The notes under the pieces were generated by a model. That model saw only the letters and a list, made by a program, of their open reading frames with translations, did not search any database and was not told the origin of the DNA. Source: Thelephora terrestris (lineage: Eukaryota; Basidiomycota; Agaricomycetes; Thelephorales; Thelephoraceae). Taken from it: DNA of 64,000 nt. Positions 1 through 64,000 of the stretch are shown here, piece by piece. A program made the position numbers and the translations under genes. Location of the stretch: positions 186,001-250,000 of the forward strand of contig WIUZ02000010.1 in NCBI GenBank assembly GCA_015956445.1. The letters are read 5' to 3'. Within the stretch, counting starts at the first letter, position 1. Each line of letters begins with the position of its first letter.

Positions 1-795
1 TGCAGTGCAAGTGAACGTGTTTCCAAACGACCGTTGGTCACTTTCACTTTCAATGTGAGAACCAAAGCCAACTTCATCAAAGGATCTTGCTGCCCTGTGG
101 CGCTGGAGCACGTTTTCCGCAGCAGCAATTTATATGGAGGCAAATGATGCCCCCTCCTTCCGAAGGTCTGGCGGTGTTGACGCTCGGCCCACAAGACTGG
201 AGCGCCCGCCTGATCCATCAGAGGTGTGGCGGTCAATGGATGTTCCGGCCTAGAAGCAAAGGGGCGCCCAGGGACGACAAAAAACAGCGCCGCTAAACGA
301 ACTTTCGCACACTGAGGCAGTGATTGGACAAGCCTTCTCGTTTTGCCATTCCTCATGTACGATAACCACGGACACGGCCAAATTCCCCCCCAGGGAGAAA
401 GATACCCGTGGGTATCGATGAAACAACCGAGAATGCAGTCTATTCTATGTATGCTGGGAACATCAATCCCAAGAGTCAAACCACCTTTGAACCCTTTTGA
501 ACGCAAGCGAACAGGGGGTGGGTGTGGGTGAAGGGATCATCAAAATATAGGGGAAAGTGGTGAGGTCCAGATCAAAGCTTCTTGCGCGTAACAGGCATCG
601 TTACGCGGGTATCCTAAAGAACAAACTAGGTCAGACACTCCGGTCTCTTAAACAAGCGAATCGTGAACGCGCAGCGGAGCACACCGACCACCTCGGACCG
701 CGCAGAAAAGGAACGAGGGAAAAGGGGGGGGGGAGGGATCTGACTCAACTCGAATGAAAAATCACATTTCACATCCCCTCTAACGCGACGATGCT
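1..795. other. Intergenic, downstream of the metal ATPase
   Basis: I see no convincing gene. The open frames are short and lack recognisable motifs. A small perfect hairpin (7-bp arms around a 7-nt loop) lies at about 585-605, in the 3' flank of the metal ATPase gene, and a G-run lies near 726-733. Confidence 0.5.
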
Positions 796-3700
796 TCAAA
801 CGAAAACCATCGTCCAAGCGACCAAAATCACAGGAAGGACCGACACCATCTCTCCTAAACCTGCGTACTGCGGCTGTAGCGAGAATTCCACGAACGCGCC
901 CCCGGCGAGTAGGATCGCGGCCAAATTGTACACAAAAGACCACGCAAAGTTCCACACGATCCTCCTGAACGCGCTCTCGGAGACACGGAAGATGGTCTCG
1001 ACGCTCTTGTGTATGTTCGTCGGATTGAGCATGATCACGTCCGCTGCGCTGATGGCCACGTCCGTACCAGAACTGACAGATACCCCCGTGTCGGCTTGAG
1101 TGAGAGCGACGATGTCGTTCGTGCCGTCTCCGATGAACATCACGTTCGCAGGACGTTTGGATCGCCGACCGGAGCTTGATTCTCGGTTTTCTTGGACGGT
1201 ACGGACGAATTCGGCCTTCGACTTGGGTGTGCACCCTCCGACCGCACGATCCGGACGTATCCCGAGCTGCGCAGCGACGGACTCGACAACAGTCGGTTCA
1301 TCTCCGCTGAGAAGATAGACGTCGACCTCCCTTTGTGTAAGCCACCTGACGAGGTCCTCAGCTCCAGGCCTAAGTTTGTCAACCAGACCGAAAATGGCAA
1401 CGGCTTCCCCATTGAGCGTCACCGCGAAGATCGTCCGAGCTTTCTGGCGCAGCTCGTGGACGGTAGGATGTTCACCGAGGTTCAACCATCGACAATTGCC
1501 GCCTCGCAATGCCCTCCGATCTAATGTAGCCTCAAGACCTTGGCCAGCGATGGAGGTGATTGCTCCCAACTTCGGGACGGTCGCAGAGGAGGAAGCAAGA
1601 GCGTGGACGTGCTCGGTGACAGCCTTAGCCACCGGGTGGGTACTGGTTTTCGTGAGATGGTATGTCAACAGAGCGGCGTCGTCCGTGAAGGGATAGAAGT
1701 CAACGACAGAGAGGTTGCCTTCCGTCAGCGTCCCAGTCTTGTCGAAGAGGACGGCCGTGGTGTTCTTTGCGTATTGGATCGGTTCGATGGACTAGTTTCA
1801 AAGTAGGTGAGTAAAACTCTAGAAACCAAAAACTCGACACGACCAACCTTGAACAGTACCCCCTTCTTCGCAGCAACCGATACTGCGATAACAACCACCA
1901 TGGGGACACACAGGGACACGGCACACGGACAACTGACCACCAACACAGCAATCATCTTCATCAACGCCTCGACACCAGCCTTCTCCGCCACCCTATCCTG
2001 TACGAACCTGCCGATGAAAATCCAAGTGAGGAACGTCACCAGTCCAAGCCCCAGAACCACAGGGGCGAAGTAAGCTGCGACCTTGTCGGCGAGATCTTGG
2101 ATAGGAATCCTCGATGCCTGAGCGTCATGCATAAGCCGGCTAATCCCCGCAATAGTGTTCTCTGATAAAGAACGGGAGGCGGTTATCTCGATGGCGCCGG
2201 ATAGGTTCAAGGTGCCAGAAATGACGGGCGAGCCCCTCTGCTTCTCGACCGGCTTGCTCTCGCCAGTCAAGGACGACTCATCCACTTCTGTGATCCCACT
2301 CCGAATCACCCCGTCGGTAGGGATGATCGAATCGGGGGAAACTTGAAGAATATCACCGACGTGGACGAGTTCTGCAGGGATGGACCGAACGCCGGTCTTC
2401 TCCACCAGGTTGACCATCTGGACTTGCAATGCGTCGACTGCGTCGAGGGCCGAGGTTGTACGACGTCTGGCGAACGCGGATACGGTTTGTCCAAGCATGA
2501 TCAGCGTCACGAGTAGGGCGGAGGTTTCGAAGAAACTCTCATCGATAGGCTTGCCCGCCACCAGAAATCCAAACGAGATGATGGAGTAGATGTAGGCGAT
2601 GCTAGTACTTCCGGCCACGAGTAGGTCCATGTCGAGGATATGTTGAAGGAAGAGAGATCGGAAAGATGACTTGTACAGAGGGAACGCGATGTAAAACTGA
2701 ACGAACGTTGCAAGAACGAGTGAGATAGAGTTGTAAAGGACCGGATGCTTGGGAAGAGGTGCCCACGCGAATACGAGAATTGGAATTGTTGCGACCGCGG
2801 AAAGGGTGGTCCGTCGAAGGAGAAGCCAGAGGTCCTTGGAGGCTTGACTCGGTCCTCGAACTTGCTCTAGGGGGACGTACTCTCCATCCCAAGACTCGAA
2901 GGCTGCGACGACGTTTCTAGGTTGGATTATCGATGAATCGTACTGGACCTCCAGGAGGTTTCCCTTGTCCTTCGTTAGCTTTCGGCTCTTGATCGAAACA
3001 CCGGTCGGCAGTTCGTAATCATCCCACTTGGCTGGGACGGAAACCCAGAGGGTCCTCAGTAGGTCTCCTTCTCGTAGCTCCTGCTCGAACTTGCATGTCA
3101 GCCCTGTCAGGCCCGTAACGCGTTGGGCTATCTCGTCGGGAGAAATGGTTCCTATGTCGTACATCAACGTCGCTTCCGCGGCAAACACATTGACCTTGGG
3201 TTGGGTGACCGACGGGACGGTGTTGAGAGCTTTGGTCACACGAAGAGCGCAGGAAGGACAATCCATCCCTTCTATTGACATGATCATCTTCCTACGTTCG
3301 ACTCCTGCTCCTCGCTCGGCAAGGTCGACGGAGGTCTGAATGATTTCTAAATGTTTTTTAGAAGATGAGTCAATAGGATGGGAGTCGTGAGTGTGGGAGT
3401 GGTCGTGTTTGTGGTCGCCATGATGGCTATGAGTGTGGGTATGAGTGCGAGCATGGGTGTGGGAATGTGTGGGAGAATGATCGTGAGGGTGGGAGGGGAA
3501 GCAAACCGGAATCGGGACGATGGTCTGATTGGCTACGCAGCAGCACTCCCCTCTGGCGAACACGGTCAACCGCTGCAAAACGCGATTAAACAAGGAATGC
3601 GCGACAGAGCAGGCGACGGACGTCGCAGAGGTCGGCCTAGGGCGTGAGTGTGAGTGTGAATGGTGTGAATGGTGGTCGTGGGTATCATCGCCATGAGCAT

Positions 3701-4506
3701 GATCATGGGTATGCCTGGTCCGTTTGCGGAGTCCACTGCGGGAGCCAGTATGGTGGTGATCTGTACGACAAAACTTTTAGTCTTTGCACTGTACGCATAG
3801 CTTGAGGAGGGATGAAAAACGAACGATCGGTTGAGTGTTCTTGGATAATTGACTTGAGTTCATTCAGTAAAATTGCGTCCGAAGAGTCCGTGAAGAGTTC
3901 GGTATCATGGTCCTCCGAAGGGACCCCTGCAATAATAGCGGTGAGTAATCTCGCACGGTGAGTCTCAATCGAATGGTGGGTAAGTACCTGGGGTAGATTC
4001 AGCGGGAGAGCCGCAACAGGTCGACTTGAGCAAAGCAGCCCGTTGACATCCGTTAACTCCATCGGGGATACATTTTCCGTTTGCGCACGGCTCTTCATCT
4101 TCTACGACGATCTCTGGCTTGCAACAGCTTGTATGGTTCGACTCTGCCTTCGATGGTTCGACTGCACAACAATTATCTATTGTCGCGTGAGATCAGTCAA
4201 ACAACCTCCCTTCAGCCCAGGAGGGGGTGGAGGCACACCTCCTGGCTCCGCTCTATGTGCGGATTCCCCGTGACTACTGTGGTCTTCATGGTGTCCACAG
4301 CAAGAGTCTTCGCATTGGTCAACGTTTGATTCGCATTCCAATTCTTCGTCGTGCGCGCAGCACCCTCCGCCACAATGAGACTCCGCCTCGCCCGAAACGT
4401 CGGCTTCCGGATGGTCATGACCGCAACACTGAACTTCTCCTTCGCAAGTAGCATGGACGTGGGAATGGGTGTCCTCCGCTGGATGATCCCTGTCGGTCGC
4501 AGTCAT
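796..4506 (-). CDS. P1B-type heavy-metal (Cu/Cd-class) transporting ATPase with Cys/His-rich N-tail
   Basis: Predicted metal-exporting P1B ATPase. Five exons (4506-4206, 4161-3988, 3926-3795, 3760-1848, 1791-796) sum to 1,171 codons plus stop. Residues 1-340 are a metal-binding tail: several Cys-Cys clusters in exons 1-2, then two His runs in exon 4. One heavy-metal-associated domain follows with its GMDCPSC motif near residue 370. The membrane region carries the SCPCAVSLCVP translocation motif near 820. After the last intron come DKTGTLTEG near 857, the nucleotide-domain HP motif (STHPVA) near 890 and GDGTND near 1066. The last helices have the YN pair and a GEMVSV segment. The Cys-rich tail resembles the fungal PCA1/CrpA class, so copper or cadmium export at the plasma membrane is likely. 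Intron 3 would be only 34 nt. Metal specificity is inferred. Confidence 0.9.
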
Positions 4507-5203
4507 CCTGGGGTTCTGAGGGTGGTGGTGGGGGGAGTAAAGAAGTTGGGAAGAGTGTCATTGGGATCCGTGTGGCCCTAATAGCGATCGAATTGGTCAT
4601 GTAAAAACATTTACGTAAATCTGTATGATTGAGTGGACTTCCGCAGGCCGCACGGAGAACGGAGGCAAAAATCTGTGGGACCTCTTTCGCCCCGACGGCC
4701 CTCCGCCTTCTTTGCGAACACTTCTCAAAGGTCCGTCGCTGTTGACGCTCGCACAAGTTTCGGCTCCTCGTCGAAACAACGCGAAAGGCGCGTGGATGAA
4801 CGCCAACGTGACCGAACTTCCGGGGATCGGCTGTGTATAATGGCGAAAGGAAAGAGGGAAATCTGGGCCATCTAGGCCACAGTACAGCCTCAAAAACACC
4901 CTCGGACCATCACGGCGAAATGTAAAGAACTATTCTCAGCTGTGGCAGTTTGCCTCAGGGTTAGCCAGTAACGACACGCGACATCAAACTGTAATACAGT
5001 GGCCTTCCATGATTTCTCACGGTCTCCTCGTTCCGACAAGTGGCAGAAAATGCTGGTTATGAGAGGGGGTGGTCGCATGACCCATGATAGAGATAGAGAA
5101 AGGAAGATACATGAAACGATGCAGGTGCACAATCATGTGCAGGCGGGAGCGGGAGCCAACCAGTCGATCACCAAAGCGCTCTCGCACGTTAACGGGGTAC
5201 CGA
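4507..5203. other. Intergenic between metal ATPase and TAF6
   Basis: Upstream flank of the ATPase gene and downstream flank of TAF6. The open frames here are short and none resembles a known protein. The ATPase promoter should lie in the part nearest 4507. I could not identify a metal-response element by eye. Confidence 0.45.
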
Positions 5204-6844
5204 TCAGATAAGCATATCGATATCATCAGAAGAAGGCTCGCCAAGCACCCCTCTCGCCCAGACAGAGTCATACAGCATCCTCTCCGCGAAGAAATCACCA
5301 ACGCTTTCTCGAAGTTTCCTGAAGACCTCAGCGTCACTACTGTCTGCGAGATTCAACGGCACGGGCGACTTGGATCGGGGGAACAGGGTAGAAAACGCGT
5401 CCTGGTATCACAGAGCGCTCGGTCAGGAAGCGCACATAGATCAAACGGACTGAACACACCATCACAGTCTCAGCTAACGAACTATATCCCGGCATCTGAC
5501 TCTCCTGAGCTACAACCTTCGCACCGTGCCCCTCGATGAGACCCTTCCGAATCGCATCCTTGCCGACACCCACGAGACCCCGGACGGCACCTTCGCGGGT
5601 ACCCCGGCTCTTACCCGTCGAAACTAGTGCAAGAAGCAAGGTCTTCATGATGCGGGGAGCCAGAGAAGGGTACGTTGTGGAATGCTGTGTCAGGAGGTGG
5701 GACATCGTTTGTGCTGCTGAGGTGCGTAAATGCGTCGAGTGGGTGGGTGGTAATGATGAATGTAGGAGGATGGACAAGGCCGGGGGCAGCATCTGGTGTA
5801 ACTGGAAAGAGACGCATAAACAAACATCCGGAATCGAAGGCTATGCACAACACACATATGGCTCGACGAACAGCGTCGAATTGTCCAGCAGTGCGCTGAT
5901 GACGTCCAAAAGCACCTCAAGCTCTCGCCCGTCAGCCTCGGACTGACTACCACCCCTAAGGGCGTTGACAACTCGCTCTGCAACCCATCGTACGATATAC
6001 GGCAGAAGAGCCTGTAAACCAGCGTCGTGCCTGAGACTCGCAAGCGCTGCCGTCCTCTTGGCGTAGTCCTCTGGAACGGGAGGTAGCAGCGACGACGTGA
6101 GTCGAGCATAATACAGTTGCAACTCCCTCGAAAGAACCTGTTTGACGAGTTGCTGATTTTGCTGGCGGCCTTTCGCGGCAGACTGCGTCGCAAGATTTGA
6201 CGTCGAAGGCTGACCAGTTACCGACTTCAAGGCGGAGGTTTCGTCCGTGTCTTTTGTGATTGCGGGCGGGTTTTCTGGGATCAGCGGCTGAACACCTTCC
6301 ACAGCTAACCAATGGGCCGTCCATGAAACCGGTTTGGGTAGCGTTATCTTCTCCTCGCGTAAAACGCGATCGAAATCGATCTCCTCGTCCTCCACGAAGT
6401 ACAGCGTCCCTGCCGTTGAGCTGGGGGGATATGGTATTGCACGCCTGAATGTGGGAGGGTTATGTGGAGAGTGGCCGTAGAGGGGTTCAATGTTGAGCAC
6501 GCGAAACGCTTGGTCGATATCGTCTGTAGTCATCGTTGTCCGTCGAGCATGGCGCATAAACCTGGCAGCTTCCTTGTTTTCGTGAGCATGACGATGACCC
6601 TGGGTTGTTTGGCGCGCTTGCCACTCCTACCTCCACGACTTGGTGTATCCTGTACTCAACATCGCTTGCTAGAGCAGAAGCCACGGCGTCTGGTAGACCC
6701 GATATGTTCAAAGATTCTGCAATGTCCTGCGGGGCTCGCGATCAGCACGGGTCGGTACGTCAATACGAAAGCGGTGCTTACACGGATCGCCTCCGGTTTG
6801 TATACTCCCGCCCCCTGGCCTCTAGGTCTCGATAGTTTGCTCAT
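5204..6844 (-). CDS. TAF6: Transcription initiation factor TFIID subunit TAF6
   Basis: TAF6 is a histone-fold subunit of TFIID (and SAGA in many fungi) that pairs with TAF9. Five exons (6844-6782, 6726-6631, 6572-5856, 5801-5460, 5368-5204) give 460 residues. The N-terminal histone fold spans about residues 12-85: VYKPEAIR, then DIAESLNISGLPD, then the conserved RFMRHARRTTMTTDDID stretch. It is followed by LNIEPLYGH, a hallmark of TAF6. The remainder (about 190-430) is helical and matches the TAF6 C-terminal HEAT-type region, including AVRGLVGVGKDAIRKGL. The initiator ATG at 6842-6844 is the first in frame before the histone fold. It is transcribed divergently from EBP2 with a 133-bp gap. Confidence 0.94.
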
Positions 6845-6977
6845 CTTGGAGAGGCGTTTAGGTGATCAAGGTGGTCGAAAGATAGAGGCGCCGGAGTCGA
6901 ACGGTGGCGAGGGCCAAACTCAAAGTCGATCATCTGGAAGCACGTGAACGAAATTCACACCTTCGCTTGGAGTCGAA
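6845..6977. promoter_or_regulatory. Shared divergent promoter TAF6/EBP2
   Basis: Only 133 bp separate the start codons of TAF6 (-) and EBP2 (+). Both promoters must lie in this gap or in the 5' transcribed regions. No clear TATA box is visible. Confidence 0.55.
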
Positions 6978-8422
6978 ATGTCTCCGATTACTCTCGCAAA
7001 AAAGACTGGCAAAAAACCGAGCCTGAAACCCGTCGAAAAGAAAAAACCCTTGCCACCTCCAGAACCAACCGGTAATTCGAGTTCGGACGATGAAGAGGGC
7101 TGGACGGACGAGGATAGTGAAGATGACGGCGGGAGCGGCGAGGGGGATGACGGCGTCGACGAAGTCGGCTTTGAAAAATTGATCAAGGCTCTAGGAGATG
7201 ATGGGCTGGACGATTACGATCAGGCGAACCTTGCTGCCTTGGCTAGGGAGGAAGAAGACGAGGAGAGTGGGGAAGGTGAAGAAGCCGAGGGGTCTGCTAA
7301 GGGACTGAAGGAAGTTTCTGGCCACGAGGAGGGCGAAGAGGTCCCGGAGGTGTGTGATGAAGCCGAAGAGGGAGGGTCTGGTTCAGTTGCGGGTACCGAG
7401 GAAGGTGAATCCTCTGGGGATGAGAGTGTTTTGGCTCTTGACGAACTTGAAGATGTCGAGCTACATCCTGACGCTGTACCCCGACGTGGTGTGAAGGTTA
7501 TTGATCAAAAGGCATGTGCTGCTCGCGTCACATATATACCGTCTAATCGTTCTCTTAGGATGCGCTCGAGAGGATTAGGAAAACCATCCAACTCGACCCC
7601 AAACTTCCCTGGACGGAAACCCTCGTCCTGTCATACCCAGAGGCTCACACGGTTGACCACGAGGATGACCTGAACCGAGAGCTCGCTTTGTGCGTTTGTC
7701 TATCATTTGCGCTGCGTTTAGTTTTAACTAACCGGGTACCGCAGCTACAAACAGGCCCTTCATAGCGCACAAGAAGCCCGAGCCCTCGCTTTGAAGCTCA
7801 AGTTCCCATTTACGCGCCCCGCGGACTATTTCGCCGAAATGGTCAAGTCTGACTCTCACATGGAACGCATCCGCCAGCGTTTGCTCAATGAATCTGCTGA
7901 GATCAAGCGGAGCGAGGACAAACGAAAGGAGAGACAGAACAAGAAGTACGGGAAACAGATTCAGGTGGAGAAACAAAAAGACCGCGAGCGAGCGAAGAAA
8001 GATATGGATGACAAGATCAAAGGTCTCAAGCGAAGTAGGCTTCATTCTCGAGTCGTTCGCATTTGCCCTCGTCTTACGGCTACTCAGAGCGAAAGGGTGC
8101 TTTGGACAACGCCCAAGCGGACGGAGAGGATTTCGACGTTGCGGTTGAAGACGCCATCTCAGACCGGCCTGCAAAGCGTGCTAAGGGTTCTGGAGATTCG
8201 AATCGTCCCAAGATGTCTCGCAAAGCCAGAGATGGCAAATTTGGTTTCGGAAGTGCTGGAAGGCGAGCAAAACAAAATACGAAATCGTCCACGGATGACT
8301 TCGAGCCTGGCCGAAGGAGTGGTCCGGGTCAGAAGTTTGGAAAGGGGGGTAAGGACGGTAAGAAGGCCCCTCAGAAACGACCCGGGAAAACCAAAAGGAT
8401 AAATGCAAGGACTCGCAAGTAA
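6978..8422 (+). CDS. EBP2: rRNA-processing protein EBP2
   Basis: EBP2 is a nucleolar factor for 27S pre-rRNA processing and 60S subunit assembly. Four exons (6978-7496, 7559-7689, 7745-8034, 8088-8422) sum to 424 codons plus stop. Residues 1-170 are strongly acidic with Glu/Asp runs after a Lys-rich start. The conserved EBP2 core follows: DALERIRKTIQLDPKLPW, then FPFTRPADYFAEMVKSDSHM, then a basic coiled segment (RQRLLNESAEIKRSEDKRKE). The C-terminus is Lys/Arg/Gly-rich, ending in KTKRINARTRK. All joins keep frame, for example the phase-2 join TT|C at 7689/7745. DSC3 starts 142 bp downstream on the same strand. Confidence 0.93.
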
Positions 8423-8564
8423 GATAGATTATTTGGAGTATTTTCTGTTGTAATTTCTGGTGCATCGCTTTCTCGTGCCCACGTGCCTTACATGAAGTTT
8501 GGGATTTGACCACACGCGTCACTCTGCGTCACTCTGTCCCGCCTCCATCATCTGATTACGCCTT

Positions 8565-9667
8565 ATGACCACACCACTTAGCGAGAAAGCGAAGGGGAAA
8601 CAACGTGCTCTAGACCATGCGGAAGTGGAACAAGGTTCCTCGAGCACAGACCCGGTTTCTAGGAACTTGACTATCAGGTTCACGGAGGGTGGGTCGGACA
8701 TGATCGTGCAAGTTGGCGAGAGGGACACCGTTGGGGACGTGAAACAGAAGGTATTTGACGTGCCTGATGCTCTTGAGCGAAAGGCTTACAAGGTATTGCG
8801 GTCAGATTAAAGATGCACGACCGGAACTGCAAAGGCGACGTCTGCGGATCATTCATTCCGGTCGACTGCTCACGGATGGAACTTTCATCTACTCTTGGCT
8901 CACCTCACTAGAGGATAAACAACGGAAGGCTGTCAAAGAGGTCACGGCCGAGGAAGATGTTCCAAGTGTCGGCCAGGCCTTGACATGGCTGCATTGCTCT
9001 GTGGGACCAGAACTCACGCAAGAGGAGGAAGAGGAGAACCTTGCTCAGGCGCGTATCGTCATATCGTCTGCGTAGCTAGTGCTCACACGCTAAACTTCGT
9101 AGGCGACGCAAATTAAACCATTGAGGGGCTTTGACCGTCTTACAACTGCGGGATTCAGCGAAGAGGATATTGCCAACATCCGTCAGCAGTTCCACGCACA
9201 GTCTGCCGGGGATTATCTCGACCGGGACTTCGAGAACGAAGAGGACTGTAAGTCGAGCTTTTACATTCCCTCCGGGTTAACTAATCTGATCTTGTAGATG
9301 AAGAGCATGCCCGAGCAATGGAGGAGCAGTGGATCGATTCTCTGGATAACGCTGCGACGGCTTCATTATCCCAGGTTGCGTCTGGGTCTTCTACTTCAAC
9401 GTTACTGCAAGGCATCGTCACTGGGGTGTTCTTCAACATACTGTCCTTCTTTTTCTTTCGAGAACCGAAACCTCCGGTGTTCTGGGAAGATGGTTCAGAA
9501 TTCGAGGCCTACGGAAGTGTAGTATTCTCGTACGCCGAGCACACATATACTACTGAACCCCTTGCTGACACATTTCCTGTAGAAAGCGGATGCAGATGGG
9601 AATTGTGATTGGGTTCGTCGTCAACGTTGCACTCGGGACATGGATCTACACCCTTGCGGATGGCTGA
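8565..9667 (+). CDS. DSC3: DSC E3 ubiquitin ligase complex subunit 3 (ubiquitin-like, DUF2407)
   Basis: Component of the Golgi/endosomal Dsc membrane ubiquitin-ligase complex (SREBP activation and membrane-protein quality control in yeasts). Five exons (8565-8750, 8806-9057, 9103-9247, 9298-9529, 9583-9667) give 299 residues. An N-terminal ubiquitin-like fold (about 25-130) contains LTIRFTEGG, RLRIIHSGRLL and WLHCSVG. A middle conserved block reads GFDRLTTAGFSEEDIANIR. Two hydrophobic segments follow at about 231-248 (GIVTGVFFNILSFFFF) and 279-297 (GIVIGFVVNVALGTWIY), as expected for the C-terminal membrane anchor. The donor at 9058 was chosen because it keeps frame with the next exon; that intron is 45 nt and is the least certain. 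Confidence 0.88.
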
Positions 9668-9899
9668 GACCCTCTTCATCGTTCTTGTAACAAAGCTGTA
9701 GATACCTTTTTGTCCGGGAGTTTCCGGAATTTTCGGAGTGTGTCCGCCCTAGATCTGACTCCCAGTGGATTCTGGATCGAGTCGGCCTCGTCTGGAGGGG
9801 GTCAAAATATACTATAAGTACTTACCTCCTTAGAGATGCTCTAGGCAGCATCACTCTTCGCCTCGTTACTTGTCCGCGAACCTTACGTGCTTGCAAGCA

Positions 9900-11112
9900 A
9901 TGTGTGTCGGAGCCTTTTCGACTGAACATCCCGATTACGCACTGTGAGCCCCTATCGACATTCCCAACTCCCACATCAGAAGTACGGACTCAAGCGATTT
10001 CCTCCGTAGAATCCTTGCCGCGAACCGCGACGAGGTCCTCGACAGGCCTACCGAACACGCCCGATTCCGACGCTCGTTCAAGGACCATGATGAGAGTGTC
10101 GGACATGTGAGACCTGATATTCTCTGCGGATTGGACCTCCAGGCCGGAGGCACCTGGTTGGGTTTAAACAAGACATCTGGATGCGTGACCTTTCTGTAAG
10201 CCGGACTTCGTTTCGAAAGCAACGTTTAGAAGTAATTGGAAGGACAACAGGACGAATATTACGGAGCCACACGCGAAGTACGAACTCTCAAGGGGATACC
10301 TGGTGTCCTCTCTGCTCTTGCCTTCCTCGCCGGGTGACAGCAACTCCACACGAGAGGAGATCCAACACCTCCTCGACCTGCAGCTCAGATTCGGTGGATT
10401 CAACTTGCTCGTCTTTATCCCCCGCCTCTCACACTCTGGGTCCGAGTCCGAAGGGTCATGGAAGCTATCCTACGAAGTCACGAAACTCTCAAACAATGGC
10501 GGTGGGAACCCTATCGTCTCGAGGCCTTTGACGAGCGAGGAACGTCAAGCTGGGGCGATGTCGAATGGGATCGATGGGGAGGGAGGAGATGAGTGGCCTA
10601 AAGTCAAGGACGCCGGGAAGAGTCTGAAGGAGGTTCTTCAAGACGACTTCGAACGTGGCGAACGCCTGGGTTCAAATTCAAGGTCTGACGAGGAACTCGC
10701 TGAAGAACTGTTTGGAATCCTCACTCAGTAAGTCGAACGATTTCCACTCTGGGATTCAGACAGGACGGCTCAGCTGACCCCCCCTCGACCAAACCTGTTT
10801 AGCTGTCATCCCCAAAATCCCGGTTGTAGATACGAACTTCGGAACACTGTCCAGGTCGTTCCTTTCGCCCTGTCGTCGGAAGACCCTGGGACTGCCGAGG
10901 GCGCTGAACGGGTCTCGAGCAGCGCATGCCATAAGAACCTCTACGGAACGATGCTCTCGACTGTCATCCTCGTCAAACGGAACGGAGAAGTACTTTTCAA
11001 AGAGAGGGATATTTGGAGTTGTGGTCCAGATGGTGCACCTGTGAGATCGACCGACCGTTCGACAGATAGGGTGTTCAGGTTCAACCTAGCAGTCATCCCC
11101 CCATCATCATAG
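9900..11112 (+). CDS. TANGO2/NRDE-family protein
   Basis: Four exons (9900-9943, 10010-10195, 10251-10727, 10830-11112) sum to 329 codons plus stop. The protein begins MCVGAFSTEHPDYALILAA and contains the family-defining NRDE tetrapeptide at residues 20-23, then DEVLDRPT, then LDLQAGGTWLGLN near residue 60, and a C-terminal YGTMLSTVILVKRNGEV. These are the conserved landmarks of the NRDE/TANGO2 family. Family members have been linked to secretory-pathway organisation and more recently to haem and lipid handling, so the biochemical role should be taken as unsettled. The first exon is only 44 nt. It is convergent with the RING gene. Confidence 0.87.
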
Positions 11113-11562
11113 CCCCGACGCTCATTTGGCTGTTTGATCAGACTCTGAGCTCTAGGAAGTAAGGTAGGATCCAAGATTGTTATTTTTCATCTGGCTATTA
11201 TGTTTGTACAAAACTTTTGACTATGTCCGAAAGTATGACTGGTACTTAAAAATATACATGTTGAGAACGGGGTAAGAAAACTGATCGTGATGGATAAGTT
11301 ATCTACTCAAATCGACGTAAGGCGTGCTTGCAAAACAAGAACTGCGACTAGAGGCGACAACACAGAAAAGGAGTGGGGAGTGAACGCACGCATGGAAGGG
11401 AACGGCAGGAAGGAATCACAAATGTACTACGCGAGTTTCTGGGGGAAACGATAAGCGAGAAGACCATGGGCGCCGGTAAGGCTTGACATCTTGAGAGATA
11501 GGCTGGTATTCTCCACGAACTGTGGATAATTTTTCATCCACCCATGGGGAGACCAAAGCGCT
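11113..11562. other. Intergenic between convergent TANGO2-like and RING genes
   Basis: 450 bp between the stop codons of convergent genes. Presumably two 3' UTRs and terminators. No other gene is visible. Confidence 0.5.
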
Positions 11563-14205
11563 TCAAACGAGTAACGTTTTGGCGCCTTCCTCCCACACCT
11601 CCATCGGAACTTTTCCAATGCCTCGACATGCTGGACAACTGACAACCTCGTACTCCTCGTCACTCCCCTGAGAGGGCCGAACCTTTTCTCCCCACCCTGC
11701 GCAACGATCTGCACTGACGAGGCAAGCAGGATGGAAAAGATGTCCACAGACGGCCTCATCTCCACCATACTTCAGAATTTCAACTCTTTTTACGGACGGT
11801 GAGTTGGGATCGTTGAACACCTCGGGAAAAGGGTCTTCGTCGGAAGGGCCAATACCACAGCTGGTGTCATCGCACCTCAGGCCAGCTTTACGTTCCCTTG
11901 CTTCGACGCGTTGCCTCAAGGTAGGACCAGGAGCAGGAGGTGGCGCCCATTCTCGAGGGCCTTGCGTTTCGTGATTCACCCCACCAGAGCCAGGGTTCAG
12001 ACCCGGACCCGTTTGCTGCCCGGCCCCCGTCCCTCGTCCACCTCCAGCGAAGAATCGCAACAACGCCGCGGCTTGATCCCGTACTGCCTGAGAGATCCTT
12101 TCGGGGTCCAAGCCTTGGTCAGTAGGTACGTGGAGGGTGAAATCAATAGCAACACCCGGGGCGTGGAAGTGCGCGTGGCCAACTCCACCGCGAAGGAAGT
12201 CAGCCTCAGGATGAGGCCCGTTACCGTGGTCGTGGGGAGCGTTCCCGGCGGTGGGATGTGTGCCGTGAGTAGGATGTCCTGGAGGGGGAGGAGGGCCGAA
12301 GACCGGGGGCTGGGGTTCGAATCCAAACCCAAAGATTGGAGGGGGGATGTCGGGTCTATTATTGCGAGCCTCATTCCAAGTGTCTCCAGGTGGTGGTTGT
12401 GCGGCGAAGAGATCTTGAAAGAAGATGGGGGGCTCGGCATGAATGTGAGCTTGGGGTTGGTTATCACGTTCGGCACCGTTTAGAGGGGGTGGGTGCTCGT
12501 GATCATGTCCTTGGTGTGCTGTGGGAGGTAGAGGGGGAGAATTGGCAGTGGCAGTGGCAGGTGTAGGCATGGATTGTGGCTGGAGATTATCGGGCGGATT
12601 TGTAGTGGCGGTAGTGGGTGCAGGACGTGGCCTCCTTGAAGGGGGAGTGTAAGTCAAGTTTCTTGGGTCAATGTCAAACCTGCAAGTAGGACAGGTCGTG
12701 TGCTTGGGTTTCGAGAACCACGGTATTAAACAAGAGGCGTGAAAGACATGAGAGCAAGGGAGACAGATAATTGCGGCAGAGGTGTCATCATCGGGTGCAG
12801 GGTCTGAAACAGCAAGGTTGGAGCCAGATCCCTCAGTGGAATGCCCAGACTCGAGAGGCGTTGTAGATTCTGGTTGGAGTTTCGCATCCTGAGGAGGTTC
12901 TTCAGACAACAGGCTGTCCCAGCAGATTGCACAACCAGGTGCCTCAGTTCCTGTCGAATCTTCATGTGCACCAGGAACACCATCAACCCTGGTCATCCTC
13001 TTCACCAGCCCTATCGGAACACGTTCTAAACCTTTGACAAGTTTCTCGGCACGCTCAGGGTCTTCCTTTTCTTCGGGTGGCTCCCCGCCAAGCATCGCAC
13101 GAAGCAACTCAGCCCACGCCGGAGCGCCACGGCCAGGTTCGGGTCCACCTCCGTTTGCAGGATCTGGCTGTGGGCCTGGGCCCGGAGTGGCGAAGAAAGG
13201 AGGTAGCGTTCCTATACCACCGACAACAAAGTCGACGAAAGGTGGAGCTTGGCCTGTATCGCCTGGTTGCCCGTGTGGGTCGAGGTTTTCGCCCTGCGGG
13301 TCTCGAGGCTGAGTGGGCTGAGGGAACTGGCGGTGAGGCGCGGAGCCAAATTGACCGAAGAGTGCCGTGAAAGCTTCTGGAGGGATAGGAATAGGTCGAG
13401 CTGTTCCATCCATCCCCACGACGAAAGTTTGAGCATGGAACCGCGGCTCCCGAGCATCCTGCTGCGGGTTCTCAAGGGGATTTCGTTGTGGCAACGGCGG
13501 TTGTGTTTGCTGTGCGTCTGGATTGGTAGGGGCAGAATCCCCGCGAGCGTTAGCATTTGTTGCATGTCTAGACGGAATACCGGGGTTGGGGAAAGGGTTA
13601 AACAATCGATTTGGGGTCCTTGCGGTACCAAGACCAAAGTCCCAGGGCAGTGGATTCGAAAATGGTTGAGGCGCTCCCATTCCGTCATGCAAAGGTGGTG
13701 GTGGGGCTGGATTGGGAGTGGGGTTCGATTGTGAGGGTAGTGGCCCCGCCTCGTCTTCCACACGAGCGCGGCGATCAGCGGCCTGGGACCGGTCCACCGG
13801 CGCCGTCGGGTGTGGAGGTACTTGGTTATCATCGTCAACCCAGGTGTCGTCGTGATCGTCCGGAACAATGTCCATCTCGACATCTCGGGCGTCTTGGCTG
13901 CTATCTGAGTCAGAAGAGCCATCCGATAACAAGTCTGGCATCGAGGAGTCGGAGCGGGTGTCTGACATGTCGTGAGCCGGAACATGAGTGGGAGGAAGGG
14001 CTGCCTCCGGAGGGTTTATGGGAGATGGTTCTGTAGTGTGGATTTGGGCATTTATGAGCGCAAGCCACGAAATATGGGAGAGGAACTGACCGTCATGTTG
14101 ATTCGCCGTGGCACGCTGTGATTGCCTCGCGGCTCGTCCCCACAGGAAGGCCCGTATGGAATGCGGCAGAAATCTGTGGTTGGAAGAGCGGTTATTGTTG
14201 CTCAT
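11563..14205 (-). CDS. RING-type E3 ubiquitin ligase-like protein, Pro-rich
   Basis: Single open frame of 880 residues. Residues 1-400 are low-complexity (Pro/Gln/Asn/Asp-rich). A RING-H2-like finger spans about residues 420-510: CAICWDSL, a Ser/Pro-rich insertion of about 45 residues, then CLPCSHVFHASCLIPWF and CPTCRFDID. A second Cys/His cluster at the C-terminus (about 778-865) has CDDTSCGIG, CGHLFHPACL and CPACRGIGK, which looks like a further RING-like module. The region between is again Pro/His/Gly-rich. Ubiquitin-ligase activity is expected from the RING; substrate and pathway are unknown. The gene could have additional 5' exons, but the ATG at 14205 is followed by an open frame without need of splicing. 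Confidence 0.78.
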   Translation of the reverse strand: MSNNNRSSNHRFLPHSIRAFLWGRAARQSQRATANQHDGQFLSHISWLALINAQIHTTEPSPINPPEAALPPTHVPAHDMSDTRSDSSMPDLLSDGSSDSDSSQDARDVEMDIVPDDHDDTWVDDDNQVPPHPTAPVDRSQAADRRARVEDEAGPLPSQSNPTPNPAPPPPLHDGMGAPQPFSNPLPWDFGLGTARTPNRLFNPFPNPGIPSRHATNANARGDSAPTNPDAQQTQPPLPQRNPLENPQQDAREPRFHAQTFVVGMDGTARPIPIPPEAFTALFGQFGSAPHRQFPQPTQPRDPQGENLDPHGQPGDTGQAPPFVDFVVGGIGTLPPFFATPGPGPQPDPANGGGPEPGRGAPAWAELLRAMLGGEPPEEKEDPERAEKLVKGLERVPIGLVKRMTRVDGVPGAHEDSTGTEAPGCAICWDSLLSEEPPQDAKLQPESTTPLESGHSTEGSGSNLAVSDPAPDDDTSAAIICLPCSHVFHASCLIPWFSKPKHTTCPTCRFDIDPRNLTYTPPSRRPRPAPTTATTNPPDNLQPQSMPTPATATANSPPLPPTAHQGHDHEHPPPLNGAERDNQPQAHIHAEPPIFFQDLFAAQPPPGDTWNEARNNRPDIPPPIFGFGFEPQPPVFGPPPPPGHPTHGTHPTAGNAPHDHGNGPHPEADFLRGGVGHAHFHAPGVAIDFTLHVPTDQGLDPERISQAVRDQAAALLRFFAGGGRGTGAGQQTGPGLNPGSGGVNHETQGPREWAPPPAPGPTLRQRVEARERKAGLRCDDTSCGIGPSDEDPFPEVFNDPNSPSVKRVEILKYGGDEAVCGHLFHPACLVSADRCAGWGEKVRPSQGSDEEYEVVSCPACRGIGKVPMEVWEEGAKTLLV

Positions 14206-14511
14206 AGCGGTTGGGGAGAAAGAGGTCGTGGGAGTGGCCGAGGTTCAGTGGCTTGGACGTTGACCACCAGGGGTTGTTTAGTCAGAGTGGGGTCCGTTCG
14301 ATCACTGACGCGAATGTTCTAGCACTTCCTCGGCCATCCTCGACAACTGAAATCCAAGATCGAAATCGTCCAAAGTTCGAAAGTCTAGATACATGGTGTA
14401 CATAGGGGGTAGTGGGGTGTGATACAAGCAAGTCGTAAAGATGTCGTTACGATGTCCAAGAATAGATGGAGGGGAATACATACAAATAAATACGCCATAA
14501 GGTTAGGCCAG
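14206..14511. other. Intergenic between RING gene and secreted-protein gene
   Basis: 306 bp: 5' flank of the RING gene and 3' flank of the next gene on the same strand. Nothing else is recognised. Confidence 0.45.
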
Positions 14512-15528
14512 TTAAAGTCTATGAATGGTGAGAATGGCAACTATACCGTCCTGTGCTATGCCGTGGTTTATGCCTGGATGACAAGGATGTGAGACATCGT
14601 CCGGTGCGGACGACAAGGGCTGTGGTGGGGCCTGCTTACCATCACTTCCAGGCTCAAGCAAACCCTCGCGCCATTCAACGTCGGCTTTCCACCACATGCC
14701 TTTCGAGTAACTGCCCGCAGTAGCCTTCTCGACGAACCAATCTCTACCAATGTTGTATCCGTTCGGCACGATCATATGTTTCTTCGCAGTTGGTTCCTCT
14801 TTCGACGCACTGGAGCAACCAAATTTCAGATTTGGGTCATTGTACCGCCCCAAGATAAACGCAAAACACACCCCAAAAACCACGCACCGCTGTTGGCGAG
14901 GGTGCCATTCTGCTTCCAGGCACGAAAGTGGTGTCCACCTATAGGGGGAGTTGAATCCGGTTCCGGTGAAGGAGACGTTTGGCCATGCTGCGCACCTGCG
15001 AAACTTTCCCAGCAGGTCCCCATTACTGGGAAGTAGTATTGCCTCGCTAAGAGCTGCTGCATCTTCTTTCCATCGCCGTCTCCAAGATCTGCGCCGTGCT
15101 TGTTACCCAAGTGGATGCCTAAACACTCTTCGGAGTACCCGATCGACCTGCCGATCGCAGTGTCAATCGGACCAGCAAGCGCATTGTTGAAGAAAGACAG
15201 ACTTGGAATACTCCTGAAATCCTTCGTCGGTGAGGACATAGGGGTCAGAAAGGGAGGTGATAATGATGTTCAAAGGCTCGCCGCGGTATGGAGGCTTGTG
15301 GTCGGTGTACTGCACCCGAAAGAACAGCGGTGAATGTCATTCAGATCATGTCAACGCATTGGAACACGGACTCACATCGAGGAACCTTCCGCCATTGATG
15401 CGGGGGTCGTACCAGCCCTGGTATTCGGACGAGGTCTTGTCTGTAAGGAATGTCTGTGTATCGCTGGTAGCTGGGTATGCCATCACCGGAACGAAGGTAC
15501 AGAATAGCAAAAATAACGTTCTGGGCAT
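14512..15528 (-). CDS. Secreted protein of unknown function
   Basis: Five exons (15528-15376, 15309-15203, 15147-14996, 14938-14872, 14809-14512) sum to 258 codons plus stop. The N-terminus is a clear signal peptide (MPRTLFLLFCTFVPVMAYP) with likely cleavage after residue 17. The mature part contains GEPLNIIITSLSDPYVLTDE, a GHHFRAWKQNGT stretch with an Asn-X-Thr site, GAWFLGASKEEP, and a C-terminal NGYNIGRDWFVEKATAG followed by MWWKADVEWREGLLEPG. The whole reads like a conserved basidiomycete secreted or vacuolar family without a known activity; I cannot assign an enzyme class. Several Cys could form disulphides. It is transcribed divergently from AVL9 with 174 bp between starts. Confidence 0.78.
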
Positions 15529-15702
15529 CTTTCAAAAGGCGGAAATTTGGAGAAAAAGAAAGAAAAAGAAAAAGAATGAAGGCCAACGGAGAGGCCAAGA
15601 GAGGGGGAGAAAGAGACAACGGCCGAGATCGACGAAACAAGGTGTTTGTGAACGGCCATCACCATCATCACTTCTGCCTTGCAGGGATACCGCTGGGATA
15701 TC
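15529..15702. promoter_or_regulatory. Shared divergent promoter, secreted protein/AVL9
   Basis: 174 bp between divergent start codons. Contains a strongly A-rich purine tract (about 15548-15580) on the + strand. No specific factor site can be named. Confidence 0.45.
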
Positions 15703-18700
15703 ATGACCGATGGAAGATTTTCCCTCTCGAAGAACCCTGTGACCGAGAACCCAAATCCTCTCGCAGACGACGACGAATTCTTCGACGACAATGATACCGC
15801 TTCCCAGAGGTCCATCTCACTCTCTTCAACTCCATCGTCACCAAAGCCAGAACCAGATGCTTTTGCCCCGTTACCCATGTCACCAACCTCCCCTCAGGCC
15901 TTCTTGCGTACTCTGGAGCAGGACACCCAGGACGATACTCTTGAGCCAGACCCTCCAAGCGCATATAGTCCCGACACAGCATCTCAGCAGAATCAACAAC
16001 GCGTCCAATCCTTAACTCCTGCTCTCGAATCCGCGTTCGTTGGACAATCTTCACACTTGTACCCGCCCACTCCGGTTGGTATCCGTGGAGACAGAGACTC
16101 TGTCGCCTCATTTGCCACAGGTTCATCAACCTCGAAGAAGGCGGAGAGGGAATCTATGCTTTTGACCCCATCAGATGGTCCTCTTATCCTTGGGATCGCT
16201 CTAGTGGACTTCAATCACATCGTTGGTCCTAAAATAGATTTCTACGAAGGGGAAATATTTGAGGACGAAGAGATCGCCAAAATTCTCCCATTCCTTGCTT
16301 TGCCCGATGGAGCTCACATGGTAATCAATTCCTTCATCGCGAATTCATGGCGCTCTTGTACCGAATGCTTAACTAAAGTGTTCTCCCGCTTAGTCTGTTG
16401 AGGACTATACGTACTTCCACGTTGTTCCATCATCGCCGAATCCAATCACAGTGTTTGGAATATCGCAAGTCCAGTTTGACCCTTCTCCCTCTCGCTCAAT
16501 CCCTAACTCCAGATCAGGTGTCACCGTCAGATAGCAGCATCGTTGCTCCTCGTGAAAGATGCTGATGTCACACGATCAACAGTCCAGAAGTCTGTGGTCG
16601 TGCTGGCTTCAAAACCACTGTTCGGGCCCATTCGGTATGCTCATGCTTATTGATGGCTCCGGATAACCGAGGTTGAATATATCCCAAGAGATCGCCTAGG
16701 AGTCGTTACTCTGGCGTTGTTTGAGCAAAGGTTGGCGGCCTGAATTCTGTACATGGTGTACTCACTCATGCGACTGCGCGCAGAGATTTTACTAATCTTC
16801 AGATCCTGACGGACCTTTACGAGTCCCTCGAGTTATCGCTGAAAGGCCACCTCACGACAAGCGGACTTTACATGGGTGCGTGTCTGGTTTGGGCCTGGGG
16901 TTCCTGACTAACTGCGTCTCACCCACAGGCACGAGTCTGTAAGCATTTTCTTTTGGGTAGCCCTCTTTTTCCCCGGCTGAACCTCAGGTGGCGTGTCTTT
17001 ACAGTCGAGACTTGGTGCACGTCTTCCGCCAGCGGACGCTGATTCTCCTAAAGGCGCTGATGCTGCAAAAGAGGGTGAGATTTACGCTTGAAGGGACGAG
17101 TGCAGTCCACCGATATCCTGGTCTAGATTATGTTCTTCGGGCACCCGCTGGAGCGATTATGCACTTACCAGTATTCTCTTGTCACGTTGATGCCAGGTGG
17201 AGCTCCTTCCCTCAAATCTTCACCATTCGAGACTGAATTTTAGCGTAGGGCTGTTACAACATCTCGAGGATTGTGGTTCTCCGCCGCTTGCAACCCGTGC
17301 CCTTGCCCTCACGCGGCCAAGTTCTTTAAAAACCTCGAGTCACATGAGTATGATGACGTATCTAGGTTTGCCCTTGGATTTATTCGGAAAGGTCGGTAAG
17401 GGCCAGAGTTGTCCAGATGTAGCTCATTCACTCCTCGATCCGCCTGTAGGACGCTTTCTTCCAACCGTACCTTCCTTTACAACAGTTGGATATGGTCACG
17501 GAGACTAAGAGCTGGTTGTGCGGAACTACGAACTCGATCGTGGCGGAACAAAAAGAGATTGACCTCTTTGTAGATGTGAGTCTGGCTGACCAGACTGCGA
17601 CCCTCGAGTTTCAAGATTTAACCTTCACCGAATTCGGATATAGACCGAGACCGGGACTGTCGAATTCCGAGATCCTAAGCTGGAAAAGTCTGCTGGTCTG
17701 ACCGCTGCGGACAGGAAATGGATGGATGACATCATCAAAGACGTGAACGAAGGATGGGATGAGGAGGGGAAGAGGACCCACTTCAGAGGAAGTGACGATT
17801 ATCTCCGGCAGAAGGTGAGCGAAGTTGCATGCGACCGTTCCTGTCTTTAACTTTGAATAAAGTTCGAGGAGTACATTACCGGGGCTCTTGCGTCTATCAA
17901 ACATGCGGACTTTGTTGCGAAGGGCAAAGCAAACGACGTGGTCATCACCGAAGGCGAGTCGGATCTGCGCCTTGACGGTGCGGCACAACTCAGAACCTCC
18001 ATTCATTTCGTGGCACAGGTGGTGAAAGTCACTCAATCGAGGATTATAACCCGTTGTGGATATCAGAATTTCGACGAACAGATGCATACGAAGTATGGGA
18101 GCGTGTGACTGATCCGCTTCTCTTCGATATTGCTGAGCCACGGTGGGGGGAAATTTCCCGCTTCATATTTGGTGCTGGTGAGATGGAAGCTGACCTTTTC
18201 GATTGTACGATCCTACCTGCAGGCATCCGTGTGCAGGGATGACATCTGTGGTGACAGACATCGGTTTGCGTCTTCAGGAAGGTGTCCAAGACCTTAAAAT
18301 CGGTCAGCAACTCGCCCCAACACGCGAAGCTATCTCGAAGACTCTTGCAACTGGTTCGACAAATTTCTTCAAGGCTGTTGAGGGCGTCAAAGGACGTTGG
18401 ATGGCTCGCTCGCCAAGCTCGACGCCTGCCACTCCACCCGACTCCGGGCGCGGCACCCCCGTCGATCTGGGGAAAGATGCCGACACGTTTTCGATCAGGA
18501 GTTCTATCAGTACGAAGAGCGCTCCTGCGATCCAACAAACGCAATCACCATCACCAAACATGAACTCTCCTGGGGTCGCCGCATCGGAATTTGCGCAGCG
18601 GGCGACGAGCACGTTGAGCGGATGGGGAAGCGGGATCGGGTCGTTTATTTCGAATAAGACGAGTAAGTTCTCACTTGGGGCTGGGATCATTTCAACGCCC

Positions 18701-18847
18701 ACCTCTGTGACATCCACCCTGGCGTCCAAGATAGATGAGCCGGATGATATTTCTGAGCAGTTCATCCCGAGGGATTTGGACGCTGAGAGGGAGAAAGCGG
18801 AAAAGGAGAGAGCAGAGAAGTTTGCTGCTGGTCAGCAAGAGACATAG
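15703..18847 (+). CDS. AVL9: Late secretory pathway protein AVL9 (DENN-type)
   Basis: AVL9 is a DENN-superfamily protein acting in late exocytic transport. Exon 1 (15703-16320) gives a Ser/Pro-rich lead and then the AVL9 signature, ILGIALVDFNHIVGPKIDF followed by DEEIAKILPFLALPDGAHM. Later exons carry SVEDYTYFHVVPSSPNPITV, ADVTRSTVQKSVVVLASKP, then RDRLGVVTLALFEQRDFT, DLYESLELSLKGHLTTSG, SRDLVHVFRQRTLILLKALM and, near 17500-17710, SWLCGTTNSIV plus ADRKWMDDIIKDVNEG. The C-terminal part (from about 18240) is Ser/Thr-rich with a charged end and stops at 18847. About ten short introns lie between 16321 and 18240; several joins (for example near 16468-16510) were not fixed. The start ATG at 15703 precedes the only long open lead. 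Confidence 0.88.
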
Positions 18848-19557
18848 CCTTGATGGATACCCGTACAATCGATCCGGGGTCCATGATTTATCTTATTTTG
18901 CTATCCTCGACCATGATACTGCTTATTCTGTTTAGAAGTTGACTCTCTGCAGCGATAGGACAGTATCCCTGTTTTTTGACGATGTTGACGTCCGCTTTCT
19001 TAATTATTTTGACTGAGTTTGAAGCCAACATCCCTTGCAACGGGGCCATCACTGCGACCGTTCCGAAATTCCACTGCGCCTCAGGGGTCTGACACCACGC
19101 CGACCTGTACGTACGGTAGGCAGGATGGCCAATCAACGTGTCCGTGGCTCTCCATGTATACGGGCTTGTGGAACTCAGCAAGTACTCGAAAAGACAACCG
19201 CCGCCCTGATATACACAGAAGTTTCCTCGCAGTATCGTCTGGGATCTCACCCGTATCATTAATGACCACCCCCACCATTGTCTGCGAACCGTGTCGCAAA
19301 TTAGAGTTAAAAGTGGCCATGTGGGGTGAAATCATTTCACCGGCTGCCATTCTCCTCGCTGCTTGCGATTGTGGAACGTGCTTGCAGTGGTTGGTAAATT
19401 CCAGCCGGCCCACAATCGACTGAGTTTGACTTATTTCGAGGGCGTTTTTTTATGCTGGTCTCGCACGGTCAGGAAAATGTCGTTGTGTGTATACATTTCG
19501 TATTTCGTAACAAGATACATTTATTTACTTCGCTCGTGAAGCCCTCCCCACCAACAC
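18848..19557. other. Intergenic, AVL9 to CipC-like gene
   Basis: 710 bp between convergent stop codons. Open frames at about 18888-19423 occur on both strands but lack recognisable motifs. Confidence 0.45.
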
Positions 19558-20113
19558 TCAATTGAAGCTACCGCTGCTGCCCAAAGCTTTCTCCGCTTTT
19601 TTGTTGGCTGCATATAGAAGGTTCGCGCGAACGGTTAATTAGCACAACGATGGTTGAAGTAGAAGGGACAAACCTTCGTGCTTGGCTTTCTCTTTGTCGA
19701 AGGCATTAAGCTACATAGAAGCGTGTGAACTGGAAGCGCCATTGCGACGAGATCTTCGTGACGTACCCCCCTGGTTTCGATTTCCCTATCGATGAAAGCG
19801 CCAGAAAATCCAGCGCTACGGAGGAACACAGGTCAACATGGTGTCGTAGCGTTGATGGTTGGTAGAGCTACTCACAGGAGCTCCTTTGCCTTGGCGTGGC
19901 TTGGAGGTTTGCCGTTCTTGGCTACGTGCTTCTCGTATTCATGAGCGGCAGCAAAGGCAGCGGCTCCGCTCATAAGCTCATGAGAGAGATCGGCTTTATG
20001 TTTCGTGACCTAGAAGAACGTTGTCAAAGGGGAAAGCAAACTCTAGGATCGAGAGAGGAAGTTACAGATTCGTGGGCCAAGGATTCTTCGGAGTCGTGGT
20101 GGAACAAACCCAT
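19558..20113 (-). CDS. CipC-like stress/antibiotic-response protein (DUF3759)
   Basis: Small gene that only appears after splicing. Five exons (20113-20066, 20009-19876, 19815-19767, 19710-19674, 19607-19558) sum exactly to 105 codons plus stop. The product starts MGLFHHDSEESLAHES and continues with the family core: KADLSHELMSGAAAFAAAHE, NGKPPSHAKAKELLAGFSGA, then FIDREIETRGLNAFDKEKAK and an Ala/Lys-rich end. These match the CipC/DUF3759 family, small cytosolic helical proteins induced by concanamycin and other stresses in fungi. The molecular function is not known. Every intron is GT-AG and 56-66 nt. Confidence 0.86.
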
Positions 20114-23100
20114 GATGACAGATGTTGCAGAAGATGGTTTAGTGTAATAAAATTTGCTTGATGAAGGACGTGGTCGGGGTGAAGGAAAGAAGTGAGACCT
20201 GAGGGGGTACCTGTTATATGGAATGAGCTGAAACACTGGACGTCATACAGCGGAAGGCTTACCGCATGACTTACACCTACCCCTCGTCATCGGAGCGATT
20301 TCCGCATGACTGACGCAGAAAGGTGTATGGAACGGATGGGGGGCTCCTCTAGGCTCCCGCGGGGTATCGTGGTTATTATTGGCATGGGTTGCAGGATTGG
20401 CCCGGATCCATTCCGTTCGATCATTCTACTTGCTTCCGGTTCTGGATACCCCTTTTCTCATATAACCTTCTCGCCTCCAGTCCCATCTCACTGGAGAAGC
20501 AGGCGTTGCAGAAATAAGGAATATAAGTCCTCCTTCGGCGGAGCCTGTGGTGCAACTGGATACTTACCCTCAGCAACGCCACAAGTACTGTATTTGCAAA
20601 GCCGCCTCCAGAACCCTGGGTAGGATCATGAGGGGCTCTGACATTGAGCCGTTCGGCAAGTTCTCAGGTCTCGTGCCGGGGACAGGGGAGGGTTTTCCAC
20701 CCCGCTCGAACCCCGCTTGTGCTGCACGCTCTGGTATAACAGCGTCTCCAACGGTCGTTGATCGAAATGACCACTGTGATGACTACTGTGTCTTACAGCC
20801 GCGGGTGTCATTTCGATAGACGCGTTTGGCCCCAAATTTTGGTTTACATACCTGGTATTGGGGCCCAACACCCTGGCATCGCAGTACCACCCAGTTCGTT
20901 CATTGCAGCCTTCAGCAGGCCGAAAATACACTGAATGATGTGTTGTGGTTCTTCTGGTCGGGGACTTGAAATGGGAGTGAGTTTCGCAGAGGCCTAGGAT
21001 TTTATCAGGGCGGCATTGGGCGGTCGACGTCGACATGGCGTGTCTAGCCCTGGTGTCGTGCGTCACGCCGCAATGCCGAGCCCCAATAGCATCAAAGGTA
21101 AGTAAACAAAAGATTGGGGCCTTTTCTATGAAGAACGCGTCTATGGAAATGAAGCCCGCTGAAAAGCTCTCACGCGTTGCGCTACAATAAGGGTTAGTGC
21201 ATAGTGTTCCGCATCGTGTGGGGAACTTTCATTGGGGCAATGGGAGAGGAGAGGAAAAGGGGCCATCGCCATCACGTCATTCCGAAGAGAGGGGCACCTC
21301 GAGGCTCGAGCGCTCCCTTACTGGCCTTGACGCAAGCCCGGCCCGGCGAAGCCGGAGGTGTCCGATCATCGATCGGACCGGCTGCAGGCCGAAGCTCACC
21401 GAGAGGAGTGTTTGGAACAAACTTTTGCCTCTCATAGAGGATAATCGCGAATCGAGAAAATTCATGACCGTGCCTTGCAGAGAGGCTTGTAAGTAGAGCG
21501 TGTCTCTCAGCCGGATTGGCACCTCGGAATGGCGGTCGTTCATTGCGGGGATAACTTGAGAGCCGCCTGTTCGATATCAGCGATATTCTGCATCCGGATT
21601 GCATCGCGGGTGTACCAGAACCCCTACACACCGGTACCGAACGACCACACCTCCGATTTCTCCCAGTCCTCAGTGTTTTTGAGCAATTTCATGCCACCCA
21701 AGAGCCCTCTTTGGAGGCTGTGCGCCCATCGAAATCAGGTTCCCAAAACCGGTAGTGACAGGATGAACGGTCTTGCCCCTCCTGTGAGCCTAATGCATGC
21801 CAACTTTTAGGCTGAAATCCAGCCTCGAATTCAGAGGCGAGGAGGACGCGATTTAGAAGGGGACGATACCTAGGGGGACGACGCCTCTGAATAGCCAACT
21901 GTGATGTGCCGACCGTTTGGTCCCTATCCTCAAGATGGTTCACCAAAGGGCAAACTCAAACCCGCGCACAATCAGCTGCCGTGATCTCAGGAGAGGCTAG
22001 TCCCTCCCAATGAACTTCGCGAGGCGCCAGGCACACGAACCGGATGGGGTAATCAGAGGCTCCACTATCCATTTGGATACGATGTTCGCAATCGCATCGT
22101 CATCTCGCAGTCGCTTGCAAACGCGGTGTTATACATCGACTCGTGGTGCCATGTGTGGGTCAGGCACAGACGATCTAGGAGTCAACCCCAATAGCCGTAT
22201 AAAGAGGTCCCGGTGGGGCGATTCCACATTGCCTGAATCTCCTAGTAGAGCGGAGCACAACTGGTGGGTAGGCTAATGAAGTCAGACACATGGGTCGGCG
22301 TTCCCATGAGAAAAGAGTCTCCGGAAATCGGCTGAGGCGCTCGCCATATTGTAGATCAGGTGTAATTTCCAGAATCCTTTGAGATAGGATAGTTCCCGAA
22401 AATTCACTAGGGGGCAGCATCGTAGGTCAGCACAATGGAACCTTGGCAAAATCGCCACCCACGACTTATCTACGGCCGAGAATGACTGCTCTTCAACACG
22501 CTTACCCAGATGAATACACCATTAAAGGAGATGACAGCATTGATGACGAGGCGGGGTGCTCGTTTCGTTGGTTTCGGGAAGAGCTAGATCGGTGACCGAG
22601 GTTGAATCTACTCGACACAACTAAGTCTGACATCCACAGCGTGTGGGCTGGGGCTCCGTTCAAAAAGAGATAGTTCCAGGACACGCCTTGCAATTTTGGC
22701 TAGTACAAACGCAAGATTCCCTGTAACTCGCGGTCAGGCCCGGAGAGGGAGAGAAACCATGTTGGATAGAATTCCTGGACGCGCACCCCTTAGATTAAAG
22801 TCGGACACTTGCGTTAATACGAAGGTTGGCACTTCCACATAGGTAGGCAAGGTGGTTCGTTCCAGGATACAGGCTCTTGTAGGGATCGAAGCACGCCTTG
22901 AAGGTGGAGGCATTGAAATCGAAAGTAGCTTCAACGTCGACGCCGTCGCCAAACCATCGATTTGAGCCTGCCAGACGTATTGCAGAGCCAGTAGTCTCGG
23001 GGCGGTAATGCCTCGAACTTGTATCCAAGACAGGCAGCGCGCGTTCCCCGTGTTCCGGTATCGACGGGCTGATCAGTCCCTTATGGGTATAGGATACCGC

Positions 23101-24223
23101 TGAGGGGTGCGTGCGGCCGACGACTTGCCCTGCAGTTGGACGATGGAAGTGATCGTGTAGATTTATAGCTTGAACACGGTGGGCCAGTATCTTCTTTGCA
23201 TTTCCGAAAACTCGGTCAACAGGAAGAGGTTGGCTGATGGGGAGTTTACCAGGGAAGGAGTTTTCTGCTACTTCTGAGGTCCAGAAAGGCTGTTGGCGCT
23301 GGTTTTCGGAACAGATATTCGAGGGTAAAAAAGATGGCGACACATGCGACAGATGTATTGGTGGACCGTATGTGCCACGATAGGCCACACCAGAGGAAAA
23401 TGAGAGCGATCTGGAGTATGAGGGAGCGACCTTCTACGACGTTAAGATCCTCGTTTTACTTCTTCATGTATTCCGTGGTACTTTCTTGCCTCCCGTTTAT
23501 ACATCGCGTAGAAGTCAAGCTTCATCCTTGATTGGTTGGAGGTGAACCTCAGCGCCTCTTGGATGATGGTTTGGGACATGTTTGTGGCGAATATGGGGGC
23601 TCGAGGATCGGTTCTGATACATAGGCTCACCGCTATCGCGTTCTACTCCCGTAGTCGCTCATGACGGTAAATCTGACTGGGAAATTGGACTTGGTAATTT
23701 ATGAGTGGTCGGGACCCCGTCGAATAGAAAAATTGTGCGCACCTTCGGGGAACAGTGCTATTTATGAGCTTCTGTGGAATATGTTAAATCCCGCCGCCGA
23801 CCGTTGCGCTACGCAGCGGGTTTTGTGGTGCCAGGCCTTCGGTGCTTGAAAGGGGAACTTAGAAAGCCCTCAGAGTTGGGGGATTAAAGTTACCTGCACT
23901 GGGCCGCCCTCGTTCCATTGAACTCGAGCGCATACGAGCGCGTCACAGAGCGCTTTTGTAATAGTTCTTATAGCATCAGGCGTTCCTAGCCATCCCGTGG
24001 AAGCTGATGAGGATTATTTCTCCAGTGAAGAGGAAATCCTGTTGAGAACTTCGGCCTCGATCTCGGAGGGCCCGGGGATTTGCATTACATAATCGTGGGA
24101 AACGGTTACTTGATATGTGACGTAGATTAGACGAGGAGATTGCTGCCGAGCTCGGTCACTTTCCCCAAACCTCCCCAAACTTCACCCCACCACTTCGCAT
24201 TCACTGTCAGCATCGAAGACAAG
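20114..24223. other. Gene-poor 4.1-kb interval with decayed open frames
   Basis: No intact gene could be read on either strand. The longest frame is about 198 codons on the minus strand (22795-23388). Others at 20626-21066, 21272-21631 and 21689-21946 (-) and 21529-21810 (+) overlap each other and lack starts, stops and splice sites that join sensibly. One segment (about 21808-21870) is repeated near 57.5 kb. The stretch could be decayed transposon or gene debris. I cannot name the ancestor. Confidence 0.45.
21808..21870. repeat. Dispersed repeat, copy 1 (other copy near 57.47-57.53 kb)
   Basis: About 60 bp with a run of near-identity to 57467-57530 in the same orientation. Both contain GGCGAGGAGGACGC preceded by an imperfect small inverted repeat around CCTC...GAGG. 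Read on the minus strand, both encode the similar peptide NxVLLASxFEAGFQ, so the repeat may be a scrap of coding sequence from one mobile or duplicated gene. Confidence 0.6.
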
Positions 24224-27200
24224 ATGGCAGATGAATCTCCCCCTCCCAAGAAGATAGGTTCATTGCGTGACAGGATTGCTGCCTTCGAAAAGCAATCCAC
24301 CACATCCAATCCGTCGTCCAACCCTCCGCCGATTCGCCCCAAACCTGGGAACGTCTCATGGAAGCCGAAGCAGCCTTCTCCCCCATCCTCGCCGCCAAAC
24401 AAGGACAAGGAACGCGATCCCCCTGCAAGGAATTCCATGTCTTCTTCCGACGCCAAGGAGAGCATCGGTCAGGGTATTAGCTTGAAAGAGCGCATGGCCG
24501 CTTTGCAAGGTAAAGGGGGTTTTGGCCCGGTAACTCCTCCACCCAAGCCCACAACCGAGAAACCGAAGTGGAAGCCTCCCCCGAAGCCAGTCAATCCCCC
24601 CTCACCAAGCGAGGAGAAACCTCCTGTCGACTTCGAGGCAGTCATCCGTTCTCCGCCCTTGGAGACTGATCCGATCGAAACGCTGGCAGAGAAGACTGCG
24701 GAATCCGCGGAACAGGGAGATGTAGGGAATGAACTTGACGAAGATCCTGAGGAAGAGGAACGTCAGCGACGTGCTGCGATCGCTGCTCGCATGCAAAGAT
24801 TGGGTGGGGCCAGGATCGGAATGTCACCCCCAGTCATTGCGCCCAAACCCCCTACCAGGCGATTCAGCGTCCAGAAAGAGGAGGAGGCCAAGTCAGGTAC
24901 GCATCGCATTGAATGACTAGGTGGAGGATTGCTCACAATCTATCACAGGAGTAACATCTCCGCCACCAGTTGCTGAGGATGTATCGAACGAAACCAATGA
25001 GCCTCGCCCAGAAGGTAAACAGCAAGCTTATCCTTTCTTTTCGTCAGTAATAGAATTCTAGGTTCCGAAGGATTGGTGGATAAATCTGTCACCTCTCAGA
25101 AACCGCCTACTTCTATGCCCGTTCCCGCTGCTCCTCGCCGCGTGGCTCCACCAAGACGCAAGAAAGAGACACCCAAGGTTTCTGACGAGTTACCAGCCCC
25201 ATCACAAGAGGGAGAAAATGTCCCTGAGGCTAAGATCCCGCTCCCAGAATCTACCTCCAATCTCCTTGCTGATGCCGAAGGAGAGAAGATTGAAGGGCCA
25301 CTTAACGTCAAACCGGAGCCAGTCTCCACTGCGGAGTCCTCTCTCCCGATCAAAGGCGATTCTCCAGAACTGGCCAAGGATTCAAGTTTGGTCACGGAGA
25401 GGTCTACTTCGCCGACTCTTGTCAAACCCGGTGATCACGACGATGTGCCGGAGGACGCTCGTGCCCCTTCCACTCCTAAAGAGGACCAGCCAGCGCCTTT
25501 GTTGTCCGAGGACCAACTCGCTGAACTTGTTGAAGAGGGGCAAAAAGAAATTGAGGAGCGTTCTGGGGTCGATCAGCCTGAACAAGATCTAGAGGAACCC
25601 CTTGCTGAGATTTCGAAAGATGAAGAACCCGCCGGTCCTGATACAACTGCAGACAGGGAAGACGAGGCTGAGGTGCTTCCAGCCGAGCCAGGTGTTACAG
25701 AGGACAAACTGGAGGAGCAACCAGAGGGGGAAGAGGACGAAGTGACTAGGCGAGCTAGGATTGCTGTCAGGCTGGCAAATTCGGGCGGATTCAACCCCTT
25801 TGCCGGTGGCCCTCCGGTTAGGAAACCCTCTGAAAGTAGCATTCCGGAGAGGAGGACAAGCGTTGAAACACCGGGACAGTTCAAACCTACCTTGCACGAA
25901 GAACAGGAACCACCTGTTCGGCCACTAGCGAGGAGGGATGCTGATTCACTTGACGACACAACAGGATCCCCAACGACGGAGGCGAAGGAAGAGGATAAAC
26001 TTTTTGATACACTCAAGCGGGTCGAAGGTGATTCTTAAGTGTTAACCTTCACATCTATATTTCGTGTGTAGGAACTTTTCATTGATGGCAATCTATCTCA
26101 TTGCCTTCAGATAATGACGGGAACCTCGATGAAAACGAAGAATTCGACGATGAAGGGGTTCACAGTGACGATGTCGACGCAGAACTTGAGGAAGTTCCCC
26201 CTCCTCCCCCCTTCGCCGTGCATCCGCCGCCTTCGCTGATCTCTCAGTCGGCTCCCCGGAATCAACGCGCTCCGGGCTCGAGAATACCCACAGAAAGTTC
26301 TGATCATCCTGATGAGAAACCTGGTCCCCCTCCGCCCTTACCGCCAGGTCGCCCATCCGCCGCGCCTCCTCCACCACCAGCACCTACACGTCCTATCCCC
26401 TCCCGACAGAAGGCTGAATCGCAGGAATCGCACGAAGTTGCTTCTCGAAATAGCGAAGAGTATGAGGAAGAACGGTCCGCGACGTCGTTTGATTTCCCCC
26501 GGTACACAGACACCATTTCGATCGTTCAGAGAGATGTCAGTCAACAAGACCCTCCAGAACCGGAGATTTTAGCGGACGAGGACGGAGGTAGAGTGTTTCC
26601 CTCGCCTCAATCATTGGAATGCAGAATTAACCCTTAACCCGCAGACCCTATCGATCCAGGGTTCATTGCTTCAAGATCTCCTTCGATCAAAGCCGCAAAG
26701 CCATCTGCAGAACCTCCCAAACCTCCTCGAGAGGAGCCCGTTCTTGAATCTTCAATTGAGGAAGAAGGCGAAGAACAAGCTCGTAAGAGACGGCTGGCTG
26801 AACGGATGGCAAAATTGGGCGGTATCAGATTTGGCGCTCCTCCTCCCATAGGAATAAACCCACCACCCAAGGTTGAACGTGTAGCTGAGCAGGAAGGCAG
26901 GGGGAAATCCAGAGAGGATGAGCCAGAGGAAGAGGAAGAGGAGGAAGAGGAGGAGCAGGCTAGAAGGCAGAGGATCGCTGCGAAATTGGCGGGTATGGGT
27001 GGAATGCGGATCGGTATGGTTCCTGGCGCGATTCCACCGAAACCGCCCGCTTCAACTCGCAAAGATAGTACGAGCTCCGACTGGTCTGGGCCAAAATCTC
27101 CACCTCTCCCACCCCCACCCACAAGAGCACCACCCCCTCCAGCAGTCGGACCTGATAGCGGGAGCATGTCCGAAGACGATGTCGTTAAGGTCGAGATGGA

Positions 27201-28229
27201 AGAAAGCGATGGGGAGGAAGTTGACTATCACGATATCAGCGAAGAGCTTCCTCCTCCGATCCCATCACGTATCCCGCGACCCCCCATCCCGAGTCCGGAT
27301 AATCTCAGGAAGCGATCCGTGGATTCCATCTCCTTTCCATCGCAACATACGGCACCGTCTCGCACTGTTCCACCCACCCCATCGGAATATGTTATGGTCG
27401 AAGAACCGGAATCCAGCGAGCAGTCGACACCTCTGCCGCCTCCGCGTGCGTCTCGATTACCACGTGCACGACCTCCCCTTCCTGTCCCCTCTAGCGATGC
27501 ACCCGACAACATGACCATGTCACAATGGGAGCTCCCGCCGATCCCAAGTTCATCACTCGATATGGAGCCCAGCGTCGCGGACATTTCCGCATCTTCGTGG
27601 TCTGAGAGTTTCGACACCGAGGAAACTCCCCAAGAGAAAACGGCGGAGCCTTCATCCAAGGAAAGACGGCAAAGCGCGAGCCAAATGACCGCAGATCAGC
27701 TCATGACAATTTGGGGCAGAGTAGGAATCCAGGTCTGCGAAGTTGCCGTACAGTTATTCGAGAAGTCGAAGAAAAAACTGATCGGAGACGGGACCTACAT
27801 CGGGTTCGTGAATGCGGTGCTAGACATTGTTCCCAATGCTTCGGTGGTGGAAGAGAACGCTTCTTCATTTGGATACCCGATCTACGTCCAGACGGGCTCG
27901 TCCGTCACCAAGAGGGCCGCGGATATCATGCCCGGAGATATCGTCATGCTACAGGATGCCAAGTTGAAGGGTCATAAGGGCATTCAAACCTATAATCAGA
28001 CCGTTGGGGAAGGGACACCAGTTGTAGCTGTCGTTGGAGAATACGAGCCGAAGAAGTCCAAGTTGAAGGCATACCAGGCGAGCCAGCACGTCGGGCATCA
28101 GGTATGTCATCCAATGAATCCCGCGTCCATGATCCTCATACGTCTCCCTAGACCGTCGAGACTGTCAGTTATAGATTGGACGATTTAAAGAGCGGATCTA
28201 TCAAGATTTTCAGGGTGCTTGAGTCTTGA
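24224..28229 (+). CDS. BBC1: BBC1/MTI1-like actin-patch (myosin-I) regulator
   Basis: Bbc1 binds type I myosin and WASP-family proteins at endocytic actin patches and restrains Arp2/3 activation. Six exons (24224-24896, 24949-25014, 25062-26027, 26111-26587, 26645-28101, 28152-28229) sum to 1,238 codons plus stop. The N-terminus has the short helices IGSLRDRIAAFEK and GISLKERMAALQG. Much of the rest is Pro/Glu-rich, with poly-Pro runs suited to SH3 binding. Four variants of an RRxxIAxRMxxLGGxRxGM motif recur (near 24770, 25745, 26790 and 26965). The C-terminal domain (from about 27690) has MTIWGRVGIQVCEVAVQLFE, GYPIYVQTGSSVTKRAADIM and PGDIVMLQDAKLKGHKGI, the conserved Bbc1/Aim3 terminal fold. 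No N-terminal SH3 domain is present, unlike yeast Bbc1. The ATG at 24224 was preferred to an upstream one at 24140. Confidence 0.85.
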
Positions 28230-28826
28230 ATTCAAAGTCGAGATTGGTCGCGTGTTGAAGCATCGATGTCTTGTACATATACTTTTCATCTTAAATGCCT
28301 GGAAGTACTCCGGAACCACCCATAAGGTGGTGAAGCTAGCCTGTGGCACATGTGAATGGACCCCTTTCGAGACCGAGTCGATCTTCGCCCTCCGCGTCCG
28401 AGTCTGCTGGGCGCCCACGGGCGGCTACGCGCCTCAAGCGCCACCAGAGTTGGCGAATTCGAGAAACCGATAGTGGTTTTCTCACCGCAAATGAATGATA
28501 GAACCACAGGCAAGGCATTAATCACACTGTCCATCAAAAAAACAAGCCTCACCGTAACCTAAAGTGTGAGATTTGGGGTCGCGCTCGAGCTCTCGCTTAC
28601 AGCCGTTGCGCGGCGTCAAATTTACATGAAAGGGCATCAGCGCCGTCATCTTCTGGCACACGACGCAACGATGGCCCTACTGATCAGTACTTCAGTAAGT
28701 AAATTGTCCATGAGACTGCATCACGTCGGTCGTGTAATCTGACTCTACCGGGCGCCAACCAGCGGTCCCGGATATATTGGACCCCAAGGCCCTGTCCCTT
28801 ACCCTTTCCTTTTCCCACCCAACCCA
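28230..28826. other. Intergenic; 5' flank of EF-hand gene copy 1, partly duplicated at 35.4-35.9 kb
   Basis: Contains a stretch around 28632-28675 (AAGGGCATCAGCGCCGTCA) that recurs at about 35802-35840, and a weaker match near 28318 to 35395. It therefore belongs to the duplicated unit and presumably holds the promoter of copy 1. No gene is recognised. Confidence 0.55.
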
Positions 28827-31800
28827 ATGCCAACGCCAAAGCTATTCAAGTCATCCTCTTCAAGAAGTAGTACCACATCCGCTCGCAGTCTTTCCGCGAG
28901 TGTGCCAGCAACAGACAAGGAAGTTGTGCGAAAGTCCACCATAACCTCCGATACTGGCACCCAAGGATCCTCCGATGATTTGAAGGGACTTTCCGCAGCG
29001 GCATCTCGGGAACAAGAAACGGACAAGCTGCTGAACAGATTGGGTACGTCGATCATAACTTGTCTGTGTATCCTCGATGCTGACCTTGAATGGAAAGCCT
29101 CGAATGTCCAGAGTACTTTGATAACTTTGCCAGGACAGCAGATAATGACTATGAAGCCGTCGATGGACACACCTCAGATCGTCGAGGCAATCCAGAAAGG
29201 AGTGAATACGTTCATGGAGACTGTTCCACCCCTCATGAAAGCCTTGGATGAAGTTGCCAAGGTCTACCCGTTCATTTCCGGTACGAATTCATTCTTCGGG
29301 ATGAAGGCAAAGATAGCGATGATTTACCCCACCAAGCTACCGTTGTTGCGTTCAGGGCTGCGTACACTCTCGAAAAGAAACGACGTGAAAACGATAAGAG
29401 GGTTTTGGCCATCTACAATGAGTACGTCGCGTCAAATTGGACCCCCGTCACCTCCGGCTCACAAATTCCAGAATGAAGGATATGATGTCGATTCTCGTCC
29501 GGTGCGTTCCAAATGACTACCTTACCGCATACCTCTCTCACCGGTAAACTCCTAGTTTAAATAGCGTGTCCGATCCCGGGCAGATCGCTCCTGATGGTCT
29601 GACCATCGAGGAACGGATGCAGAAACTCTGCGAGGCTGCCGCGGAAGACATCAAGCATTGCGCTAATGTTTGCGACACGTACCTTAAGTGAGATTCCATA
29701 CTAATTCTCAGTCTCTTGCACCCTAACCCCGAGAAAACTTCAGGAAAAAAGTCCTCACCAAAGTTCTTACTGCGCCCACCTGGGAAGGAAAACTTCTCAG
29801 GTTTGTCGGCGTCTTCGCAAAAAGGAGAGAAGAGTTTGAGTTGGCGCTGGCTACAAGCCACACCACTATTGATGCTGACGCAGCCGATTTGCAGTTGGAT
29901 AATGAAAACGAGCGGACTGCAGAGCTCACTCGGAGGCACGTCGATCTTTTGCAACTCCAAGCGAGGTAGTATCAACGACCTGCCTTAGGATGGACATAAT
30001 GCTCCAACTGTTCCAAGATTACGCAACTCCCCGCGAGAGGGAGCTTGTTGCGATGGTGAAGAAACTGGGTGGGAGTGGTGTTTTGGAAAATGAACAGGCG
30101 ATGGAAGAGCTCGCAGCATACGCTCTCGCTGGCGCACATGCAGGTCCGGAGAGTCGGCAAGCTCCTCAAGGTCGCCCATTTGGTTTCGTTGAATTGCAAC
30201 AAGAGATCAAGTGCGATCCAGAAGAAGCCATCGAAAAGAATGCCGAATTCTTCAACCGTAAGTTCGACATTCAGAGAAGGCAGATCGTTGAGGATATTGC
30301 TCGTGCGGTCAACCGAGAAGGAGATCGAATCATCTCTGTGGTGACGGCGGGTCCACATGACCGAATCTTTGACCCGGTGTGTCGCAAAACTTTGGCCTTT
30401 GCACAGCCTGCGACTTACCACTTGTTTTCAGGATATCTATAAGATCTGGAGGGAGATGGTGAGTAATATGGGTTACTGTGCAGCAAAGTCTTGACCAAAA
30501 GAAACCCAGGGATGGCGCGGAAGTGTTAAATCACGCCACTTCATCATGGCTCTGAAGGATTATTACGTCGAGAAGGCTGTCGAGGACTCGGGTCTCCTCA
30601 TAGGTGAAGACAGCTGGGCAGTCAAGTATATCAACATTGGTCGTGCGCGAACCATCATGGAGGCGTTTGACGACGACGCTAGCGGATTCATAACCGTCAA
30701 CGAAGTCAACAATTTCACCCGGTCGAGACCTTTGGACTGGAGGTGTGCTATTTTCCCCGGGTGTACGAAGTTCATCTATTCATCCACATCATAGTCTGCC
30801 CCACTGGATAGCGTACTGGGCGATAGGTGATTTCGCAGACGCATTCAAGTGTGCGTGTAGACTGAAAGGTTGAAGGTTGGCAGATGACTTGCACGACGTA
30901 TTGCGTCAAGATCGAAGAGATCTTCGACGCGATGATACGCCTGGCTTATGAAGTCCTCCCCGAGAACCGGCGGGGTGTCAACCTTTACATCGCTTCAACA
31001 TGGCATATGATCACAGTCTTCGTACAGTCCATCAAGAGAGAGAAGGGGACAGAGGACCTCAGGACCAAGTTCGAATCCCACGTCACCGCTGAGGAAGCGA
31101 GACTTCGGAGGAACTTTGAGGATCTCAACTACATCAGTCAACCTGGATTTCATCAAATAAGTGAAAATAAGTGCAAATAAGTGCCAATAAGTGAATAAGT
31201 GACGCTTATTTAAGCCAGGGTGTTTTAGCGCCCGAAAAATTAGCACAGGAATAAGCGCAAATAAGTGCAAAAAGTAAAAAGTGATCGCGAAATTCACTGA
31301 TGTACCGAATCGACGATTCCGATACGCTTCGAGTTATCGCCGGAGAAGGCAGAATCGAGATGGTGATTAAGTTCGTCCGAGTGCAAACTCCTATTCATTC
31401 CTGACGCCCACGGCTAGACTCTTTTCCCGATGTTTTACCTTGCGTTGAAGAGGGATCTTGAGAAAATCAGTCTCGCTCGAAAGCACGTCCTTACCGATCA
31501 CGAGACGTATGAATCCCTCGTCACGATTCTCTCGATCGCCGGCGCTGCGCTGGACCGAATCAATAGTTTGAGGAGTGAGTCTGAGATCTGGGTCTTTGGC
31601 CACAGAGCTAACTAATTTTTACAGGTATTTTCGAGCAACAGAGCCTCGAGGTCAAGGATCAGTTCGAGATTTTCGCAAAGGGTTTGGTGAGTTCGTTAGC
31701 TCTCGCCATCGACAGGGAACTGATTTTTCGGGCTCCATAAGTACAAGATCAGCAGTGTAAATGAACTTGTCTTTGACGGGAACAAGCTCAGAGGCCTACC

Positions 31801-33448
31801 CGATCCGATTCCTTGTAGAAACGAGATAATTCCGGACCCGGACTCCGTCCCTCTCTCCATTTTGAACCATCCGCTTGGGAAAGCGCATGAGATCAACTTC
31901 GCTGCTTATGACATACCAGAGCCCACGCTTCAGCCAGTGGAAGGGACTCACCCTATGTGAGTTTTCCGCCTTGACTCCATTTATAATGTTGACCAGGGAC
32001 TAGGCTTGGGGTATACTACGGGTTCATATACCATTACAGACAACCCGCGGACCCCATGCTCAAGCTCACCCTGACCGCGGGTGAAGGCAATCGCGAGTTC
32101 GTTGCTACAGGGCGGCATTACCGAGGCTCCAGGTACAGGAGTTACACGCTCACCGGAAACTGGGGCGCATCATCGGAGGGTGGGAAGATTCCAGTCGAAT
32201 TCAAGTTCACCTACAGCACCAAGGACTGGGCTAATACCGAACTGAAAGGAGCATACGATTGTGATGAGAACTCTATTAGGGGGACCATGGTTATGCCAAA
32301 CTGCCAACGCTCGGGAGTGTTCATTTTCAAGCGAGACCCAGACTTCGTCAGGTTCTATCCTGCTCCTTCCGTCATCAATGCACGCAGGCGGTGGGAGTTT
32401 GCCATTACATCAGTTCTGGATCGTGTCCGTCGAGAGGCGTGGTCAGCTAGGTATATCGTCAAAAGATTGAAGGACAGGAAACGGTGGATGGAGCTGACTA
32501 TCCGGGAATACTATGGAAGAAATCTCACCAGGGACGAAGGGAAAGAGCTCTATGCTCTGTTCCCTGGTCTCTATGAGGCGGATGCACAATTTTATGCCTC
32601 TTTGATCAGCATCCACCTGAGCAAGACTAACATCTTCAAGTAAGTCTCTGTCACGAACCAGAGGGACAGTCTATCAATGCCCACCGCTCTGAACACTCTC
32701 CCCTTTCCAGCCTGATAGAGTGCGACAAATGTGATTCTATCCCTGGAGGATCGAGGATCGTTTGCATCGACCCAGACTGCCGTAACGAAACGACGACCGT
32801 GGACTTGTGTTCGGAGCCCGAATGCATAAATTCCACAGTCACGTTCGAAGAGGCGGACAGGAAGAAGCACTTGCCGAACCACGGGATGTTCAAGGTCCAC
32901 CGGATGATTTTCGATAGAGACACGGCAAGGATCGAGAGCCTTGCGAAGGATGCGCTGGACTCTGTCCGTGGAACCATCTCGCAACTCAAGAAGGACCAGA
33001 AACCGATGCCGGAATGTACACGCTGCAAGACTACAGTGTCGCTGCCGTGTTGGTGTTGTGTAGAGTGTACAGGTGAGCGAGAACCTTGGTGCTGGACCAC
33101 CGTTGAGATTTGAGTTAACCTTGATTATTCTGTATAACAGGCGAGAGGTTCATCTGCGACGACTGCGAACATAAGCAACTTGCTTTCGATGGAACGCACA
33201 CGAAGATGCACACAATAGTGAGGGTCTCGGAGAAAGGCGATAAAAAGGTATTCACGATGGAAGAGCGGATGAGGCTTGTCGAGGATGAGTTGGCAAAGGT
33301 TAGGGAGACCCTCGCGAAGTTGGTGGAGAAAAGCACACAGGGGTCCCAAAGTGAGCCGCTCACGAAAGGCGACCTACGGGCGGCAGCGATCGGGCTTTCG
33401 GAGCCCACTCAATCGGAGGTGGGGACTGAGACGACGGAGAGTGCGTGA
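28827..33448 (+). pseudogene. EF-hand/ZZ-like zinc-finger protein, copy 1, interrupted by an inserted element
   Basis: Multi-exon gene of a basidiomycete family usually named only for its EF-hand; function unknown. The N-terminal helical part includes IVEAIQKGVNTFMETVPPL, then NDKRVLAIYNE and ERMQKLCEAAAEDIKHC. A canonical EF-hand loop DDDASGFITVNE lies near 30680, followed by the family motif LPHWIAYWAIG. A beta-rich region (31.9-32.4 kb) and a ZZ-like zinc finger follow: CDKCDSIPGGSRIVC, then CTRCKTTVSLPCW and GERFICDDCEH. Two defects are visible. A 171-bp insertion at 31132-31302 brings in-frame stops and a frameshift. The join near 29967 meets a TAG unless an intron of only 23 nt is removed. 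Unless unusual splicing rescues it, the product is truncated. The paralogue lies at 36236-40711. Confidence 0.75.
31130..31304. mobile_element. MITE-like insertion with TA target duplication
   Basis: 171 bp (31132-31302) flanked by TA on both sides. The ends form an imperfect terminal inverted repeat beginning CATCAGT. Removing the element plus one TA restores AACTACCGAATCGACGA, which matches AACTACCGGATCGACGA in the paralogue at about 38242. The interior is AT-rich and contains many near-tandem copies of AATAAGTG. It has no coding capacity. A TA duplication with short terminal inverted repeats fits a non-autonomous Tc1/mariner-type element. Confidence 0.85.
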
Positions 33449-33885
33449 ACTGGCTGTGTGTACTAAAAGTGCGTTGTGGTATTTTGTAAGTATGGGTAGT
33501 GCAGGGAATTTCCATGGTCTACAACAACTGTACTTGAAATTGAAGACCACTACTACACGTGTGGAGTGCACCTTTTTTGCAAACGCGACCTCGAGTCCCC
33601 AAATCCGGTGAAGATGCCGAGACAGAGCGATGGACTTGAGTTTTTCATAGCACCTTCAAATGAAGGCAGAGGTCGAAATAAACCTCTCCCAGTTCTCCTA
33701 TCGCGCTCTTCGTGCTGAGGAAGCTCGCTTCTTGCCTATCCCAGGGAGGCTCCCCAAGCGTCCGCATCTTCAAACAATTTCTTCCGGCCAAGCACAAAGA
33801 TGACGGATCAGAGCACGTCGACCACTTGAGTCGGAATCGGCCGGAGAAGTTGACGGAGATTCGATGAAGCTCGGTTAGCCTACAA

Positions 33886-34110
33886 CCGTCCGCAGTGACA
33901 TCCTGCCTCATCTTAAGTCACTTCAAAATGGCTTGCTTAGAGTTGCCAGCTGCTTTTCGGTAAGATCAAAGGGGCGTGGCCCGACCGTTCCTCCACTCGA
34001 CACTTGCCATCGGACATTTTCTTCACAAAGGCCTGGGGCCATTCTCTTGTGATCCAGCGGTGTGTACTCGTTTCTTCAATTGCTCACGTCGTAACTCGGC
34101 TCAACGCACC
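33886..34110 (+). pseudogene. Relic of an HNT1-type HIT hydrolase gene
   Basis: Collinear with the 5' part of the intact HIT gene at 41451-42223. Shared landmarks are the start region (CGCAGTGACATCCTGCC versus CGCAATGACGTCCTGCT, so the ATG is now GTG), the GCTTGCTTAG splice site, GACCGTTCCTCCACTCGACACTTG, and a remnant of the exon reading DIGPIARGHALVIPK that ends at GTGATCC. An internal stretch and the whole 3' half, including the histidine triad, are missing. It cannot encode an enzyme. Confidence 0.8.
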
Positions 34111-34246
34111 CCCATTTCATTGTCAGCATGCACCTTCAGCGCCGATGGTGCGACTCACGAAGCTATTCCCTGTGTTTCCCGGTGGGCGGTGATGATTCTT
34201 CTCCATGGTTAGACCGAAGCACCAGTTTCTAGGCGTCGATGCCGAG

Positions 34247-34786
34247 CTAAACCACACGGCATAGTTTCTCTTCATGCCCCATCGACAACATGATCACCTT
34301 GAGGCATTCAATGCGCGCTGGAAAGATCAATTGCCCACAAGTGCGCTCAAAAGACCTCAACAGTTTCTGCCGAGAGGGCTCCAGCAAAAACAACTCTCCC
34401 TCCCTCCAGCTATCCACGGCGATAATCTCAAGGCCCCCCTGGGACAGAGCGAACCACTGTCCAGGTCTTTGCTGCAGGCACGCCGGACACCGTGACACAG
34501 CCAAGGTGGAGTATCGCACTCCGCGCCAAATTTGATCTTCTTCCCTCAGTTTTACACTTTCTCCCCACACGCCTTTAGCCCTCTCGAGTAGGACCATTCT
34601 CTTGTCCAAAGTGACCCTCATACCTGACTCCAGCTCCACTAGCCTCCTCTCTACTATCCCCTGAACCTCTTCTTCCAACTCACCCAACTTCTCTTCTGCC
34701 CGCTTCTCGCGGTCCAAGCGTTCTGCCCTTTCCTCGACCACCTGTCGTGTCAAGGGTGGTAGTGACGGAAGCCGCGCATCTGGCAA
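34247..34786 (-). CDS. Possible coiled-coil protein, unrecognised
   Basis: Open frame of 179 codons. The first half is highly charged and helical (VVEERAERLDREKRAEEKLG, then EEEVQGIVERRLVELESG) and predicts a coiled coil. A CPAC pair lies near residue 100. The second half is mixed. I do not recognise a family and no splice partners are evident. It lies in the spacer of the duplicated region, where spurious frames are likely, although the heptad-like composition argues for some coding history. Confidence 0.3.
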   Translation of the reverse strand: MPDARLPSLPPLTRQVVEERAERLDREKRAEEKLGELEEEVQGIVERRLVELESGMRVTLDKRMVLLERAKGVWGESVKLREEDQIWRGVRYSTLAVSRCPACLQQRPGQWFALSQGGLEIIAVDSWREGELFLLEPSRQKLLRSFERTCGQLIFPARIECLKVIMLSMGHEEKLCRVV

Positions 34787-36235
34787 GTCTGGGCATGTTG
34801 GGCGGAAGATCGTTTGCGCTGAGACTTCCGAGAGTCTATGGCCATTGATATGATCTGTGAGGAGAACAAGCTATATGGCCCTTTCCAACCACACCGCATA
34901 GACCTGTATTACGCTTATGTACGTGTCCGTCGATGTAATTTCACACCGCCAGCGTCTGTACTGTCCTGTAGTCCCGTGCTTGGATTGATCTGGGCGCTGA
35001 AGTGGCAGGTGCACCTGTGGCCCAGATACGGGAGGTTTTAGGGAACATCTTTTTCCGAACGCCACAGGCGTACTGGATCACATTCAAAGAACTATGTGCA
35101 TATACTTGATTCCAGTATTTGAACTTCATGAAAAACCCTGCATCCCTGGTTCGCCAGGGACTGCGGTGGAAAAAACGGAAATGATGACATTTCCAAGTAT
35201 GTCGTCGATCACCAGAATGAAAGAATGAAAGATGAGGACAGCATCAATGGAGTCATAGACGCTCCGAAACGGGAGCCAAGCCGTGAAGGGGAAGTCTAAA
35301 AAAAGAACAAGCAAGAAATTTCTGACGGACTCGGGGACTGGCGCCCTGCGCCCTCTTGCGCAGTTCCAATATCATATGTACCCTGAGAATTACCCGTAAG
35401 GTGGTAAAGCATCAGCGGCATAAAGGACTTGTGAGTTCTTTTTCCCTCTGGAACCGGCACTGTCGATCTCTGGAATGCTCTGACAGGTACGGTGAGTTTC
35501 TGTTGGCTCGGAGAGTTTATAATGCCTGACACTCTGTGTGTCGTCTGACTCGGGCCAGCAAAGGAACACAACTATAGGATGGAGCCACATGCGCGGTCTT
35601 ATGAATAATCACGCGGAATCTGCTCTCACAATGCGAGGTTTCTGTTTGGAATCATGCTCAAGTTGAATATGGAACAATCAAGTTGCACTGGTACGATTCA
35701 ACTCCGGCGGTCGCGTCCCCGAGATTCACTGATACCAGGACGTTCGTATGTGGAACGTGGACCGTTTGCATTGTGCACGTCCCACAGCATCGAAATCCAA
35801 GTGAAGGGCATCAGCGCCGTCACCTTCTGGCTTCAACGCCACGATTTCGCCTTTGAGTAAATTACCGATGGGAGACCTGGATACCTGTCTCACATAGGCT
35901 GTGTAACAAACGCCAAGCAGATTCACCCAGATATATCTTGTGTGTATTAGTTCTCAAGGCCCCATCACCCTTCTCTTTTTCCCGACCCAGTTCCCAAGTC
36001 AAAGCTATACTGCCATCCTCTCTGAAAAGTGACAAAACCACTCGCAGTTTCTCTGCAGTCGTGCCAACAAAAGGAAGTTTCCTCAGTGGCACCCAGGAAT
36101 CGGAAATGAGAGCGGGTGCGTCGATCAGAATTTCACCTGCCCGCACGATCACTGTCTGGGTGACTTCAATTCGATGCTGACATTACACGGACAGCGAATG
36201 CCCATAGTAGTTTGACGGTGGCCAAGGAGCCATCT

Positions 36236-39200
36236 ATGGATACGCCTCAGATCTCCGAGGCCATCCAGAAGGGAGTGAATACATTTATGGAGACGGTTCC
36301 GACCCTCATAAAAGCCTTGGATGAAGTTGTGAAGAATAAGCAATTCGTTTCCGGTACGGAGGCATTTTTCGGGATCAACTCATAAATATCTTACGGTGAT
36401 TTACCCCACCAAGTTGTCGTTACCGCGTTCAAAGCTGCATACGCTATCGAAAGGGGACGCAAGAACGACAAGAGGGTTCTGACTATTTACAATGAGTGCG
36501 TTGCATCTAATCACATTCCATCACCTCAGGCTCATAAATGTCAGAATGAAAGAGATGATGGCAGTTCTAGTTCGGTTCGTCTTGCACAACCGCCTTCTCA
36601 CATAACCTTTTGACCGGTAGGCTTCTAGTTTGAATGGCGTGTCTGATCCCGGGCACGACGGCCTGACCATCAAGGAACGGATGGAGGAGCTCTGCAGGGA
36701 TGCCGCGGATGAGATCCAATGTTGTGCTAATGTTTGCGACGCGTACCTCAAGTGAGATTCCGAGCTAATCTTCACTTTATTGCACCCTAAACCCGGGACA
36801 CCAGGAAGAGCATCTTCACCAGGATCATTCCCGCAAAGCGTGACTCTTGGGATGGACAGCTTCTCAGGTTTGTAAGAGTCTTCGCAGAGAGGAGATATAA
36901 GTTTGAGTCGGCGCTGGCCACCCACGTCAATGCTGACGCAGCTCACTTGAAGTTGGCTAATGATAATGCACGGGCTGCAGAGCTCACTCGGAGGTATGTT
37001 GGCCTTTTACGATTCCAAGTGAGGGGTTTTGACACCTGCATTAGAGTGAATGTAACATCGCAACTGCTCCAAGAGTATGCAACTGCCCAGGAGAAGGAGC
37101 TTGATGCGAGGGCGACGAGAATGGGTGGAGATGCTCTCCTGGCGGACAAACAGGCGATGAAAATGCTAAGTCGAGATGCCGTGGTAGAAAACGAACAGGC
37201 GATAGATGGGCTCGCAGCGCACGCTCAGCCTGGCACAAAGCCAGGTCCAGAGAGCCGACGGGCACCTCAAGGTCGTCCCTTCGATTTGGCTGAATTGCAA
37301 CAGGAGATCAGGCGCGATCCGGGAGAAGCTATCAAAATCAATGCCGAGTTCTTCAACCGTAAGTTCGGTCTCCAGAGAAGGCAGATCGAAGAGGACTTTG
37401 TTGCTGCGGTCAACCGAGAAGGAGATAGAATCATTACTGCTGTGACGGCGGGCCCGCATGGCAAGATTGATGACCCGGTATGCCGTAAAATTCTCAGCAT
37501 TCGCATTGCCTACAGCTCATCTGTCACTCTCAGGATATCCGTAACATCTGGAAGGAGATGGTGAATGATATGATTATCCTACCGCAATATCCTGACCGAA
37601 CAAAACACAGGGATGGCGCGGAAGTGTCAAATCACGACATTTTGTCATGGCGCTGAAGGACCATTATCACATCGAGAACGTTGTCGAGGAATCAGATCAC
37701 CCCAACAAAGCAGACAGTTGGGCAGTCGAGTACATCAGCATTGGTCGTGCGCGAACCATTATGGAGGCATTCGACGACGATGCTAGTGGGTTTGTAACGG
37801 TGAAAGAAGTCAACGGTTTCACCCAGTCGAAATCGAGACCTACAGGGTGGAGGTGTGTTCTTTTTTGCTGAGTGTTCGCTGTTCATTTTTTCATACACAT
37901 CATAGTCTCCCTCACTGGATAGCGTACTGGGCCACGGGTGATTTTCACGTGCAAACCTTGAACACACTAGCAGGCTAACATTTGGACAGGTTGGCAGATG
38001 ACTTCCACGACATATTGCGAAAAAATTGAGGAGATCTTTGATGCTATGATACGCTTGGCTCATGAAGTCCTCCCCGAGAACCGATCGAATGTCTATTATT
38101 ACGTCGGTGAGACGTGGAGTTGCGTCACAGCATTTGCGCAGTCCATCAAGAGGGAAACGGGGACAGAGGAGCTTAGGGCCAAGTTTGAGCCCCATGTCGC
38201 TGCTGAAGAAGCAAGACTTCGGAGGGCCTTCGAAGATCTCAACTACCGGATCGACGATCCCACTACGCTTCGAGTTATCGCTGGAGAGGGCAGAATCGAA
38301 ATGGTGAATGAGCCTGTTTACGATGCATATTCCCATGATCCTGACAAGAGTCCACATCTAGACTCTTTTACCCATGTTTTACCTCGCGATGAAGAGGGAC
38401 CTAGAGAAAATAAGTCTCGCCAGGAAGCATGTTCTTTCTGAGGACGAGCTGGATGAGTCCCTCGATACGATATACTCGATCGCCAACGCTGCGTTGACCC
38501 GGATTGAAGGTTTAAGGAGTGAGTCCGAGGGCTGGGTCTTCGGCCTAGGGGTTAAACAGTTTTTACAGGCATTTTCGAGCAACAGAGCCTCGAGGTCAAA
38601 CACCAGTTTGAGATCTTCGCAAAGGGTTTAGTGAGTTCGTCAGCTCTCACTATCGGTGGGTACTAATTTTTTGAATTCAATAAAGTACAAGATCAGCAGC
38701 GCAAATGGACTCACGTTCGATGGGGAAAAACTCAGAGGCCTGCCGAATCCGATCCCCTGTAGAGACGAAATAATACCGGACCCGGACTCCGTGCCCCTCT
38801 CCGTCCTAAACCATCCGCTTGGAAGAGCGCACAAGATCGATTTCGCTGCCTATGACCCACCAGAACACATGGAAGGAACTTACCCTATGTAAGTCCTCCG
38901 CCCTTACTCCACTCGAGCTGATGTTAACCAGCGACCAGGCTTGGTGTATACTACGGGTTCATATATGAGAACGGAGAACCCACAGACCCTATGTTCAAGC
39001 TCACCTTTACCGCAGGTGAAGGCGAACACACGCCCATCGCCACAGGGTGGCATTACCGAGATTTCCAGTACATGAGTTACAAAGCAACCGGAAACTGGAG
39101 CGCCCCGTCAGAGGGTGGGAAGATTCCAGTCGAACTGAATCTCACCTACAGCGCCGAGTGGGCTTACACCGAGCTAGAAGGAGTGTTCGATCCGGAAGAG

Positions 39201-40711
39201 AACTCTATTAGGGGGACCATGGTCATGCCGGACTGCGAAAGCTCGGGAGAGTTTGTTTTTAAGCGAGACCCCGACTTCGTCAGATTCTACCCTGCTCCTT
39301 CCGCCATCAATGCACGTACGCGATGGAACTTTGCCACGACAACTATTCGGGATCGTGTTCGCCGACGGTCGTTTCCATATATCCTCGAGAGATCGAGAGA
39401 TAAGGAACGGTATATGGAACTCGTTATTCGGAATGACCACTATGGAAGGGATCTGAGCGACGACGAAGAAGACGAGCTTCAAGATCTCCTCTCCGATCTC
39501 TGTGAAGCGGATGCGCAATTTTATCATTCTTTGATCGAAATACATCTGAGCAAAACTATCATCTTCCAGTGAGTCCAGGTCACAAACTACAGGGAAAGTT
39601 TGACAATACTCACCGCTCCGAACACTCTCCCATCTCTAGCCAGATACGGTGCGACAGTTGCGATTCTACCCCTGGAGGATCAAGGATCGTTTGCATCGAT
39701 CCGGACTGCCGTAATGAAGAGACCAGCGTGAACTTGTGTTCGGAACCCGAATGCATAAATTCCACGGTCACGTTCGAAGAGGCAGACCGGCAGGCGCATT
39801 TACCGAACCATGGGATGTTCAAAGTCCACCGGATGATTTTCGACAGAGACACGGCAATTATTGGGAACCTTGCGCAGGATGCGCTCGATTCTGCACGTGA
39901 AAGCATGTCGCAAAACAAGAAGGGGCGTAAATCAAAGCCAAAGTGCGCCCACTGCAAGAATACAGTATCACTGCCGTGTTGGCGTTGCGTGGAATGTACA
40001 GGTGAGCGGGAAACAAGTATCGAACCACCGTTAAGCTATTTTTAACCCCGGCCGCTCTGTACAACAGACGAGAGGTTTATCTGCGACGACTGTGAACACA
40101 AGCAGCTCGCTTTCGATGCGACGCACACGAAGATGCACACAATAGTGAGGGTCACAGTGAAAGGTAAAAAAAGGAAACACACGGTGGAAGAGCGGATGCA
40201 GGTTCTCGAGAGAGAGTTCGCGAAGGTTAGGGAAACCCTTGCGAATTTGGTGGCGAAAAGCACAGAGGGGCTTCAAGGCGAACCGCTCACGAAGGGTGAC
40301 CTACAGGCAGCAGCAATTGGGCTTTCGGAGCCCGCTGGGTCAGAGGGAAAGGCTGGGTCAGAGGGAAAGGCTGGATCAGAGGGAGAGTCTGGATCAGAAG
40401 GAAAGGCTGAGTCAGACGGAGATTCTGGATCAGAAAGAGAGCCTGAATCAGAGGGAGAGCCTGAATCAGAGGGGCCTGAATCAGTGGGAGAGCCTGAATC
40501 AGAGGGGCCTGAATCAGTGGGAGAGCCTGAATCAGAGGGGCCTGAATCAGAGGGGCCTGAATCAGAGGGAGAGCCTGAATCAGAGGGAGAGCCTGGATCA
40601 GTGGGAGAGCCTGAGTTAGTGGGAGAGCATGAATCAGATGGAGAGCGTGAATCAGAAGGAGAGCATGAATCAGAAGGAGAGCCTGAATCAGAGGGGGACG
40701 ACTGGGAGTAA
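36236..40711 (+). CDS. EF-hand/ZZ-like zinc-finger protein, copy 2, open but with an altered 5' end
   Basis: Paralogue of the gene at 28827-33448, with the same order of motifs: IQKGVNTFMETVPTLIKALD, ERMEELCRDAADEIQCC, an EF-hand loop DDDASGFVTVKE near 37775, LPHWIAYWATG, a beta-rich region (38.9-39.3 kb), and the ZZ-like finger CDSCDSTPGGSRIVC, CAHCKNTVSLPCWRC and ERFICDDCEH. Introns sit at the same places as in copy 1 and no insertion is present. The ancestral start codon region (ATGCCAACGCC in copy 1) reads GTTCCCAAGTC here and the following exon is degraded, so translation probably starts at the ATG at 36236 (MDTPQISEAIQ), if the gene is expressed. The C-terminus has a Glu/Ser/Gly/Pro repeat tail (about 120 residues) absent from copy 1. 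Function unknown; the EF-hand suggests calcium binding. Confidence 0.72.
40328..40700 (+). repeat. In-frame minisatellite, C-terminal tail of EF-hand copy 2
   Basis: About 370 bp of 12-18-bp units of the type GAATCAGAGGGAGAGCCT, encoding ESEGEP/ESEGP/ESVGEP repeats. It is continuous with the reading frame and ends in GDDWE-stop. Copy 1 lacks it and ends TETTESA. The same tract opens a long antisense frame, which is not a gene. Confidence 0.88.
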
Positions 40712-41450
40712 GTGAGGTAGTTGTATGTACGAGGTGTGTGGACGAAGTCATGTCGTGGTGTTTCGCAAGTATGGTGGTACAAGGGATACATATCTTTTTC
40801 CTGGGATCGTGTTTAGGAGTAAGACGGCTACGCGTGCAGCAATTTTCAGAGTGCGCCGTTTGCGGGTCCCCAGGGTCGAACGCGGATATTGAAACAGATG
40901 CAGCGACCCCGAGCTTCCCCCAGTACGGCGAGGTTGGAGATTGAGTAACTAGATGTCGCGGGCTGATTGGGAAACACGAGAAACTGCAACGAGTGATCAA
41001 GAAGAGGTGCAAGGAGTGCCAATAGATCCATTCCCGGTGAATGTCAGTGGTATATGGTATGGTATGCCAATGGTTGGGCAGACTACGTTCGCCCCGATCG
41101 AGTTGGGCGCGGTTAGCCTGCAGTGGAGGCAGCCGAAAAGTAAGGACGATTGAGAACGAGGGCAGGAGTCGGATAAATCTCTTACCTGCCTTTCTAACGC
41201 ACCATCGCACCCTGTACTGGAGGATCTTACTTCCACCCTTCGAACATTTCCTTCCCGTTGAACAGGGTGAACACGAATAATTTTCTTCATGCGGTCAAAG
41301 TGATGGGAAGCTAAGCCAGCTACCTCCAGAATTGAAAGCGCAGTGTGCCACGACTGACGGCATATCGGTTACTTCAGTAGGAAACAGCCAGAGAAGTTGA
41401 AGCGGATTCGACGAGGTTCGGCTAACGCCGACCCGACCCAACCATCCGCA
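40712..41450. other. Intergenic, EF-hand copy 2 to HIT gene
   Basis: 739 bp. The part from about 41370 onward (GCCAGAGAAGTTGAAGCGGA) corresponds to 33830-33885 in the other duplicated unit. No gene is recognised. Confidence 0.5.
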
Positions 41451-42223
41451 ATGACGTCCTGCTCGAGGTGTGGGACTCCACTTATGCCACATCTTCGGTT
41501 CTGACAATGCCTTGCTTAGACTTGCTAGCTGCTTGTTCTGTAGGATCATCAAGGGTTCGTAGTCTGGCCGTTCCTCCACTCGACACTTGGCTCACGGGCG
41601 TGTGCAGGAGAGATCCCGTCTTTAAAGCTCGTCGAGACCGAGAAATCGTGAGTCCACCGGTTATCGGTCATTTCTCGGGGCATGGAAGTTCTCACATCTC
41701 ACAAAGCTTCTCTTTCCTGGACATCGGCCCCATCGCACGAGGCCATGCTCTCGTGATCCCGAAGTGTGCGCTTGGTTTTTCGATCACCCGCGTCCTCAGC
41801 ACACCTTCATCTCGTTTTCGATAGGGCACGGCGAAAAACTCCACGACGTTCCGGATGAGTATCTCCAGGATTCCCTGATTGTTGCAAAGAAGATCGCGAT
41901 AGCGTCTGGGTTCGAGAATTACAACATCCTACAGGTGCGGGGCGTCACCCCCGCGCTCTTTTTTAAGGCCCGCTAATATGGCTTATCCCATGTTCAGAAC
42001 AACGGGAAGATTGCTCACCAGGTGGGTTTAATAGGGGCAGTTGACTGCCGACATCCTTTGGCGAGTGACTAATGCACCCAAGGTGGTTCCTCACGTCCAC
42101 TTTCATGTTATCCCTAAACCTGCGGATGCCGATGAGAGTGGTCTCGTCATCGGATGGCCAGTCCAGGAAATCCCTAAAGAAGACTTGAAGGCATACCACG
42201 AAGAACTCCAGGGGAAATTGTAA
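41451..42223 (+). CDS. HNT1: HIT-family nucleotide hydrolase (HNT1/HINT-like)
   Basis: Histidine-triad hydrolase; HINT enzymes cleave adenosine 5'-phosphoramidates and acyl-adenylates. Seven small exons (41451-41467, 41520-41554, 41608-41647, 41707-41765, 41825-41934, 41998-42021, 42083-42223) sum to exactly 141 codons plus stop. Landmarks in order are CLFCRIIKGEIPSFKLVET, FSFLDIGPIARGHALVIPK, HGEKLHDVPDEYL, ENYNILQNNGKIAHQ and the triad HVHFHVIPK. The C-terminus reads PVQEIPKEDLKAYHEELQ. The 17-nt first exon (MTSCSR start) was chosen because its join restores frame; an ATG at 41505 is out of frame. Its duplicate next to the other EF-hand copy is a relic. Confidence 0.9.
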
Positions 42224-42574
42224 GTCTTGTCGGCAAGAGGGAGAGCTGCAGTAATAGAGATCCGAGTCGCGTCCGCCAGCATGTACATTACATCAACGAG
42301 ATCATTCCGTGATGCTCCTTGGTCTCATCGACAAGACTGCTTTCACCCCTCAGCGACCTTATTACCATGGTAAACACGCGTCCAACACGATTTTAGATAG
42401 GCGGGCCGCGTAGAACGACGGCTGGTTTGTATATCCGATGCTCTAACGAGGTCAGTACATAGTGTACAGGTCAGGAAGCACTTGGATGTTCTACATTTGA
42501 TATAAACCGTCGAGTGCCCGCTTGCACTCTCCCTCGCTCTCCCTTCCGCATCGCATCCTTTCACTGCTTCCTCG
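42224..42574. other. Intergenic, HIT gene to TRP4
   Basis: 351 bp: 3' flank of the HIT gene and TRP4 promoter. No TGACTC-type Gcn4/Cpc1 site was noticed. Confidence 0.4.
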
Positions 42575-43788
42575 ATGCCGATCCCACTCTCCCACACGGA
42601 CGCCAAAGGTTACACCCAGGCGACGTTCAAGCCATTGCTGGACAAGCTCGTCAAAACTCCGGAATACTTCAATCCCCATGATCTCCAGCTCTCTCTCGAG
42701 CACATTTTCACACCGGGATCGATTGATCCCGTCCAAATCGGTGCATTTCTCGCTGCGCTTCACATCTCGCGCCTCGAGAGGAGACCGGAGTCGCTGGCTA
42801 CTGCCGCGAGTTTGTTAAGGGCCAGAGCAGTCCCTGCAGCTGTCGATCGGGGAGATGAAGATTTCGTGGTGGATATCGTCGGGACGGGGGGAGATGGACA
42901 TAATACTTTCAATGTCAGCACCACCGCTGCTATAGTCGCTGCAGGTGCAGGGGCAAGAGTAATCAAGGTACGCTCAACGAAAACAATGCAAGGCGACTCT
43001 CGAAACCGATCGTGCACCTTGTACAGCACGGCAGTCGGGCCTCGACGTCTTCGTCAGGCTCAGCAGATCTTCTCGAACGTCTCGATTGCCTTTTTGTCCC
43101 TCCCACTCCGGGAACCACGATCCCATTCCCCAGGATCCCGTTCCAATTCATCCTCGCGCCGCACTACCACCCCTCCCTAGCCTTCATCGCCCCTCACCGT
43201 AAACTCCTCCCATTCCGCACGATGTTCAACATCCTCGGACCGCTAATCAACCCCGCCCAACCGAAAGGAATGGTACTAGGCATCTGCGAACCCGAGCTAG
43301 GCACGACGTTCGCTCAGAGCTTACTCGATGGAGGGGTCGAAAAGGCGTTGATCGTGTGCGGGGTCGAGAAGTTGGACGAGATCAGTTGTGCGGGTCCGAC
43401 TCATGTTTGGGAACTGAACAAAACCGTTGACGGGAAGGGAAAGATTACCGAGTACCTCGTTGATCCCGTAAGCGACTTTGGGTTACCCATCCACCCTTTG
43501 GAGGATGTGGCCGGTCATTCTCCTGAAGAGAACGCTAGGGTGTTCACCAGGCTGTTGGATCCAACCCAGCGACTCCCATCTGACGCGGACAAGGAGACGA
43601 CCAGGAAATACGGCGCGATAACGGATTTTGTGATGATGAACGCTTCGGCCTTGCTGGTCGTGGCCGGGATCGCTGACGACTTCAAGCATGGGGTCGAGTT
43701 GGCGAGGGAGAGCATCACTAGCGGGAAGGCGTGGGAGGCCTTACAGACCTTCAAGGAATACCAGCACCTACAGAGACCAACAGAGTAA
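42575..43788 (+). CDS. TRP4: Anthranilate phosphoribosyltransferase
   Basis: Catalyses transfer of phosphoribose from PRPP to anthranilate, the second committed step of tryptophan synthesis, in the cytosol. Two exons (42575-42967, 43027-43788) give 384 residues. The N-terminal helical domain includes FTPGSIDPVQIGAFLAALHI. The PRPP-binding glycine loop DIVGTGGDGHNTFNVSTTA is near residue 107, just before the intron, and IKHGSRASTSSSGSADLLE (anthranilate and Mg/PRPP contacts) spans the splice. Further conserved blocks are RTMFNILGPLINPAQPKG, LGICEPELGTTFAQSL and VCGVEKLDEIS. Length fits fungal enzymes. It is convergent with Ssr4; the stops are 79 bp apart. Confidence 0.95.
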
Positions 43789-43867
43789 ATCGTGATACAG
43801 TTTCAATGTCGTAGTTATTGTGCCTACTGCGTATCGTTGACACACAGGTGGGATTTATATTCATATA

Positions 43868-45568
43868 TTAGATAGAAATGGAAGTCATCGAAACATCCGC
43901 ATCGCCACTTGCAAGTGCAGAGCGTTGAGCTCTCCTCTCCTCCGTTCGTTTCTGTAGTTCGGCGATTTCTGCAGTCAATTTGGTCTGAGAGAAGTATGAG
44001 TTCACAAGCTTGCAACAGGGGGGCCATACGCACGGTTTTACTCTCCAAATCTGCAGCGTCAAAGATTGACCAAGGTGATTTCCTTTTGGGTGGGTGCTTG
44101 TCGCCTGGATTGTCGAAGGGGTGAGCGTGGACAAATAGAGAAATCGGCGAGTTTGACGAACCGAGTGCGGCTTGCATGAAGACTTCATCCATGAACTCAT
44201 GGTTCCGTTGAAACCTCGTCAAAGCCAGCGTCCTTGTTGAGATCATTTCTTTTTCTAACACACACGTATCAGCCAGAACTACAACTGTTCCTAAAAGTGG
44301 ACACACCTATCTCTTCGTCCTCATCTGGGTGCACACTGGGTCTTTGCTAGAGAGGGAAGGATTCAGCGTCATCGAGCAATCCTCAAGCCAACAACATAAC
44401 CACAACCCACAGCGTTCATGCTGCCTCTTGCTCTCTGTTCAGCATTCCGCCTTTCGAGGGCTTCCATCTGTCGGTTCTGCTGAGCTAACATAGATTGTGT
44501 CGTCGCTGGGACTGGATATCCCATCCCCATTGGCGGGGGTACACCCTGCGGCCCTGGTGGTTGAAGCGGCGGATGACCTTGATGCGGAGGATGAGGTTGG
44601 TTAGGCACCCCTGGCATAGGACCGGGCCCTGGACCCGGGTTTGGTGGAAGTTGTTGGGGTCCGGGTCCACCTGGTCCCACAGGCATCCCACCTCCCATAC
44701 CGCCGGGCATACCGCCGGGCATACCACCTGGGATGTTCCCCTGCATGCCGGGAGGAATTCCTCCAGGTACGGCACCCGGAATATTTACGACTGGAGGGCC
44801 ACCAGCTGTCCCTTGCAAAACCTTTTGGCCGACTTTATCTCCAGCGATGTAAACCGCAGGAAGGTTGACAGGTTGGAGAGGGTATGAACGCGTTGGTTGG
44901 TTGAGGGCAGGATTCATGGCTATCATTTAGTAGAGCCAAAGGACAGGTACAGATCGCGGTCAAAGGAAAGTGCTCAGAATGTGTTGAGTGTTGGATGGGA
45001 ACGGGACTTACGCACTGCTTGGCCCCTACTATAGTGCACGAGCGCGAGTTGAGGATTCCCTCCCTTGGTCATACGAAATTTCCGTCGAACGCGATTTGCG
45101 ATGTTTTCTCCGGAGCCCGGAATGAAACCAAACTTTGCTTCTATCATTTCGACCTCCTGAACGCGTGCAGCACAAGTCAATATTCGACGTGAGTTTGCTC
45201 GATGGGGAAGCCCGACGCACTCGACCGTTGCCTGCTGGGATAGCGAACCGTTGCTCGTTTTCTTGAAATCTCATGCCGTCGTTGGGAAATGACAATTGCG
45301 AACCGATGAAGATGAGGTACACGGCGCCATCTGTGCGGAACGCGAGATTCGGTTGTCAGAGTGTTTATAACATACGCGAAAGAAACAAGAGAGATGGCGC
45401 ACCTGATGGCCTGTCAACATACCCCCAGACATACGGAAGCTGCGAAGAGGCGTGGGTCCCTCGAATGAGCAAGTTCACCGCCATCTCCACGGTGAGCGCA
45501 GGCTGGGGTGGAATGTCTCCAGAGAACCGAAGACACAGCCCATCTGCAAGCTGCTGTGGTGTCGCCAT
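43868..45568 (-). CDS. ssr4: SWI/SNF and RSC complex subunit Ssr4-like
   Basis: Ssr4 is a fungal-specific subunit shared by SWI/SNF and RSC chromatin remodellers (defined in fission yeast). Exons: 45568-45403, 45330-45221, 45156-45012, 44919-44411, 44346-44307, then 44248 down to 43868 with one or two further introns. The N-terminal Ssr4 domain reads [35 protein letters not shown], then [20 protein letters not shown] and [20 protein letters not shown] Gly/Pro/Met-rich linker (44.5-44.8 kb) follows. The C-terminal part has [15 protein letters not shown] and a final coiled segment [19 protein letters not shown] 57-nt in-frame stretch near 44140 may be an intron or coding. Confidence 0.85.
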
Positions 45569-45749
45569 GGTGGTTGATCGTTCCCTTGCTTATCTGGATG
45601 CGAAACAGGCGTTGGAATGAACGAGGCTTTTTTAGTCAGTGTGTGGGGAAGACGTGTGATTAAGGCTGGGCCGCTGAAGGTGGGCAGGGCAATCGGCACA
45701 TGAGAGAGGATAGAGCGATCATGTCCCGTTAAAGCCGAGCGGTTGACAT

Positions 45750-45850
45750 GGTCGGTTAGCTCAGTTGGTTAGAGCGTGGTGCTAATATGAGGTGGGCTAC
45801 TAAGCCACTCGGTTACGCCAAGGTCGCGAGTTCGAAACTCGTACTGACCA
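45750..45850 (+). tRNA. tRNA-Ile (anticodon AAU) with a 27-nt intron
   Basis: The acceptor stem GGTCGGT pairs with ACTGACC (one G-T), followed by discriminator A at 45850. The D-arm TTAGCTCAGTTGGTTAGAGC, anticodon arm TGGTG-CTAATAA-CGCCA after splicing, and T-arm with GTTCGAAAC are all present. The intron (27 nt, beginning TGAGGTGGGC) interrupts the loop one base 3' of the anticodon, the normal eukaryotic position. A T-run (45853-45859) just downstream is a typical Pol III terminator. Confidence 0.93.
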
Positions 45851-45978
45851 AGCTTTTTTGGCTCGCCGTCGCTACAGTGTACGCACTGATTTCTGCAAAC
45901 TGTCAAGCACCTCGTATCCTGTCTACCAACTCCTATTCGTGTCTGGCGGCACGATGGGTGCCTCCATGGGATCACGCA

Positions 45979-47700
45979 ATGAGCCGTCATTTCTCCGCCA
46001 GAACCATTCCGCCTTCTCTACGTCACACCTCCATCTACTCGCTCATGAACAAAGTCAAAGACCAACCTTTACCCTCCTATTCTCCCGCTCCGACCCAACA
46101 GACTACAAAGGGTAACAAAAGGTTGTGGGCCTTCGCCCTGCTTGCAGGGATGCTTGTGTTTACTGTGAATTTCCGTGGCGTTCTCAAGGCTACAACTTGG
46201 AAGCCGTGCGCGGGATTTAGGAAGGGGAGCCTGCACACGAAGCCCAAGTCGCATTTTACACTCCCGTCCGGAGATACGATCCCGAGTGTGGCACTTGGCG
46301 AGTCTGCACCCGATATTGCCTCACTGACTTCCCATTTCATATTAATATACGCTCCAGGTGTGTGGCAAGCCGGAGGAAGGGAACTTGGTGAGGCGGTCAA
46401 GATTGCTTTAGCTGCCGGTTACCGCCATTTCGATGGTGCTTGGGCATACCGTGTACGTACACTTACAGACCTTGGTTGAAAACGGTGGTTGAAATGTCTG
46501 CCCGCAGAATGAACACGATGTCGGAAACGCGATTGTGGAGAGTGGGGTTCCTCGAGAGGATATCTTCATCACGTCCAAAGTACGTGACCTTCGGAAGTTC
46601 GGTTTACCCTATCGCTAACGCTCTTCGTAACAGCTGTGGAACTCGTTCCATGCCCCAGAAGATATTGAAGCAAGCCTGGATGAATCATTGTCTCGCCTCC
46701 GAACCTCGTACTTGGACCTCTACCTCATTCACTGGTGCGTTTTTGATGTCTCTGTCGCCGTTCCCAGCGATGACAAGGAAAGCTCAACAGGCCGATTGCA
46801 TTTAAGAAGGAACCCTACCTCAATGGGAGGATCGAGATTGATGAGGCGTTGACTGCAGACCCCTACCCTACGTGGAAGAAACTTGAAGAATTGGTCGACA
46901 AAGGCAAGATCAGAAATATCGGTGTCAGCAAGTGAGTCCGCGATCCCCTCGCTACTCTGGTTTGGTGCTGACTGTATTGAAAGCTTCAATGTGTGGAGGT
47001 AGGTAGAGGAGAGGAGCATCCACCATTGCCTGACGCCAAACTTGTAGATACGAGAACTTGACTTCCAACCCCCTCAAGTATCGTCCAGCTGTCAACCAGG
47101 TCGAACTCAGCTTCGGAAATCCACAACCGGAATTGCTCGCCGTGCGTACCCGTATTCGACCACCTTCCCGATGCCTAATGAAACACTGGCTTCTATAGTG
47201 GGCTAAGCTTCACGACGTGCTGCTCGAGGCTTATTCTCCACTCGGAAGCAGCAGACAAGTCAAGGAGACCCTTGAACTGCCGATCGTACGTGCCAAAGAT
47301 TGCGCTTGGGACTTGCAGCCCATAATCTCTTTTTTCAGATCAAGAAAATTGCGAAAGAGCTTGGGATTACACCCGCTCAGGTCATAATTTCATGGCACGT
47401 TCAACGTGGAGTCGTCGTCTTGCCAAAGAGCGTGCACGAGGGTAGGATCCGGGAAAACTTCGAGAGTATGTTTCGTGGTCCACTCTTTTCTTTCTTGCTG
47501 CGGGCTGATCACGGCGTGTCCATGTCATAGTTGTGGCCCTGCCGCAGGAAGATTTCGATCTCATTGAACGTGCTGCTGTCTCGAAGGCTCCCCAAAGGGT
47601 TATCAATCCAAGGTTCGTGACGAGCTGCTGACCACGATCATTTGCTGAGCTTCTGGAGCGTAGCAAGGAATGGGGCCTCGACTATGACATCTTCGCGTGA
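45979..47700 (+). CDS. Aldo/keto reductase with N-terminal membrane segment
   Basis: NAD(P)H-dependent aldo/keto reductase. Eleven exons (45979-46297, 46358-46452, 46508-46579, 46634-46734, 46791-46931, 46984-46998, 47048-47141, 47199-47285, 47339-47465, 47531-47612, 47664-47700) sum to 389 codons plus stop. The catalytic tetrad is visible: Asp and Tyr in YRHFDGAWAYRNE, Lys in FITSKLW and His in LYLIHW. The C-terminal cofactor motif is LPKSVHEGRIREN. About 65 residues precede the barrel, with one hydrophobic helix (LWAFALLAGMLVFTVNF), so the enzyme may be membrane-anchored, unlike most cytosolic relatives. Alternatively translation starts at Met-23. The first intron uses a GC donor. Substrate unknown. 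Confidence 0.88.
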
Positions 47701-48257
47701 ACGTCTTGTATGTCCCGGAACTAAGGAGATTACATGCCAACCATCGTTGTCTCTCTTGCTTTTCATGTTTCAAAGTATTTTGTGTTCAGTAGTCTGCATA
47801 TCTAACCGTTCCCCGGTTCTCAAGTTTTCGCCAAAGAATCCTCATCTGTATTCAGCCTCTAGGATAAACTGAGAGCCCTCGCCCGCTGTACGTACACTAC
47901 CTTCGTCCCTTCTGTATACAAAACGTGTTGAGACACGATTACGCACGTGCACCACATGTTCGCATCCACCATCGAGGATGCGGACCGCTGAAGCGCTGAT
48001 GGCTCGCGTGTGACCTTGGTCGCGCTGTCTTTCCATAGAAAGAAACAGGGGGGCTGGCGGCAGAACGAACGATTTCGGAGATTGATGAAATACTTCCGCC
48101 ACGGATGTTTATGTAAATCGTCAGTGACTTCTTCTGCGGATGGCTGTGCTGCGCCACTAGTCGTCCTAGTATCACTAGTAGTAGTATCAGGTTCAGGCCT
48201 TCCCCCGCAGTACGTCCACCACACACCTTCTTCTAACACCTACCACAAACATCGACG
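47701..48257. other. Intergenic, reductase to NLR1
   Basis: 557 bp. The last 60 bp before the NLR1 start (CACACACCTTCTTCTAACACCTACCACAAACATCGACG-like) closely match the 5' leaders of NLR2 and NLR3, so the NLR promoter or leader begins here. The rest holds no gene. Confidence 0.5.
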
Positions 48258-51190
48258 ATGGCTTCAACTTCCCAGGGAGAGAATGGGCGCAATGGCGTTC
48301 GTTCGACGTTGAATGCAGCAGTCGAAGTTATAGGCCTTGCGAAGGATGCCTGCCTCGGTATTCCGCCAGCTCAAGTCGCTTTTGGGATTGCCGGCGCCCT
48401 CCTGACCATGATTAGGGTATGTTTTCCCCTTCCCCTGCGATGCTAGTTTCTGACCCACGCTTGTGCAGGATTCATTGGCCAACCAACAGGCTTTCGTTGA
48501 TCTCGGGCTAGCATGCGCCCGTGTGTGCAAATCTCTTCACTGGGGGCTGAAGGGAAGGCAATTGGGCGATCTCAGCCCGTCAGTGCTGGAGGCGATCGAG
48601 GAGTTGACTACGTGTGTTGAGCCAGCATTCTGAACGCTGAACGGTTCGCTCACTAAGCTCTCAATCCAGAACCCTAGCCGGGATCCAGCGCGAGATTGTC
48701 GTGCTGGGTAAACGAAACGCGGCCTACCAAGCCTTCCACGCGAATGGCGACAAAGATAAGATTGCCAGGTGGAATCGGGAACTCGACAGGATCCGCCAAA
48801 TCTTCAGCGTGCGTTCGATTTTGGCATTTGAAAAGAGCCCCCCTCAGATCAAACTGGAAATCAATAATAACATGCTACTCACGGATGAGCATCTCAAGAT
48901 AATGGCAGGTCCGGAGGATGCCATCGGACCAGGTCAATCAGTGAGTACGCCTTTCTATCCGTCATCGACGAGACGCTGATGGTCCTCGAGACCCAAGACA
49001 GGTCAGTGTTTGTGAAAATCAGAGACCCGTCGCTTATCTTTGCGTAGTGGTTCTCTAGGTGAATCTCCTCCCCCGCCCCCCAGGGTTTGTTTTGGACGTG
49101 ATGAACTGCTTGAGGAGATCGTCGAATTGGCCGAAAACCTCGAACCCGTCGCTCTCATCGGTGCAGGGGGCATCGGGAAAACGTCCATCGCGCTGGCCGT
49201 CCTCCACCACGATCGCGTCAAGGACCGGTTTGGCGATAACCGACGTTTCATCCGCTGCGATCAGTTCCCAGCTTCGTACCTCCATTTTCTCGCCCGAATC
49301 TCCCAAGTTATTGGTGCAGGCGTCGAAAACCCCGAGGATTTGACTCCCTTGCGACCATTGCTGTCCTCAAGGGAGATGATCCTGTTCCTCGACAATGCTG
49401 AATTCATCCTCGACCCGCAGGGGAAGGACTCCCGAAAGATATACACCGTGGTCGAGGAGTTGAGCCGGTTCAAGAACATATGCCTTTGGATCACCTCGCG
49501 CATCACCACTGTTCCCCCACACTGCAAGCGTACAGTCGTCCCTAGACTGTCAGCGGAATCAGCATGCGACATCTTCTATGCCATCCACACCAACGGCGGA
49601 CGATCAGACATTATCAACGAGCTTGTGAGGCAACTAGATTTCCACGCGCTCTCAATCACACTGCTTGCTACCACAGCCGCTCAGAACGTATGGGATCACA
49701 ATCGATTGGCCAGGGAATGGGACGTGAGCCAAGTGCAGGTACTTCGGACACATCCCAACGAGAGCCTGGCTGCAACCATTGAACTCTCACTCGGCTCCCC
49801 GACATTCCGCCAACTCATCCCTTCATCAGGATCCCACCCAATTGAAGTCCCTCCAACGAAATTCCAGAGACTTGCTGCTTCCCCAACATTCAGCAAATTC
49901 ATCCCTTCTCCGATCCTCTGCAAACTTGATCCTTCTCCAATCCCCCGCAGAATCCCCCCCAGTGCTCGTGAACTGCTTGAAGTCGTCGCATTCTTTCCAC
50001 AAGGGATCGACGAGAAAAACCTCGACTGGTTATTTCCCACGACCCCCAACAGAAAGAACATCTTCGACAAATTCTGCATGCTCTCTTTGACACACCGAAA
50101 CAACGGGTTCATCACGATGTTGGCTCCGATCAGAGACTATCTCTGCCCCCCCAATCCGGAATCTTGTCCCCTCCTCTGTGCAACCAAGGATCGTTACTTC
50201 AGCCGGTTGTCAGTTCACCTCGATCCTGATGAGCCCGGATTCCGAGAAGCGGAGTGGATCAAGTCTGAGGATGTAAACGTTGAGCATTTGCTCGACGTCT
50301 TTACTTCAATTTACCCGAGCGCTTGGGAGGTCTGGGATGTTTGCCATCACTTTGTGGATCACCTCTATTGGCACAAGCCACGGCACACTTTACTGGGGCC
50401 GAAGATTGAAGGCCTCCCCGATGATCATCGCTCCAAGGCTGAATGCCTGTTTAGGCTCTCGAAGTTGTTTGGATTGGTCGGAAATCACGCAGAACAAAAG
50501 CAACTGCTTATCCATACCTTGACTCTCGAGAGGGAGAAGGGGGATGGTGTTGGGGTTGCTCAGACATTACTGTTCCTATGTGATGTCAATCGGATACTTG
50601 GATTATACGCGGAAGGAATAAAGCAAGCAGAAGAAGCATTGAAAATCTACAAACGGCGCAGGAAAACAATCGATCAAGCGCAATGTTTGAATCAGCTCGC
50701 TTGGTTGCTGCTCGAGGACAAACAGCTCAACGCTGCAGAAAACGCGGCATCACGTGCGATTGATCTGGAGAAAGGCCAAGAATTCCACCTCTGCGAATCT
50801 CATGGTGTCCTTGGCGTGGTATGTCATCGCAGGGGAGAGAAAGAGAAGGCGTTGGAACATTTGCAGACAGCCCTCCAAATCGCGTCCCGCTTCAATTGGC
50901 AAAATGCACTATTTTGGATTCATTATTGTATGGCGGAGCTATTCTCGTCCAAAGGCGAGTCGGGCACTGCGAACACCCACATTCAACAGGCCAAATCCCA
51001 CACGGTCGGCAACACATACAACCTGGGCCTCGCGATGGAATTGCAAGCTCGGGTTTGGTTCCAGCAACATAGGCTAGAAGATGCGAGAACCGAGGGTTTG
51101 GCCGCATTGGAGATCTACGAGAGGCTTGGGGAGTCGAAGGATGCAGGGGAATGCCGAGAACTCCTCCAAAAAATCGAACAAGTAAACTAG
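48258..51190 (+). CDS. NLR-like protein 1: helical N-domain, NB-ARC/STAND NTPase, TPR
   Basis: Six exons (48258-48416, 48469-48611, 48670-48808, 48848-48940, 48973-49001, 49048-51190) sum to 901 codons plus stop. Residues 1-180 form a helical domain (IPPAQVAFGIAGALLTMIRD, then ELTTTLAGIQREI) resembling the MLKL/HeLo-like four-helix bundle that heads many agaricomycete STAND proteins. A Pro run leads to the NTPase: Walker A GAGGIGKTS at 226-234, Walker B REMILFLDNAE near 300, and a sensor-like ICLWITSRITT. After a 27-bp-repeat linker comes the winged-helix-like block LLEVVAFFPQGIDEKNLDWL, then about eight TPR-like helices to the end. By analogy with fungal NLRs it may sense a ligand and trigger heterokaryon-type or defence cell death; this is inference. 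Confidence 0.85.
49795..49968 (+). repeat. Degenerate 27-bp in-frame repeats in NLR1 linker
   Basis: Units such as SPTFSKFIP, SPILCKLDP and SPIPRRIPP, each 27 nt, lie between the NTPase and the winged-helix-like block. The first unit (SPTFRQLIP) belongs to the family backbone. Equivalent tracts are at about 55240-55413 (NLR2) and 63043-63216 (NLR3). Confidence 0.75.
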
Positions 51191-53687
51191 TCTATCCCAG
51201 ACAAATCGGATCAGGCAGTGGTGAGTTTTCTGGACACGATGCTGCCTCCCATCCTTACTAACTCACGTCCCATCTCCAAGCTTATTGTTTAATCCTTAGC
51301 ACACCATCTGGCATTTTCTGGATCGAGGTTCTGAACAGATGCCTCGTTCCCAGACGCAGCATTCATCACCCTCTTTCTCTCAAGCACCCTGTCCATCATA
51401 CCTGTACATCATTCTATGTGTTATTATTTTGCTGTGTTCATCGCCGGCATGTATCATCTTTAGGTGGTCCCATTTTCTCTCCCGGTCTTCTTTCTTCTTC
51501 CTTCGGTCCTGGGGCCACCAATCCCAACCGCACCTGTAAACCTCCCGACCTACGATAGGTACTAGCACATGGAAATTCCTTTGGTCTGGCTCAAGCGCGA
51601 GGCCTATCTTAGTTGCATCGTGTCATCAGGCTGTCGGTTGGTGTCCACGCGTCCGGGCATTCAACGGACAGAGTTGACACACCGGCCTCATGCGCGCGGG
51701 ATGCTGCCAATCAGTCCCGTGGAAAGAAAAAGCGAGCCTCAGAGTTGATTTGTAGCTCACGTATGTCCGGCATTTGAAGCCGTTCGTTTTTCAGGCATCT
51801 TCTCTGCGAATGTCCCACGGAGTCTGCAGATCAAAAATCCATTTGCATTTCGAGAGCACGGGTGTCTGGGTACTGAGAGTCGACTCGCGGTAGCTTGTGC
51901 TGTAGGGTACGAATAAATATGTATATGTTATCGTTTCGCAGCATCGACACCTCACAATTTGGATCGCGGTTACATGATGGAAAGTCCATGACTAAACAAA
52001 GCGCGCGTCAGCATCCATCGTAACGCTCGGATCTGATCGCAGGCGAAACAATCGGCGGAGGGCGGGTGCTCGAACTCACTTTGCTTCCCTATGATACGCC
52101 ATAGATTCCTTATCGTCACCAGAGAACTTCCTGACCCCAGTCAATTGGAACACAGATCGCAGTACGCCTAGCGTGGCTAGCTCGGGCCGTGTCCGTTGAT
52201 GGATCTCGTCTCGGAATTCCATCGAGGCTGTCCAGAGTCTACACGTCGGATGAGGGAAGGGAGGAGGGATGGGTCGTGGTCGTTGATCAAAGTCACTTCG
52301 CAGCAGAGTGCTTCCTCGCCTGGACCTTTAAGTCCTAGCTGGGTCTTGCTATCGAGCTCTTCGTGAGCTTCGTTCTCAGAAACCAGTTGTTGGAGCTTGA
52401 ATGCCAGAAACGAAACAAACGGTTAGCCAAATCGAAAAACCGAGTTGACGTGGAGACAGGACGCACCAACTCAAAGAACCCGACTTGTTTCATGAACTTC
52501 GGACTGCCGCACAAAAGAACAAACTTTGTTTCGCGGAAATTCTCAACCAACACACGCGCAGAGTCCTCAGGCAACTCGAGCAACTGGAGGAGGCTAATAG
52601 CTGGCGATGTGACCGAACTTCAGATGGGGGACCGCTGGTGAAATACCCCCTTAGGATATCCTGGGGAGTACGCCCCTCTGCGACACTCTCCTTAGCATCT
52701 TCGATAGCGCAACGAGAGGGAAGAGGGCCGTTCAGAATCACGAGCAACGTGGCAGGAACGTCGCGGGGGCTCGGCAGCTGTTGAGGACATAGGAAGCAGT
52801 CGCCCTCGCTTCTGGGAGGAGGGCGTGGATCCGTAGAGGCGAACGTCTCGATGAACCACATCGGTAAAGCGGATCCTCTTGTACGTGCGACTTGAAGCTT
52901 GAGGGCCTGGGGTTGAATGGAGTGCCCAGCTGCGACTTGGCCATCGGGGATTTGGGTCTTCTCCGTAAGATTCGGCACCCGAGCTCAGAAAACTTGGTGT
53001 TGCCTTTGAGAATCAAGCCGGCTAGGCCATTGAACCGCACGACTGCAAAGCCCGTGAGTCGCAAGGGGCTCGGACACGGAACAGAAACTCACCAGCTCCT
53101 TATTTCCTTTCGCTTTTTGTAGTATCGCGCCGATACCGGGACTGAACCATTCCAAAATTTCCTGACGTCCAAGTTCTAATTCTTCTGAAAAGATATTCAA
53201 GAGTGGAGGGTGTTCAGAAGTCACGACTCTTGCTACAGCGAACGCGCTCCTACTTTCTATACTGAACCGGAGGAAAATTTGGTCTTGGAGCAAGGCGAAG
53301 ATATGGATCCGATCATTCTCTCTAGAACTGATCCGACGAGTGAACCATTCCTCGTAGAGGAGTTGAGCCTCGTCGTAGGCGTACGGGGTGATTGGAACGT
53401 ATGAAGCAAACGAAAGTGCGCGCGTCTCGCAGTCGTCTCAGAGTGAGCCATTCGCCCAGTAGCCCTGGATTACCGTTAAAAACGGTGATTTACGAATAGA
53501 CTACGACCAAATCCGAACGCTCCGAGTCTCTCAACGAACGTTTCAGTGGCCAGTTACTAGGGTTTTTGCTCGTTGGATGGCTGTGCTTACACGAGGCGCG
53601 CGGAGGAGTCACTGTCTTCCTATTACACCTTTCCGCGCAGCATGTGTGCCACACACCCTTTCCTCACACCTACCACAAACATCGACG
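51191..53687. other. Intergenic NLR1-NLR2, made mostly of duplicated flanks
   Basis: 51.19-51.72 kb matches the 3' flank of NLR2 (56.7-57.18 kb). From about 52.77 kb to the NLR2 start it matches 60.53-61.51 kb, including the exon-like segment that heads the PP2C gene there. 51.75-52.7 kb has no recognised content. No intact gene. Confidence 0.6.
52770..53687. repeat. Duplicated segment upstream of NLR2 (copy A)
   Basis: About 0.9 kb, collinear with 60530-61511. Matches include TGCCCAGCTGCGACTTGGCCAT (here TGCGACTTGGCCATCGGGG), GACTGCAAAGCCCGT, TCGCAAGGGGCTCGGACACG and CCATTCCAAAATTT. On the minus strand it contains the same MAKSQLGT start as the chimeric PP2C, but the frame then diverges and is broken. 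Confidence 0.75.
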
Positions 53688-56600
53688 ATGGCTTCAACTT
53701 CCCAGACACAGAAAGGGCGCGATGGCGTTCGCTCGATGCTAAGTGCAGCCATCAAAATTATAAGTGTTGCGAAACTTGCCTGCCACGGCATTCCGCCAGC
53801 TCAGGCTGCTTTTGGGATTGCCGGCGACCTCTTGACCATGATTAGGGTATGTTTCCCCCTTCCTCTGCGATGCTTAGTTTCTGATCCACGCTTGTCTAGG
53901 ACTCATTGACCAACCAACAGGATTTTGTCGATCTTGGACGAGCATGCGCCGATGTCTGCAGGATTCTCGACCGGGGACTGAAGGGAAGGCAATTGGGCGA
54001 TCTCAGCCCATCAGTGCTGGAGGCGATCGGAGAGTTGACTACGTGGGTCGAGCCAGCATTCTGAACGCCGAATGATTTGCTCAATGAACTCTCAATCCAG
54101 AACCCTGGCCGGGATCCAGAGCGAGATCGTCAAACTGGGTAAACGAAACGCGGCCTCTCAAGCCGTCGACGCGAATAGCGACAAGGATAAGATTGTCAGG
54201 TGGAACCGGGACCTCGATCGGATCCGCCAAATCTTTAACGTGCGTTCAGTCAGTTCTGCTCCCTGTGTGGCATCTGATAAAAACCCCCCTCAGATCGAAC
54301 TGGATATCAATACCAATATCCTAGTCACGGATATCCATCGCAAGATGATGGCAAGTCCGGAGGATGCCATCGGACAACGTCAATCGGTAAGTACAGCCTT
54401 CTATTCGACATCGGCGAGACGCTGATGGTCCTCGAGACTCATGCCAGGTCAGTATTTGTGAAGGCCCGGAGGCCCATCGCTTACCTTTGCGTAGTGTTAC
54501 CCTAGGAGAATCTCCTCCCCCTCCTCCCAGGGCCTGCTTCGGACGTGACAAACTGATTAAGGAAATCGTCGGTCTCGCCGAAAACCTCGAACCCGTCGCT
54601 CTCATCGGTGCAGGGGGCATCGGAAAAACGTCCATCGCGCTGGCCGTCCTCCACCACGATCGCGTCAAGGACCGGTTTGGCGACAACCGACGATTCCTCC
54701 GCTGCGATCGGTTCCCACCTTCGTACCTCCACTTTCTCGCCCGGATCTCCCAAGTTATTGGTGCGGGCGTCGCAAACCCTGAGGATTTGACTCCCTTGCG
54801 ACCATTTCTATCTTCGAGGGAGATGATCCTGTTCCTTGACAATGCTGAATCTATTCTCGACCCACAGGGAGCGGATTCCCAGAAGATAAAAGCCGCGGTG
54901 GAGGAATTGAGCCGGTTCGAGAACATTTGCCTTGGGATTACCTCGCGCATCACCACTGTCCCCCCACACTGCAACCGTCCAGTCGTCCCCACACTGTCGG
55001 CAGAATCGGCATGCGACATCTTCTATGCCATCTACACCAACGGCGGACGATCAAACGTCATCAGCGACCTTCTCAGGCAACTAGATTTCCACGCACTCTC
55101 AATCACACTGCTTGCTACCACGGCCGCTCAGAACATGTGGGATTGCGATCGATTGGCCAAGGAGTGGGATGCACGCCGAGTGCAGGTACTTCAGACACCC
55201 GACAAAGACAGCCTGGCTGCGACAATTGAACTCTCACTCGGCTCCCCGACATTCCTCCAACTCGTCCCTCCATCAGAACCCCACCGACCCGTCCCTCGAT
55301 CAAAATTCCACCGACTTGCTGCTTCCCCAGCCTTCAGCAAGTTTATCCCTTCTCCGATCCTCCGCAAAGTGGACCCTTCTCCAATCCCCCGTGAAATCCC
55401 CCCTAGTGCCCGTGAGCTCCTCGAAGTTGTTGCATTCTTTCCGCAAGGGATCGACGAAAAAAACCTCGACTGGTTATTTCCCACGACCCCCAACAGAAAG
55501 GACATCTTTGACAAATTCTGTGTTCTCTCTTTGACGCACCGAAACAACGGGTTCATCACAATGTTGGCTCCGATCAGAGACTACCTCTGCCCCCTCGATC
55601 CGGAATCCTCCCCCCTCCTCTGTGCAACCAAGGATCGTTACTTCACCCGGTTGTCAGCTTACCTTGATCCTGATGAACCCGGATTCCAAGAAGCGGAGTG
55701 GATCAAGTCCGAGGATGTAAACGTTGAGCATTTGCTTGATGTCTTCATTTCAATCAACCCGGGCGCTTGGGAGGTCTGGGATGCTTGTGAACACTTTATG
55801 AACCACCTCTATTGGCACAAGCCACGGCACACTTTGCTGGCGCCAAAGATTGAAGGCCTCCCCGATGGTCATCAATCTAAGGCTAATTGCTTGTTTGAGC
55901 TCTCGACGTTGTTTAGATCGATCGGAAATTGGGCAGAAGAAAAGCGACTACTTGTTCATACTTTGACGCTCGAGAGGGAGAAGGGGGACGATGTTTGGGT
56001 TGCTCGAACATTGAGGTTCCTATGCGATGTAAATCGGATGCTTGGACTTTACAAGGAAGGAATCCAACAAGCGGAGGAAGCATTGGAAATCTATAAACGG
56101 AGCAGGGACACGTTCAATCAAGTGCAATGTTTGAATGCGCTCGCTTTCTTGTTGCTTGAGGACGAACAACTCGACGGTGCAGAAAACGCGGCATCACACG
56201 CGATCGATCTAATCCCGGAGAAAGGCCAAGAATTTCAGCTCTGCCAATCTCATCTAGTCCTTGGCTTGATATACCGTCACATGGGAGAGAAAAAGAAGGC
56301 GTTGGACCATTTCGAGACAGCCCTCCGAATCGCATCCCGCTTCAATTGGCAACATTCACTATTTTGGAATCATTACGCCATGGCAGCGCTATTCTCGTCC
56401 GAAGGCGAGTTTGGCACTGCAAACACCCACGTTCAACAAGCCAAATCCCACACGGTCGACAACGCATACAATCTGGGTTCCGCAATGGGATTGCAGGCTC
56501 TAGTTTGGTTTCAGCAACGTAAGCTGGAAGAGGCGAGATCCGAGGGTTTGGCCGCACTGGAGGTCTATGAGAGGCTCGGAGCGGCGAAGGATGTTGGGGA

Positions 56601-56715
56601 TTGCAGAGAACTCCTCCAAGAAATTGAACAAGCGATCGAAAGCCAGTCTGTCTCGGGCAAACCAGATTCCAGTGGTGAGTTTTCCGTACGCGATGCTGCC
56701 TCCCATCCTTGCTGA
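53688..56715 (+). CDS. NLR-like protein 2: helical N-domain, NB-ARC/STAND NTPase, TPR
   Basis: Paralogue of NLR1 with the same six-exon plan (53688-53846, 53900-54042, 54101-54239, 54294-54386, 54419-54447, 54495-56715), 927 codons plus stop. The helical N-domain reads IPPAQAAFGIAGDLLTMIR. Walker A is GAGGIGKTS, Walker B REMILFLDNAE, the sensor-like strand is ICLGITSRITT, and LLEVVAFFPQGIDEKNLDWL follows the repeat linker. TPR-like helices run to about residue 895. The C-terminus extends beyond that of NLR1 (SQSVSGKPDSSGEFSVRD); an alternative is a final intron from a GTGAGT donor at 56674, ending a few codons later. The NTPase exon is nearly identical to NLR3. Confidence 0.85.
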
Positions 56716-57084
56716 CCCCATCTATAAGCTTGACGTGTAGCACCTGGTGCACCGTCTGGCGTCAACTTCCTGACCAAGGAATCCCGGATCCGGACAAGTG
56801 CCTCATTCCCGGGCGGAACATTTGTCACTCTTTCTCCTAGACACCCCGTCCATCACACCCGCACATCGTTCCATCTCTTATCATTTTACCGTGTTCATCG
56901 CTGGCATGTATCATCTTTAAGTAGACCTATTTTCTCTCCTGGCCTTCTTCCTTCTACCTTCCATTCCGAGGCCACCAATGCCAGCCGCACCCGTAAACAA
57001 TCCGACCTGCGATGGTGAGCAGCACATTGAAACCCTTTTGGTCTTACTGCAAGCGCGAGGCCTGTTCTTAACTACATCGTGTGA

Positions 57085-57411
57085 TCAGGTTGTCGGTCGA
57101 TGTCCGTGCGTCCCGGCATTCAACAGACAGAGTTGGCGCACCGGCCTCATGCGCACGGGATGCTGCCAACCAGTGAGGTGGGTCGCCTTGGAGACGACAT
57201 TGTCCCCAGCCTTGTTCTTGAGAAGAAACGGGGTTTCGTCCTGTCTTCGGATAGCTAAGCAAGCATCAATGAACCTCGGGTCGAGGTTAAGTTGCTCGGG
57301 GATGGACACTGCTGATGAGAGCGTAGGAAAAAGAACAGAAGGATCATTGTGCGATGAGACAACCAAGAAAATATAAAGTAATGCGCTTGTGAAGATAACG
57401 AGAAGCAGCAA
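57085..57411 (-). CDS. Possible small membrane-anchored protein or gene fragment
   Basis: 108-codon open frame starting with a hydrophobic segment (MLLLVIFTSALLYIFLVV) followed by a soluble stretch DPRFIDACLAIRRQDETPFL. The 3' end runs into the sequence shared with the NLR1 3' flank, so the frame may be a truncated gene fused to duplicated DNA. I do not recognise a family. Confidence 0.25.
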   Translation of the reverse strand: MLLLVIFTSALLYIFLVVSSHNDPSVLFPTLSSAVSIPEQLNLDPRFIDACLAIRRQDETPFLLKNKAGDNVVSKATHLTGWQHPVRMRPVRQLCLLNAGTHGHRPTT

Positions 57412-57466
57412 GATGGCGATATTTCAGGGGGTGCGCAGCAGCGCACTAGGCGACGGGGGTAGTCTG

Positions 57467-57530
57467 GAATCCAGCCTCAAATTTAGAGGCGAGGAGGACG
57501 CAATTCGGAAGGGCACGATACCCATAGACG
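57467..57530. repeat. Dispersed repeat, copy 2 (see 21.81-21.87 kb)
   Basis: Near-identical to 21808-21870 over about 60 bp, including GGCGAGGAGGACGC, despite being 36 kb away and in unrelated surroundings. Confidence 0.6.
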
Positions 57531-59360
57531 GGGGTACATGTATGTCCTCTGTGAACCGATCGCGAGACTCTCAGCTAATGTCGCTGAATTGATACAGTGA
57601 CTCAATGGGCCCTCTCGTCAAACTCAACAAATTGTACAAGGCCATCGTCACCAAGTGACTCCTTGTCGAATCTTGCGCCCCCCACGCTGTCAGCGTGCCA
57701 GTGCATCAACAATCGCGTTCAGTTCGCTCTCTTCCCAGTCCTTGTTCAGACTCAGGTTCGTGCTACCCATTTTCTATGTTTTCCTGATGCACCGCAACCC
57801 TGGGACACAAAACGAACAGTCCATCGCTCCGTTCCTCATCATTTTACGAGTCGTCAACCAGAGAGCATCAATAGACGATTATCACCGCCATTAGGAGCGT
57901 CGGTTCAATTCATTTCCAGAGCCAGGGAGACTCAACGAGCGCCAGTGATACACTTCCCGAAGGAGATTCAACGAATGGTACGTTTGAACATACCCGTCGT
58001 GAGTTCGGTGATGCCCCAGCATCGATATACCTCCGCACGCCGGTCGAGACTCTATCCAATCTCCTCTCCGCCAGCCCCCGTTCTCATTCACTCTTAATGT
58101 TGGAGCAGGCTGCCGCTCACATCAACCGTCTCACCGCTTCTGAATCCCAATTCAATTTTTACGCATATTCGCGGCTTAGCATCATACCAATTTCCATCAC
58201 ATCCATCACTCCCCTCCCCTGTATTTGTCGTCACAACCAATCATCGAGCATTCGCTTGACGATGGACGTCTGCCCATCCACCCCAAAATCCATTCTCGGA
58301 AGCCAGCTGCTCGTCCGCCGACGTAATTTTTGTGCCAGCATGCGTTCAAGCGAGATGCCGTTGATTAGGCTTCGAGCGGCACGCCCGTGAAAACTGTGTG
58401 GGTGGGTAACACCCACAGCCACTCCAGTAGCTCCTCGTGTACTTACACGCTGCAAGCCTTCCCCGGATCATGGGCCTATGGCAGTACGTGCTCCTGCTTC
58501 GTATATCGATTGTTGTCGCCCTACATTGGACGTTATCTAATAATCACACATGCGTCGATACAAGATCTCCGCTCCTGGGGCAGGTTGCTTACCTGCATCT
58601 ACACACGGCCAGTCCCACCCCGATGTCCTATCAATTAACTCCGGAATCGGTGTATGCAATGCGGAAACTCTAGATATTGAAGAGTAATTATCATCTTGCG
58701 ACCATATCCTCTAATAGACATGATAATACCGGTCGTGCGACAAGAACAGCTGGAAATCGTGAAGGCAAACCCCGCCCTCCCGCCCCCACCCCTGGCAGAG
58801 TTTGCGATCAGCCCAGGCCGATTATGATATCCGTCCTTCTGTTTAGCGGTCTGGGAGTGGCACCGGGCTCCTGCAAACCTGGAAAGGTGTTTTGGTATTG
58901 GATGATAGGGCATGATATTGACTGGAGACAGGAAAGGGAAATACACGAGTGAAGAGCGAGAGAGAAACACCGAGTGAGGAGCGAGGGAAGAAAATGGTAC
59001 ATGGGCAACCTAGGCAGGACAACTATGCAGCGAAGAACACACAAGTGGATAAAAGCGACAGTATGACCTAGTACACACATATAAATATGAAACGGGGGAG
59101 AGTGGGATGATCGCAAAGCACGGGGGGAGAGGCGGCGGAAACGAAGAGAGAATCCACACCGTGCCGGGCGGATGAGAGTGATTAGGTCAAAGGCAAGAAG
59201 AGGTAACATGAGGTCAGGCAAAAATGAACAGAAGAGCCCAGGGGAGGGGGGAATAATGGTGTCAAGTCCACGCGTACAAGATCTTCCTGCCTAGGACAGA
59301 AGTCGAGAAGGCAAAAAAGAGCAAGGGAAAGGCTCAATGGGACAAGGTAGATTGTTCCTT

Positions 59361-60685
59361 TCATCCCCTGAGCGGGTCTTCACTCGTATCCATCAAGCCC
59401 TCCACCTTCACGACAGGTGCAGGCTGATCTGATCCCGGCATGCTCTCGAACTGATGTGGCCGCTGCTCCATCGTGGTTCCGTTCGGTGTTGGTTTCGGTG
59501 GTGGGGGTGTTTCGGATTTCTGTGGTGCGGGTAATTTCGAAGCCAAATCTTGACCAGCATCGGCCTTGACATCGTCGGTGCCCTCGGCCTTCCCGTTTAG
59601 CGAAAGCTTCGTTGTGCCGTCTCCATTCTTACGATCGAGAGCTTCCAATTTTTCTTTGAGGGACCCTCGCGCTGGATTGCCTGTCGCTGGACCATTGTTT
59701 CTTCCGACTCCATACGTGCGATACGAATTGCCGAAGAACGATGGACCGGGACCGTCCATGTCGTCGTCACTGTCTTCGGACTCGGTGTCGTCACCAAACA
59801 TCAGGGGACCGTTGTCTGACATGACACCCGAGCCGGGGTTGAATGAGATACCACCGGTACCTCCCATGAACCGCGTGAAACCAAAGCCAGGTGATCCAGC
59901 AGCATCCCCAAGCCGTGCTTGTCTGTCCTTTTCCCGAGCCTCCTCCGCGGCTCTCTTCGCCTTGAACGCCGTCAGCCTGCTCTGTGAATACAGTTGGGGC
60001 AGCGTCTCTGGCGTCGGGTGACCGACGCGGTTCTTTACGCGCTGGGTAACCCATTCTCTCCAATCGTCCTTGGTCCTGCCATGCAGAATAGCAACGACAA
60101 GCATCGTCATGTTATCGCATCCGATACCAGCTCCGGATTCAGTGTCGGGTGCCAGGCAAAGTTCGCAAATGATCTCCGCAACTTCTGAAAGTTCCTTTCC
60201 TTCCGAAATCAACAGCCGAACCGCGTCGACACACTGCTGCGATGTCAGACAGTCCCAGATGCCTGTACACGAGTTGGGTACGGTCCGCAGAGGAGACAGC
60301 GTACAAGACACTAACCATCACAAGCGATGATGAGGAATTCATCCTCTTCCGTTATCTTGTGTTCGATGACCTCGGGGTTTGCAGTGATGACTTGGTCCTC
60401 GGCCGAAACGTTGGCGTTTTTCTCATACTCGAAGTCGCCCAAAGCCCGAGCCAACGCGAGATTGCCTGATGGATGAGATGGTTGGAATCCGTGTGCGTCT
60501 GCGACTGGGATCTGATCGTACCGTTCGGCAGCGGTTGAGGACATAGGAAGCAGTCGCGTTCGCTTCTGGGAGGAGGGCGTGGACCCGGAAACGTGAACGT
60601 CCCGAATAACCACATCGGAAAAGCCGATCTTCTTGTTCGTGCGAGGACCTGGAGTTGATTGGGTGCCCAGCTGCGACTTGGCCAT
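59361..60685 (-). pseudogene. Chimeric, N-terminally truncated PP2C-type phosphatase
   Basis: The C-terminal half of a Ptc2/Ptc3-like PP2C. Exon 60685-60316 encodes GNLALARALGDFEYEKN, QVITANPEVIEHKITEEDEF and ACDG; exon 60262-59361 encodes IWDCLTSQQCVDAVRLLI, GIGCDNMTMLVVAILHG and a long acidic/Pro-rich tail ending EDPLRG. The first about 150 residues of a normal PP2C, including the DGHGG metal-binding motif, are absent. In their place is a 75-residue unrelated lead (MAKSQLGTQSTPGPRTNKK) encoded by DNA that also lies upstream of NLR2. The frame is open across the junction, which coincides with a remnant splice acceptor (CCATCAG before GCAATCTCGC). A catalytically dead product or a pseudogene is expected. 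Confidence 0.8.
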
Positions 60686-61511
60686 CGAGAATTTGCGTTT
60701 GTTCCGTAGGATTCAGCAACCGAGCTCGGAAAGCTTCGTGTTTCCTTTGTGAATCGAGCCGGCTAGGCTGGTAAACCATACGACTGCAAAGCCCGTTAGT
60801 CGCAAGGGGCTCGGACACGGACAGAAACTCACCAGGGGCTGAAACGTGCTCGATTCCCCGTCCTTCCACCCTCACTCGCTGTCGTCTCCCTATTTCCTTC
60901 CGCTTTCTGGAGTATCGCACCGACACCGGGACCGAGCCATTCCAAAATTTACTGGCGTCCAAGTTCTCATGCTTCTAAAGATATTCAAGGGTGGAAGGTG
61001 TTCAGAACTCGCGACCGGAGGCTGGCCTAGCCATTCGCCATTACTGGTGATCCCCTAGATTAAGCGAACGCGCTCCTATGCTGAACTGGAGGAAATCCGG
61101 TTTTGAAGCAGGTGATCGCGACGACGAAGATATGGATCCGGCGATCGAAGTTCTCTCCAGAACTGATCCGGCGAGTCTAGTAGCCGTTCTTCGTAGAGGA
61201 GTTGATCCTCGTCGTAGGCGTACGTGGTGACGGTGGGACGCATGAAAGTCCGCGTGTCCCACTAGTCGTCCCAAAGTGAGTCGTTCGGCCAGTAGCCCTG
61301 AATTACCGTTAAAATTGGCGGTTTTTGTACAGAGCACCAACACCAACCAATGCCGACCGCTCCGAATTCCTCAACGAGCGTTTAAGTACCAAGTTCATCG
61401 CATGGCTATGCTTACACGAGGCGCGCCACAAGTCATCCCATCCGCTTCGGGCCTTTCCGTGCAGCAAGTATACCACACACCCTTTCCTCACAGCTACCAC
61501 GATCGTCAACG
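60530..61511. repeat. Duplicated segment upstream of NLR3 (copy B)
   Basis: Collinear with 52770-53687. It contains the first part of the chimeric PP2C exon (to about 60530) and the NLR3 leader. PP2C and NLR3 are therefore head-to-head over a duplicated promoter-bearing segment. No further gene is seen in 60.69-61.51 kb. Confidence 0.75.
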
Positions 61512-64000
61512 ATGGCTTCAACTTCCCAGAGACATGATGGGCGCGATGGCCTTTCTTCAGCGTTAGACACTGACATCCAAGTCATAACTCGCGCGAGAGA
61601 CACCAGTGGTATCCCACCAGCTCAAGATGCGTTCGACTCCGCGGGTGCCCTGCTGACCACAATCAGAGTACGTTCCATCCTACTCCGCGGTTGCGAGCTC
61701 CAGGCTCACATCCACTCAGGACCCGATGTTCAACAAACAGGAATATGTTGATCTTGGGCGATTGTGCGCCGGCGTATGCAGAGCTCTCGACCGGGGGTCG
61801 AAAGGCAGACGGTTGGACGAAGTCAGTCCGTTGGCGCTCGAGGCAATTGGAGAGCTGACCACGTGGGTTGAACTGGTGTTGTGGCCGTCGCGTTTTTTGC
61901 TCACCGAGTTCTCAATGCAGAACTGTGGCCACAATCCAGAGGGAGATCGTCAAGCTGGGCAAACGAAATGCAGCCTCTCAGGTTCTTCACGCAAAGAACG
62001 ACAAAGATAACATTGCCGCTTGGAGCCGGGACCTCAATAGGATCCTCCACATCTTCAGCGTACGTTCAGTCAGTCCCGCTTGGCATTTGATAACAACTTC
62101 TCTCAGACCGAACTGTCGATCATGCTGGTCGCAGATGGCCATCGAAACACGTCGACAGGTCAAGGAGGTGCTATTGACCAGCATCGAACAGTGAGTACGG
62201 CTTTCTATTCGTCGTCAACGAGACGCTGATAGTCTTCGAGACTCAAGCCAGGTCGGTGTTTGTGGAACTCGGAGGCCCATCACTTACCTTTGCGTAGTGT
62301 TACTCTGGGAGAATCACCTCCCCCGCCTCCCAGGGCCTGCTTCGGACGTGACGAACTGATTGTGGAAATTGTCGGTCTCACCGAAAACCTCGAACCCGTC
62401 GCTCTCATCGGCGCAGGGGGCATCGGAAAAACGTCCATCGCGCTGGCCGTCCTCCACCACGATCGCGTCAAGGACCGGTTTGGCGACAACCGACGATTCC
62501 TCCGCTGCGATCGGTTCCCACCTTCGTACCTCCACTTTCTCGCCCGGATCTCCCAAGTTATTGGTGCGGGCGTCGCAAACCCTGAGGATTTGACTCCCTT
62601 GCGACCATTTCTATCTTCGAGGGAGATGATCCTGTTCCTCGACAATGCTGAATCTATTCTCGACCCACAGGGAGCGGATTCCCAGAAGATAAAAGCCGTG
62701 GTGGAGGAATTGAGCCGGTTCGAGAACATTTGCCTTGGGATTACCTCGCGCATCACCACTGTCCCCCCACACTGCAACCGTCCAGTCGTCCCCACACTGT
62801 CGGCAGAATCGGCATGCGACATCTTCTATGCCATCTACACCAACGGCGGACGATCAAACGTCATCAGCGACCTTCTCAGGCAACTAGATTTCCACGCACT
62901 CTCAATCACACTGCTTGCTACCACGGCCGCTCAGAACATGTGGGATTACGATCGATTGGCCAAGGAGTGGGATGCACGCCGAGTGCAGGTACTTCAGACA
63001 CCTGACAAAGACAGCCTGGCTGCGACCATTGAACTCTCACTCGGTTCCCCGACATTCCGCCAACTCGTCCCTCCATCAGAACCCCACCGACCCGTCCCTC
63101 GATCAAAATTCCACCGACTTGCTGCTTCCCCAGCCTTCAGCAAATTTATCCCTTCTCCGATCCTCCGCAAACTGGACCCTTCTCCAATCCCCCCCGCAAT
63201 CCCCCCCAGCGCCCGTGAGCTCCTCAAAGTCGTCGCATTCTTTCCGCAAGGGATCGACGAGAAAAACCTCGACTGGTTATTTCCCACGACCCCCAACAGA
63301 AAGGAAATCTTCGACAAATTCTGCGTTCTCTCTTTGACGCACCGAAACAACGGGTTCATCACGATGTTGGCTCCGATCAGAGACTACCTCTGCCCCCTCG
63401 ATCCAGAATCCTCCCCCCTCCTCTGTGCAACCAAGGATCGTTACTTCACCCGGTTGTCAGCTTACCTTGATCCTGATGAACCCGGATTCCGAGAAGCGGA
63501 GTGGATCAAGTCCGAGGATGTAAACGTTGAGCATTTGCTTGATGTCTTTACTTCAATTGATCCGGGCGCTTGTGAGGTCTGGGATGTTTGCTGTCACTTT
63601 ATGGACCACCTCTATTGGCACAAGCCACGGCACACTTTGCTGGGGCCAAAGATTGAAGGCCTCCCCGATGGTCATCAATCTAAGTCTAATTGCTTGTTCA
63701 AGCTCTCGAAGTTGTTTGGATTGATTGGAAATCGGGCAGAAGCAAAGCGACTACTTATTCATACTTTGACGCTCGAGAGGGAGAAGGGGGATGATCTTTG
63801 GGTTGCTCGAACATTGAGGTTCCTATGCGATGTCAATCGGTTACTTGGACTTTACACGGAAGGGATACAGCAAGCGGAGGAAGCATTGGAAATCTATAAA
63901 CGGGGCAGGGACACGATCAATCAAGTGCAATGTTTGAAACAGCTCGCTTGGTTGTTGCGTGACGACGAACAACTCGACGGTGCAGAAAACGCGGCATCAC
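61512..64000 (+). CDS. NLR-like protein 3, cut by window end
   Basis: Third paralogue. Exons 61512-61667, 61720-61862, 61921-62059, 62107-62190, 62223-62251 and 62298 to beyond 64000 follow the plan of NLR1 and NLR2. The helical N-domain (IPPAQDAFDSAGALLTTIR, then EIVKLGKRNAASQVL) is clearly more divergent, and exon 4 is 84 rather than 93 nt with little similarity. The NTPase (Walker A GAGGIGKTS, Walker B REMILFLDNAE), repeat linker, LLKVVAFFPQGIDEKNLDWL block and TPR-like helices are open to the last base. The stop lies outside the window. Confidence 0.82.

Follow-up and report, generated by a model that had tools for sequence, protein, structure and literature searches.

The presence of three NLR paralogues on the same strand of one window (the whole stretch of 64,000 nucleotides analysed here) raises the question of how such a row of genes arises in a fungus, and what it might serve to recognize. 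Among fungi, the diversification of immune receptors is best studied in ascomycetes, and there genome defence hinders tandem duplication. The reading that we favour, at a probability of roughly three in four, is that the genes belong to a large family of intracellular fungal NLRs amplified in tandem, probably a recognition cluster which diversifies its ligand groove and would trigger membrane killing of the MLKL type. As such, the window genes may control non-self recognition and cell death. A single locus here combines amplification head to tail, with a breakpoint that can be traced, exchange of modules among copies and variation focused on a predicted ligand groove, and both ligand hunting and killing assays of the N-domain become directly testable.

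Gene models and the amplified array

All three genes follow one plan of six exons, of 159 or 156, 143, 139, 93 or 84 and 11 nt, with a long last exon (Table 1). The exon models bear out the sequence-only reading, which had proposed same-strand paralogues with an identical exon plan; gene 3, checked on the contig, is complete there (locus L011, 917 aa). The 11-nt microexon is a prediction from reading frame and splice sites, and the resulting plan fits 16 of the 17 copies of the subfamily to which the window genes belong. A single intron spanning the interval between exon 4 and the NB exon was rejected, because donor and acceptor phases mismatch in the copies read.

Table 1. Features of the NLR locus, in window positions
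Feature	Coordinates	Strand	Remarks
NLR gene 1 (N-type B), 895 aa	48258..51190	+	exons 48258-48416, 48469-48611, 48670-48808, 48848-48940, 48991-49001 (11 nt, inferred), 49048-51190
NLR gene 2, 921 aa (N-type B, with an NB almost the same as in type-A copies)	53688..56715	+	exons 53688-53846, 53900-54042, 54101-54239, 54294-54386, 54437-54447, 54495-56715
NLR gene 3 (N-type A), cut by window end	61512..64000	+	exons 61512-61667, 61720-61862, 61921-62059, 62107-62190, 62241-62251, 62298-beyond 64000
Gene 2 N-domain, exons 1-5, predicted MLKL_N-like helical effector domain	53688..54447	+	Pfam and PDB profile matches
Gene 2 NB/STAND module, Walker A GAGGIGKTS and Walker B-like MILFLDNAE	54496..55242	+	98% identical to gene 3 NB
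C2-subfamily insert before WHD, proline-rich 'SPxF' repeats, predicted disordered	55243..55401	+	alignment and model
Gene 2 six TPRs and capping helix, hypervariable concave positions	55879..56652	+	AF2 model, variability analysis
Duplicated scaffold	53628..57174	+	83.4% identity with 48198-51715
Duplicated scaffold	60525..64000	+	82.6% identity with 52771-56197
Truncated PP2C phosphatase 3' half, inside duplication unit	59364..60685	-	homology to longer PP2C of array edge stops at 60526

The window lies on contig C2 (C5, C12, C17, C42 and C48 denote other contigs of the same genome). Fourteen of the 17 C2-type copies are found on one contig, in two opposed tandem arms, and the array, which extends along it from about 80 to 314 kb, is larger than first described. 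The unit duplicated head to tail mostly measures 7.4-7.9 kb and contains PP2C pieces, some of them broken. The shared flanks and duplicated scaffold of the initial description were recovered as three segment pairs, at 81.6-83.4% identity: the two of Table 1 and a third flank-sharing pair, in which 48186-50753 matches 61440-64000 at 81.6%.

When the 702-aa exon was compared with the genome, 17 copies (gene 1 included) matched almost end to end at 78% identity or more and 46 further scored copies at lower identity, so a chance origin of the likeness is excluded. The whole family amounts to at least 105 loci, 79 of which fall in 19 clusters; two clusters hold 8 related copies each and another holds 10. 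Copy number, near-identical duplicates and the mosaic genes described below all back the earlier notion of an expanding cluster. Tandem TTAGGG x4 occurs 45 times in the genome, never at contig starts and paired inside contigs, and speaks neither for nor against a subtelomeric array.

Plant NLRs carry LRR and CC or TIR domains where the window genes have TPR and an MLKL_N-like domain. Tandem arrays, gene conversion and a hypervariable ligand surface are shared with the resistance-gene clusters of plants (partly in PMC12258605). Clustered NLR genes, with gene conversion proposed as a diversifier, are likewise known in Sordariales (PMC12258605); as far as the sections of that paper drawn on here go, those clusters comprise two to five NLRs (16/272 of paralogous copies), in contrast to the 8, 8 and 10 related copies, and the mosaics, seen here.

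N-domain and nucleotide-binding module

The N-domain, described at first as helical, had been set beside HeLo/MLKL-like domains. The MLKL part of this comparison finds support, pointing to the basidiomycete MLKL-like type: 15 of 20 paralogue N-domains, a set to which the N-type of gene 3 belongs, match Pfam MLKL_N (PF22215) at E<=1 in HMMER (best 5.5e-6). The HeLo part finds none: HeLo, HeLo-like and Goodbye are absent from the 20 Pfam families matched by these 20 domains at E<=1, and HeLo and Goodbye were discarded as names for the domain, with zero HMMER profile matches in 20 members. In genes 1 and 2, a Pfam profile search returned MLKL_N at E 0.0088 and 8.6e-4, both below the curated cut-off; the N-part of gene 2 alone reaches E 9.6e-5 (22.4 bits against a cut-off of 27) and the first member of the set 22.1 bits, again below 27. 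A few of the 20 domains weakly match unrelated families, the best being CorA, at E 2.2e-4, in one.

A PDB profile search gave seven matches at E<=10, and six of these are to MLKL N-domains (E 0.003-0.02), with 6zvo at the top; in the MLKL N-domain, the homologous part takes up the greater share of the second half. The protein begins MASTSQ... at its N-terminus. A fragment (exons 2-3 read through the 51-nt intron as contiguous translation, with exon-3 rows only in the alignment) is predicted to fold as all helical, at pLDDT 69, with a short helix at 82-87 before the last one; compared with the PDB it is a generic helical bundle, with no match at E<=0.001 and no MLKL among the 50 matches listed.

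The closest known counterparts are the basidiomycete BaMLKL NLRs of Wojciechowski et al. 2022 (PMC9815663), in which a domain homologous to the executioner domain of human MLKL also precedes the nucleotide-binding domain; the portions of that work used here show the MLKL structure 6zvo and describe a four-helix bundle, with a short helix hM between h3 and h4 and an extra N-terminal helix hG. There, domains are catalogued and assigned by CDD/HHblits, while the present assignment rests on HMMER and PDB profile search, and concerns one genome with a tandem array, groove-focused variation and module exchange.

It is conceivable, but unlikely, that the N-domain is an oligomerisation or docking module only, recruiting a separate executor, with solo N-domain genes as its partners. 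Such a role would suit the modest MLKL_N scores and locus L042 (C17:380500-384500), an N-domain lacking NB-TPR in that 4 kb, on a contig with no locus among the NB-TPR matches listed; it is opposed by the extent of the homology to the MLKL N-domain and by the same four-helix core modelled for basidiomycete MLKL-like NLR domains in the cited parts of PMC9815663.

The Walker A and Walker B-like motifs of Table 1, reported beforehand, were found in all three genes, and G41, G43, K44, T45 and L114-D115-N116 are invariant across 22 aligned NB-TPR exons, as in P-loop NTPases. Family profiles score lower than their thresholds: genes 1 and 2 reach 17.0 and 15.1 bits with NB-ARC (cut-off 23.5), 23.9 and 21.9 bits with nSTAND1 (cut-off 27.1). 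Elsewhere in the genome, 15 of the 16 NB-ARC matches listed exceed the cut-off, none of those in the window. Nucleotide switching could differ from the usual, because what we take to be the MHD-like motif reads M-L-A-P and, at the presumed GxP-like motif, Ala of the C2 subfamily replaces the Pro of C5 copies.

An AF2 model of the NB-TPR part of gene 2, weak between NB and TPRs, has as its top Foldseek match 6mfv, a STAND protein with TPRs (E 5e-8, with a whole-alignment TM-score of only 0.29-0.32). TPR-like ends, noticed in the sequence, agree with TPR_12 scores of 51.4 and 58.3 bits in the two genes scanned, 1 and 2 (cut-off 30.1), and with six TPR hairpins in the gene 2 model. Taken together, profile matches support the architecture first put forward, an MLKL-like helical N-domain followed by a STAND NB module and TPRs.

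Variation in the TPR groove

Ligand positions were taken as 2, 5, 9, 12 and 13 of each TPR, the full published set being 2, 5, 9, 12, 13, 33 and 34 (PMC1261162). Among 16 C2 paralogues, pN/pS at the five positions, over six TPRs, is 1.44 (bootstrap 1.18-1.78) and 1.23 for the full set; the remaining TPR sites give 0.42 and the NB 0.26. None of 20000 permutations was as variable as the full set. The same positions are the most variable in the 14 copies of the C5 cluster (0/20000 permutations), with a groove pN/pS of 1.14 (bootstrap 0.93-1.49) that is not clearly above 1. In both clusters the NB value is 0.25-0.26, which shows a retained function. This focus of hypervariability on the groove, along with the mosaics, supports the idea of a recognition cluster, and names about 30 residues (the five positions in six TPRs) as targets for mutation or swapping.

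Fungal NLRs with NB-ARC, TPRs and highly conserved internal repeats likewise have variable sites, and sites under selection, on the concave side of the TPRs (Dyrka et al. 2014, PMC4986451). In the parts of that study considered, repeats of one protein are near-identical and vary in number, while gene 2 has six TPRs with a mutual identity of only 6-26%, and variation was measured between paralogues; internal repeats of at least 85% identity are absent from gene 2, and shuffling of repeat copies is thus unsupported in that gene.

From the hypervariability of the groove, and by homology to STAND proteins and MLKL, a course of events may be proposed. The six-TPR superhelix would bind a ligand in its hypervariable concave groove; binding would free the NB module for nucleotide swap and oligomerisation; the clustered N-terminal MLKL-like bundles would then attack membranes, killing or walling off the hyphal compartment.

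The family might instead be a non-immune STAND one, regulating for example development or nutrient use, whose expansion was neutral and whose groove varies through relaxed constraint. We consider this improbable, with little weight to be given to it: the C5 groove ratio is compatible with it, but the C2 interval lies above 1, in two clusters the variation, taken over all six TPRs, centres on the ligand positions, and the NB ratios indicate a retained function. A better candidate, though still on the unlikely side, accepts the same receptors and changes their target, which would be the self of other strains (heterokaryon or somatic incompatibility) and not a microbe, a virus or an altered host protein; compatibility types would then be set by the groove alleles. 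Diversifying groove sites fit this, as do the incompatibility roles of fungal NLRs and HeLo/MLKL-type effectors treated in the cited part of PMC12881547. Against it, the family of at least 105 loci exceeds the number in known allorecognition systems.

Mosaic genes and module exchange

Within the favoured recognition cluster, new specificities may arise by head-to-tail duplication of the unit, mostly of 7.4-7.9 kb, and by diversifying substitution at groove residues, patterns of both being seen in the sequence, and ectopic gene conversion or unequal crossing-over may carry N-domains, NB modules and parts of the TPRs from one copy to another. Patterns expected of the latter are seen as well. N-domains fall into two types, A and B, 66-74% identical as DNA and both present in both opposed arms, yet the NB modules to which they are joined reach 99% identity. 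An NB tree constrained to the N-type split is worse by 207.6 lnL (AU p 3.9e-9), which rejects a shared history. Genes 2 and 3 agree at 66 silent polymorphic codons in a row (221-438; 0/1000 permutations), and 6 of 105 pairs pass at global p<0.05. In gene 2, both the stretch upstream of the B-type N-domain and the NB module that follows it resemble A-type copies, the outcome to be expected of a cassette exchange of exons 1-5. We tentatively suggest, as a possibility well short of an even chance, that the array acts as a combinatorial receptor generator, in which the N-terminal effector classes A and B, both of old origin, stay distinct while exchange renders NB modules nearly identical inside groups of each arm and reshuffles the effector, engine and sensor parts; the two classes might co-assemble as partners.

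Copies on small contigs were considered as alleles and rejected as such: C48 and C42 align with C12 along 3.2 and 3.8 kb at 99.94 and 99.97% identity, and since the differences are gaps only, with no mismatches, they represent assembly redundancy, not haplotypes. The assembly thus contains redundant small contigs, 0.03-0.06% apart. These, the broken PP2C pieces, an in-frame TAG in one of the 17 C2-type copies (L022) and a stop within the matched stretch in two of the 14 C5 copies could suggest decaying duplicates or misassembly, the copies being pseudogenes or the mosaics assembly chimeras. Such an origin is very improbable: 16 of the 17 C2-type copies keep one exon plan, with the frame intact despite differing intron lengths, mosaics recur in both arms, and most pairs differ far more than the redundant contigs do.

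Gene plan, family size and array layout

The analysis establishes the architecture of this NLR-like family, its expansion, a focus of variation on the TPR groove and the mosaic make-up of its genes. Window 48258-64000 corresponds to 234-250 kb of contig C2, in a genome of 40.6 Mb in 60 contigs, and holds three genes starting with a common MASTSQ leader (see table). A sequence-only reading had given these paralogues one exon plan, and this holds well beyond them: a six-exon model, in which five exons of 159/156, 143, 139, 93/84 and 11 nt precede a long final one and the introns measure 52-54, 51-58, 39-55, 49-50 and 46-47 nt, preserves the frame in 16 of the 17 copies of the C2-type subfamily, despite intron length changes not divisible by three. 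L022, which is among these 16, is cut short by a stop. The existence of the 11-nt exon is predicted from phases and splice sites. In the 17th copy, L024, the intron-2 donor is altered; its N-domain was recovered via spliced alignment, with intron places unchanged. Where an N-domain was recovered in other subfamilies, introns again fall close to or exactly at residues 53, 101 and 147, with phases nearly always 0, 2, 0; L001, L028 and L032 yielded no N-domain in this comparison.

Features in the window and at related loci
Feature	Position	Strand	Basis or remark
Gene 1, start	48258	+	MASTSQ leader
Gene 2 (L012), start	53688	+	MASTSQ leader
Gene 3 (L011), start	61512	+	MASTSQ leader
SPxF proline-rich insert	55243-55401		A1 columns 250-303
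PP2C phosphatase, C-terminal half	59364-60685	-	Pfam PP2C
tRNA gene	45750-45850		Rfam, 50.1 bits
Open frame	45787-46479	same as tRNA gene	
L056	C2:316200-319700		right edge of C2 plus arm
L055	C2:468200-470000		inverted-repeat element
L042	C17:380500-384500		MLKL_N-like N-domain gene
L041/L057	C12:985900-997000		NLR

The gene 1 last exon as query, with 63 of 270 candidates scored, retrieved 17 close copies, of which 16 lie on C2 and one on C5 (78-82% identity, gene 1 itself excepted), and 46 further copies of lower identity. Together with searches using a C5 member (65 of 245 candidates scored) and a C58 member (74 of 233), plus an NB-ARC family search, the union comprises at least 105 distinct loci, 103 reached via family proteins and two (C8:134579 and C58:873307) via the NB-ARC profile only; the C48 locus among them stands in for a C12 locus, of which it is a redundant duplicate and which enters the count in no other way. 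Both small contigs, C48 and C42, are redundant assembly pieces: they differ from C12 by gaps only, being 99.94 and 99.97% identical to it (L057/L058, L059/L060). Nineteen clusters, defined by neighbouring starts less than 40 kb apart with intervening genes not counted, contain 79 of the 105 loci, the largest having 8, 8 and 10 members. The C2 array consists of two opposed arms: a minus-strand arm of six copies (80-133 kb) and a plus-strand arm of eight (235-312 kb), with 8 of the 12 within-arm intervals measuring 7.4-7.9 kb.

Four of eight scanned upstream open frames (window 1-47000) match Pfam families of ordinary genes, namely a metal P-type ATPase, a RING protein, AIM3/BBC1 and a Glycos_transf_3 protein. 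The tRNA gene overlaps the start of a same-strand open frame.

N-domain and NB-TPR module

For the N-domain (exons 1-5), both HeLo and MLKL-like domains had been considered, and HMM comparison points to the second: of 20 paralogous N-domains, 15 match MLKL_N at E<=1, with a best value of 5.5e-6, and neither HeLo nor Goodbye families occur among the Pfam matches listed for the 20. In gene 2, residues 80-172 of the N-part match MLKL_N with an E of 9.6e-5 and 22.4 bits, against a curated cut-off of 27. Each of the other 19 Pfam families listed matches one or two members, the best being CorA (2.2e-4). Compared with the PDB, the 20-member profile gave seven matches at E<=10, six of which are MLKL (E 0.003-0.02; aligned residues 88-171). 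A fragment of the N-domain was predicted to be all-helical, with a pLDDT of 69 (five models, 42-69) and no significant PDB match. The domain resembles the basidiomycete MLKL-like NLR domains described in the excerpt of PMC9815663, which shows the same MLKL structure, 6zvo.

An MLKL_N-like N-domain gene at L042 has no NB-TPR within the fetched stretch, and the 94-aa downstream reading matches no Pfam family; this gene is possibly a stand-alone effector.

Walker motifs are invariant across the 22 aligned NB-TPR exons (alignment A1); NB-ARC scores of genes 1 and 2 lie under the curated cut-off. Within A1 residues 196-210, a GxP-like motif is HPL in L032, L039 and L040 and HAL in the other 19 rows; at residues 356-359, the MHD-like motif is MLAP. 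The SPxF insert lies directly before the WHD in the C2 subfamily, varies in length from copy to copy and is predicted to be disordered; L026 has a shorter version. The AF2 model of the gene 2 exon (mean pLDDT 67.7, pTM 0.50) has ten-residue pLDDT means of 64-87 over residues 21-160, values under 60 from residue 160 to about 400, WHD included (under 40 across most of the C2-specific insert), and at least 85 in 20 of 26 blocks of the six TPRs and cap. The top PDB match to this model is 6mfv, a TPR-bearing STAND protein, and most others listed are TPR proteins.

Groove variation and mosaic genes

As excerpted from PMC1261162, TPR variability peaks at positions 2, 5, 9, 12, 13, 33 and 34, all on the concave face, peptide contacts in HOP being positions 2, 5, 6, 9, 12 and 13; this variability holds for TPRs at large, so part of the pattern is expected in any TPR family with differing ligands. 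Among 16 C2-type copies, 47% of pairwise comparisons show a difference at the seven positions and 17% do so elsewhere in the TPRs, a variability of the seven matched by none of 20000 random site sets. Their pN/pS is 1.23, compared with 0.42 in the rest of the TPRs, 0.26 in the NB and 0.19 in the WHD. For the five helix-A positions (2, 5, 9, 12, 13), chosen post hoc after the variability data were inspected, the ratio reaches 1.44 (bootstrap over sequences 1.18-1.78, jackknife 1.39-1.58), and 1.23 (1.03-1.53) when position 6 is included; bootstrap intervals serve here as a guide and no strict test, because pairs recombine and have common history. In the separate C5 cluster, variation among 14 copies again concentrates on the same positions (0 of 20000), with ratios of 1.07 for seven and 1.14 for five (0.93-1.49). 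The focus on groove positions is therefore replicated in C5; a ratio clearly above 1 is established for C2 only. Podospora NLRs, in the excerpt of PMC4986451, likewise vary under selection on the concave TPR face, but their repeats are nearly identical, whereas identity among the six gene 2 TPRs is 6-26%.

N-domains of 16 copies fall into two types, A (nine) and B (seven), with 66-74% DNA identity between them; L024 is B-like. NB modules cut across this division: gene 3 (A), gene 2 (B) and L014 (A) share NB modules of 98% identity; among L018-L022, which include both types, NB identity is 96-100%, with 99% in the A/B pair L019/L020, while L009, L017, L023 and L025 diverge (87-91%). In 200-column steps, genes 2 and 3 are 72-86% identical upstream, 58-79% in leader and N-domain, 90-100% in the NB, 84-94% in the TPRs and 89-99% in the 3' flank. 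The gene 2 upstream region is more A-like, with 71-90% identity to A-type L011 and L014, against 39-58% to L009, L017 and L020 and a rather close 60-83% to L023, the four B-type copies compared. Silent polymorphic codons (225, from 15 copies) were put to a permutation test whose column shuffling ignores rate differences along the gene. Genes 2 and 3 share an unbroken stretch of 66 such codons (codons 221-438), which none of 1000 permutations attained; global p<0.05 was obtained for 6 of 105 pairs. Forcing the A/B split on the trees was rejected for NB (207.6 lnL, AU 3.9e-9) and TPR (153.8 lnL), and not rejected for the N-domain. L019 and L022 are identical across N and NB, then 86-94% across TPRs. 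Ectopic conversion or unequal crossing-over would explain these mosaics, conversion being favoured where the middle disagrees with both flanks.

A ligand, which may stem from another strain, a microbe or a virus or be altered self, would bind in the TPR groove; a nucleotide switch and oligomerisation would be involved, and an MLKL-like bundle would kill via the membrane. Such a system is of an already known kind (fungal NLRs, BaMLKL N-domains, TPR sensors), and the excerpt of PMC3192844 reports NB-ARC and TPR domain expansions in the basidiomycete Piriformospora indica. What stands out is array size, together with visible module exchange: Sordariales clusters, as excerpted from PMC12258605, are smaller, with two to five NLRs, and few (16 of 272) are paralogous. 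Gene structure and domain type suggest that the source is a fungus and a basidiomycete. No basidiomycete array of such kind was found in the literature by title or abstract start, subscription journals being mostly uncovered.

Duplication unit and neighbouring elements

PP2C pieces occur at six places, each within or adjoining the C2 plus arm (all 11 candidates scored). The upstream side was read at two of them: it is missing from the window copy, while L056 has frames with N-terminal PP2C motifs, as judged by eye. The two are 97.7% identical, and homology ends at window 60526, within the PP2C gene; on the simplest reading of these two places, one end of the duplication unit would lie inside PP2C, the longer gene representing the old border.

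At the NLR L041/L057, about 7 kb separates exon 2 (near 986.4 kb) from exon 3 (near 993.7 kb), as would follow from an insertion into intron 2. Inside contig C2, L055 is an inverted-repeat element of about 1.7 kb with outward telomere-like repeats, CCCTAA at the left and TTAGGG at the right. Four TTAGGG units in tandem have 45 exact matches genome-wide (22 forward, 23 reverse), many similarly paired outward; the element itself was read at L055 only.
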